From assembly GCA_001000545.1 (NCBI GenBank), contig LCOC01000001.1:1-45593 (forward strand): DNA of 45,593 nt, read 5' to 3'. The notes under the pieces were generated by a model. That model made no database searches and was not told the DNA's origin. It saw nothing but the letters and a program-made list of their open reading frames with translations. The DNA is from Parcubacteria group bacterium GW2011_GWA2_47_21 (GTDB taxonomy: Bacteria > Patescibacteriota > Minisyncoccia > Phycocordibacterales > DSPV01). Below, one piece after another: positions 1 through 45,593 of this stretch. The first letter of the stretch is position 1, and every line of letters begins with the position of its first letter. The position numbers were made by a program, and so were the translations under genes.

Positions 1-62
1 TTTATACGGTTCTATAATAGCGAATGACAGGCTGGGGGTTTTCTCAATTTTAATTCTGAAAT

Positions 63-1166
63 ATGGCCAAAGATTATTATGAGACATTAGGGGTGCCGAG
101 GAACGCGTCAAAGGATGACATTAAAAAAGCGTTCCGGAATTTGGCGCACAAATATCACCCCGACAAAAAAGACGGCGACGAGAAAAAGTTTAAGGAAGCC
201 AACGAGGCCTACTCAGCGCTCTCCGACGACAAAAAACGCGCCGAATACGATTCCTACGGACGGGTGTTTAGCGAGGGTGGCCGTCCGGGCGGTGGTTTCG
301 GTGGATTTAACGGCTTCGGCGGTTTTGATGGTTTTGGAGATTTTGATTTCTCTAACTTTTCCGCCCAAGGCGGACCAGCCTCGGGCTGGGACCTCGGCGA
401 TGTCTTTGGCGATATTTTTGGAGGAGGTTTCGGCCGAGAAAATCGGCGCGGGCGGGACATTTCCATAGACCTAGAGCTATCCTTCGCTGAAGCGGTGTTT
501 GGCACCACCAGAAAAATTCTTTTGGCTAAAACATCATTCTGCGACATCTGTAAAGGAAGCGGCGGGAAAGTCGAAACGGGGATGGAGCAATGTAAGACCT
601 GCAACGGCAAGGGTAAAATCAGAGAGAACCGCAGGTCGTTTTTCGGGGCGATTTCCACCGTTCAAACCTGTTCCGCCTGCCATGGCCGAGGCGAAGTGCC
701 TAAAGAAAAATGCCCGGACTGTCGCGGGCTAGGGGTGATTAGGAAAGAGCAAGAAATATCAGTCGCCGTACCTGCCAGTATTGAAGATGGAGAAATGATT
801 AGAATGGCTAACGGCGGCGAAGCGGTACAAGAAGGGATAGCCGGCGACCTTTATATTAAAATCCGCGTCAAACCCCACCCGCAATTTAAGAGGGAAGGCA
901 AAAATTTAGTCACCGAATTGAGCATCAAGCTTACCAGCGCGATTTTGGGCGGCGAGTACACGATACAGACGCTTGACGGCGACATCGTCGTCAAAGTCCC
1001 AGCCGGCGTTTCTTTCGGAGAAATACTGCGCATCAAAGGGAGAGGGGTACCGGTTGATAAGCATCGCCGAGGCGACTTATTGATTAGGATTCATATTGAA
1101 CTGCCGAAGAAACTTTCCAAAGAAGCCGTTAAAAAAATTGAAGAACTAAAGCGGGACGGAATATAA
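63..1166 (+). CDS. dnaJ: Chaperone protein DnaJ
   Basis: J-domain with HPD motif (KYHPDKKDG), Gly/Phe-rich region, CxxCxGxG zinc-finger repeats ([32 protein letters not shown]), C-terminal domain. Confidence 0.97.
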
Positions 1167-1202
1167 CAAATAATCCCCCCCCTTGCCCGCCTTAAGGCGG
1201 CG

Positions 1203-1299
1203 AAATGCGAAATTTTACGGTTGGTTCCGCAAAATCTCACTTAAAAACTTAGGGATTTTGCGACCCGAGGACCTAAAATTTTGTGTTTCGTAATTCACG
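1203..1299 (+). repeat. MITE-like palindromic element, copy 1 (left end diverged)
   Basis: Core GGTTGGTTCCGCAAAATCTC...CTTAGGGATTTTGCG...GAGGACCTAAAATTTT.TGTTTCGTAATTCACG matches the reverse complement of 17276-17386; internal GCAAAATC/GATTTTGC hairpin. Confidence 0.8.
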
Positions 1300-1300
1300 A

Positions 1301-1373
1301 TTTTTCAAAACATTGCGTAGCGCTGGCGCGAGCATAGCAATCCACCTCAAGCGGCTCTGCCCGTTTTGAAAAA
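1301..1373. repeat. Nested inverted-repeat element
   Basis: Perfect 11-bp outer arms TTTTTCAAAAC (1301-1311) / GTTTTGAAAAA (1363-1373) enclosing ATTGC...GCAAT hairpin. Confidence 0.6.
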
Positions 1374-1562
1374 GGTGTGTCCGAACGGTTCTTTACACCA
1401 AAGAAATTCCATGCTAACTTACGAGACGGATGAAATTGAAACCTAGAAAATCGGTAGAACCAGTCGCTTTATTTCGTTGGACTTGGGAAAGTTTCAGGGT
1501 GCGTATCGGCGCATCCTCGAATCCCAGCGACCCAACTCGTTCAGAGCGAGTAATTAAACACA

Positions 1563-1593
1563 AACATCCCCAATCAGCAGGGGGTGTTTCTTT
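1563..1593 (+). terminator. Rho-independent terminator
   Basis: AACATCCCC aatcagca GGGGGTGTT followed by TCTTTTT. Confidence 0.85.
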
Positions 1594-1630
1594 TTAGAGT
1601 GAATTTCCGGTTTATGATATATTAAAGGGT

Positions 1631-1903
1631 ATGAGATTGGCGTTATTCATCCTGCTGTTTCCGATATTTATGCCCTTAGCGATTGTTATGGAACTAGTGC
1701 GTCCGCTTTGGTTCAATAAACCTGAAAAAAAGCGGAGTCCTTGGGTTTACATTCCGATTTTTTTAATTTTCGGCCCTATTTACCTTATCGTGGCCGCTGG
1801 ATTTTTCTGGTGGGCGAAACTGGCCGAGCCGGGCGAGAAAGGCGGCGTATCCGAGGAGTTCAAGGAAATTTTCAGAGAATTGCTGACTTTCTTCAAGCCA
1901 TAG
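1631..1903 (+). CDS. Small two-TM hypothetical membrane protein
   Basis: ORF with two hydrophobic segments. Confidence 0.6.
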   Translation: MRLALFILLFPIFMPLAIVMELVRPLWFNKPEKKRSPWVYIPIFLIFGPIYLIVAAGFFWWAKLAEPGEKGGVSEEFKEIFRELLTFFKP

Positions 1904-1913
1904 CGATTTAATT

Positions 1914-2111
1914 TCTAATTGACCTAATTGGTCTAATTACTAAACAAGCACCCCGCCTACGCCACATCTTCGGCGGGCAGGCAAACAAATTCTAATGACC
2001 AAAATTCAAATCCGAAATAGCGAGATTGTTAGTTTAGAATTTTGGAATTGGAATGTTAGTATTGTTTGGCATTTGAAATTTGGGATTTGGGATTTTTTTA
2101 GGTCAATTAGA
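1914..2111. repeat. 198-bp AT-rich segment bounded by perfect 14-bp terminal inverted repeats
   Basis: TCTAATTGACCTAA (1914-1927) / TTAGGTCAATTAGA (2098-2111). Confidence 0.5.
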
Positions 2112-2181
2112 TTAATTAGAACAAATAGGAATTATTCTTGTTCCCTTTGATAAGAACCTTATTACTGCTATCATCTTGAGC

Positions 2182-3141
2182 ATGAGCGATAAACCAAAAA
2201 TTCTTCTGTCCGGCGTCAAACCAACTGGCGCGCCGCATATCGGCAATTACTTTGGCGCGATGAAACAATTCGTGGATTTACAAGATGAATACAAACCGTA
2301 CATTTTTATTGCCGACTACCATGCTCTAACGACCATTCACAGCGCCAAAGAGCTCCATCAAAACATCCTTGGCGTTGCTCTAGATTATCTGGCTATCGGC
2401 CTTAACCCCGAGAAAACCGCGCTCTTTAAGCAGTCAGACGTGCCGGAAGTCGCCGAGCTCGCTTGGATTTTTAACTGCATTACAACCGTTCCTTATCTTG
2501 AGCGCGCCCACGCTTACAAGGACGCGGTCGCTAAGGGTAGGGAGGTATCCGTTGGCACTTTTGATTACCCAATTCTTATGGCCGCCGATATTTTGATTCA
2601 AGACGCCGACGTGGTGCCGGTGGGACAAGACCAAAAACAGCACATTGAATACGCCCGCGATACGGCGGAAAAATTCAACCGAATTTTCGGCGAGACCTTT
2701 AAATTGCCCGAGGCCTTCATTCTGCCAAATGTTGAAGTCGTGAAAGGCATTGACGGCCAGAAAATGAGTAAAAGCTACGGCAACACCATTCCCTTATTCG
2801 CCTCAAGAGGAGAAATCCAAAAATTAGTTATGAGCATTGTTACGGACTCCGGCGCCGATATTCCGCAAAACGTCTACGCCATCCATAAACTTTTCAAATC
2901 GGAATCCGAACTCGCGAAACTTTACGAAGACAATAAAGGGAAATACAAAATTCTCAAAGAGGCGCTGATTGAGGACGCCGACACAACGCTCGCGCCGCTC
3001 CGGCGCCGGCGCCAAGAACTGGCGAAGAACCAGTCCACTGTCCTAAAAATCGTTGCGGAGGGCGGCAAGGTCGCCCGCGCCCGCGCCGCAAAAAAACTTG
3101 AAGAGACGCGAAGAAAAATCGGAGTCGTTCTGGAATCATGA
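2182..3141 (+). CDS. trpS: Tryptophan--tRNA ligase
   Basis: GAPHIGNYFGAMKQ and KMSKSYGN class I signatures; ATG at 2182 preferred over the upstream start. Confidence 0.95.
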   Translation: MSDKPKILLSGVKPTGAPHIGNYFGAMKQFVDLQDEYKPYIFIADYHALTTIHSAKELHQNILGVALDYLAIGLNPEKTALFKQSDVPEVAELAWIFNCITTVPYLERAHAYKDAVAKGREVSVGTFDYPILMAADILIQDADVVPVGQDQKQHIEYARDTAEKFNRIFGETFKLPEAFILPNVEVVKGIDGQKMSKSYGNTIPLFASRGEIQKLVMSIVTDSGADIPQNVYAIHKLFKSESELAKLYEDNKGKYKILKEALIEDADTTLAPLRRRRQELAKNQSTVLKIVAEGGKVARARAAKKLEETRRKIGVVLES

Positions 3142-4922
3142 ATCAGCAAATAACAAAAGGGGGGCTAAAACAGAGCTTCTCTGTCTTAATCGGTTATTTG
3201 AAAAAATACCGGAGAGAGACGCTGGCTCTCTCCTTTTTAGGCGTGGTCTCGGCGGTGGGGAACGGCGCTGTGCCCTTTATCGCCGGCCGGTTTTTTGACT
3301 CCATTATCTCGCCGGAAACCAACGCGATTTTTGGTATCGTTTTGCCTCTTTACGCCATTTTACTTGCGCTTTGGGCCATAATCCAAATTGCCACTTACCT
3401 CGTGGATTGGCAGATAAATATAAGAAGTGAAAATTTTTCTAACGCCGTTTGGGTTGATTATTGGTCAAAAGGCGTCGCGCATCTTTTAGAACTGCCGATG
3501 GCGTTCCATAAAGCCAAGAAAATCGGAGAGGTGGGCGAAAAAATCAACCGCGCTTCTTTCGCTTTGGAAACGATTATCGGCCGGATAGTGATAGATTTGG
3601 CGCCGCAGTTTCTGTCTATCGCTATCGCTCTTGGCATAGGTTTTTACATTAATCCTATGCTTGCTCTGGCTCTTATCGTAGGCATCACAATCTATACGGC
3701 CATTCTCATCCGTTCGGTCGCGCCAATAGCGGCAATCCAACGCGAATACCACACTCATCTGTTTCGGGCTTTCGGCAACAGCTATGATATGGTGGGCAAC
3801 GCTCTCGCCATCAAACAGGCGACGGCGGAAGAATTTGAAGCCAAAAGAATGACTACGCTCCTCAAGGGGCCGGTCCTGTCTTTATGGTCAAAAATGAATA
3901 AAATTTGGAGTAATTTAACACTCGGCCAACGCATCATAATTCTCGGCACGCAACTGATAATTTTCGTCGCTTCAATTTATTTTATTAACCAAGGCAAAAT
4001 GACGATAGGCGGCCTTTTGGCTTTCAACGCCTACGCCACTATGGTGTTCGGGCCGTTTGTCGTCGTCGGCCGCAACTGGCAGACGATTCAAAACGGCGTT
4101 ATCCAGCTGGAAGAGGCCGAGGGCATTCTCCGCGAGCCGGAAGAAAAATATCACCCATCCGGCGCGGCGGAAAACACCAAAATCCAAGGGAACATAGCTT
4201 TCAAAAACGTTTCTTTCTACTACGACAAAAAAACGCCGGTGCTTCATGGCATAAATTTTGAAGTGAAAGCCGGCGAAATTGTCGCCTTGGTCGGCGAGTC
4301 GGGAGTCGGCAAATCCACCCTAATTGATTTAATTTCCGGCTATCATTTCCCGAAAGAGGGCCAGGTGCTAATTGACGGCCAGCCGATTGAGATACTTGAC
4401 TTACTGTCGCTTCGTTCACAAATTGGCGTCGTGCCTCAAGAAGTCGTCCTTTTTAATGACACGATTCTTCACAACATCCGGTACGGCTCGTTTAGCGCCA
4501 CCGAGGAAGCGGCCAAAACGGCGGCAAGAGAGGCGCACGCTTATGATTTCATAGAGAAATTTCCGGACAAGTGGCAACAAACGGTTGGCGAGCGTGGGGT
4601 GAAATTGTCTGTCGGCCAGAAACAGCGGGTGGCAATCGCTCGGGCGATTCTACGAAACCCTAAAATTTTAATTTTGGATGAGCCGACTTCGGCTTTGGAC
4701 GCCGGTTCGGAAAAAATAATCACCGAGTCGCTGGAGCGGCTAATGCGGGGTAAGACCACTTTCATTATCGCCCACCGCCTTTCAACCGTTAGGAAAGCCC
4801 ATAAAATCTTGGTCTTTAAAGACGGTAAAATCGTGGAATCCGGCCAACACGAGGAACTTCTTAAAATCGCAAGCGGCGAGTACCGCCGGCTTTATGAATT
4901 ACAAATCGGACTGCATAACTGA
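3138..4922 (+). CDS. ABC transporter, fused permease/ATP-binding (MsbA-like exporter)
   Basis: N-terminal TM domain, Walker A GESGVGKST, signature LSVGQKQR, Walker B ILILDEPTSALD; ATGA overlap with trpS. Confidence 0.93.
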   Translation: MNQQITKGGLKQSFSVLIGYLKKYRRETLALSFLGVVSAVGNGAVPFIAGRFFDSIISPETNAIFGIVLPLYAILLALWAIIQIATYLVDWQINIRSENFSNAVWVDYWSKGVAHLLELPMAFHKAKKIGEVGEKINRASFALETIIGRIVIDLAPQFLSIAIALGIGFYINPMLALALIVGITIYTAILIRSVAPIAAIQREYHTHLFRAFGNSYDMVGNALAIKQATAEEFEAKRMTTLLKGPVLSLWSKMNKIWSNLTLGQRIIILGTQLIIFVASIYFINQGKMTIGGLLAFNAYATMVFGPFVVVGRNWQTIQNGVIQLEEAEGILREPEEKYHPSGAAENTKIQGNIAFKNVSFYYDKKTPVLHGINFEVKAGEIVALVGESGVGKSTLIDLISGYHFPKEGQVLIDGQPIEILDLLSLRSQIGVVPQEVVLFNDTILHNIRYGSFSATEEAAKTAAREAHAYDFIEKFPDKWQQTVGERGVKLSVGQKQRVAIARAILRNPKILILDEPTSALDAGSEKIITESLERLMRGKTTFIIAHRLSTVRKAHKILVFKDGKIVESGQHEELLKIASGEYRRLYELQIGLHN

Positions 4923-4992
4923 GGCGGAGCCGACGCGGAAAAAAGTTATTGAAAACTATGAAAAATGTTATGGCTCTGTTAATATCATTCTC

Positions 4993-6411
4993 ATGCAGAG
5001 AACTTATATAAAAGATGTAAAAGGAAAGACGGGAGAGGAAGTCAAGATTTCCGGTTTTGTGGATGTGCGGCGCGACCACGGTAAACTCATTTTTATTGAC
5101 CTCCGCGATATTTCCGGCAAAGTGCAAATGGTCGCATTACCTAACCATAAAGAAGCGCATAAATTGGCGGGTGAGGTTCGCCCGGAATGGGTTATTGAAG
5201 TAATGGGTAAGGTCAATAAGCGACCGGAAAAATTGATAAACAAAAACGAACCGAACGGAGAAGTGGAGTTAGAAGTTTTGGAAATCAAGATTTTGAATCA
5301 AGCGGAAACCCCGCCGTTTAACCTTCAAAGCGATGGAAAAGAAATCGGCGAAGAAGCCCGCTTAAAATACCGCTTTCTTGATTTGCGCCGCCCTCGCCTT
5401 CAAACTAACATGGTGAATCGTTTTAAAATCACCCAGTTTGTCCGCAACGCTTTGGAAAAAGAGGGCTTCGTTGAAATTGAGACCCCGCTTCTTTCTGCCA
5501 CTACCCCGGAAGGTTCGCGCGATTACATCGTTCCGGCGCGATTGGATAAAGGAAAATTTTATTCTCTGCCTCAATCGCCGCAACAATACAAACAGCTTAT
5601 TATGGTTGCCGGTTTTGAGAGATACTTCCAATTCGCTCGTTGTATGAGGGACGAAGACACCAGAGGCGACCGCCAGCCGGAATTCACGCAACTGGACTTG
5701 GAGATGAGTTTCGTGGCGCAGGAAGATGTTATGGCCTTAAACGAGAAACTCTTGATTGAACTTGTCAAAGCAATCTACCCCGAGAAAAAAATTCAAGAAA
5801 TCCCTTTCCCTCGCTTGACCTATAAAGAAGTGGTGGAGAAGTATAAAACGGACAAGCCGGATTTGCGCCAGGACAAAAATAATCCCGACTTGCTGGCTTT
5901 TCTGTGGATTGTTGATTTTCCGTTTTTTGAGAAAGATGACAAAACGAAGCCAAATTCCGATGGAACGCCTAAATGGACTTTTACTCACAATCCGTTTTCC
6001 GCGCCTAAACCGGAACATATGGATTGGCTTATGAAAGCGGAACAGATACCCGAAATTCTTACGACCCAATACGACGTGGTTCTGAACGGCTTTGAAATCG
6101 GCGGAGGCAGTATCAGAAATCATCGGCCGGAAGCGCTAAAAAAGGTCTTTCAAATCATGGGTTACACCGACGACAGAATAGAAAAAAATTTCGGCCATAT
6201 GTTAAAGGCCCTTTCTTCCGGCGCGCCTCCTCACGGCGGGATTGCTTGGGGATTTGACCGACTGGTAATGCTCCTTCAAAACGAGCCCAACATTCGTGAA
6301 GTTATTGCTTTTGCTAAAACCGGCGAGGGAAGGGATTTGATGATGGGCGCGCCTTCGGAGGTCTCCTCCGAACAACTTGCTGAACTCGGAATTAAAATTA
6401 CTCCGCGATAA
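4993..6411 (+). CDS. aspS: Aspartate--tRNA(Asp/Asn) ligase
   Basis: OB-fold N-terminus, class II motifs (RYRFLDLRRPRLQ, FTQLDLEMSF, GGIAWGFDRLVMLL); ATG at 4993 (MQRTYIKDV) is the likely start. Confidence 0.95.
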   Translation: MQRTYIKDVKGKTGEEVKISGFVDVRRDHGKLIFIDLRDISGKVQMVALPNHKEAHKLAGEVRPEWVIEVMGKVNKRPEKLINKNEPNGEVELEVLEIKILNQAETPPFNLQSDGKEIGEEARLKYRFLDLRRPRLQTNMVNRFKITQFVRNALEKEGFVEIETPLLSATTPEGSRDYIVPARLDKGKFYSLPQSPQQYKQLIMVAGFERYFQFARCMRDEDTRGDRQPEFTQLDLEMSFVAQEDVMALNEKLLIELVKAIYPEKKIQEIPFPRLTYKEVVEKYKTDKPDLRQDKNNPDLLAFLWIVDFPFFEKDDKTKPNSDGTPKWTFTHNPFSAPKPEHMDWLMKAEQIPEILTTQYDVVLNGFEIGGGSIRNHRPEALKKVFQIMGYTDDRIEKNFGHMLKALSSGAPPHGGIAWGFDRLVMLLQNEPNIREVIAFAKTGEGRDLMMGAPSEVSSEQLAELGIKITPR

Positions 6412-6624
6412 AACTAGCAAGGTTCAACCTCGCTAGAACAACCTCGCCAGAAAGGTTAAACCTTTGCTATTCTCCAATAGCCCCCGTGTCAACGTGGCAG
6501 GTTGACGCGTAAATATGGCTTTAAATAAAGAAATTTCAAGAGTTAAGAAAATTTGATGATTTTGCTTGACTTTTTTGTTGCTCTGATAACTTCGTACTTC
6601 CATTAACTTAATACTTAATAAATA

Positions 6625-7377
6625 ATGAGTTATACTTTCCCTATGTCGTTCCCTATGTCGTTTGAGGTTAAAACGGGGGTGTTTCAAGGGCCGCTTGATT
6701 TGCTTTTGAATTTGATTGAAAAACGGAAACTCCATATCAATGAAATTTCGCTCGCCAAAGTGGCCGACGATTTTATTCTTTACACCAAACGCTTGGGGGA
6801 CTTCCCGCTCTCCGAAAGCGCCAATTTTATTTTAATCGCCGCCACGCTGGTTCTTATAAAGTCCAGGTCTTTGCTCCCAAACTTGGAACTCTCTGAGGAA
6901 GAGGGGGGGAGTATTGAGGAGTTGGAAAGACGCCTCAAACTGTACAAAAGAATGCGCGGGCTTGCCCGCCATATAAGCAAGAATCTCGGCCTATCGCCCA
7001 TATATAATCCCTGCGAACGCCCAATAGAACCAGTTTTTTCTCCCGACTCGGCCATTACCCCATCAAATTTGCTCGGCTCTATTCGCGAGGTGCTCAAGAA
7101 TCTGCCGAAAAAGGATTTTCTGCCCAAAGCGATAGTGGATAAAGTAATCAGTTTAGAAGAGATGATTGAAAATCTGACGGAAAGGATTAAAACCAGCATT
7201 AAAATGAGCTTCAGGGAATTTTCTAAGATTGGCAGAGAGAAAAAAGTCAATGTGATTGTGGGATTTTTGGCTATGCTTGAATTGGTGAAACAAGGTATAA
7301 TTCAAGTCAAGCAGGAAAAACATTTTGAAGACATTACCATAGAAACAGAAAGCGTTGCGACCCCAAATTATGCCTAA
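6625..7377 (+). CDS. scpA: Segregation and condensation protein A
   Basis: VFQGPLDLLLNLIEKRKLHINEISLAKVADDF ScpA N-terminal signature; adjacent scpB. Confidence 0.93.
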   Translation: MSYTFPMSFPMSFEVKTGVFQGPLDLLLNLIEKRKLHINEISLAKVADDFILYTKRLGDFPLSESANFILIAATLVLIKSRSLLPNLELSEEEGGSIEELERRLKLYKRMRGLARHISKNLGLSPIYNPCERPIEPVFSPDSAITPSNLLGSIREVLKNLPKKDFLPKAIVDKVISLEEMIENLTERIKTSIKMSFREFSKIGREKKVNVIVGFLAMLELVKQGIIQVKQEKHFEDITIETESVATPNYA

Positions 7378-7963
7378 CATAATTAGTTTGGAATCAAAAA
7401 TCGAGGCCCTGCTTTTTTGGAAAGGTGAACCGGTTAAAATCAAACGGCTAGCCGCGATTTTGGAGGCCTCGGAGGAAGAGGCCGCGAAAGCGCTGGAACG
7501 GCTGGAGAAGAATTTTTCCGGACGCGGTGTAGCGCTTATCAAGAAAAGCGACGAAGTCATGATGGGAACGGCGCCCGAAACGTCGAGCATCATAGAAAAA
7601 TTGACAAAAGAAGAACTAGCGAGGGATTTGGGAAAAGCCGGTCTGGAAACTCTTGCCGTCGTTCTTTATAAAGGGCCGGTAGTCAGAAGGGAAATAGATT
7701 TTATCCGCGGAGTCAATTCAACATTTATCATAAGAAATTTAATGATTAGGGGGCTCATTGAAAGGATTCCGAATAAAAACGATATGCGGGCGTTTTTATA
7801 CCAGCCGACATTTGCGCTTCTTGGCCATTTGGGGATTAAAAGAATGGAGGATTTGCCGGAGTGGGCAACGGTAAAAAAGGAAATTGAAATGTTTGAATTG
7901 GCAAACAAAGAAAGCGCCGAGGGGGACGATTCAAATTTAAAAAATGTCTCTGCCGAAGATTAA
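7370..7963 (+). CDS. scpB: Segregation and condensation protein B
   Basis: IEALLFWKGEPVKIKRLA... and LETLAVVLYKGPVVRREIDFIRGVNS; 8-bp overlap with scpA. Confidence 0.93.
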   Translation: MPNIISLESKIEALLFWKGEPVKIKRLAAILEASEEEAAKALERLEKNFSGRGVALIKKSDEVMMGTAPETSSIIEKLTKEELARDLGKAGLETLAVVLYKGPVVRREIDFIRGVNSTFIIRNLMIRGLIERIPNKNDMRAFLYQPTFALLGHLGIKRMEDLPEWATVKKEIEMFELANKESAEGDDSNLKNVSAED

Positions 7964-7968
7964 AAAAT

Positions 7969-9036
7969 ATGGATGCTTCAAGCGAACAACTGAATAATCC
8001 GGAAAACCCAAACCAAGAGAAGGAAGCGGAAAATGCTCCGGCCGGCTCTAACCAGAATACTGTCGGCATTGCGGCGGTCGTATTGGCGCTAGCGCTCTTC
8101 GGAATTTTTACCTTCCATATTGATTTAAACCAGAAATCAGAAAACACGCGGGCGGCTTTTCAGAGGGGCGGTATGGATAATTTAAAGTTTCCCGCCGACC
8201 GCCGAATGATTGACGCCTTTCAAGGCCTTCAGTTGGAAGCAAAATCGGTGGCTATTTTTGACTTGCAATCGGGAGAGTTTGTGTACGAAAAAAACGCAAC
8301 CGCCCAACTGCCACTGGCTTCTCTTACAAAAATAATGACGGCTATTGTCGCCAAAGAGTCAATTAGCAACCCGACGATTGTGACTATAGAAAAAGATGAC
8401 ATCACTCAGGATGGCGATAGCGGCCTAAAAATCGGCGAGGAATGGAATCTTTACGATTTGATTAAATTTATGCTGGTCTCTTCTTCAAATGACGGCGCCA
8501 GCGCTTTGGCCACGGCTATCGGCGCCAGCGCGGATGGCCTGGCTAAACCAGAAACCGAAGGGGAAATCGCGTCAAGCAAGGAGTCCTTTATAGAAAAAAT
8601 GAACGGGAAAGCGGTTGAACTGGGGTTGGACCAGACATTTTTCCTGAATGAATCCGGCCTTGATGAGACCGAGGGATTAAGCGGCGCATACGGTTCGGCC
8701 CGCGACGTGGCAAAGCTCTTGGCTTACGCCATTATCAAACACCCCGATATAATGTCCGTTACGGGCGAGAATGAGTTAATCTTTTCCACCTTCGGTAATG
8801 AAAATCATTCTGCCAAAAATACCAACCCGAACGCCGCGTCGCTCCCCGGAATCCTCGGCTCCAAAACCGGTTTTACGGATTTGGCCGGCGGTAATTTAAC
8901 CGTCGCTTTGGACGCGAGTTTTGGTCGGCCAATCATAATCGTCGTTTTGGGCTCAAGCGAAGAGGGAAGGTTTAGGGATGTGGAAACATTGGCAAAAGCG
9001 GTGTTCGCTGATTTTTATTGGTCGGAGAAGACATAG
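7969..9036 (+). CDS. D-alanyl-D-alanine carboxypeptidase (S11-type serine hydrolase), membrane-anchored
   Basis: SLTK (SxxK), SSN, KTG motifs; N-terminal TM. Confidence 0.9.
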   Translation: MDASSEQLNNPENPNQEKEAENAPAGSNQNTVGIAAVVLALALFGIFTFHIDLNQKSENTRAAFQRGGMDNLKFPADRRMIDAFQGLQLEAKSVAIFDLQSGEFVYEKNATAQLPLASLTKIMTAIVAKESISNPTIVTIEKDDITQDGDSGLKIGEEWNLYDLIKFMLVSSSNDGASALATAIGASADGLAKPETEGEIASSKESFIEKMNGKAVELGLDQTFFLNESGLDETEGLSGAYGSARDVAKLLAYAIIKHPDIMSVTGENELIFSTFGNENHSAKNTNPNAASLPGILGSKTGFTDLAGGNLTVALDASFGRPIIIVVLGSSEEGRFRDVETLAKAVFADFYWSEKT

Positions 9037-9137
9037 ATAAGCTGATTTGATAAAGATTGGCCTCATGCGCCCGATTTCCGATTGACCCAAACCATTAAAC
9101 CTCAGGAGCTTGATTTTATTTGGTAATTTTTTGTTTT

Positions 9138-10208
9138 ATGATTTTAAACGCCGTAAAAATCCTTTTGCCCGCCGCCGTCGCGTTCTTTGTCGGAATCGGC
9201 ATAACTCCCGCTTTGACTCACTTTCTTTACAAATATAAATTTTGGAAAAAGAAAGCGGGTAAGAAAACCTTTGACGGAGAAGAGACGCCAATCTTTAACT
9301 CGCTTCACGCCGGCAGGGAAGTGGGCATTCCTAAAATGGGCGGGCTGGTGATTTTAGCTTCGGTCGCTATTACAACTTTCCTGCTTTGGGCAATAGGCAG
9401 TATTTGGCCCCAGAGCGTTTTCCCTAAACTTGACTTCTTAAGCCGAGACCAGACATGGCTCCCGCTTTTTACTTTAATTGCCGGCGGCCTAATCGGTCTC
9501 ATAGACGACTTTCTGGAAGTCAAAGGAAGCGGTGATTATATTGCCGGCGGATTGTCGCTTAGAAAGCGCTTGATTTTGGTTGCCGCCATTGCTTTGGGCG
9601 CGGCCGCTTGGTTTTATTTAAAACTTGATGTGGCCGCCATCGGGGTACCGTTTCTAGGCGATGTCAATATCGGCCTTTTCTTTATACCGTTTTTTATCTT
9701 GACGGTTATCGGCATTTATTCGGGTGGAGTGATCGACGGCATTGACGGTTTGGCCGGCGGCATTTTCGCGACAATCTTCGGCGCTTATTCCATAATCGCT
9801 TTCGCCCAAGAACAGATAAATCTCGCAGCTTTCTCCGCCGTGGTCGCCGGAGGTATTTTGGCTTTTCTTTGGTTTAATATCCCGCCGGCGCGATTTTATA
9901 TGTCCGAAACCGGCACGATGGGGCTGACCATCGCGTTGGCCATCGTCGCTTTTATGACGGACAGCGTCGGCGAAGGGCACGGCGTTTTAGCGCTCCCGAT
10001 TATCGCCGCGCCCCTTGTGCTGACAACCGCTTCTGACATTATCCAAGTAACGGCAAAAAAAATTTTTGGCAAAAAGGTCTTTGTGATTGCCCCGCTCCAC
10101 CATCATTTTGAAGCCAAGGGCTGGCCTTCTTATAAAGTGGTAATGCGTTACTGGGTCTTGGGCATTATTTTCGCCGTGCTGGGGGTCGTTTTTGCTTTGA
10201 TTGGATAA
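9138..10208 (+). CDS. mraY: Phospho-N-acetylmuramoyl-pentapeptide-transferase
   Basis: MraY motifs GLIDDFLEV, DGIDGLAGG, PLHHHFEAKGW. Confidence 0.95.
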   Translation: MILNAVKILLPAAVAFFVGIGITPALTHFLYKYKFWKKKAGKKTFDGEETPIFNSLHAGREVGIPKMGGLVILASVAITTFLLWAIGSIWPQSVFPKLDFLSRDQTWLPLFTLIAGGLIGLIDDFLEVKGSGDYIAGGLSLRKRLILVAAIALGAAAWFYLKLDVAAIGVPFLGDVNIGLFFIPFFILTVIGIYSGGVIDGIDGLAGGIFATIFGAYSIIAFAQEQINLAAFSAVVAGGILAFLWFNIPPARFYMSETGTMGLTIALAIVAFMTDSVGEGHGVLALPIIAAPLVLTTASDIIQVTAKKIFGKKVFVIAPLHHHFEAKGWPSYKVVMRYWVLGIIFAVLGVVFALIG

Positions 10209-10209
10209 A

Positions 10210-11322
10210 ATGAATTTCCTTACGCCATCCGCTAAAAAAATTGACAGAGTTTTCCTGATATCCTCGTTATTAATCGTCTTTGCCGGGGTCTTAATTTTTT
10301 CGTCCGCTTCGCTCGGCCTTTTGGTCAAAGACGGCCCTAATTTGGGCCATGTGGTTTTCAGCCAGCTCTTTCTTGGTCTGGCGCTCGGACTCGTCGGACT
10401 CTTTGCCTGCTCCAAAATAAACTACCGCGTCTGGCGCAAGTGGTCTTTTTACATATTCATCGGCGCCTTAATTTTAAATTTAATAGTGTTTCTGCCGAGA
10501 CTCGGATTAACCCACGGCGGCGCCACTCGCTGGATTGAGATAGGGGGTTTGACTTTCCAACCGTCTGAATTTTTAAAGCTGGCTTTCGCCCTCTACTTGG
10601 CGGCTTGGCTTTCAGGGATGAGAGAAAAGGTCAAAACGGCAAAGTGGGGGCTGTTCCCTTTACTCCTTATCTTAAGCGTGATAGCTCTGATAATTTTTGC
10701 TCAACGCGACACCGATACCTTCTTTGTTATGACCGCTGCCGGTCTCATCATGTATTTGGTGGCGGGCGGAAAATTAAAACACCTCGCCGTTATCGCTTTG
10801 ACGGGTCTGGCCGTCATCTTTGTTTTGGTGATTTCCCGCCCTTACCTCATGACCAGAATAACGACTTTCATAAATCCCGACGACAACCCGAGCGGTTCCG
10901 GCTACCAAATCCAGCAATCTTTAATTGCCATCGGCTCCGGCGGGCTTTCCGGCAGGGGATTCGGCCAAAGCGCTCAGAAATTTATTTTACCGGAACCGGT
11001 GGGCGATTCTATCTTCTCCGTCGCGGCGGAAGAATTCGGTTTCTTGGGGAGCACTCTTTTGATTGCGTTATTCGTATTTTTTGCCATTCGGGGGTTTAAA
11101 GTCGGCGCCCGAGCGCCGGACCAGTTCGGTGGTCTGATAGTCGTTGGTATTATCAGTATGATAATGGTTCAATCATTTATGAATATGGCCGCTATGATGG
11201 GCATTATTCCGCTTTCCGGTATGCCGCTCATCTTTATCAGCCACGGCGGCACGGCGTTGTTCGTGGCGCTGTGCGAAGTGGGCATTATTCTTAATGTTTC
11301 AAGATACGGGAGATTGGATTAA
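10210..11322 (+). CDS. ftsW: SEDS peptidoglycan polymerase FtsW
   Basis: Polytopic SEDS family: GGATRWIEIGGLTFQPSEFLKLA, SGYQIQQSLIAIGSGGLSGRGFGQS, MIPLSGMPLIFISHGGTAL-like tail. Confidence 0.93.
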   Translation: MNFLTPSAKKIDRVFLISSLLIVFAGVLIFSSASLGLLVKDGPNLGHVVFSQLFLGLALGLVGLFACSKINYRVWRKWSFYIFIGALILNLIVFLPRLGLTHGGATRWIEIGGLTFQPSEFLKLAFALYLAAWLSGMREKVKTAKWGLFPLLLILSVIALIIFAQRDTDTFFVMTAAGLIMYLVAGGKLKHLAVIALTGLAVIFVLVISRPYLMTRITTFINPDDNPSGSGYQIQQSLIAIGSGGLSGRGFGQSAQKFILPEPVGDSIFSVAAEEFGFLGSTLLIALFVFFAIRGFKVGARAPDQFGGLIVVGIISMIMVQSFMNMAAMMGIIPLSGMPLIFISHGGTALFVALCEVGIILNVSRYGRLD

Positions 11323-11388
11323 AAATATCAATGTATAATGGGCGCAACGAGTATTGTCCCAATTACCGTTAAACATTAAAATGAACCT

Positions 11389-12516
11389 ATGAAAATCCTA
11401 TTGACAGGCGGCGGTTCGGGCGGGCATTTCTACCCGATTATCGCCGTGGCTGAAGCGCTCCGAGAAATCGCCAAAGAGGAAAGATTGTTCAACTTGGAAC
11501 TTTATTTTATGTCCGACCGGGCGTACAGCCGGCAAATTCTTTTTGAACAGGACATAATCTTCAAAAAAGTGTCCGCCGGAAAAAGGCGCTTGTATTTCTC
11601 TCCCAGAAACATTATTGATTTATTCAAAACAGCCATCGGAGTGTTAAAAGCGATTTTTGAGATGTATAAGATTTTTCCCGATGTCGTTTTCGGCAAAGGC
11701 GGTTACGCCAGTTTTCCGGCGCTTTTTGCCGCCAAAACACTTAAAGTTCCCGTCCTCATTCACGAATCAGACAGCACACCGGGACGAGTCAATATCTGGG
11801 CGGCGGAATTCGCCAGAGGCATTGCCGTTTCTTTCCCCTCCGCCGCCGATTATTTTCCCAAAGAAAAAGTGGTCTATACCGGCAACCCCATAAGAAAAGC
11901 GATACAAGCCGTCTCGCCGGAGGGCGCCTACGAACTTCTAAATCTTGAAAAATATGTGCCGGTTGTTTTTATTCTAGGCGGGTCGCTTGGCGCCGAAATT
12001 ATAAATGATGTCATCATAGACGCCTTGCCGGAATTGGTAAAAAAATACCAAGTGATTCACCAAACCGGCATCGCGAATTTTAAAATTGTTTCCGACACGG
12101 CAATATTGAATTTAATGGACCATTCGAATAAGAACCGCTACCACCCTTTTGAGTACTTAAATGATTTAAAACTCAAGGCGGCAGCCGGCGTGGCCGATGT
12201 AATCATATCCCGCGCCGGTTCAACGATTTTTGAAATCGCCTTATGGGGCAAACCGTCAATCATTATCCCCATCACCGAATCGCACGACGACCACCAGCGC
12301 CGCAACGCTTTCAATTACGCCCGTTCCGGCGCCGCCACCGTTATTGAAGAAAATAATCTCGCCGCCAACGTCTTGCTCTCGGAGATTGATAGAATAATAA
12401 ACAATTCCGTTGAAAGAGAAAAAATGGCGGCGGCGGCCAAAAACTTCGCCCACGCCAACGCCGCGGAAAAAATCGCCAAAGAGCTTATTGCCATCGCCCT
12501 AGAACACGAAACCTGA
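11389..12516 (+). CDS. murG: UDP-GlcNAc--lipid I GlcNAc transferase
   Basis: GGGSGGHFYP N-terminus, GGSLGA, SRAGSTIFEIALWGKPSIIIPI. Confidence 0.95.
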   Translation: MKILLTGGGSGGHFYPIIAVAEALREIAKEERLFNLELYFMSDRAYSRQILFEQDIIFKKVSAGKRRLYFSPRNIIDLFKTAIGVLKAIFEMYKIFPDVVFGKGGYASFPALFAAKTLKVPVLIHESDSTPGRVNIWAAEFARGIAVSFPSAADYFPKEKVVYTGNPIRKAIQAVSPEGAYELLNLEKYVPVVFILGGSLGAEIINDVIIDALPELVKKYQVIHQTGIANFKIVSDTAILNLMDHSNKNRYHPFEYLNDLKLKAAAGVADVIISRAGSTIFEIALWGKPSIIIPITESHDDHQRRNAFNYARSGAATVIEENNLAANVLLSEIDRIINNSVEREKMAAAAKNFAHANAAEKIAKELIAIALEHET

Positions 12517-12548
12517 TACTCCTCCCTAGAGTATGATAAAATGGCTTC

Positions 12549-13937
12549 ATGGAAAAGAAGCCGATTGTCAGGTTCGCGCCCAGCCCCACCGGTCCCTTTC
12601 ATGTCGGGGGAGCGAGAACCGCGCTCTTCAATTACCTTTTCGCCAAACAAAACGGCGGAAAATTTATCTTACGCGTTGAAGATACGGATAAGGAAAGAAG
12701 CGAACCGAAATACGAGGAGGATATTATTGATTCCTTGAAATGGCTCGGCCTTTCTTATGACGAGGTGTATCGCCAGTCGGATAGGGGAGATGCCCATAAA
12801 AAATACTTGAAACAACTGGTTGATTCCGGCCACGCCTACATCTCCAAAGAACAACCGGCTACCGACCTGCCTCTGCAGGCAGGCAACCGACAACCGACGG
12901 CAAATACGGGTCGGAGAGAGGAGGTCATCAGATTTAAAAATCCCAATAAGAAGGTCGCTTGGCGGGATTTAATCAAGGGAGAGATAGAATTTGACACAAC
13001 CGAGCTTAAAGATTTCGTGATAGCAAAAAGTTTTGACGAGCCCCTTTTTCACCTGGCCGTCGTCGTAGACGATTTTTTAATGGGTATCACCCATGTGATA
13101 AGAGGCGAGGACCATATTTCAAACACTCCCCGCCAAATTTTGATTCAGGAGGCGATAAACGCGCCAAGACCCAAATATGCCCACATCCCGCTTATATTGG
13201 CGGCTGATAAATCAAAGCTTTCCAAGAGAAAACACGGCGAGTCGGTTTCCGTTTCATACTACAAAAAAGAGGGCTATTTGCCTGAGGCCCTGATTAACTT
13301 TTTGGCTTTCCTTGGCTGGAATCCGGGAGATGATAAAGAGATAATGTCTGTTGGCGAGTTGATAAAAGAATTCAACCTGTCAAAAGTCCAAAAAAGTGGC
13401 GCTATCTTCAATGAAGATAAACTCCGCTGGCTCAATCGCGAGTACATAAGAAAGGGGGTAGGGGAAGACAACACCTTCGTAATGAGTAGCGTGCCGGAAG
13501 AATTCAAAATGGGGAGAAACGGGAAAGAGTTGAAAGAACTTCTTACGGTGGTATTTGAACGGTTGTCTACATTAAGCGAGTTTAGAAAGGAAACAAAAGC
13601 GGGGGAATGGGATTTCCTAGTAAAAGGTAGGAAGATTAAATATGATTCGGAGTTACTTTGCCGCGCTCTTGACAGAAATGACACATTATTACATTTAAGT
13701 AAAGCGGGTGAAATCCTACAAGAGCTTCCTGACGGCTCATTTACAAGCCAGTCCGTCAAAGAAAAAATATTTCCTTACGCTGAAAAATCCGGCAAAAAGA
13801 ATATCCTGTGGCCCTTGCGCGTGGCGCTCTCCGGCAAAGAAAAATCGCCAGACCCTTTCACTATTCTGGCGCTTATCGGCCGGGCCGAAGCCGTTCTGCG
13901 CCTTCGAGCGGCGGTGGAATTCTTGAGACAGAGTTGA
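12549..13937 (+). CDS. gltX: Glutamate--tRNA ligase
   Basis: RFAPSPTGPFHVGGARTALFNYLFA, VIRGEDHISNTPRQ, KLSKRKHG. Confidence 0.95.
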   Translation: MEKKPIVRFAPSPTGPFHVGGARTALFNYLFAKQNGGKFILRVEDTDKERSEPKYEEDIIDSLKWLGLSYDEVYRQSDRGDAHKKYLKQLVDSGHAYISKEQPATDLPLQAGNRQPTANTGRREEVIRFKNPNKKVAWRDLIKGEIEFDTTELKDFVIAKSFDEPLFHLAVVVDDFLMGITHVIRGEDHISNTPRQILIQEAINAPRPKYAHIPLILAADKSKLSKRKHGESVSVSYYKKEGYLPEALINFLAFLGWNPGDDKEIMSVGELIKEFNLSKVQKSGAIFNEDKLRWLNREYIRKGVGEDNTFVMSSVPEEFKMGRNGKELKELLTVVFERLSTLSEFRKETKAGEWDFLVKGRKIKYDSELLCRALDRNDTLLHLSKAGEILQELPDGSFTSQSVKEKIFPYAEKSGKKNILWPLRVALSGKEKSPDPFTILALIGRAEAVLRLRAAVEFLRQS

Positions 13938-13955
13938 TTAAAATCCCCATCTAAA

Positions 13956-15254
13956 ATGACGACGCGAGTCCCGCGAATTAAATATAATGCGAATGCCGCC
14001 GGTATCGCCGCCATCATTCTGCTATCAAACTTCATGACGGCAAGCGCCGCACAGGTGGACACCATCTCTGATTTGCAGCAGAAAATCCGCGAGCGAAACG
14101 AAGAAATCAGCAAACTTGAGGCGGAAATCGTCATTTACCAAAGCGAAGTTGGGAAAACGGTTAAAGAAGCAAATACGCTTCAAAACACCTTAAAGGCACT
14201 GGACTTGTCGCGCAAAAAACTGGTTGCCGATATTGGGGTTACTACTAGCAAAATTAGCAAAGCGAATTTGGAATTAGACCAATTATCTTTGGCAATTCAA
14301 GGCAAAGAATCGGATATTTCGGAAAATCACGAGGCCATAGCCGAATCGGTGCGAAGAATCAACGAAGCGGACGCCAACAATCTCGTGGAAATAATGCTCT
14401 TTGCCGAAAGTATTTCAGATTTCTGGAATGACATTGAACGGCAGAAACAATTCCAGCTCGGCCTTACGGCGCGTTTGGAAATTCTTAAGAACCTCAAGGC
14501 CGATTTAGAAACTAATCACAAAGAAGTCGGATTGAAAAAATCCCAACTGGAATCGCTTCAAAGGCAATTGTCGGACCAGAAAAAAATCATTGAGATAAAC
14601 CAAAAGGAAAAGGATGGCATATTAAGGGCGACAAAAAACAAAGAATCCGCATTCCGAAAAACCCTTGAAGAAAAACTGGCTTTGAAAGAGGCCTTTGAAG
14701 AGGAGCTCTTAGAATTTGAATCCAAACTCCAGCTGGAAATTGACCCGACTAAATTGCCGAAAACCGGCAGCGGGGTCCTAAAGTGGCCTCTGGCCTCGGT
14801 CTTCGTAACCCAATACTTCGGCAATACGACTTTCGCCAAAACCACAAACGCTTATAGCGGGAAGGGGCACAACGGCATTGACCTGCGCGCCGGAACTGGC
14901 ACGCCAATCTTAAGCGCCGCCTCCGGCACCGTAGCGGGCACCGGCGACACCGATACTGTCTGTCCCGGCGCGTCGTACGGTAAATGGGTGTTAATTACTC
15001 ATGAAAACGGTCTTTCCACGCTTTACGCGCATTTATCGCTGATTAAGGTCGTGCCGGGCCAAAATATCGGCACGGGCGAACTTGTGGGTTATAGCGGCAA
15101 TACCGGCTACTCAACGGGCCCACACTTACATTTCACCGTTTATGCCACTCAAGGCGTGCAAATTCTAGAAAGAAAAAGCCGGGTCTGCGGCGGAACTTAC
15201 CGAATGCCGGTTGCGGACTTGAAAGCGTATATTAATCCGCTGTTGTATTTGTAA
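13956..15254 (+). CDS. Murein hydrolase activator EnvC-like / M23 family metallopeptidase
   Basis: Signal region, long coiled coil, LytM core HNGIDLRAGTGTPILSAASGTV and GPHLHFTVY. Confidence 0.93.
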   Translation: MTTRVPRIKYNANAAGIAAIILLSNFMTASAAQVDTISDLQQKIRERNEEISKLEAEIVIYQSEVGKTVKEANTLQNTLKALDLSRKKLVADIGVTTSKISKANLELDQLSLAIQGKESDISENHEAIAESVRRINEADANNLVEIMLFAESISDFWNDIERQKQFQLGLTARLEILKNLKADLETNHKEVGLKKSQLESLQRQLSDQKKIIEINQKEKDGILRATKNKESAFRKTLEEKLALKEAFEEELLEFESKLQLEIDPTKLPKTGSGVLKWPLASVFVTQYFGNTTFAKTTNAYSGKGHNGIDLRAGTGTPILSAASGTVAGTGDTDTVCPGASYGKWVLITHENGLSTLYAHLSLIKVVPGQNIGTGELVGYSGNTGYSTGPHLHFTVYATQGVQILERKSRVCGGTYRMPVADLKAYINPLLYL

Positions 15255-15304
15255 AATACCAATACAATATACGAGATACGAGTTTAAAATATTTTTTTCA
15301 GAGA

Positions 15305-15607
15305 ATGCTTAATAAAAATACAAATCACCGTGGGCGAATCCTAGTAACCGCGCTTATTGTGGTCGGGCTTGTCGGCTTGATGGCTTATTTTGACATCAAC
15401 GCTAGGGAACTCGCCGATAAAGCCACTAAAAGCCCGGCTGGCGCATTCGTAATGACAAATTTTGACAAGGCGAAAAAAATTTTGATACCGGTCGTTAGAA
15501 ATAGTTGGACGGTAGTTGCGGATTCTCATACATGGTCAGCCATACAAACTTTTACCTCCGCATTTATTGCTAACATAATTTACACAGAAGAAACTCAAAG
15601 CGAGTGA
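15305..15607 (+). CDS. Small single-TM hypothetical protein
   Basis: ORF with one N-terminal TM segment, tightly packed between neighbours. Confidence 0.6.
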   Translation: MLNKNTNHRGRILVTALIVVGLVGLMAYFDINARELADKATKSPAGAFVMTNFDKAKKILIPVVRNSWTVVADSHTWSAIQTFTSAFIANIIYTEETQSE

Positions 15608-15627
15608 TTACTAATTACTATTTGAAG

Positions 15628-16305
15628 ATGGAACCACGGACAACAAAAAATAAATGGACCATTTCTAATATTAAAGACGGCTTTGAGAGATTTTTTCGTG
15701 ACTATTCTAGATATCCTACAGCCACAGAAATAGACGGATGTGATTATTTACCTTCATCCAGGCAAATACAGAGAAGATTTGGCGGTTTGCCTCGTCTTCG
15801 CGAAACTCTTAAACTTAAAGGAGTCCATGATTTCACTAAAGGCGAATACAGCTCAAATAGAGCAAAAAAAATAAATAAACGCTCTTATGAACTTGAAACC
15901 CAAATCTATCGCTATCTACTAGATAGATTCGGAAAACCATTTGTTCACCGTGAGTATCTTTTTAACGATGACAGAAGAACGCGAACGGATTTTTTTGTTT
16001 TTTGCTCAAACGGAAATTTCTCTGTGGATGTATTTTATCCGAGTGATAAGAAAAATATGACCGGCTGTATCAATAGTAAACTTAAAACATATAGCAGCAA
16101 TCACACACTCCAGTACCCTGTGATTTTCTTAATGATGAATGATGAGATTCAAGAATCTGAGATTGAAGCTATGATAAAGAAGAAAACAAAACCCCTCAAA
16201 GATTATCAGAAGATAATGACAATGAATCAATTCAAGAAATTCTGCGAAGGAAGGAAGAACAGCGATAAAAGCTCCAATCCAACCAATGTCGCACAAGTTA
16301 TCTGA
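15628..16305 (+). CDS. Hypothetical protein with N-terminal homing-endonuclease-associated (HNH_repeat)-like module and possible nuclease-like C-terminal domain
   Basis: IKDGFERFFRDYSRYPTATEIDGCDYLPSSRQIQRRFGGLPRLRETLKLKG matches the pT..e....lPS...i.r.FGs/g pattern; C-terminal RTRTDFFVF...FSVDVFYPSD resembles a DxxV..VDVxY nuclease-like core; ATG at 15628. Confidence 0.6.
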   Translation: MEPRTTKNKWTISNIKDGFERFFRDYSRYPTATEIDGCDYLPSSRQIQRRFGGLPRLRETLKLKGVHDFTKGEYSSNRAKKINKRSYELETQIYRYLLDRFGKPFVHREYLFNDDRRTRTDFFVFCSNGNFSVDVFYPSDKKNMTGCINSKLKTYSSNHTLQYPVIFLMMNDEIQESEIEAMIKKKTKPLKDYQKIMTMNQFKKFCEGRKNSDKSSNPTNVAQVI

Positions 16306-16327
16306 ATAAAAGATATATTGTGCGACA
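16287..16327. repeat. Interrupted palindrome spanning the stop codon of the upstream nuclease-like ORF
   Basis: TGTCGCACAA gt TATCT gaataaa AGATA ta TTGTGCGACA. Confidence 0.7.
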
Positions 16328-16393
16328 CGGCAATTTAAACTCTTGCCCCAGATGTCTGCCCTACCCCGAGCGGATTTTCTTCAGAAATTCAGC

Positions 16394-16430
16394 AAAACAA
16401 AATCTCCGCCGTAGGCGGAGATTTTGTTTT
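16394..16430. terminator. Bidirectional intrinsic terminator
   Basis: AAAACAAAATCTCCGCC GTA GGCGGAGATTTTGTTTT, 17-bp arms, between convergent genes. Confidence 0.9.
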
Positions 16431-16441
16431 TAAAGCTTTGA

Positions 16442-16906
16442 TTACCTTCTGCTGATACTCATCCAAGAGTCCGAATTATTCCAGCAAGGAGCCGAGGCCT
16501 GCCAGGGCTTCGCGCCGTATTTGTTGTAAAGATACTTGGCGAAATCCATATTCCCTTCCAGGGTGTAAATGTCAAACCCAAGCGCATCGGCCTTATCACC
16601 ATGATAAAACTCGTTTATCTGCATTACACCGACATCGCCTCTGTTGACCTTCCCCCTAAGAATTTGCCCGTTCTTGCCTAAGTGCCGGAAAGTGGATTCG
16701 CATTTGGCAATTTCCGCGAGAATTGGCTCGTCCGTAAAATACTCGCGAACATAGGACTCCAAGGTCATCGGCCGGTCCAACTTTCTTTCCGAAACAACAA
16801 TATTTGTATCGGAAGGCGCAACATTCTCGTGAATCAGTACGGTTGTTTGAGCATGAGTCGCGGTGATGAAAGTAATCAAGCTTGTTAGCATTCCAAGTGT
16901 CATCAT
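16442..16906 (-). CDS. Secreted transglycosylase SLT-domain (lysozyme-like) protein
   Basis: Signal sequence; IAKCESTFRH...GDVGVMQINEFYH catalytic-region pattern; KYLYNKYGAKPWQAS. Confidence 0.8.
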   Translation of the reverse strand: MMTLGMLTSLITFITATHAQTTVLIHENVAPSDTNIVVSERKLDRPMTLESYVREYFTDEPILAEIAKCESTFRHLGKNGQILRGKVNRGDVGVMQINEFYHGDKADALGFDIYTLEGNMDFAKYLYNKYGAKPWQASAPCWNNSDSWMSISRR

Positions 16907-17275
16907 AAATTTTCTTGATTAACCCGCCCGCTATTTCCAATGATTGTGGAAAATTAGAGGCGAGCATACTTACAAACCAATCCGCCTGGCGGCGGATTAT
17001 TCGTAAACTAAAAACCAGAGCTTGGCTCTGATTTACGCCGAACATCGTAGCAGAAAAAACACTTGCTGTCAAGGTTATTTCGTTGTCTAAAAAACGGCTC
17101 TATTGGGGCGTTGTTTAGTGTTTTGTGACCCGTGTCTATTCTATTTTGTCCACCTTGTGAAGTTGAAAATATCTGCTAAAGCGCCCTACTTTATCCTCGT
17201 GGCCAAGGCGTTTTTTGACAAAAATTATCAAAAATGTTAATTTGTATGGTCTGACTTCAAAAACCCCCATTAGCT

Positions 17276-17386
17276 TTGAATTACGAAACATAAAATTTTA
17301 GGTCCTCTGGCCGCAAAATCCCTAAGTTTTTTTTAAGGAGATTTTGCGGAACCAACCATAAAAAAATTTATGTTTTGTAATTCACG
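17276..17386 (-). repeat. MITE-like palindromic element, copy 2 (both ends intact)
   Basis: TIR-like ends GAATTACGAAACATAAAATTTT / AAATTTATGTTTTGTAATTC; interior matches copy 1 in inverted orientation. Confidence 0.8.
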
Positions 17387-17400
17387 CCTTTAACTAAAAT

Positions 17401-19212
17401 ATGGAAATTAGAAACATAGCCATTATCGCCCATGTTGACCATGGCAAAACCACCTTGACTGACGCCTTAATGCGGGAAACGGGCATGGTTAAGGACGCAA
17501 GCGTCAGTATGGATTCCAACGCTCTTGAACAGGAGCGCGGCATTACTATTTATTCAAAAAACGCTTCGTTTTTTTGGAAAGGGACAAAGGTGAATATCGT
17601 AGACACGCCCGGCCACGCTGATTTCGGCTCGGAGGTTGAACGGGTGCTCCGCTCTATTGACACGGTGCTTCTCGTGGTGGACGCCCAAGAAGGGCCGATG
17701 CCCCAGACCAGATTTGTGCTCAAGAAGTCCCTTGAACTCGGCTTAAAGCCCATCGTCGTTATAAATAAGATTGATAAGCCGGCAGCCAGGCCGGCGGAAG
17801 CGCATGATGAAGTGCTGGAACTTTTTATGGAGCTTGGCGCAAGCAATGAACAGCTTGATTTCAAGACGCTTTACGCTATCGGCCGGCAGGGCATCGCCAA
17901 AAGGCGCTTGAACGATGAAAATGAAAATCTCGCTCCCCTTCTAGACACCATCTTAAGGGAAGTGCCGCCGGCCAAAACCAAAGACGCGCACGGGGAAAAA
18001 CTTTTAATGCAGCCCTTTAACTTGGGCTATGACAACTTTCTCGGCCGTTTGGCGGTTGGGAGAATCTATCAAGGCGTCGTCCGCCAAGGAGATGGGGTTT
18101 TTGTAAAAAAGACAAACGGCGAAACGGAAGAAGGCAAGATTACAAAAATATTTACCTTTGAGGGTATGGAAAAAAAGAGCGTGCCGGAAGCGTTTGCCGG
18201 CGATATCGCCATGGTTGCCGGTTTGCCGAATGTCTATATAGGCGACAGTATTTGCGAAAATGCCGAACAAACACCTATGCCCGCCATCGCGATTGACGAG
18301 CCGACCATTGCCATAAATCTGTTGGTGAACGACTCCCCTTTCGGCGGACGAGAAGGCAAATTTGTGACCACTCGCCAAATAAGGGAGCGCCTCGAGAAAG
18401 AGCTGGAGGTTAATGTCGGCTTAAAAATCGATTGGAGCGCGCCCGATTTCTTCCGGCTTTACGGGCGAGGTGAGCTTCATATTTCCATTCTCTTGGAAAA
18501 TATGCGGCGCGAGGGTTTTGAATTTCAGGTCTCCGAACCGCAGGCGATTATCAAAGAAGAAAATGGCGAGCGATTAGAGCCGTTTGAGGAGGCGGTCATT
18601 GACGCACCGGCCGCTTCCGCCGGTTCGGTGATAGAAAAGTTAACGCGCCGGCGGGGCATTCTGACGGCAATGAAAGAAGAGAGTTCGCATACCAGGATGA
18701 TTTTTGAAATGCCGACCCGAGGGCTCTTGGGTTATAGAAGTGAATTTATCATTAACACCAAAGGCGAGGGCAGTTTGTCCTCCCGCTTCATCGGTTTCAA
18801 ACCGTTCGCCGGAGACATAAAACGGCACACTTTCGGTTCAATGATTTCAATGGAGAACGGCACGGCCCTCGCCTATTCCCTTTTTAAACTGCAAGAGCGC
18901 GGCATTATATACATAGACCCGGCAACGCCGGTTTATGAAGGAATGATTATCGGCAACACCGCCAAAGGCGAGGACTTGGATGTGAACCCGACGAAAAATA
19001 AACAACTGACGAATTTTCGAAACACCAGCATGGGGGACGCGATTGACCTCACTCCCCCATTCCGGCTCTCTATTGAACGCGGCATGGAAATAATGAAAGA
19101 AGACGAGTACCTGGAAATCACGCCGAAATCGGTCCGGCTTCGCAAGAAATATCTTTCAAAAACCGCCCGCGCCAAAGCGGAGCGCCAAGAGAGAAAAATC
19201 CCTGACGATTAA
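17401..19212 (+). CDS. typA: Ribosome-associated GTPase TypA/BipA
   Basis: AHVDHGKTTLTDALMRETG, DTPGHADFGSEVERVL, NKIDKP; EF-G-like C-terminal domains and TypA CTD. Confidence 0.96.
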   Translation: MEIRNIAIIAHVDHGKTTLTDALMRETGMVKDASVSMDSNALEQERGITIYSKNASFFWKGTKVNIVDTPGHADFGSEVERVLRSIDTVLLVVDAQEGPMPQTRFVLKKSLELGLKPIVVINKIDKPAARPAEAHDEVLELFMELGASNEQLDFKTLYAIGRQGIAKRRLNDENENLAPLLDTILREVPPAKTKDAHGEKLLMQPFNLGYDNFLGRLAVGRIYQGVVRQGDGVFVKKTNGETEEGKITKIFTFEGMEKKSVPEAFAGDIAMVAGLPNVYIGDSICENAEQTPMPAIAIDEPTIAINLLVNDSPFGGREGKFVTTRQIRERLEKELEVNVGLKIDWSAPDFFRLYGRGELHISILLENMRREGFEFQVSEPQAIIKEENGERLEPFEEAVIDAPAASAGSVIEKLTRRRGILTAMKEESSHTRMIFEMPTRGLLGYRSEFIINTKGEGSLSSRFIGFKPFAGDIKRHTFGSMISMENGTALAYSLFKLQERGIIYIDPATPVYEGMIIGNTAKGEDLDVNPTKNKQLTNFRNTSMGDAIDLTPPFRLSIERGMEIMKEDEYLEITPKSVRLRKKYLSKTARAKAERQERKIPDD

Positions 19213-19235
19213 CTTTTCCGTTTTTAGGACATCTT

Positions 19236-19306
19236 TCGGGGTACCCGGTAATGCTCCGGGGCCTCACGCACCCCATGCGTGTATACTGCTTTTATACTAT
19301 ACCCCG
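19236..19306 (-). tRNA. tRNA-Pro(GGG)-like cloverleaf with non-canonical D- and T-loops
   Basis: Minus strand CGGGGTA TA GTAT AAAAGCA GTAT A CACGC ATGGGGT GCGTG AGGC CCCGG AGCATTA CCGGG TACCCCG A: all stems pair, anticodon GGG with U33 and G37, A73 discriminator; no encoded CCA. Confidence 0.75.
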
Positions 19307-19443
19307 AACGCGCGACATTTCGCCCGCCGGCGCATTAAATGTAATACAAATAGAGCGGGTTGCCTAGCCGAAACCGCTCTGCGGAAGAAATTCTGAATGT
19401 CTTCCCGCAACCTCATTGATATTGGGCTAATCGCTTGCCAAAA

Positions 19444-19527
19444 GACCCAAACGCCTATTCTCAAATTCCTTGCCTCGCCCTGCCTGCCGGCAGGCAGGTT
19501 GGGAATTTGAGAATAGGCGTTTGGGTC
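19444..19527. terminator. Long perfect inverted repeat between typA/tRNA region and uvrB (possible terminator)
   Basis: 26-bp perfect arms GACCCAAACGCCTATTCTCAAATTCC / GGAATTTGAGAATAGGCGTTTGGGTC, with palindrome CCTGCCTGCCGGCAGGCAGG (19479-19498) in the loop. Confidence 0.65.
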
Positions 19528-19531
19528 GGAA

Positions 19532-21562
19532 TTATTTGTCTGAGTGAATTAATTTTTCCAATTCCTTAATTTCATCCCGAAGCAACGCCGCCGATTCAAA
19601 GTCCAAAATTCTCACCGCCTTGCTCATTTGCTTCCTTTTCTCGGCGATAAATTTATTGGGGTTGTCTTTAAAGAGCTTACTGTCCAGAATCAAAAGATTC
19701 CTCACGATTTTTTTATGCTCGCTTCCAAACTCTTCGGTAATATCCTTAATGATTTTAGAAATGGTCTTCGGCGTGATGCCGTGGCGTTTGTTGTAAGAAA
19801 GTTGGATTTTGCGCCGGCGGTTTGTCTCTCTTATCGCCTTCTCCATTGAACCGGTGCTCTTATCGGCGTAAAGAAGGACTTTGCCGTTTACATTCCGCGC
19901 CGCCCGGCCAATGATTTGGATTAAAGAAGTCTCGGAGCGGAGAAACCCCTCCTTATCGGCGTCTAAGATGCCGATAAGGGAGACCTCTGGCAAATCCAAA
20001 CCCTCACGAAGCAGATTCACTCCCACCAAAATATCAAAATCGCCGCGGCGGAATTTTGAAAGAATTTGGATGCGCTCCAAGGTTTCTATGTCGCTATGAA
20101 GGTACTCGGCCTTTATTCCCCTTTCTTTCAAGAAGGCCGAAAGGTCCTCGGCCATCTTTTTTGTAAGCGTCGTGGCAATCGCCCGCTCCCCTTTTTTAAT
20201 AACGATTTCCGCCTCGGCGATAAAATCCTGGATTTGGCCTCGGTGTTTTCCGGATGAAATAATCGGCCGGACCTCCAGCTTGGGGTCAATAAGACCGGTG
20301 GGCCGAATGACTTGCTCCACCACTTTCCCGCTCTTTTCCTTCTCGTAGTCCCCCGGCGTCGCCGAAGTGAAAATCACCTGCCCCACCCTCTCCCCAAATT
20401 CCAGGAATTTAAGCGGACGGTTGTCGGCCGCCGAAGGCAGGCGAAAGCCGTGCTCTATAAGCGTTTGTTTCCGCGAAGCATCGCCTTGTTCCATACCGCC
20501 GATTTGCGGCACAGTGACATGGGACTCGTCTATAATCGTCAGAAAATCCGGTTCTCCATTTTCGGTTTTTGGGAAATACGAAAGCAGAGTGTCAGGCGGC
20601 TCGCCCGGAAGTTTCCCTGAAAAATGCCGCGAGTAATTCTCTATGCCGTTGCAATAACCGACCTCGCGGATAAGCGCCAAATCATAATTGGTCCGGCGCT
20701 TGAGCCGCTCCGCCTCCAGGGTTTTTCCTTCTTTCTGAAGGGCCTTAAGCCGCTCGGCCAGTTCTGATTTGATGGTTGTGGTCGCCCGCTTCACGGTCTC
20801 TTTATCCGTAACGAAATGCTTGGCCGGAAATATGAAAATCGTCTCCGTATTATTTTCTATGACGTCTCTGGTAATCGGGTTGATTTTGGAAATTTTTTCT
20901 ATCCGAGCGCCGGCAAATTCTATCCGCTGAATTATTTCTTCCCCGGTCGGCATAATTTCAACGCTTTGTCCAAGCGCTCTGAAATGTCCGCTTTTCAAAT
21001 CCGCGTTAGTGCGGGTGAAATAAATGCCGATTAACGCGCGTATTAAATCGCTCCGGGAAATTTTCATACCTCTATCAAAGCGCTTGTTTACCTTTTCATA
21101 CTCCTCGGGACTGCCTAGGCCGTAAATGCAAGACACTGAAGCGACAATGATGACATCGCGGCGGCTTAAAAGCGCCTGTGTGGAAGCGTGCCGAAGCCGG
21201 TCAATTTCTTCGTTTATTTGAGCTTCTTTTTCTATGTAGGTGTCGGTAACGGGCAAATAGGCCTCCGGCTGATAGTAGTCGTAGTAAGAAACGAAATAGT
21301 GGACGGCGTTGTGCGGAAAAAATTCCCGGTATTCTTGGGCCAATTGGGCGGCCAGCGTTTTATTGTGGGCGATAACAAGCGTCGGTTTCTGAATGGCTTC
21401 TATGACATTGGCCATGGTAAATGTTTTGCCGCTCCCCGTCACTCCAAGAAGCGTCTGATATCTCTCCCCCGCTTTAAGACCCTCCACTAAACCCTTGACG
21501 GCCTTGGGTTGGTCGCCAGCCGGAGAGAAGGGGCTCTTAAGTTTGAAAGTATCCTTTCGCAT
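19532..21562 (-). CDS. uvrB: Excinuclease ABC subunit B
   Basis: GVTGSGKTFTMANVI, YYDYYQPEAY, VGVNLLREGLDLPEVSLIGILDADKEGFLRS, C-terminal UVR motif. Confidence 0.97.
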   Translation of the reverse strand: MRKDTFKLKSPFSPAGDQPKAVKGLVEGLKAGERYQTLLGVTGSGKTFTMANVIEAIQKPTLVIAHNKTLAAQLAQEYREFFPHNAVHYFVSYYDYYQPEAYLPVTDTYIEKEAQINEEIDRLRHASTQALLSRRDVIIVASVSCIYGLGSPEEYEKVNKRFDRGMKISRSDLIRALIGIYFTRTNADLKSGHFRALGQSVEIMPTGEEIIQRIEFAGARIEKISKINPITRDVIENNTETIFIFPAKHFVTDKETVKRATTTIKSELAERLKALQKEGKTLEAERLKRRTNYDLALIREVGYCNGIENYSRHFSGKLPGEPPDTLLSYFPKTENGEPDFLTIIDESHVTVPQIGGMEQGDASRKQTLIEHGFRLPSAADNRPLKFLEFGERVGQVIFTSATPGDYEKEKSGKVVEQVIRPTGLIDPKLEVRPIISSGKHRGQIQDFIAEAEIVIKKGERAIATTLTKKMAEDLSAFLKERGIKAEYLHSDIETLERIQILSKFRRGDFDILVGVNLLREGLDLPEVSLIGILDADKEGFLRSETSLIQIIGRAARNVNGKVLLYADKSTGSMEKAIRETNRRRKIQLSYNKRHGITPKTISKIIKDITEEFGSEHKKIVRNLLILDSKLFKDNPNKFIAEKRKQMSKAVRILDFESAALLRDEIKELEKLIHSDK

Positions 21563-21700
21563 AATGATGGCCCGCTTTCACGCGGTATGTGTTTAAAATC
21601 CTCAATACAATAGCAATTTTTTGAAATTTATCAAAAAAGTGCTATAGTTTTTTACCTGATTTCTACTTATTTTTTAGAAATCGGACCTGCCAGTCGTCGG

Positions 21701-21770
21701 GCGGGAATTAAGATATAGATACCACCGCCTTTACAGGCGGGGAGCCCCCGCTAAATTAGAAATTTCCCGC
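21701..21770. repeat. Nested inverted-repeat element upstream of tRNA-Glu
   Basis: Outer GCGGGAA (21701-21707) / TTCCCGC (21764-21770); inner CCGCC tttaca GGCGG. Confidence 0.55.
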
Positions 21771-21783
21771 TGTGGCAAAGTGC

Positions 21784-21858
21784 GGCCTCATCGTCTAGTC
21801 CGGCCTAGGACGCCAGGTTCTCATCCTGGAAACTGGGGTTCGAATCCCCATGAGGTCA
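21784..21858 (+). tRNA. tRNA-Glu(CTC)
   Basis: GGCCTCA..TGAGGTC acceptor, CCAGG TTCTCAT CCTGG anticodon arm (CTC), TGGGG TTCGAAT CCCCA T-arm. Confidence 0.95.
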
Positions 21859-21907
21859 AAAAAAATAACAAGGGCAATGCGGAGCATTGGCCGCCTATAT
21901 TTTTAAT

Positions 21908-22028
21908 ACCTCATGGGGATTCGAAAGACGGAGCGGGCACCCGTTCAGCAGAACGGGTCGCGAGTCGGGGTAGCGACTTTTTCCGAGCGACGGCGAGGAA
22001 AAAAGTTGTGACCGAATCCCCATGAGGT
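21908..22028. repeat. Multi-hairpin palindrome built on tRNA-Glu 3'-end sequence
   Basis: 16-bp perfect arms ACCTCATGGGGATTCG / CGAATCCCCATGAGGT; inner ACCCGTTC agca GAACGGGT and ACTTTTTCC...GGAAAAAAGT. Confidence 0.75.
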
Positions 22029-22240
22029 CAAATTTTTAAAATTGGTGAGGAGTGGCGCTTGCTGAAAATGAAGATATAGAGAATATCAAGAATGGCAACG
22101 GTTTGAATCAAAAGAAGCGCCACAAACCACCACTTGTCATTGAGTTTTGCCGCTTTCCAAAGCGCCCACCCTTTCCAGGGAATAGTCCAGACCATAAGGA
22201 CCATAAGCAACCAAAAATTTTGTTCTAATAATTCTTCCAT
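22028..22240 (-). CDS. Small two-TM protein (DUF5652-like)
   Basis: WTIPWKGWALWKAAKLNDKWWFVALLLIQTVAILDILYIF; internal ATG (MEELLEQ) preferred. Confidence 0.65.
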   Translation of the reverse strand: MEELLEQNFWLLMVLMVWTIPWKGWALWKAAKLNDKWWFVALLLIQTVAILDILYIFIFSKRHSSPILKI

Positions 22241-22272
22241 ATTCAATATTAGTGAAATAATTATATTAAGCG

Positions 22273-23574
22273 CTATCTGTTTTTCCACTCATTGTCTTGC
22301 CGCGCCAGAAGTTCTTTGGCGCGGGCCGGTTCGGCCATAATTTCTTCCACTACCTTTTCAAGCCGAATACCCTGCGAGCCCTTAACCAAAATGGCGTCCT
22401 TTTCCTTAATAAGATTATCCATTTCCCTATTCGCGTCGGCGGCGGTTTCGTATTGAAAAATATTTTTCTCGTCCATGCCGGCCGAGAGCGCGCCCAAAGC
22501 GATGTCTCTGGCCCTGACTCCAACCGTAATAAGCAGTTGGCAAACTTGGGCCGCCAACGCGCCGGCTTTTTTATGCTCTTCGGTGGAATATTTTCCAAGT
22601 TCCAGCATATCGCCCAAAATTGCCGCTTTTTTGCCTCCCGTTTCAATATCTTTAAGAGTTTGCAGCGCTTCCTCAACCGCCACCGGCGAGGAGTTATAGG
22701 TATCGTCAATGATGACGCTTCCTTTAATGCCGGAAATCAATTTCATCCTGCCGTTTGGTCCGTGATGTCGCCTAAGCGCTAGAGCGGCGTCAACTAAATT
22801 CACATTCTGTAATTTGGCGGCGGCCAAAGCGAAAAGCAAGGGGTAGACATGTTGGCGGCCGAGCGAACCGTCAAAATCAACGGGCAAGGAATTACTCTCA
22901 TGGTCAACTTTAAAAGTGATGCCTTGGGGTATTTTTTGCCCGTCCCGTTTGGCGTAATTAATCTTATAATGAGAAGCGCGGAGAGAGGCCCCCTTGATAA
23001 AACCGACGCCAAACGCCTCACCGCGGTAGGACTCTTTGAGCGTCAAGACATCTTCATCGTCGGCGTTAAGAATTAAAATCCCGCCATCTTTCAGCGTATT
23101 GAGAATCTTGCTTTTTTCCGCCACGACCGCTTCGGGCGAGGCGAAAAATTCCACGTGGACCGGCACTTTGGCCAGTCGGGTGATTACTGCCATATCGGAA
23201 ACCAGCCATTTTGAAATTTTTTCAATGTCTCCCGGCCGGTCGGCGCCGATTTCCAAAACCAGCCATTTAGGATAATTCGTCCGAAAGGCAATTAAAAACA
23301 GACCTTTGAGGAGATTGGCAAACCAGACGAAAGGATTATGCCAGCCGTTTGGCGCGCCGATTATGGTGAGCGGCAAACCAATTTCGCTGTTGAAACTTTT
23401 TTCGCTCTTACGGACAAAAAAGAACTGGGAAAACACCGAGTAAATCGCGTCTTTGGCCGAGGTCTTTCCAACGCTTCCCGTAACGGCAATCACCCTCGGC
23501 CGATATTTGCGCAAAATAAGCTTGGCCTCTAAAGTGATTGCCCATATGACAATTGATTTAAGCATTTTCGGCAT
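22273..23574 (-). CDS. murF: UDP-N-acetylmuramoyl-tripeptide--D-alanyl-D-alanine ligase
   Basis: VTGSVGKTSAKDAI P-loop, IDDTYNSSPVAVEEAL, MurF-type C-terminal region; adjacent to dcw genes. Confidence 0.9.
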   Translation of the reverse strand: MPKMLKSIVIWAITLEAKLILRKYRPRVIAVTGSVGKTSAKDAIYSVFSQFFFVRKSEKSFNSEIGLPLTIIGAPNGWHNPFVWFANLLKGLFLIAFRTNYPKWLVLEIGADRPGDIEKISKWLVSDMAVITRLAKVPVHVEFFASPEAVVAEKSKILNTLKDGGILILNADDEDVLTLKESYRGEAFGVGFIKGASLRASHYKINYAKRDGQKIPQGITFKVDHESNSLPVDFDGSLGRQHVYPLLFALAAAKLQNVNLVDAALALRRHHGPNGRMKLISGIKGSVIIDDTYNSSPVAVEEALQTLKDIETGGKKAAILGDMLELGKYSTEEHKKAGALAAQVCQLLITVGVRARDIALGALSAGMDEKNIFQYETAADANREMDNLIKEKDAILVKGSQGIRLEKVVEEIMAEPARAKELLARQDNEWKNR

Positions 23575-23768
23575 AATTTAAGATATGACGCTTAACCACG
23601 CAATCAATTTAAAATAAAAAAACAAGATGGATGCTCATTTCCCCAATTTTGAATTTTTAATTACCATTTTTAATTTTGGTATTTTAACTTTTAATTTTTT
23701 GTTTAGATTCACTCGTTTTTTATCAAAAATTTTGGTATTTTAATCTCATTATAACAGGAAAAACCGGC

Positions 23769-25472
23769 TTATCTGTCTGGCGGGATATTGTAATAATTGA
23801 GCAGAAATTTGGTTAAGTCAAAAAACGGCCGAGTCAGGGTTTCCGAGGCGAACATGGCGCCACGGGGATTGACGGTGTAAAGAAAAATCAAAAACTTCGG
23901 CTGATAAGCGGGAAAATAACCGAAGAAAGAATGGAGGTATTCATCTTCAAAATAGCCGCCGCCTTCCGGGTTTGCCATTTGCGCCGTGCCCGTCTTGGCG
24001 GCGATGCTGAAGCGTTCCATCTTAAATTTACCGTGCGCCAAAGCGCTGTCAACTACTTCCACAAGCATCCGCGTTATTTCTTCAGAGGTCTCTCGCTTGA
24101 TGACTTGCGCCACATTCTCATAGCTCTTCTTGCGCGAAATACCGACATCATAATCAATGGCCGAGACCAGATGCGGATTGACCAAGTAGCCGCCGTTTCC
24201 CAAAACCGCCATCGCGCGGGCCGTCTCAATCGGCGTAAAAGCGATGCCCTGCCCGTAAGACGCCGTGGCCAGCTCTATATCGCGCGGGCTGTCCAAATTC
24301 TCCATAAGGCCGTGGGTTTCGTTTGGCAAATCAATGCCGGTCTCTTCGCCTAGGCCGAACCGTTTGAAGTAATCGGCAAAGCGTTCCTTGCCCATTTTTA
24401 AAGCGACGAAAGCCGCGCCGGTATTCAATGATTGGTTCAAAACCTCCTGCATAGAAACCACTCCCCTGCCCCGGCCGTCAAAATTTGATATCCGCCTGCC
24501 GTTTAACTCTAAAAATCCCCTGTCGTCGTAAGTGGAACTTAGTTTAATAACCCCCGCATCAAGTCCGGCCGCCAATGTCAAGGGCTTAACGATTGAACCC
24601 ATTTCATAAACATTTTCCACTAACGGATTCCCGAAAATCCGGGGGTCGGAAACACTCTGGAAATTATTCAAATCAAAAGTCGGATTGACCGCCATGGCAA
24701 TGACGGCGCCATCTTTGGGGTCCATTATTATTCCGCCAGCGAGCTCCGAGTTCCAAACGGCATTAAAGTCCTTGAGCGTTTTTTCCAATTCGCCGGAGAC
24801 CGTCGGTTCAAGCGTCAAGACCAAATTACCTTCTAAAGATTCGTTTTTGGAAACGACTTTATTTAGGCCTTTAAAAATATCGGCAAAAAAATTGGCGTAG
24901 CTTTTATTACCCTCTCTAAACAAAATATCTTCGTAATACTGCTCCAAGCCGTAGCGGCCGCCGAGCGAGTCGCCTTTATAAGCGACAAAACCGATGGCGG
25001 TGGCGGCCAAAGAACCGGCCGGATAAAATCGGTGACGCTCCGTGGAAACCTCAATGCCTGGAATAGCCGCTTGCTTGATTCTTGCCGCTGCCTCTTCCGT
25101 CAGGCCGTGAGCAAACTCCTCGTAAGAGTCGCCGATTTTCCCCGCCTTCATCATAAAGTCGCTTCGGTCAATTTCCACCATCGGCGCCAGCGCCTGATAA
25201 ATGTCGTCCGGATTTTTTGTCAGAGAAGGATTGAAATAAATAAAATAGGAGGTTTTCAGAGTTGCCGCCGCCACCAATTCTTCATTATTGGTCTTAAAAA
25301 AGATGGAACCGCGGTCAAATAGATATTCCGCGGGATAACGGTGGTCGGCTCTCTCTCTGTAGGCGCTGCCTTGAACAATCTGTAAAAAATACAGACGGCT
25401 GACTAAAATTCCGCCAAGGAGAATAAAAACGAAAGCGACAATTCTTAATTTCAAGGCCGTGTTGATAGTCAT
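23769..25472 (-). CDS. ftsI: Penicillin-binding protein 2 / FtsI-type transpeptidase
   Basis: GSIVKPLT (SxxK), SLN, KTGTAQ motifs; N-terminal TM and PBP dimerisation domain. Confidence 0.9.
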   Translation of the reverse strand: MTINTALKLRIVAFVFILLGGILVSRLYFLQIVQGSAYRERADHRYPAEYLFDRGSIFFKTNNEELVAAATLKTSYFIYFNPSLTKNPDDIYQALAPMVEIDRSDFMMKAGKIGDSYEEFAHGLTEEAAARIKQAAIPGIEVSTERHRFYPAGSLAATAIGFVAYKGDSLGGRYGLEQYYEDILFREGNKSYANFFADIFKGLNKVVSKNESLEGNLVLTLEPTVSGELEKTLKDFNAVWNSELAGGIIMDPKDGAVIAMAVNPTFDLNNFQSVSDPRIFGNPLVENVYEMGSIVKPLTLAAGLDAGVIKLSSTYDDRGFLELNGRRISNFDGRGRGVVSMQEVLNQSLNTGAAFVALKMGKERFADYFKRFGLGEETGIDLPNETHGLMENLDSPRDIELATASYGQGIAFTPIETARAMAVLGNGGYLVNPHLVSAIDYDVGISRKKSYENVAQVIKRETSEEITRMLVEVVDSALAHGKFKMERFSIAAKTGTAQMANPEGGGYFEDEYLHSFFGYFPAYQPKFLIFLYTVNPRGAMFASETLTRPFFDLTKFLLNYYNIPPDR

Positions 25473-25484
25473 CGTCCTAGCCGT

Positions 25485-25805
25485 TTAAATTCCCGCGCCG
25501 AGAGAGAGACCCTCGCTCAAGGCCTTCCGAGAGATGAATTCGGGGTTCTCTGACTCTTGAAAGCCAAGCTGTTTTGCCAATTCCGCCGTAATGGACGATT
25601 TCTTCTCTATGTAAGCCGTTTCAAGCGCCGTCAGCTCTCTGGAAAAAGCGGCGATTTCTTTGTCGGCTTCCGCGGTTTTAACCGCGGCGGACACGGCTTG
25701 GCTGATAAAGTAAACATAAAACAGAAGCGAGGCAACCGAAAGAAAACCAGCCGCATAAAAACTGATTCGCCTAAGGGGGTATGTTATTGAAACCACTTTA
25801 TACAT
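25485..25805 (-). CDS. FtsL-like small bitopic division protein
   Basis: Single TM followed by short coiled coil, located between rsmH and ftsI as ftsL normally is. Confidence 0.6.
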   Translation of the reverse strand: MYKVVSITYPLRRISFYAAGFLSVASLLFYVYFISQAVSAAVKTAEADKEIAAFSRELTALETAYIEKKSSITAELAKQLGFQESENPEFISRKALSEGLSLGAGI

Positions 25806-25852
25806 ATAAATAAAATATTAAAAATTGCTGATAAGCGCTGCGCTGCGTTAAT

Positions 25853-26740
25853 TTACGATTTTTCAATCACTCTGAGTTTGGCGCTCCGCGCTCTGGGGTT
25901 TGCTTTCACCTCGTCCGGGGAAGGCGCGATTGGTTTTTTTACGATTGGCGTTCCCCTGCCCTCTCTCGCCAAATCGCGAAAAAAATTCTTGACGATTCTG
26001 TCTTCCAAACTGTGAAAAGAGATAACGGCAATCCGTCCGCCTTGAGGGATGGTTTCAAACGCCTTGCGAAGACCTTGGGAGAGGGCGTTAAGCTCGTCAT
26101 TCACCTTGATGCGGAGCGCTTGAAAGACCTTGGTCGCGGGGTGGATTCTGGTTTTACTCCGAGGAACGCTGGCCGAAACTATCGCCGCCAATTCGCCGGA
26201 GGTCTCTATCGGCTTCTTCTTTCTGGCGAGAACGATAGCCGCGGCGATTCTCCTGCCGAATCTTTCCTCTCCGTAACGCCAGAATATTTCCCGAAGTTCT
26301 TCTTCGCTTGATTGGTTGACCACATCGCGAGCCGTCAGAGTCAATCCGGCCATCGGATGAGCGTCAAAGGTCATAAGCAGCGGTTCGTTTTTCCGAAAAC
26401 TGAAGCCGCGGCCTGACTCTTCCAATTGGTTTGAAGAAAGGCCTAAATCAAAAATTATTTTCGTCGGCGAAATGCCAAGTTCGCTTAACGCTTCATCCAA
26501 ATCCCGAAAATTCTTTTTAACCGGCAGAAAAAGGCAATTCTGGCTTTTAAGCCGCTCTTGAGCCCGCTCTAAAGCGTCGGCGTCGGCGTCCAATCCAATG
26601 ATGGTTCCCCTGCCGCCAAGCCGCCGGCAAATAAGCTCGCTCGCGCCGCCGCCGCCAACCGTCGCGTCCAAGACCACATCGCCTTCCCGAAGGGCAAGCG
26701 AATCAACGGTCTCCGAAAGTAAGACGCTTTGGTGAATCAT
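25853..26740 (-). CDS. rsmH: 16S rRNA (cytosine1402-N4)-methyltransferase
   Basis: MIHQSVLLSETVDSL...VVLDATVGGGGAS; FDLGLSSNQLE; IHPATKVFQALRIKVNDEL; FHSLEDRIVKNFF. Confidence 0.96.
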   Translation of the reverse strand: MIHQSVLLSETVDSLALREGDVVLDATVGGGGASELICRRLGGRGTIIGLDADADALERAQERLKSQNCLFLPVKKNFRDLDEALSELGISPTKIIFDLGLSSNQLEESGRGFSFRKNEPLLMTFDAHPMAGLTLTARDVVNQSSEEELREIFWRYGEERFGRRIAAAIVLARKKKPIETSGELAAIVSASVPRSKTRIHPATKVFQALRIKVNDELNALSQGLRKAFETIPQGGRIAVISFHSLEDRIVKNFFRDLAREGRGTPIVKKPIAPSPDEVKANPRARSAKLRVIEKS

Positions 26741-27171
26741 AAAACGCCCACTTGACCTAATTTCTCCGCCAAAGCGTCGGCCTTATGTTCAACCTCTTCT
26801 TTGTAGGAGCGCCAGGCTTTTTCATCCCAAATTTCCGCCCGGCCCTGAACGCCTACGATGGCCACTCGGCCGGACAATTTCGCGCGTTCAGCTAAGAATT
26901 CCGGAATGAGAATGCGGCCGATGGAATCAATTTCCGCTTCCACCGCCCCGCCGAATATAAAACGGCTGAAACTCCGCGAGTCGGATTGAAGCATGGAGGA
27001 CTCGGCAAGCTTGGCGGAAATTTCTTGCCATTGCTCCAAAGTAAAAACAAAGAGACAACCGTCAAGGCCCGGCGTTATAACCACCTTCTTTCCCATTTCC
27101 GCCCTGAACTTGGCCGGCAAAGAAAGGCGGTTTTTGTCATCTATGGTGTGGATGTATTCGCCGATAAGCAT
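26737..27171 (-). CDS. mraZ: Transcriptional regulator MraZ
   Basis: MLIGEYIHTIDDKNRLSLPAKFRAEMG, two AbrB-like halves. Confidence 0.94.
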   Translation of the reverse strand: MLIGEYIHTIDDKNRLSLPAKFRAEMGKKVVITPGLDGCLFVFTLEQWQEISAKLAESSMLQSDSRSFSRFIFGGAVEAEIDSIGRILIPEFLAERAKLSGRVAIVGVQGRAEIWDEKAWRSYKEEVEHKADALAEKLGQVGVL

Positions 27172-27286
27172 TATGAGGTGCGCTCCCCCGCGCAATCCCG
27201 AAAAAACGGGATTGCGCGAAGTTCTTTTGAAGCGCGCTAAAGTTGACTAAACGCGTGCGATACGAAACGAACCGCGCTAGCTTGTG

Positions 27287-27341
27287 TTTCCCACAATTTC
27301 CCACTCAGTGTAATTTATACACCACTTTCTACCACTTGCAA
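27287..27341 (-). promoter_or_regulatory. mraZ promoter with four MraZ-box-like repeats
   Basis: Minus strand: TTGCAA - N16 - TATAAAT; GTGG repeats AAGTGGTAG/AAAGTGGTG within the spacer and AGTGGGAAA/TGTGGGAAA downstream, each pair spaced 10 bp. Confidence 0.7.
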
Positions 27342-27346
27342 GCCAG

Positions 27347-27355
27347 TTATCCACA
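27347..27355 (+). promoter_or_regulatory. DnaA-box consensus sequence
   Basis: TTATCCACA exact; near-box TTATCCCCA at 27498-27506. Confidence 0.5.
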
Positions 27356-27577
27356 GCTAATGTGGAATAGACACGCCTGCCTGCCCCGCTGGGGCGGTAG
27401 GATGGGAACTACGCCGAACTAACGCGGAGATTCTTTACGAGTTTGGGTTTTGAGATTCATTTAAGGCCTGGAAATTATGATTTGGGAGTTTGAAAAATTA
27501 TCCCCACCTTCCCCACAGTTTATTCATATTTTCCGTTTGCCCACCGAAAAACCCTTTGTGGTAAAATTGGTTTCCCA

Positions 27578-28996
27578 ATGGCCGACTTCAAGACAAAAAA
27601 TCAAATCCAAGTACCGTCCACCTTTCTCCGGCTTCCACCGCAGAGTATTGAAGCCGAACAGGCCTGCTTGGGCTCCATTATGCTCCGGCCCGAGGCGATG
27701 AATGAGGTGTTGGATATCATTTCTCCCGCTTCCTTTTACGCCGAACGCAACAAGCTGATTTACGCCGCGATGCTGGAGCTTTTTGCCAAAAGCCGGCCGA
27801 TTGACCTCCTTTCCATCTCTACCTTGCTTGGCGAAAAGAAAGAGTTGGAAAGGGTCGGCGGGGCAAGTTATATAACGGAGCTGGTGGACAGCGTGCCCGC
27901 CGCTTCCAACGCCTCGCACTACGCGTCAATCGTTAGAAAGAAACACCTGCTTCGCGAACTTATCTCTGCCGCGGAATATGTGGCCAATCTGGGATTTGCC
28001 GAGGAGGGCGAATTGGAAGAAATCATTGACCGCGCTGAAAAGCGGATTTTTGAAATCAGCCGGGTCGGCAGGCCGGAGACCGTTGTTGAATTTAATCGCG
28101 CGCTCGCCGAGGCCTGGGAGCGGCTTGACCGGCTCCATAAATCAAAAGACGAACTCCGCGGCATCCGAACCGGTTTCAAGGAACTGGACAATCTGCTCGC
28201 CGGTTTCCAAAAATCCGATTTGATAATTTTAGCCGCTCGGCCTTCTATGGGAAAAACCGCTTTGGCGTTAGATATCGCGAGGCAAACCGCCGTGCTTCAC
28301 GGCACGCCAGTCGGCATTTTTTCTCTGGAAATGAGCTCGGCTCAATTGGTTGACAGAATGCTCGCAGCCGAGGCCAGAGTGAGTGCTTGGCATCTTCGCA
28401 CCGGCCGAATTCAAAGCGACGGCGATTTCGGAAAAATCCGCGATTCTCTAGACCGCTTGTCCCGCGCTCCGATTTACATTGACGACCAGCCCGGCAACAA
28501 CATCTTAAAGATACGCTCGGTCGCCAGGCGGCTTAAGATTGAAAAAGGATTGGGACTCATCGTGGTTGATTATCTCCAACTGATGGCGCCGACCATAACT
28601 CGTTCTAGCGATTCCATGGTTCAGCAAGTCACGGAAATTTCCCGCTCGCTCAAACACTTGGCGAGAGAGCTTGATACGCCAGTGCTGGCGCTCTCCCAAC
28701 TATCGCGCGCCGTGGAAAGCCGTGGCGGCAGGCCGCGGCTTTCCGACCTTCGCGATTCGGGCTCAATAGAACAAGATGCCGACGTGGTAATGTTCATTCA
28801 CCGCGAGGATAAATATAAAGAGGATTCCGCCAAGCCAAATATCGCCGAAATTCTAGTGGAGAAGCACCGCAACGGCCCGACCGGCAAAGTGGAATTATAT
28901 TTTGACGATAAAAAAGCCACTTTCTTAAGTTTGGAGAAGGGCGATTTTGGCGGAGGGGAGAACGCGGCGGCGGATAACGGCGCGGAGGTGTTCTAA
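27578..28996 (+). CDS. dnaB: Replicative DNA helicase
   Basis: PQSIEAEQACLGSIM N-terminus; RPSMGKTALALDIARQ Walker A; GLIVVDYLQLM; SQLSRAVESR. Confidence 0.97.
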   Translation: MADFKTKNQIQVPSTFLRLPPQSIEAEQACLGSIMLRPEAMNEVLDIISPASFYAERNKLIYAAMLELFAKSRPIDLLSISTLLGEKKELERVGGASYITELVDSVPAASNASHYASIVRKKHLLRELISAAEYVANLGFAEEGELEEIIDRAEKRIFEISRVGRPETVVEFNRALAEAWERLDRLHKSKDELRGIRTGFKELDNLLAGFQKSDLIILAARPSMGKTALALDIARQTAVLHGTPVGIFSLEMSSAQLVDRMLAAEARVSAWHLRTGRIQSDGDFGKIRDSLDRLSRAPIYIDDQPGNNILKIRSVARRLKIEKGLGLIVVDYLQLMAPTITRSSDSMVQQVTEISRSLKHLARELDTPVLALSQLSRAVESRGGRPRLSDLRDSGSIEQDADVVMFIHREDKYKEDSAKPNIAEILVEKHRNGPTGKVELYFDDKKATFLSLEKGDFGGGENAAADNGAEVF

Positions 28997-29002
28997 ATTT
29001 TT

Positions 29003-29623
29003 ATGAATCTGATTGATAAACTTTCAAAAATTTTTGGCGCTTTCCCGGGAGTGGGGCCAAGGCAAGCAAAAAGATTCGTTTATTTTCTGCTAAGCGATAA
29101 AAGAGGAGTAACCGCCGGTCTGCGCGAGGCACTCGCCTTGGTAGAGAAAAAAATCAGCCGGTGTAAATTCTGCGGGCGATATTTTAACGGAGAAACCAAA
29201 ACCGATATTTGCGCGGTTTGTTCCGACAAATCCCGCGACCACTCCATTTTAATGGTGGTCGCCAAGGACTTTGATTTTGAAGCGATAGAAAAAAGCGGCG
29301 CCTATAATGGATTTTATTTCGTCTTGGGCGGCACCATCCCGATTCTTTCAGATAAACCGGAGGAAAGGGTCAGAAGCAAAGAGCTATCGCAAGAAATTAA
29401 GAGACGGGTGCCGGAAGGGCTTAAAGAGATAATTTTGGCCTTGAACGCGAATCCCGAGGGCGAAAATACCACCCTTTACATTGAAAAACTGCTCACGCCG
29501 TTTAAGAGCAAAGACCTAAAAATCACCGTGCTCGGACGAGGTCTTTCCACTGGCACGGAATTAGAATACGCCGACCCGCTGACCATTAAAGAAGCCCTAT
29601 CGGGCCGTAAACCGGAGAGGTAA
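29003..29623 (+). CDS. recR: Recombination protein RecR
   Basis: FPGVGPRQAKRFVYFLL HhH, CKFCGRYFNGETKTDICAVC zinc finger, Toprim region. Confidence 0.95.
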   Translation: MNLIDKLSKIFGAFPGVGPRQAKRFVYFLLSDKRGVTAGLREALALVEKKISRCKFCGRYFNGETKTDICAVCSDKSRDHSILMVVAKDFDFEAIEKSGAYNGFYFVLGGTIPILSDKPEERVRSKELSQEIKRRVPEGLKEIILALNANPEGENTTLYIEKLLTPFKSKDLKITVLGRGLSTGTELEYADPLTIKEALSGRKPER

Positions 29624-29675
29624 CCAGCAGTCAAAACGCTCTTTACAGCCGTGAATCACGAGCGGTCTGACTACT
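29622..29675. repeat. AACC(A/G)GCAGTCA hairpin family, copy 1
   Basis: AACCAGCAGTCA...ACGCTC...GAGCGG..TGACTACT imperfect nested hairpin. Confidence 0.45.
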
Positions 29676-29688
29676 AGCGGCTACCCTG

Positions 29689-30009
29689 TTATTTTATGGA
29701 GTCAATCCGGACCTTGATATATGGCTGGCGGTGGCCCCGGCGTTTTAGATGGCGGCTTTTGGCTTTATATTTCACAACTAGAATTTTTTTTGAGCGTCCG
29801 ATTTCTTCAATTTTGCCAGAGACCTTCGCGCCGGCGATGTAAGGAGTGCCAACGGTGGTGTCTTGGCCATTATCAACCAAAAGCACCTTGTCAAAAATGA
29901 TAAGATCGCCCTCCTTGGAGGGGTCGGGTAGCTTTTCAATCTTCAAGACATCCCCGACGGAAACATCGTATTGCTTCCCGCCTGTTTGGATAACGGCAAA
30001 TTCTTTCAT
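29689..30009 (-). CDS. rplU: 50S ribosomal protein L21
   Basis: MKEFAVIQTGGKQYDVSVGDVLKIEKL; KSRHLKRRGHRQPYIKVRI. Confidence 0.95.
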   Translation of the reverse strand: MKEFAVIQTGGKQYDVSVGDVLKIEKLPDPSKEGDLIIFDKVLLVDNGQDTTVGTPYIAGAKVSGKIEEIGRSKKILVVKYKAKSRHLKRRGHRQPYIKVRIDSIK

Positions 30010-30125
30010 AAAAACATTATACATAGCCATTTTAAAAAATCAATCGGCCGGTTCGGATTGCCCGTTTCCAAAACGCCCGCCTCTGCGGCGGATAATTTGG
30101 CTTCATAACGAAACTCATTGAGACG

Positions 30126-31181
30126 CTAACCTTCCGTTTCAGGTTTTTCCAACACCGGCGCTTGAAGTTCGCCGGACGCGCCGGTGATGCGCATCACATC
30201 TTTATCAATCTTCTTAAACTCCTTGCCGGTCGCATTGTAATGATTAACCGCCACCGAGATGGCATTGCCGAGCTTGACATGGTACTCCTCATAACTTTTA
30301 AGATGCCGAGCGAGCTCCCCCACCCGCTTGATAATTTCTTTGGCCGTCTCCTCAATTTGGAGGGCCTTAAGCCCTTGCAAGACCGTTTGGAGGTAAGCGA
30401 GAAATGAGGTCGGCGAAACAATAATCACCCGATATTTGCCAGCGGCTCTCTGCACTAGATTTTCAGTGTCATCGGTTACCGCGCCGACTTTATTGGCAAG
30501 AAGGTCGTAATAAATCGCTTCATGGGGGATAAACATAAAAGCAAAATCGGTGGTGTTTTGCTCCGGCTGAATATATTTTGAGGTCTCCACAATCCGATTT
30601 TTTAAATCATTGACGAAAAGTTTTTCCAACCGCTCCTTTTCCGCCGGGTCGCGGGTTTCCGAGAGACGGTTGTAATTTTCCAGCGAGAATTTGGAATCAA
30701 TGGGAATAATTTTGTCTTTCACAAATACGGCCGCATCCACTATCGTGCCGTCCGGAAAGGGATATTGCATCTGGTAGGAATTGGGCGGCAGGACATTCTT
30801 TAGGAGGGTTTCCAAATAATATTCGCCTAAAATCCCTCGTTGTTTTGGATTTTTTAAAATATCTTGCAGATTTTGGAGTTGGTCGGCGAAAGAGATGACT
30901 TGCCGATTCGTTTCATCTAACTTAGTAAGACCCTCCGTAACATCTTTGATAAGTTTTGCCGATTCGCCGAATTGGTGGCGGATAGCGCTTGAAACCTCTT
31001 TGGTCGTCTCCCCTATCTTTTGGTCAACCGTCCGCGCCAATTCATTCATTTGCTGGAAAAGGAGTTTAAACGCCGTTTCGTCTTTTTCATTATCTTTCGG
31101 CCGGTGGGACAAGCGCCAGAGCATTACTCCATTTAACACCAACAGAAAAATCACCAGCGCGATTAAAATGCCGTTTTGCAT
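30126..31181 (-). CDS. rmuC: DNA recombination protein RmuC family
   Basis: N-terminal TM plus coiled coil; KQRGILGEYYLETLLKNVLPPNSYQMQYPFPDGTIVDAAVFVKDKIIPIDSKF. Confidence 0.92.
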   Translation of the reverse strand: MQNGILIALVIFLLVLNGVMLWRLSHRPKDNEKDETAFKLLFQQMNELARTVDQKIGETTKEVSSAIRHQFGESAKLIKDVTEGLTKLDETNRQVISFADQLQNLQDILKNPKQRGILGEYYLETLLKNVLPPNSYQMQYPFPDGTIVDAAVFVKDKIIPIDSKFSLENYNRLSETRDPAEKERLEKLFVNDLKNRIVETSKYIQPEQNTTDFAFMFIPHEAIYYDLLANKVGAVTDDTENLVQRAAGKYRVIIVSPTSFLAYLQTVLQGLKALQIEETAKEIIKRVGELARHLKSYEEYHVKLGNAISVAVNHYNATGKEFKKIDKDVMRITGASGELQAPVLEKPETEG

Positions 31182-31208
31182 AAAACAAATTATACCTTAT
31201 AATTACCA

Positions 31209-31670
31209 ATGATGTCTTTACACCAACAAATAAAATCGCAAATCAAAGAGGCCATGCTTAAGAAAGAGGCCTTGCGGCTTTCCGTCGTGCGCTCGCTTGT
31301 GGCGGCATTTACGAACGAGCTCGTGGCCAAAGGGCGAAAACCGGACGGCGAATTGACCGACGATGAAGCGCTGGCGGTAATAAAACGCGCGGTCAAACAA
31401 AGGAAGGATTCGGTTGAGCAGTTCAAAAAGGGCGGTCGGGCGGATTTGGTTGAGGCGGAAGAAGCAGAACGGAAAATTCTTGAAACTTACCTCCCCGCCC
31501 AAATGCCTCGGGAGGAAATAAAAAAAGTCGCCGAAGCGAAAAAGGCCGCGCTTGGCATTGCCGACAAGAGCAAAGCGGGCATACTAGTCGGGGCGGTGAT
31601 GAAAGAACTCAAAGGCAAAGCGGATGGGGCGGATGTAAAAATTATAGTTGAAGAATTGCTCGCGGCGTAA
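31209..31670 (+). CDS. GatB/YqeY domain-containing protein
   Basis: IKSQIKEAMLKKEALRLSVVRSLVAAF; VKQRKDSVEQFKKGGRADLVEAEEAE; LPAQMPREEI. Confidence 0.92.
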   Translation: MMSLHQQIKSQIKEAMLKKEALRLSVVRSLVAAFTNELVAKGRKPDGELTDDEALAVIKRAVKQRKDSVEQFKKGGRADLVEAEEAERKILETYLPAQMPREEIKKVAEAKKAALGIADKSKAGILVGAVMKELKGKADGADVKIIVEELLAA

Positions 31671-31705
31671 CCACTTGCCAAGTTTAATCCGTAAGACAAA
31701 AAACC

Positions 31706-31870
31706 ATGAATAAATTTGAAAAATTAGCGAGCTTGATGAGAGACGCCGTAAAGAATCCTGAAAAATATCCGGAGGCGCCGTCCGACAACAAGCCCGAAGA
31801 GGACAAGAAACGGGATGATTGGTTAAAGAAACTGGAAGATAGACAAGATAATGACAATCGGTCTTTTTAA
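31706..31870 (+). CDS. Small acidic/charged protein (54 aa), hypothetical
   Basis: ATG-TAA ORF MNKFEKLASLMRDAVKNPEKYPEAPSDNKPEEDKKRDDWLKKLEDRQDNDNRSF, not in the supplied track because of length. Confidence 0.4.
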   Translation: MNKFEKLASLMRDAVKNPEKYPEAPSDNKPEEDKKRDDWLKKLEDRQDNDNRSF

Positions 31871-31909
31871 AAAGTTTCCTCTTTATCCCTTCTCTTTCTG
31901 AAGAGCCAT

Positions 31910-31951
31910 ATTGTAAAAAAACTGATTCTGATTGTAAAAAAACTGATTCTG
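31910..31951. repeat. Exact 21-bp tandem duplication at a putative promoter
   Basis: ATTGTAAAAAAACTGATTCTG x2 followed by AATATAAT. Confidence 0.9.
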
Positions 31952-31982
31952 AATATAATTTCAGAAGACGTTTTGATTTGCC

Positions 31983-32294
31983 GTGTCTCATTACGGTAAA
32001 TCAAGACGAAGCTCCAAACCGCAACAAACCAAAAACATGCATATGGCAACAGTGATTAGCGTTTTGCGCAGGAACAAGCAGGTTCCGATTGGTGGACCGG
32101 CTCATAAAGTGAACACGACCTACGGCAACGGCGGCATCGCCGGCGGGAACCAGAAAGCCCGTCAAACCAAGGGCATTCTAGCCAGAACGGCGATTCCCAA
32201 GATTCTTCAAACTGGCTCGGGTGAACCTAACCCTCGGCCGAAAACCATCAAGCGCCCGCCCGCGCGCTGGGGTCCTGTGCCATTAAGAAGGTGA
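31983..32294 (+). CDS. Small highly basic hypothetical protein
   Basis: 103-aa K/R/G-rich ORF behind a promoter-like sequence (TTGTAA-N16-TATAAT). Confidence 0.55.
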   Translation: MSHYGKSRRSSKPQQTKNMHMATVISVLRRNKQVPIGGPAHKVNTTYGNGGIAGGNQKARQTKGILARTAIPKILQTGSGEPNPRPKTIKRPPARWGPVPLRR

Positions 32295-32296
32295 CG

Positions 32297-32872
32297 CTAA
32301 TCGCGTTTCGGCCGGACTTTTCTTAGAAAAGTCCGGCTTGTCTTTTTATTTTTCTTCAAAAGCGCAAACCTATACGGCTTATTGGCCCACACTTCGCCGG
32401 CATAATGAACGCCAACCCGAGGCAATTTTTTCACCTGCCCGCGCTTCGGCCTAAAGCCCCTATCCTCAAACCATAACCCAGACACCGGCGAAGCAATTTT
32501 GCCGTTAAGCCGCTTATCAATTTCAAGCGCTTCGGTGAGTTTGCCGGGGCCGTTAAATCCTCCCGCTCCCCGAATCAAGATGGCCGCCGGATAGTCCTTT
32601 TTCCCAACCACAACATTTAGCATCCAATACATTCCGTAAACGAAATACACATAGAGATAACTGGCGTCGCCCCACATCACTTCGTTTCGCGCCGTTTTCC
32701 CCCTAAAAGCGTGCGATGCCCTGTCCCGAAACCCATCATAAACCTCTACCTCGGTAATAGGTAAAGATATTTCCTTCACACCAACCGCCCTGACTAAGAA
32801 CTTGCCGAGAAGCTCCCGCCCGACTTTAAGCGCCGGCCGGTCAAAAAATTTCGGTTCAAGTATGACACGCAT
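32297..32872 (-). CDS. DNA-3-methyladenine glycosylase (AAG/MPG family)
   Basis: LLGKFLVRAVG; TEVEVYDGFRDRASHAFRGKTARNEVMWG; YLYVYFVYGMYWMLNVV; ILIRG. Confidence 0.92.
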   Translation of the reverse strand: MRVILEPKFFDRPALKVGRELLGKFLVRAVGVKEISLPITEVEVYDGFRDRASHAFRGKTARNEVMWGDASYLYVYFVYGMYWMLNVVVGKKDYPAAILIRGAGGFNGPGKLTEALEIDKRLNGKIASPVSGLWFEDRGFRPKRGQVKKLPRVGVHYAGEVWANKPYRFALLKKNKKTSRTFLRKVRPKRD

Positions 32873-32986
32873 ACTAAAATATTACTCCTTGCTCCTTAAA
32901 CGGCAACCGCTGAAAGGCATCGTGGCCCTTTACAAAATCTCGGGCGGGTATAATCTTCTTTACAGAAAAACAATCAATAAAAACCT

Positions 32987-33274
32987 ATGCCGAAAGTGAT
33001 TGCCTATACTGCGATGACAGACGAAGAACGAGTTGACCTTTTAATGGACACCGTTCTAAGCTACGGAAAGCATCACCCTCTCACCAGACAAAACAAACAG
33101 CGGTTGCTGGATGAATTCCACGCGTTAAGAAAGCTCGTTGAACGGCAACCAGAATTGGTTGAGGGTCTAGTCGGTGAAAGCATAACCGTGCAGGAACAAG
33201 AAGAAATTTCTCTTCCAGCAGGAAGCTGGAGAATACCCTCTATGCTTGGCGTGCCAAACGAACCCATCTTCTGA
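32987..33274 (+). CDS. Hypothetical protein (95 aa)
   Basis: ORF in non-overlapping position. Confidence 0.55.
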   Translation: MPKVIAYTAMTDEERVDLLMDTVLSYGKHHPLTRQNKQRLLDEFHALRKLVERQPELVEGLVGESITVQEQEEISLPAGSWRIPSMLGVPNEPIF

Positions 33275-33383
33275 CGCGTTGGATTATCCCAGGGCGACGG
33301 TATGAGTCCTGCTGGCGCCACTCATACTAAGGAAGAAGACGGCGACCCGGGTCCGGGGGTCTGAATCAAGACAGTAAATATCG

Positions 33384-33415
33384 CCCCGTCCGCCCGAAAG
33401 CGGACGGGGATTTTT
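33384..33415 (+). terminator. Rho-independent terminator
   Basis: CCCCGTCCGC ccgaaa GCGGACGGGG ATTTTT. Confidence 0.92.
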
Positions 33416-33439
33416 GAACCAGCAGTCAGGCCGATGGTT

Positions 33440-34735
33440 TCAGCGCGTTGAATATTTTCTGGCGAAATCGGCGCGAAAATCTTCAAATTTATCGGCGAGG
33501 ACGCCTTCTCTTATCTCGCCCATCAATTTTGTGAAAAAACGCAAGTTGTGGATAGTGCCGAGCGTTGACGCCAAAATTTCTTTCGTCCGGTAAAGATGGG
33601 CCAAGTAAGAACGTGAGAAGTTCGCGCAAGTGTAGCAATCGCAATGCTCTTCAAGCGGGGAAAAATCTTTCACAAACTTGGCATTGGTGATATTGACCCG
33701 GCCGGCGCGTGTGTACAAGCTTCCTGTTCTCGCTTCTCTGGTTGGCGCCACGCAGTCAAAAGTATCAATGCCATTCTCCACGGCGCCCCAGATGTCTAAT
33801 GGGTCGCCGATACCCAAGAGATGTCGCGGTTTTTCCGGCGGCAAAATCTCATTAACCCAAGAAACAGCGCTCTCAATGTCCTCTTTCTCAAAAGAGCCGC
33901 CGATGCCGAAGCCGTCAAAATCCATCGCCCCGACGGCTTTTGCGCTCTCTTTGCGTAAGTCCCCATAACGCCCGCCCTGAACAATGCCGAATAGCGCTTG
34001 CTCCCCTTTCCGCATTTTTTTGCGCGAAGCCCGCGCCAGTCCACGCCGCGCTCGCTTATGTTCCGCAAGCGAGCGCAAGGCCCAACGATGCGTCCGCTCC
34101 ATTGCCTCTCTTTGGTATTCATAGGGCGCAGAAGGCGAAGGGCATTCGTCAAAAGCGAAAATGATGTCGGCACCGATGGATTGTTGGATTTGGATTGAGC
34201 GCTCCGGCGTAAAACGGTGCTTGGAGCCGTCCTTGTATGAAAGAAAATCAACACCGTCCTCGTCAATTTTTACGAGCGTATTTGTTGTTTTTCCGCCTTC
34301 TCCGCTATCAGCCATACCCATTCTGATGTTCTCAAGAACATCAGAATGGACGGGCTTTTGCCTCGGTGTGGCGTTTGATTTTTTACTGAAAGAAATCTTA
34401 CTCTGCCTTCTGCCGAAAGCGGCCCCCAAAGAAAAAACCTGAAAACCTCCGGAATCGGTCATCGTGGGTCCCGGCCAGTTCATAAATTTGCCGAGGCCTC
34501 CCGCGGCCTCAATGATTTTTTCCCCGGGCTCTAAATATAAATGATAGGTATTGGCCAGCACGACTGAAATACCAACATCTTTAATCTCCACCGGGGTCAA
34601 GGATTTGACCGAGGCCTTGGTGCCAACAGCGGCAAAAGCCGGCGTCAAGATTTTTCCATGCGCTGTTTCCATCACGCCGGCCCGCGCCAGGCCTTTCCCC
34701 TTTTTTTGAATGGTAAAACCGAATACCTTTTCCAA
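33440..34735 (-). CDS. tgt: Queuine/archaeosine-type tRNA-ribosyltransferase
   Basis: VLANTYHLYLEPGEKII, TDSGGFQVFSL, GIVQGGRYGDLRKES, FDCVAPTREARTGSLYT, HCDCYTCANFSRSYLAHL zinc site. Confidence 0.96.
   Translation of the reverse strand: MEKVFGFTIQKKGKGLARAGVMETAHGKILTPAFAAVGTKASVKSLTPVEIKDVGISVVLANTYHLYLEPGEKIIEAAGGLGKFMNWPGPTMTDSGGFQVFSLGAAFGRRQSKISFSKKSNATPRQKPVHSDVLENIRMGMADSGEGGKTTNTLVKIDEDGVDFLSYKDGSKHRFTPERSIQIQQSIGADIIFAFDECPSPSAPYEYQREAMERTHRWALRSLAEHKRARRGLARASRKKMRKGEQALFGIVQGGRYGDLRKESAKAVGAMDFDGFGIGGSFEKEDIESAVSWVNEILPPEKPRHLLGIGDPLDIWGAVENGIDTFDCVAPTREARTGSLYTRAGRVNITNAKFVKDFSPLEEHCDCYTCANFSRSYLAHLYRTKEILASTLGTIHNLRFFTKLMGEIREGVLADKFEDFRADFARKYSTR
34318..34349. repeat. Perfect 32-bp palindrome inside tgt
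   Basis: CCATTCTGATGTTCT CA AGAACATCAGAATGG. Confidence 0.9.
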
Positions 34736-34795
34736 AATGTTCGTTGAAAAGAGACCTGTTGAAATTACGGAATCCCAAACGGTCTTCTCCTCTGA

Positions 34796-35263
34796 TTATT
34801 TAATTTCAATTACCTCCACCTCAAATACCAAAGTTGAATTCGCCGGAATCGGCCCCACCGCTTGATTGCCGTAACCGAGTTCCGGCGGAACGGTTATACG
34901 CCTGACTCCGCCAACTTTCATCCCAAGCACCCCCTCCTCAAAACCCCGGATAAGCAAGCCCTGGCCAAGCGCCACCTCAAACGGAGCGCCCCTCGCCTTT
35001 GAATCATCAAATTTGGAGCCGTTGGCCAGGAAGCCGACATAGTGAACGACCACCGTATCCGTCTTCTCAACGGTTTTGCCTTGGCCGACAGTTAAATCCT
35101 GTAGAGCCATGCTGTTTTGGGGATTGCCGGAATCATTTAAAACGTCGCCGGTTTCGTTTGAATCGGACGAATTCCCAAACGGATAAAATCGGTTGCCGAT
35201 TATAAAAAAAGAGGAAACGACAATAATTCCGACGATAACGGCAATAGTTTGCTTATTTTTCAT
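34796..35263 (-). CDS. FKBP-type peptidyl-prolyl isomerase, membrane-anchored
   Basis: VVHYVGFLANGSKFDDS; LGQGLLIRGFEEGVLGMKVGGVRRITVPPELGYG. Confidence 0.93.
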   Translation of the reverse strand: MKNKQTIAVIVGIIVVSSFFIIGNRFYPFGNSSDSNETGDVLNDSGNPQNSMALQDLTVGQGKTVEKTDTVVVHYVGFLANGSKFDDSKARGAPFEVALGQGLLIRGFEEGVLGMKVGGVRRITVPPELGYGNQAVGPIPANSTLVFEVEVIEIK

Positions 35264-35411
35264 AAAAAAAATTAGTTGCTAAATGTCATTCTCAAAGATT
35301 TTAACACACATAACGCCGCATGGGTAAGTTGCTTTTTGCACAGGTTATATCTTAAAATTAGCTGGAGGGTCTGAATGTTTTTTAGGTTAAACTTAAATTT
35401 GTAATTTTTCC

Positions 35412-36134
35412 ATGGACGAAGAAAAAAAGAAACGGAGACAAAGCGTTCCGCGAACTCCGGGGCAACCATTCACAAAAGATGAGCTGAGCGCGGACGCTAA
35501 GCGCCGCGCCTCTTATATTTTCAAAGAATTTCGAGCGGCGTTTGAGTTTATCGGTAAATACAGAAAGACGGTTAGTATTTTCGGCTCGGCCCGATTAAGC
35601 GAGGACAGTACTCATTATGAAAAAGCCAGACAGTTGGCGGCGAAACTTTCCAAGCTCGGCTATACCATAGTAACCGGCGGCGGACCGGGCATTATGGAGG
35701 GGGCGAATCGGGGCGCCTTTGAAACGGGAGGCGGGTCCGTTGGCTTGAACATCAAACTGGCCGAATTCCAGGAGCCGAATCGCTTCACCACCGACAATAT
35801 GGAGTTCTATTACTTCTTCACTCGAAAAGTAGCTCTTTCCTTTGCGGCGGAGGCCTATTTGTTTTTCCCCGGCGGTTTCGGCACGCTGGATGAATTTTTT
35901 GAGATTGTAACTTTGATTCAGACGAAAAAAATTCGGCGCGTGCCGGTCATTTTAGTCGGAAGCGATTACTGGCGTCCCCTCTACAACTTCCTCCGAAATG
36001 ACCTAAAAGACGGACACCGAACAATCACCGACGCTGATTTGGATTTAATAAAAATGTGCGATAACGACGAGGAAATTATAAAAATCATCCTGGAAAGCCC
36101 GACAAACCACGGAAATGGAAATCACGCGGTCTGA
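35412..36134 (+). CDS. LOG family (TIGR00730-like) Rossmann-fold protein
   Basis: VTGGGPGIMEGANRGAFETGG and FFPGGFGTLDEFFE motifs. Confidence 0.92.
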   Translation: MDEEKKKRRQSVPRTPGQPFTKDELSADAKRRASYIFKEFRAAFEFIGKYRKTVSIFGSARLSEDSTHYEKARQLAAKLSKLGYTIVTGGGPGIMEGANRGAFETGGGSVGLNIKLAEFQEPNRFTTDNMEFYYFFTRKVALSFAAEAYLFFPGGFGTLDEFFEIVTLIQTKKIRRVPVILVGSDYWRPLYNFLRNDLKDGHRTITDADLDLIKMCDNDEEIIKIILESPTNHGNGNHAV

Positions 36135-36152
36135 TAAATACTCTCTACCGCG

Positions 36153-36638
36153 TCAGAGCAAGCTAAACAGCAAGAATAGGACAATAAACAGGAAGGCCAG
36201 AAAAACATTGGCGGCGACGCCGGTGGCCGAACCAATCAGAGCGCCCAGCGCCGCCCTGAAAGCGCTCTTTTCGCGGCGATGATTGATGAGTTCTATAAAA
36301 AATACGGCCAGAAAAAGCCCGAGGAAACCGCCGAAGGGCGGCAGGAGGGCGGTGCCAGTCAATAGGCCGGCTAAACCGCCGGCCAACGCCTTCTTTGAGG
36401 CGCCGCCATATTTGGCACCCAAAAGTCCAGCCAAGTGGTCAATTAAAACGGCAAAAGCGACAATGAGGCCTAAAATGCCGAAATTAGCCAGAGTAACGTG
36501 CTGCCAGCCGTCTATGAAACCGAAGACAATGGCCACCACGAACATATAAGGAATAGCCGGCATCAAGGGCGAAAAAACAAAAACCAAGCCCGGCACCATA
36601 AGTAAAGCAAAAACGCCAACAAGAATGTAGTAAGCCAT
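36153..36638 (-). CDS. DUF456-like membrane protein
   Basis: Glycine-rich polytopic ORF, LLGAKYGGASKKALAGGLAGLLTG pattern. Confidence 0.75.
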   Translation of the reverse strand: MAYYILVGVFALLMVPGLVFVFSPLMPAIPYMFVVAIVFGFIDGWQHVTLANFGILGLIVAFAVLIDHLAGLLGAKYGGASKKALAGGLAGLLTGTALLPPFGGFLGLFLAVFFIELINHRREKSAFRAALGALIGSATGVAANVFLAFLFIVLFLLFSLL

Positions 36639-36700
36639 TCACATATCTTACAACATTACTTCATCAGTCCGCGGACGCGCTGTGGACAAACACTATAACA

Positions 36701-36742
36701 AACCGGCAGTCAGCGACTCGTTACGAGCAATCCGACTGCTGG
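36701..36742. repeat. AACC(A/G)GCAGTCA hairpin family, copy 2
   Basis: CCGGCAGTC agcga CTCG tta CGAG caatcc GACTGCTGG. Confidence 0.5.
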
Positions 36743-36780
36743 CTTGTCAGGAACCACACGGTATTGACTTAATTTGCGCC

Positions 36781-36830
36781 GCTCGCTCAGGAAAAAGATG
36801 ACTTTTTCCCCTCGCTCGCTAGGAAATAAA
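36781..36830 (-). repeat. GAGCGAG-flanked palindromic repeat, copy 1
   Basis: Reverse complement TTTATTTCCTAGCGAGCGAGGGGAAAAAGTCATCTTTTTCCTGAGCGAGC matches 40042-40091. Confidence 0.7.
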
Positions 36831-36831
36831 A

Positions 36832-37401
36832 TTACGGCGTCAGGTCTTTAATGAGCTTGGCGTTTATCATAAACGCGCTGGTGGTACCAACTTGCCCGCG
36901 CAGAATAATCCGGTCGCCGATATGAATGTCGCTTAAAGTGCGACCGGCGGAAATAATTGTCGTGCTGGCATTGGTTAAGACGTTCCAGTTCCCTCCCCAA
37001 CTCTTGACCATTAAGGTGGTGGAGGCGTTTATGCCTTCCACGGTGCCGGAAAGCGAGGCCTGGCCGCGGGCGGAAATATGGATAACCATAGGCGTGGTGC
37101 TTGCCAGCATTATTCTTCGTTTCTGAACTCGCATCTCATCTTCTTCATCATCCCAATCGTCAAAACGAAACTTCTCCTGCAACCGTTCCATTTGCCTCGC
37201 AAATCTTTCTTGCGTCTTTTGTAATTTATTATCCATTTTCTCGCGGAGCTTGACCATCTTGGCTTCTTGTTTGACGCTGGCTGCCAATCTGGCGCCAAAA
37301 CCCATTTTTAATGAATCGGCAGACGCACTGCTAGCCACAACCAATAAGCCAAACACGATAGCTGAAATAATAACGGCCTTCTTGCCAAAAAACTTTTTCA
37401 T
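36832..37401 (-). CDS. Secreted/anchored hypothetical protein with charged coiled coil and C-terminal DUF5666-like domain
   Basis: N-terminal signal, K/E/Q-rich helix, SGTVEGINASTTLMVKSW...IHIGDRIILRGQV. Confidence 0.65.
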   Translation of the reverse strand: MKKFFGKKAVIISAIVFGLLVVASSASADSLKMGFGARLAASVKQEAKMVKLREKMDNKLQKTQERFARQMERLQEKFRFDDWDDEEDEMRVQKRRIMLASTTPMVIHISARGQASLSGTVEGINASTTLMVKSWGGNWNVLTNASTTIISAGRTLSDIHIGDRIILRGQVGTTSAFMINAKLIKDLTP

Positions 37402-37550
37402 ATTTTTAATTCAAATTAAAAACTTCTAAAAATCCGCTCTGTCACGCTAAATATGACGCTTGCGCCCCGCGCCCCTTACACCAACATGGCTTAATAAAAC
37501 AAAAACAGACGGACGTCAAACATCCATTCATTTACGAAAAAGACAGAAAA

Positions 37551-38831
37551 TTATTTTGTCTGGTCTGGTTCTTTCTGCCGCCAAACCTTAATCAGCCCAA
37601 ACGGCTGTTTGGGGTGGCTTTTATTCCACTTAAGCACGTTGTCGCTGAAATCATGAGAAGCGCCATAAACAAGAGGAATGACCTGTTGATTGTTGGTCGT
37701 TCCGAAATCGCCGAGTATGCGCAAGGCGACATCTTCGCGGATGTCGTAAGTAAGTTTCTTCTCCGACGCTCTTAATTTGGCAATTTCCATCACCGAGCGG
37801 TTAAGCTCCTCTTTAGTCCTAACATCATTCATTTTTTCAATGGCATCGTCTATTAAGTCGTCAATCTTAAACGCCGCTTCGTTTGACGCCCTGGCTTCGG
37901 CCGCTTTGCGATAAATCTTGCCGTCAAGAAATAACTTGTCGGTGGCGCCGTAATAAAAAATCGCGTCTTCATCGGGCCGCGTTTCTGTTCCAATAAACAT
38001 TTCGCGCGCGTCTTTCAAACTTTGTTCAAAGCCCCGTTTTTCCGGCTCATCCAAATCGCCAATCATCTCCGATTGGGACTGAAAATGTTTTTCCAAATCA
38101 CTGAATTTGTTCTGAAACAAGTAATTAAGCTGAGTCATAAACATTTTCAAGTGAGTCAGACCTCTTGAATGCTTGGCATACAAGACGGGCAACGCGTGGT
38201 AGCTGTTTAGGTCGGGCGCAAGTTCGGCCAAGTCCTCTTTAACATTTAAGCGGATTTCGTTGCAAATACTTTCGTCTTCAGTGGTAAAGCCCTCCGAGAA
38301 AACATTGGCGGCGGACGGCTGTTCATTAACGAGCGAGGAAATAAGTTCGGCGATTGATTTTTGGTAATCAATCACGCTCGCGCGTTTAGTCGCATTCGTT
38401 AAATTATGGGGCGTGGCGTGAATTTGGCCGATGTGTAAAATATACTTGCCTATACCGTTATCCAACAATAAAGAGCAGCCAAAACCGGTCCTAGCCGCGA
38501 TTTTGCTTATCTCCAATTTAATCGCCTGTTCCACCTGTTCAATAGAGTTGGTCGGACGATTCTCCCCTAATTCACGGCCCAAATCTTCACTGCGGGCCGA
38601 TTCCGCGAAAAGCGCGGCGCCCGCCAAGAAAGACGACAGGACCTTTTTAACTTTTTGGGAAAGAGACCGCTCGCGATGTTCGGAAGAAAATCTGCGAGTC
38701 CGTTCGTAAATCAATTCTTCGTCAAATAAAACCGAAAGCTTCTCTTGTTCCGGCAAAGCGCCGCGCTCAGCCAAAGATGCCGGCAAATCCAAATTATTAT
38801 CTGGTATGTTCTCAAATCCCGATGATTTCAT
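37551..38831 (-). CDS. Hypothetical protein, possible divergent TraB/ChaN/EreA (Tiki)-like fold
   Basis: LHIGQIHATPHN, VFSEGF and C-terminal PLVYGASHDF spaced as in the GxxH...E...GxxH superfamily pattern. Confidence 0.5.
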   Translation of the reverse strand: MKSSGFENIPDNNLDLPASLAERGALPEQEKLSVLFDEELIYERTRRFSSEHRERSLSQKVKKVLSSFLAGAALFAESARSEDLGRELGENRPTNSIEQVEQAIKLEISKIAARTGFGCSLLLDNGIGKYILHIGQIHATPHNLTNATKRASVIDYQKSIAELISSLVNEQPSAANVFSEGFTTEDESICNEIRLNVKEDLAELAPDLNSYHALPVLYAKHSRGLTHLKMFMTQLNYLFQNKFSDLEKHFQSQSEMIGDLDEPEKRGFEQSLKDAREMFIGTETRPDEDAIFYYGATDKLFLDGKIYRKAAEARASNEAAFKIDDLIDDAIEKMNDVRTKEELNRSVMEIAKLRASEKKLTYDIREDVALRILGDFGTTNNQQVIPLVYGASHDFSDNVLKWNKSHPKQPFGLIKVWRQKEPDQTK

Positions 38832-38862
38832 TCATTAAGTTTAACTTAAATCCAATTATTTT

Positions 38863-38900
38863 GAAAAGAAAAACCCCCAGCCAAATCATTCGGTTGGGGG
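38863..38900 (-). terminator. Rho-independent terminator
   Basis: Minus strand CCCCCAACC gaatgattt GGCTGGGGG TTTTTCTTTTC. Confidence 0.88.
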
Positions 38901-38918
38901 GAAAGAGCGAGCGGCCAG

Positions 38919-39407
38919 TCAGTATTGCCTTGATTCCTTGGCAATAATCTCTTTTCTGGTGGCAGCTTCACCGATTAAGCGAAGCGCCTCGGCAGACAGC
39001 CCTTTTTGCTGGCTGGTCAATCCCTGAAACACCTCGCCTTCCAAGACAAATTTCTCTCCCGCTTTAAGGACTGGGAAAAACGAGCCGAGGATTTTATGTC
39101 TCCCGACGAAAACCTGCTCTCCCTTTTTGGGCAACGCGCCCTTCCAATTCTCCCGCCTCACTACCACAAAACGGTCTTTGTCCTTAAAGACAAGATGCTC
39201 CGTCCCAAAGCCAAACTCCCAGCTGCGGCTGGTCCGCGAGAGAACCACGAACTCGTAGGCCTCCGTATCCATGTAAATCTCGTCTGTGAGATAAAGACAG
39301 CGCTTCAAGGCGTCTTCGGCAAATTTTCTCCATGTCTCGGCTGAAGAAAAGGAATTCTCCGTACTCGTGGCCGGAAAGACATTAAGTGTGCGGCTTGCCA
39401 TCTCCAC
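38919..39407 (-). CDS. Hypothetical protein
   Basis: ORF overlapping upstream ORF by 26 bp, followed by an intrinsic terminator. Confidence 0.6.
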   Translation of the reverse strand: MEMASRTLNVFPATSTENSFSSAETWRKFAEDALKRCLYLTDEIYMDTEAYEFVVLSRTSRSWEFGFGTEHLVFKDKDRFVVVRRENWKGALPKKGEQVFVGRHKILGSFFPVLKAGEKFVLEGEVFQGLTSQQKGLSAEALRLIGEAATRKEIIAKESRQY

Positions 39408-39639
39408 TCACAATAGATAAGTTCAAACTGGTAATACTGCCGTTGCGGTCATATTCCGCGCTGAGAGTGGCATCCTGCCAGTAGATTAGCATGCCACTGA
39501 CCCACTTCTGCTCCTCGTTCTCATAGAGCTTGGACGGTTCAAACCCCCAAGCTCCTTTCGGAATTTCCTGGCCGAAAACAGAGACGGAGGGAGTTAAAAC
39601 GAGAAAAATAAAACCGACGCTGACAATGAGCTTCTTCAT
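39382..39639 (-). CDS. Small secreted hypothetical protein
   Basis: Signal peptide MKKLIVSVGFIFLVLTPSVSVFGQ; internal ATG preferred. Confidence 0.6.
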   Translation of the reverse strand: MKKLIVSVGFIFLVLTPSVSVFGQEIPKGAWGFEPSKLYENEEQKWVSGMLIYWQDATLSAEYDRNGSITSLNLSIVSGDGKPHT

Positions 39640-40041
39640 GGGAACCTTTCTCAATATGTTTTTTGCCCTCAAATGGAACACACTTCCGATTGGCGGCAAA
39701 ACCAAAAACGATATTTCGGGCGATTTAACAGGGTGTCAACTCGTCAACATATTTACAAGTAGGATATTACGAAATATTACAGAAGTCAAGCTGGTTGGGG
39801 TGGTCCTGCAACAATTAATGTGGCGAATTTTTACTCTTGAAGAGTCCGCGGCGCGGCTTTTTTAATTGATTAAGATTTACGATTTTACGATTGCGGAAAG
39901 ATGAGGGCGTGCGATACGCCGGCCGGCCTTCCCTATTCCCCACTTTGGCGTAGTTTTTCATTGGAAAAATATACCAAAATACGAATGATACTAATCTACA
40001 AATAGCTACGAATCCGATACCTTGTGATGTCATTCACAATC

Positions 40042-40091
40042 TTTATTTCCTAGCGAGCGAGGGGGAAAAGATGACTTTTTTCCCGAGCGAG
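40042..40091 (+). repeat. GAGCGAG-flanked palindromic repeat, copy 2
   Basis: TTTATTTCCTAGCGAGCGAGGGGGAAAAGATGACTTTTTTCCCGAGCGAG. Confidence 0.7.
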
Positions 40092-40094
40092 TGA

Positions 40095-40194
40095 CGAAAA
40101 TATAGGTCAATACCGCGAGGTCTTTGCCACGCTAATTGACGAGCGAAGCGAGACCTCTCCCCGCGGTCTCTGCCGCGGGGACCTATATTTTTCG
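40095..40194. repeat. Multi-branch inverted-repeat element
   Basis: Outer AAAATATAGGTC (40097-40108)/GACCTATATTTT (40180-40191); inner GAGGTCT (40117-40123)/AGACCTC (40151-40157) and CCCCGCGG (40159-40166)/CCGCGGGG (40173-40180). Confidence 0.75.
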
Positions 40195-40220
40195 CGTTAG
40201 AAACTAAATCCTATTAAAAT

Positions 40221-40763
40221 TCATTCGGCAACGACAAATTGTTTGATTAGCGCCGCTAATCCGCCGATATTGGAATAATCATGGTCATTGCCAAGTAATT
40301 CATGAAGTTGCCAGTTGACCGCTTTCGTCTCAATTAAGAAATGACGAAGTTCCTTGGAGCCCATCACCGAGTCATGAGTGTTCTGAATGAAAAACGCCGG
40401 CGGCTTAAATTTATCAAACCAAGTCCAAACGGGACAACCGATCTCCTCGCCCCAAGGAATCGCCGAACCGATGAAGACGCACTTCTCCGGCATCAGCCGA
40501 CCTTGAAAGATGCCTCTGGTGGCAATCAAAACCCCCGCGGATTTTGCGATGATAGCGTAAGGACTTTCCACAATTATTTTTTCTTCATCGCCCAAAAACA
40601 GCCGGCCAAGTTCTTTGCCAATATCCACAATCGGCGCGCCGGAAAGCCAATGTTCGTATGAGACCGCGTGAATCGTTTTGAACACAGGAAGGAGCGTTTC
40701 CCGAAGCGCCATTACCCACCTCTGGTTTGAAATACTGTTGCCGGGCAAAATTATCGCGTTCAT
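40221..40763 (-). CDS. Alpha/beta hydrolase-like protein
   Basis: AKSAG nucleophile-elbow-like, NTHDSVMG Asp, GNDHDYS His; short N-terminal IILPGNS. Confidence 0.65.
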   Translation of the reverse strand: MNAIILPGNSISNQRWVMALRETLLPVFKTIHAVSYEHWLSGAPIVDIGKELGRLFLGDEEKIIVESPYAIIAKSAGVLIATRGIFQGRLMPEKCVFIGSAIPWGEEIGCPVWTWFDKFKPPAFFIQNTHDSVMGSKELRHFLIETKAVNWQLHELLGNDHDYSNIGGLAALIKQFVVAE

Positions 40764-40880
40764 AAACTCGCGAACCCACCCTAACCGATGAATAGGCCTG
40801 TATTGTAACTCCGAAAAGGGCGCAACGCAAAACCCTCATACACATACAATGAATTAATGAAAAAAGTCGTCCTCGAATAG

Positions 40881-40927
40881 CTGTAGAAATCAGATGTCTA
40901 CATTCTGTAGACATCTGATTTCTACAG
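40881..40927. repeat. Perfect 22-bp-arm hairpin
   Basis: CTGTAGAAATCAGATGTCTACA ttc TGTAGACATCTGATTTCTACAG; no T-tract on either side. Confidence 0.95.
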
Positions 40928-41057
40928 AATGGCTTTGGCAGAATCAGTGCAATTTTTTGACTAAACAATAAACTTAAGTTAGTTTAAATACTTCTGTGCG
41001 CCCGCAATGGTTCATTTTTAAAAGTCATTCCTCAATTCGTTTACTCGACTCCTTTGT

Positions 41058-42353
41058 ATGAAAAAAGTCACTTTCACGCCGCGGAAAAATTCTGTTTTAG
41101 AAGAGTCGCTTATCGCCCTAAAGGTCGGTTTCTTTCTCGCTATCCGGCAAATAAAGGGCTCCGGCAAGTGGACTAACGCGCTGGTCGTAGCGGTCATGGT
41201 TTTAACTTTCCTAAACCTCGTCGTGGTCAGCGGTATTTTGGTGGGACTCATTGAAGGCGCGGGCAGAGCGGTTCAAGGCCACTACCTCGGGGATATTTTC
41301 ATTTCCGCTCTTGACCGCCGAAGCTTTATTGAAAGAACTCCGATTGTGCTGTCCGCCATAAAAAATCAACCAGAGGTTTCCGCTTTTTCTCCGAGGTATA
41401 TCATAGGAGGCGTGATAGATGAAAATTTCCAAACACTCGCGAAGCCAGGCGAAAATCGCAAAACCGTAAGCACTTCTTTCGCGGGCATTAATCCGAAGAT
41501 GGAAAATGAAACAAGCGGCTTGGAGAAAAAAATTGTTGAGGGCGAATATCTCGAGGAAAATGATTACGGCGAGGTGCTTCTCGGCGCTTTGCTTCTGAAA
41601 AAATATTTGGACTTTGAATCGCCGAGCTTTCCCATCCTCTCCCATACCACCGTCGGCAGTAAAATCCGCGTAACTGTAAACGGCATCCAAAAGGATGTGA
41701 CGGTCAAAGGCATAGTAAGAAGCAAGGTGGATGAAATAGACCGCCGGGTTTTTATGACTGACTTGGAACTTCGCGCGTTGGCCGGCCGTTACGATTACAA
41801 TGTCGGAGAAATAGCCGTCAAAATATCGCCTGATGTAAGCCCTTTGGACTTAAAGAACCGCCTGATTGGCTTAGGGATTGGGCAATATGGGAGAGTGCAA
41901 ACTGCGGAAGACGCCGAGCCGAAATTCATAAAAGATATAAAAAAGACCTTCGCGATTTTGGGCAATGTCATAAGCTCAATCGGATTGGTCGTGGCGACCA
42001 TCACAATATTTATAGTGATTTTTATCAACGCCATCACCAGAAGGAAATACATCGGCATTCTAAAAGGCATCGGAGTAAACGCCCAAGCCATTGAGGCGGC
42101 TTATGTTTTCCAGGCGATTTTCTACGCGATTCTGGGCGCCACTTTGGGAGTGGCTTTGGTATTTTTTGTTTTGAAACCCTATCTTGACGCCCACCCGATA
42201 AATTTCCCTTTTAGCGATGGCATCTTGGTGGCGACGCCTATGGGCATTTCCATAAGAGTCCTGATTCTTTTGGCAGCGACGACCCTCGCCGGCTACGTGC
42301 CAGCCAGAATCGTAACCAAACAAAACACATTGGACGCGATTTTAAACAGGTAA
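41058..42353 (+). CDS. ABC transporter permease (FtsX/LolC/MacB-type)
   Basis: N-terminal TM, periplasmic MacB-PCD-like domain, three C-terminal TMs with RRKYIGILKGIGVNAQAI. Confidence 0.9.
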   Translation: MKKVTFTPRKNSVLEESLIALKVGFFLAIRQIKGSGKWTNALVVAVMVLTFLNLVVVSGILVGLIEGAGRAVQGHYLGDIFISALDRRSFIERTPIVLSAIKNQPEVSAFSPRYIIGGVIDENFQTLAKPGENRKTVSTSFAGINPKMENETSGLEKKIVEGEYLEENDYGEVLLGALLLKKYLDFESPSFPILSHTTVGSKIRVTVNGIQKDVTVKGIVRSKVDEIDRRVFMTDLELRALAGRYDYNVGEIAVKISPDVSPLDLKNRLIGLGIGQYGRVQTAEDAEPKFIKDIKKTFAILGNVISSIGLVVATITIFIVIFINAITRRKYIGILKGIGVNAQAIEAAYVFQAIFYAILGATLGVALVFFVLKPYLDAHPINFPFSDGILVATPMGISIRVLILLAATTLAGYVPARIVTKQNTLDAILNR

Positions 42354-42363
42354 ACTTCATAAA

Positions 42364-43038
42364 ATGATTAAAGCTGAAAATTTGGTCAAAAAATATAAAT
42401 CGGGCGGTGGCGACCTACTGGTTTTGAAAGGTATTGACTTTTCCGTGGCCGACGGCGAATTTATTTCCGTCATCGGCCGTTCCGGTTCCGGCAAGTCAAC
42501 GCTGTTATATCAGCTCGGCCTCCTAGACCGCCCCACCGAAGGGCGAATCATTATCGGCGATATTGACGCCAATAATCTCCGCGAAGAAGAGAGAACTTCG
42601 CTTCGGCTCCGCGAGCTTGGTTATGTTTTTCAGGATTACGCTTTGGTGCCGGAACTCACGGGTTTGGAAAACGTAATGATTCCCCTTCTTATGCAGGGGC
42701 TGTCTAAGGCCAAGGCCAGAGAGCGGGCGGCTGACACGCTTCAAGAAGTCGGTTTGGGAGAACGCTTGAATAATACTCCAAGTAAGCTCTCCGGCGGTGA
42801 ACAGCAGCGGGTCTCAATCGCGCGCGCCATCGCTCATAACCCGAAAATTCTTTTTGCCGACGAACCGACCGCCAATTTAGACAATGAGACATCGCTCGGG
42901 ATTATCAAACTCTTCCAAAAACTTCACGCCGTCGGCCAGACCATCATTATGGTCACCCATGAACCGGAATACGCCAAGCTGACTGATAGAATCGTAACGC
43001 TCTTTGACGGACAAATTATCGCCGACCAGAAACCGTGA
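42364..43038 (+). CDS. ABC transporter ATP-binding protein (LolD/MacB-type)
   Basis: [41 protein letters not shown]. Confidence 0.95.
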
Positions 43039-43098
43039 GCAACAATACCGGCTCTTGTGGCAGATGGCGGACTTTTGTGACGGCAGCAGGCAGGGGGC

Positions 43099-43236
43099 GG
43101 GGCATTTGCCTAGCGGCAAACGCCCCGTTCTTTGCTGGAGCGGTGTCGGGCTATCGCCCGACACATGTCTTATTGTCCATTCATCCCCACCGCAAGCGGT
43201 GGGACCTTCTTCAGTAACCTAAGCCCCAGATTGGGG
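43099..43236. repeat. Tandem array of four distinct hairpins
   Basis: 43099-43126, 43143-43164 (GTGTCGGGC tatc GCCCGACAC), 43186-43203 (CCCACCGC aa GCGGTGGG), 43224-43236 (CCCC agatt GGGG). Confidence 0.75.
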
Positions 43237-43269
43237 ATTTATAGTTAGTCCCAAGCATTAGGCGAAGTT

Positions 43270-43761
43270 ATGAGAATTCAATACGAAGGCGACGGGCACA
43301 TCGTAATTTATTGTCCCCAGCCGGAACTCCATCTGCCGTATTTCCCCAATGAGACCATCGCAAAATGCGAACAGGATGTGAAAAGAATCTTGGGGGTCTT
43401 GCCTTATAAAGCGGCGGCTCATTTGAAAAAATGCCTCCTACTGGGGCGGATAAACGGCGTGTTCAAGAGAACGGACTTGTTTGCGATTCTCTCGGAAGCG
43501 CTAATGGTGGAACGCGAAGCGCTCCTTCAATCATTGGGAGACAAACCGATTTATGACGCGCCGCGAAAGAAGATGCTTGATTATCTTCAAATAACGGACC
43601 AAGAACCGGCGTCTCCCGCCAGATATTGGTTTATGCAAATCGGTCCGTTGCCTATCATAGACGGCGCGCCGGCTAGGAATTTTTTCGCGGAAATGGCGCT
43701 CAAGTGGTGCGACGAGGCGCTTGCCAAAAAAGCCCACGAGACAATCACTCCGGTTATTTGA
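43270..43761 (+). CDS. Hypothetical protein (163 aa)
   Basis: ORF followed by intrinsic terminator. Confidence 0.65.
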   Translation: MRIQYEGDGHIVIYCPQPELHLPYFPNETIAKCEQDVKRILGVLPYKAAAHLKKCLLLGRINGVFKRTDLFAILSEALMVEREALLQSLGDKPIYDAPRKKMLDYLQITDQEPASPARYWFMQIGPLPIIDGAPARNFFAEMALKWCDEALAKKAHETITPVI

Positions 43762-43780
43762 CGCGAGGACAGAAAACTTT

Positions 43781-43806
43781 AAGCCGCTTCCCAAAAGCGG
43801 CTTTTT
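43781..43806 (+). terminator. Rho-independent terminator
   Basis: AAGCCGCTT cccaa AAGCGGCTT TTT. Confidence 0.85.
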
Positions 43807-43818
43807 AATTTTCTATTT

Positions 43819-44388
43819 TCAACCCTTCAGGGGAATAAGTTTCTTTCTAAGCAAAAAAGTCGCCCCGAGCGCCAAACCAAGAAGTAGAAAATAAGCCATC
43901 ATAAATTCCGCGAAGGTAATCGGCACTTTGCCAAAGGTCCCAAGGACAAGAGCAAAGAGCCATGACACGCCCGAGATTGCCCCGCTAGCAATCATTAAAG
44001 GAACATACTTTATGACTTCGGGTAATTCGCTTAAAAACCGGTCAACGCTCTTTTCTAATTTTTTGATATGGAAGAAATGGAACACTAAACCGTTCAAAAA
44101 AATCACGGCTACAATAAACATCTTGGCGGCGAATTTATCGGATGCCAGATAGCGCGCCTCATTCTCAAAAAACAAGAAGACCCCCGAAATAACCAGAATG
44201 AGCAGTCCGAGCCAAACCACCAAACTGCTTAGTTTGATGAATTTCAATTCGGTCGCCGAGATTTTTCCGTCGCGCGCGCTCGCCAGAAAAATCAAGTCGC
44301 CTAAAAATGCCCCGCCGACACCTAAAGCGGTGCCGATGATGTGGCCGATGATGTAAAGCGTATGATAATCAATAAAACCTAAAATCAT
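43819..44388 (-). CDS. Polytopic hypothetical membrane protein
   Basis: Several TM segments; IIGHIIGTALGVGGAFLGDL and FHFFH motifs. Confidence 0.65.
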   Translation of the reverse strand: MILGFIDYHTLYIIGHIIGTALGVGGAFLGDLIFLASARDGKISATELKFIKLSSLVVWLGLLILVISGVFLFFENEARYLASDKFAAKMFIVAVIFLNGLVFHFFHIKKLEKSVDRFLSELPEVIKYVPLMIASGAISGVSWLFALVLGTFGKVPITFAEFMMAYFLLLGLALGATFLLRKKLIPLKG

Positions 44389-44470
44389 TGGGGTAGTCAG
44401 TTTAAAAACTCTAAATTACCCCTTAAAGATAACAAATTTTTCTCCTAGAGCAACCACACTTTTCAACATC

Positions 44471-44500
44471 TTGACAAAAGCCCACTCACTGTGTTAAGAT
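44471..44500 (+). promoter_or_regulatory. Sigma70-like promoter
   Basis: TTGACA - N18 - TAAGAT upstream of the 44569 ORF. Confidence 0.5.
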
Positions 44501-44568
44501 TTCAGCGGCTGATACAATTAAGACCGGAAAACTGACAAAATAAAAAAAGACAGAAAAAGAGGGGAAAT

Positions 44569-44883
44569 ATGAGAAACTTCCTTGACTTCATGCTACTCGT
44601 TCTCGGTCTCAAAGCGCGCGCAGACATCCGTAATGGTGCCGAAAAGAAGGAGCTCGTGAACCCGCCGTCTCCGCCGCCAGCGCCGGAAGAGCCAGTCATT
44701 ATTAAGGTTCGGCAAAACATCGCCTGCCCCATCGGTAACAACGGCCACAGCAAGAAAGCCGAGTTTCTTTCAAGAAGGGGTAACCGGCGAGTGGCAACAA
44801 TTGTCGCCCGAAACGGCCAACAAGCTACTCTCTCCTACCGCGGCGGCTCGCCATTCGTCCGCACGCTCGTCCCAGTGGCCTAG
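44569..44883 (+). CDS. Small hypothetical protein (Pro-rich linker, basic C-terminus)
   Basis: ORF between promoter-like site and intrinsic terminator. Confidence 0.6.
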   Translation: MRNFLDFMLLVLGLKARADIRNGAEKKELVNPPSPPPAPEEPVIIKVRQNIACPIGNNGHSKKAEFLSRRGNRRVATIVARNGQQATLSYRGGSPFVRTLVPVA

Positions 44884-44908
44884 GAGAAGCCACTAAAGAA
44901 ATCACACA

Positions 44909-44942
44909 AACACCGAACGCTCTATGCGTTGGGTGTTTTTTT
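44909..44942 (+). terminator. Rho-independent terminator
   Basis: AACACCGAACGC tctat GCGTTGGGTGTT TTTTT. Confidence 0.88.
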
Positions 44943-44983
44943 AACTCATGCGGAACACATACGGAATTATGCAGAAAGAGATG

Positions 44984-45593
44984 CTACAACTCTTTTATTG
45001 AATAATCATCAAACTCCACATCCATAAAATCTGTTCGGATGCCGGCGTAACCCTCGTTTAAGAGCGCCGCTCCGCCGTAGCTTTTACCGTCATCCGTTGC
45101 TTCCGCCGCCAAAACCCAATTGCCAGTTTTATCCTTGTCAATAAAAAGTTTAATGCCGACCGTATTGTCGGGATTTGTTTTCACTTCGCTTCGCAAGCCG
45201 ACCCATTGCTGGCTTGGAATCAGATTTGGATTGGTGGCGCGATTGTAAGGCGTAGCGACATTATAAAAAGGTTTATAGGACAGTGTGTAATAAGCGCCGT
45301 TAATTTTCTTTTTTATCACCGCCGCGCCGTCAACACGAATGCCGGTGTAATATAAATTGTCGCCGGTCTGATAACGATTGAAAAGTAGAAGTCCATTTGA
45401 AGCGTTGCGATTCGGGCTGACGCTTAGGTTGAGTTTGTTTACTTTAAAATAAACTTCCTGGGTAAGATTTCTCCATTTATTGGTCTGTACCAACCGAAAA
45501 ATATTTTGAGGGTGCAAACCGTTATCCGTATCAACAGGATTGCTTCTTAAATACTCCGCGTACCACTTGTCGGAAATGCTTAAATCGCCTTGG
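44984..45593 (-). CDS. LamG/concanavalin-like extracellular protein, 5' end beyond window
   Basis: Reading frame stays open to the window edge (QGDLSISDKWYAEYLRSNPVDTDNG...); beta-rich GLLLFNRYQTGDNLYYTGIRVDGAAVIKKK...AGIRTDFMDVEFDDYSI. Confidence 0.6.
   Translation of the reverse strand, partial: QGDLSISDKWYAEYLRSNPVDTDNGLHPQNIFRLVQTNKWRNLTQEVYFKVNKLNLSVSPNRNASNGLLLFNRYQTGDNLYYTGIRVDGAAVIKKKINGAYYTLSYKPFYNVATPYNRATNPNLIPSQQWVGLRSEVKTNPDNTVGIKLFIDKDKTGNWVLAAEATDDGKSYGGAALLNEGYAGIRTDFMDVEFDDYSIKEL

Follow-up and report, generated by a model that had tools for sequence, protein, structure and literature searches.

A tRNA-Pro(GGG) gene with an alternative D-loop/T-loop elbow in a Parcubacteria genome

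The elbow bases G18, G19, U54, U55, C56 and A58 are regarded as near-universal in tRNAs, and tRNA gene finders are designed around them. The window analysed here, a 45,593-nt stretch of DNA from Parcubacteria group bacterium GW2011_GWA2_47_21, carries a tRNA-Pro(GGG) gene that departs from this set (Table 1). Is it a dead gene, an RNA diverted from translation, or a working tRNA built in another way? The first-pass annotation had described a complete 71-nt minus-strand cloverleaf with every stem paired, U33, a GGG anticodon, G37, C1-G72 and A73, and the sequence is exactly so: a 7-bp acceptor stem (CGGGGTA/TACCCCG), a D-stem with two G.U pairs (GTAT/GTAT), an anticodon stem (CACGC/GCGTG) whose loop holds U33, GGG and G37, and a 5-bp T-stem (CCCGG/CCGGG). 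C1-G72 and A73, together with G35 and G36, make up the ProRS identity bases, all of which are present. Its reading of the two loops was equally accurate, in that G19 and C56 survive and positions 18/55 and 54/58 are altered. The gene thus lacks the G18G19 and T54-U55-C56-R57-A58 of canonical bacterial tRNA-Pro(GGG). Since these bases are replaced by a coupled A18/G55 and A54/U58, we treat it as a variant, and it has the full set of features (A18 with G55, A54 with U58, G19 and C56 kept) of an alternative-elbow class.

Table 1. Features of the variant tRNA-Pro(GGG) gene and its neighbours in the window.
Feature	Position	Strand	Basis
Alternative-elbow tRNA-Pro(GGG), 71 nt, no encoded CCA	19236..19306	-	sequence, orthologues, class model
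D-loop AAAAGCA; A18-G19 replaces G18-G19	19287..19293	-	orthologue alignment, tRNA survey
Anticodon loop ATGGGGT; anticodon GGG at 19272-19274	19270..19276	-	invariant in 13/13 orthologues
T-loop AGCATTA; A54, G55, C56, U58 replace U54, U55, C56, A58	19249..19255	-	orthologue alignment, tRNA survey
T-arm CCCGG-AGCATTA-CCGGG; same module in a tRNA-His and phage tRNAs	19244..19260	-	
TypA/BipA GTPase, convergent neighbour	17401..19212	+	Pfam
UvrB, upstream neighbour on the same strand as the tRNA	19532..21562	-	Pfam

The folding energy of the variant is unremarkable (z = −2.1), as is that of canonical tRNA-Pro genes folded alongside it. A scan of the stretch immediately 5′ of the gene found no sigma-70-type sites. 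Between uvrB and the tRNA, at 19444-19527, lies a perfect 26-bp inverted repeat with an CCTGCCTGCCGGCAGGCAGG core, which is probably either a terminator or some repeat element. Proline codons in the main ORFs of the window include CCC in 90 of 394 cases. We saw no sign of a functional linkage between the tRNA and its TypA/BipA or UvrB neighbours. A conserved partner gene was also sought beside the variant in other genomes and rejected: neighbours vary by lineage and include, besides TypA and UvrB (named by Pfam), a DAHP-synthase-like protein, an M50 protease, an RNA polymerase subunit, the CCA-adding enzyme and others, mostly named from reading their translations.

Standard tRNA callers miss this gene, as the first-pass annotation had warned they could. 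In the window it was reported neither by Rfam at its gathering thresholds, nor by RF00005 at E ≤ 10, nor by ARAGORN, which reported 2 of the 13 variant tRNA-Pro sequences described below; a variant tRNA-His was likewise overlooked by Rfam's tRNA model. Gene finders therefore overlook tRNA genes with the alternative elbow. A covariance model of the variant class, by comparison, scores the window's gene at 104 bits, and the next match in the window at 15.8 bits.

A pattern search of the order and a single scan across about 85,000 genomes together recovered 21 variant tRNA-Pro loci with 13 distinct sequences, from Harrison-, Colwell-, Zambryski-, Taylor-, Vogel- and Wolfebacteria and unnamed Parcubacteria, and so from several candidate phyla; one same-family genome has the identical 31-nt 5′ half. 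The 13 orthologues share a D-loop consensus ARAAGCA (AAAAGCA in 12, AGAAGCA in one) and a T-loop consensus AGCRTTA (AGCATTA in 10, AGCGTTA in three), and the anticodon loop, U33, C1-G72 and A73 are constant in all 13. Stem pairing is kept in 99.6% of cells, with 1 of 273 pair cells broken. Six stem pairs changed on both sides, a degree of covariation reached by 0 of 500 shuffles, and shifted controls fail the same test. In 8 of 397 genomes of the order, the class model scored 98-105 bits; all other tRNA-Pro scored at most 79, with none between 79 and 98. When elbow columns were masked in a tree of Pro-GGG genes, the variants still clustered (3 changes against a shuffled mean of 11.1), albeit on few columns. 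The variant is thus far beyond chance, and these alignments show that selection has conserved its cloverleaf, which bears out the earlier claim that random pseudogene decay does not explain it. The alignment of orthologues that had been proposed as a check gave the expected stem conservation, but the loops are almost invariant within the proline class, so that the contacts proposed below rest on a wider survey of tRNAs.

That survey covered tRNAs in the fetched bacterial loci, 199 of them with a parsable D arm. A pyrimidine at position 55 goes with G18G19 in 178 of 178, and G55 goes with A18G19 in 21 of 21. The Fisher p value for this coupling (5e-30) overstates the evidence because the surveyed tRNAs are related. 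The G55 group comprises Pro-GGG, Pro-CGG, Ala-CGC, Ala-GGC, Phe-GAA, Arg-CCT, an initiator-type Met and His-GTG, with Leu-GAG as a further A18/G55-type case in an earlier count of the survey; this number of isotypes shows that the elbow changed repeatedly. A54/U58 was seen only alongside G55. Viral contigs behave in the same way, with A18G19 in 73 of 78 tRNAs that have G55-C56 and G18G19 in 263 of 272 that have U55-C56; these contigs were picked by the elbow T-arm pattern, which biases class frequencies but did not select for coupling within a tRNA. A second viral class couples A19 with U56 (13 cases). Together with the A18/G55 coupling, it indicates that both tertiary contacts covary, and from this covariation we infer A18.G55 and A54.U58 contacts. 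The A19-U56 phage tRNAs (e.g. viral loci L225, L251, L337 and L355), with GA in the D-loop and a TTTGAAT T-loop, are a second compensatory elbow swap in their own right. We also considered a D-loop/T-loop double helix (A15-U59, A16-U58, G19-C56, C20-G55); it is possible for the proline class, but we rejected it because the 20-55 pairing is not kept in other A18/G55 tRNAs.

The same elbow occurs where a tRNA has no detected substitute. In a 95% complete relative (G021), whose tRNAs were recovered with RF00005 and ARAGORN, the sole detected tRNA-His has the D-loop AATAGCA and the T-loop AGCATAA and retains G-1 and C73, and the initiator-type tRNA-Met carries A18/G55. So does the sole tRNA-Phe found in the window's own genome, which is 73% complete. 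The use of this elbow in the only tRNA-His argues for ordinary decoding. Viral contigs have full A54-G55-C56 tRNAs for 12 amino acids (Phe, Met, Pro, Gly, Ile, Glu, His, Lys, Leu, Asp, Val and Cys), mostly within dense tRNA arrays. The elbow T-arm gave 38 structure-passing viral matches, some identical between contigs, compared with 0/38 for a T54 control T-arm. We rejected phage transfer of the tRNA-Pro gene itself: its phage relatives have the elbow in common with it, not the tRNA-Pro body. Patterns for its 5′ half and for the whole gene were absent from the viral contigs searched, as was the tRNA from phage records.

How does the variant relate to canonical tRNA-Pro(GGG)? The first-pass annotation had advised counting proline isoacceptors, and the count turned out alike wherever it was made: Pro-UGG and Pro-CGG but no second GGG, both in the window's own genome (73% complete) and in the four variant genomes whose tRNA-Pro were read (G209, G065, G085 and G323), all of them metagenome assemblies in which an absent gene may be a gap. 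Within one genus, the variant of G323 sits between Pro-UGG and Gly-UCC, where the sister genome G389 has a GGG gene with a canonical elbow; the variant occupies the same slot in a further genome (L094). In G085, the remains of a canonical tRNA-Pro enclose the variant. In G004, where only the 5′ half of the variant was seen, near a contig end, the variant is interrupted by an insertion and a canonical GGG gene lies beyond the split half. The two forms therefore displace each other at one locus in both directions, which suggests interchangeable function. Strict mutual exclusion is only suggestive: a canonical GGG gene is present in 0 of 8 variant genomes and 102 of 389 others (p = 0.12, not significant), and at least one gene with a canonical elbow, whose loop reads CTGGGGG, escaped the search pattern.

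Split tRNAs of this kind are a wider phenomenon in these genomes. At several loci an intact tRNA with 12-20 bp flanking inverted repeats has a second tRNA split around it, usually one for the same amino acid; the nesting is sometimes two shells deep. Such nested genes occur in the window's own genome, G000 (C7:900-1250, L041; C14:12300-12800, L037; C3:4500-4800, L042) and in relatives (G004:C19:11900-12232, L074; G001:C33, L162; G085, L092 and L138), and several units have the ends CTTGCCC...GGGTGAA(G). Their layout suggests very small insertion elements, each disrupting a tRNA while supplying a substitute for it. Since sequence is missing from some of the outer tRNA copies, an intron removed at the RNA level is less likely. 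A palindrome, GCCCCGTTAGA...TCTAACGGGG, is found at G000:C7:1077-1174 and in 9 of 118 relatives, with non-tRNA cargo too; its GTTAGAC/GTCTAAC resemble the integron attC R box consensus. The 0.49-Mb bin G000 also has redundant His, Trp, Val-CAC and Lys-CTT tRNAs, and some of its contigs may be foreign to the bin.

We consider it likely, with a probability of roughly 0.8, that the window's gene encodes a working elongator tRNA-Pro(GGG) that reads CCC and has an alternative A18.G55/A54.U58 elbow. An A18.G55 contact would take the place of the usual G18-Ψ55, A54-U58 would substitute for the U54-A58 pair, and G19-C56 would stay as the outer pair. Such a tRNA would still fold to the L shape, receive proline and work on the ribosome, and over evolution it and canonical tRNA-Pro(GGG) would replace each other. 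Having lost the bases that these modifications target, it presumably could not receive Ψ55, m5U54 or Gm18. CCC is probably readable by the UGG tRNA as well, so the cell may not need the variant gene, which would leave it free to take on a different role.

A further idea would add to the main reading rather than compete with it: the working tRNA may have been retained because its altered elbow keeps it out of reach of insertion elements, modifying enzymes or a tRNA-cutting defence that recognise the normal form. Phage tRNA arrays often contain the class, and TruB was not found in 6 of 8 variant genomes compared with 4 of 12 controls, but this difference is not significant (p = 0.17), no attacker of normal elbows was identified in our analysis, and the variant itself is interrupted by an insertion in G004. 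We consider this addition rather unlikely.

Much less probable is a tRNA-Pro that serves the cell wall, from which a FemX-like ligase would transfer proline into peptidoglycan in the way that staphylococcal tRNA-Gly supplies glycine, a kinship that the first-pass annotation had raised. FemX-like ligases (PF02388) are indeed encoded in the variant genomes G182, G065 and G209, in two of them beside MurE or MurF. A first comparison (3 of 8 variant and 0 of 12 control genomes, p = 0.049) was not upheld, however, when 80 rather than 20 genomes were compared (3 of 14 and 5 of 66, p = 0.14); no such ligase was found in 11 of the 14 variant genomes, including the window's own (73% complete). Moreover, the elbow is not proline-specific and serves the sole tRNA-His detected in a relative, G19 is kept where a cell-wall tRNA would have lost both G18 and G19, and the weak-EF-Tu pairs A49-U65 and A51-U63 of S. 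aureus (PMC4052509) are replaced by C49-G65 and C51-G63. As an observation of its own, the FemX-like ligases in Parcubacteria (L146:127-1197, by MurE; L147:1445-2488; L148:1229-2251, by MurF) suggest that even cells this small build cross-bridges with the help of tRNAs.

A regulatory tRNA mimic, also proposed at first, or a small RNA, in either case without aminoacylation, is just as improbable. The usual T-loop motif is lost, and the single overlap with an Rfam family, a streptococcal sRNA model, falls far below threshold; but a mimic would need neither the invariant discriminator, acceptor end, anticodon loop and U33 nor an exchange with canonical Pro-GGG, and phage tRNAs of many isotypes have this elbow too, as does the tRNA-His of G021. 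A pseudogene or decaying duplicate can practically be dismissed: the lineage has many dead and split tRNA-Pro remnants, and G004 shows only a 5′ half of the variant, but the compensatory stem changes and the retention of both odd loops across several candidate phyla contradict it.

The alternative elbow thus looks like a second working way of building a tRNA, not a dead gene or a cell-wall tRNA. Its recurrence in several isotypes, among them bacterial tRNAs that seem essential, and in phage tRNAs shows that nature can rewire the elbow and offers a clean test of the purpose of the elbow and its modifications. More tentatively, A18.G55 and A54.U58 might form a second self-consistent architecture, present in Parcubacteria and widespread among phage tRNA arrays, that works without Ψ55, m5U54 and Gm18 and shields tRNAs from enzymes or defences directed at the canonical elbow. 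Among the open-licence papers searched, we found no report of the A18-G55 swap, which may be new.

Compared with canonical bacterial tRNA-Pro(GGG), the variant shares the length, the cloverleaf, the ATGGGGT loop, C1-G72, A73 and, in sister genomes, the locus, but has AG instead of GG in the D-loop and AGCRTTA instead of TTCRAYY in the T-loop, and the class model separates the two (98-105 against at most 79 bits). That other elbow solutions can in principle be active is reportedly shown by the suppressor tRNAs with altered D-loop/T-loop contacts selected in the laboratory by the Steinberg group, which, unlike the variant, were selected artificially. In the non-proteinogenic tRNA-Gly of S. aureus (Giannouli 2009, as far as described in PMC4052509), positions 18-19 are also altered, with GG changed to UU or CU alongside A49-U65 and A51-U63, whereas the variant keeps G19, has C-G at 49-65 and 51-63, and shares its elbow with decoding tRNAs that seem essential. 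tRNA-Pyl and type II mitochondrial tRNAs (PMC7609411) are natural, active tRNAs without G18G19 or TΨC. They have reduced D-loops or have lost the loop-loop contact, whereas the variant has loops of normal size and retains G19-C56 along with a coupled 18-55 swap. Finally, the eukaryotic initiator tRNA (PMC7912444) shares A54 with the variant, but pairs it as A54-A58, where the variant has A54-U58 plus G55.
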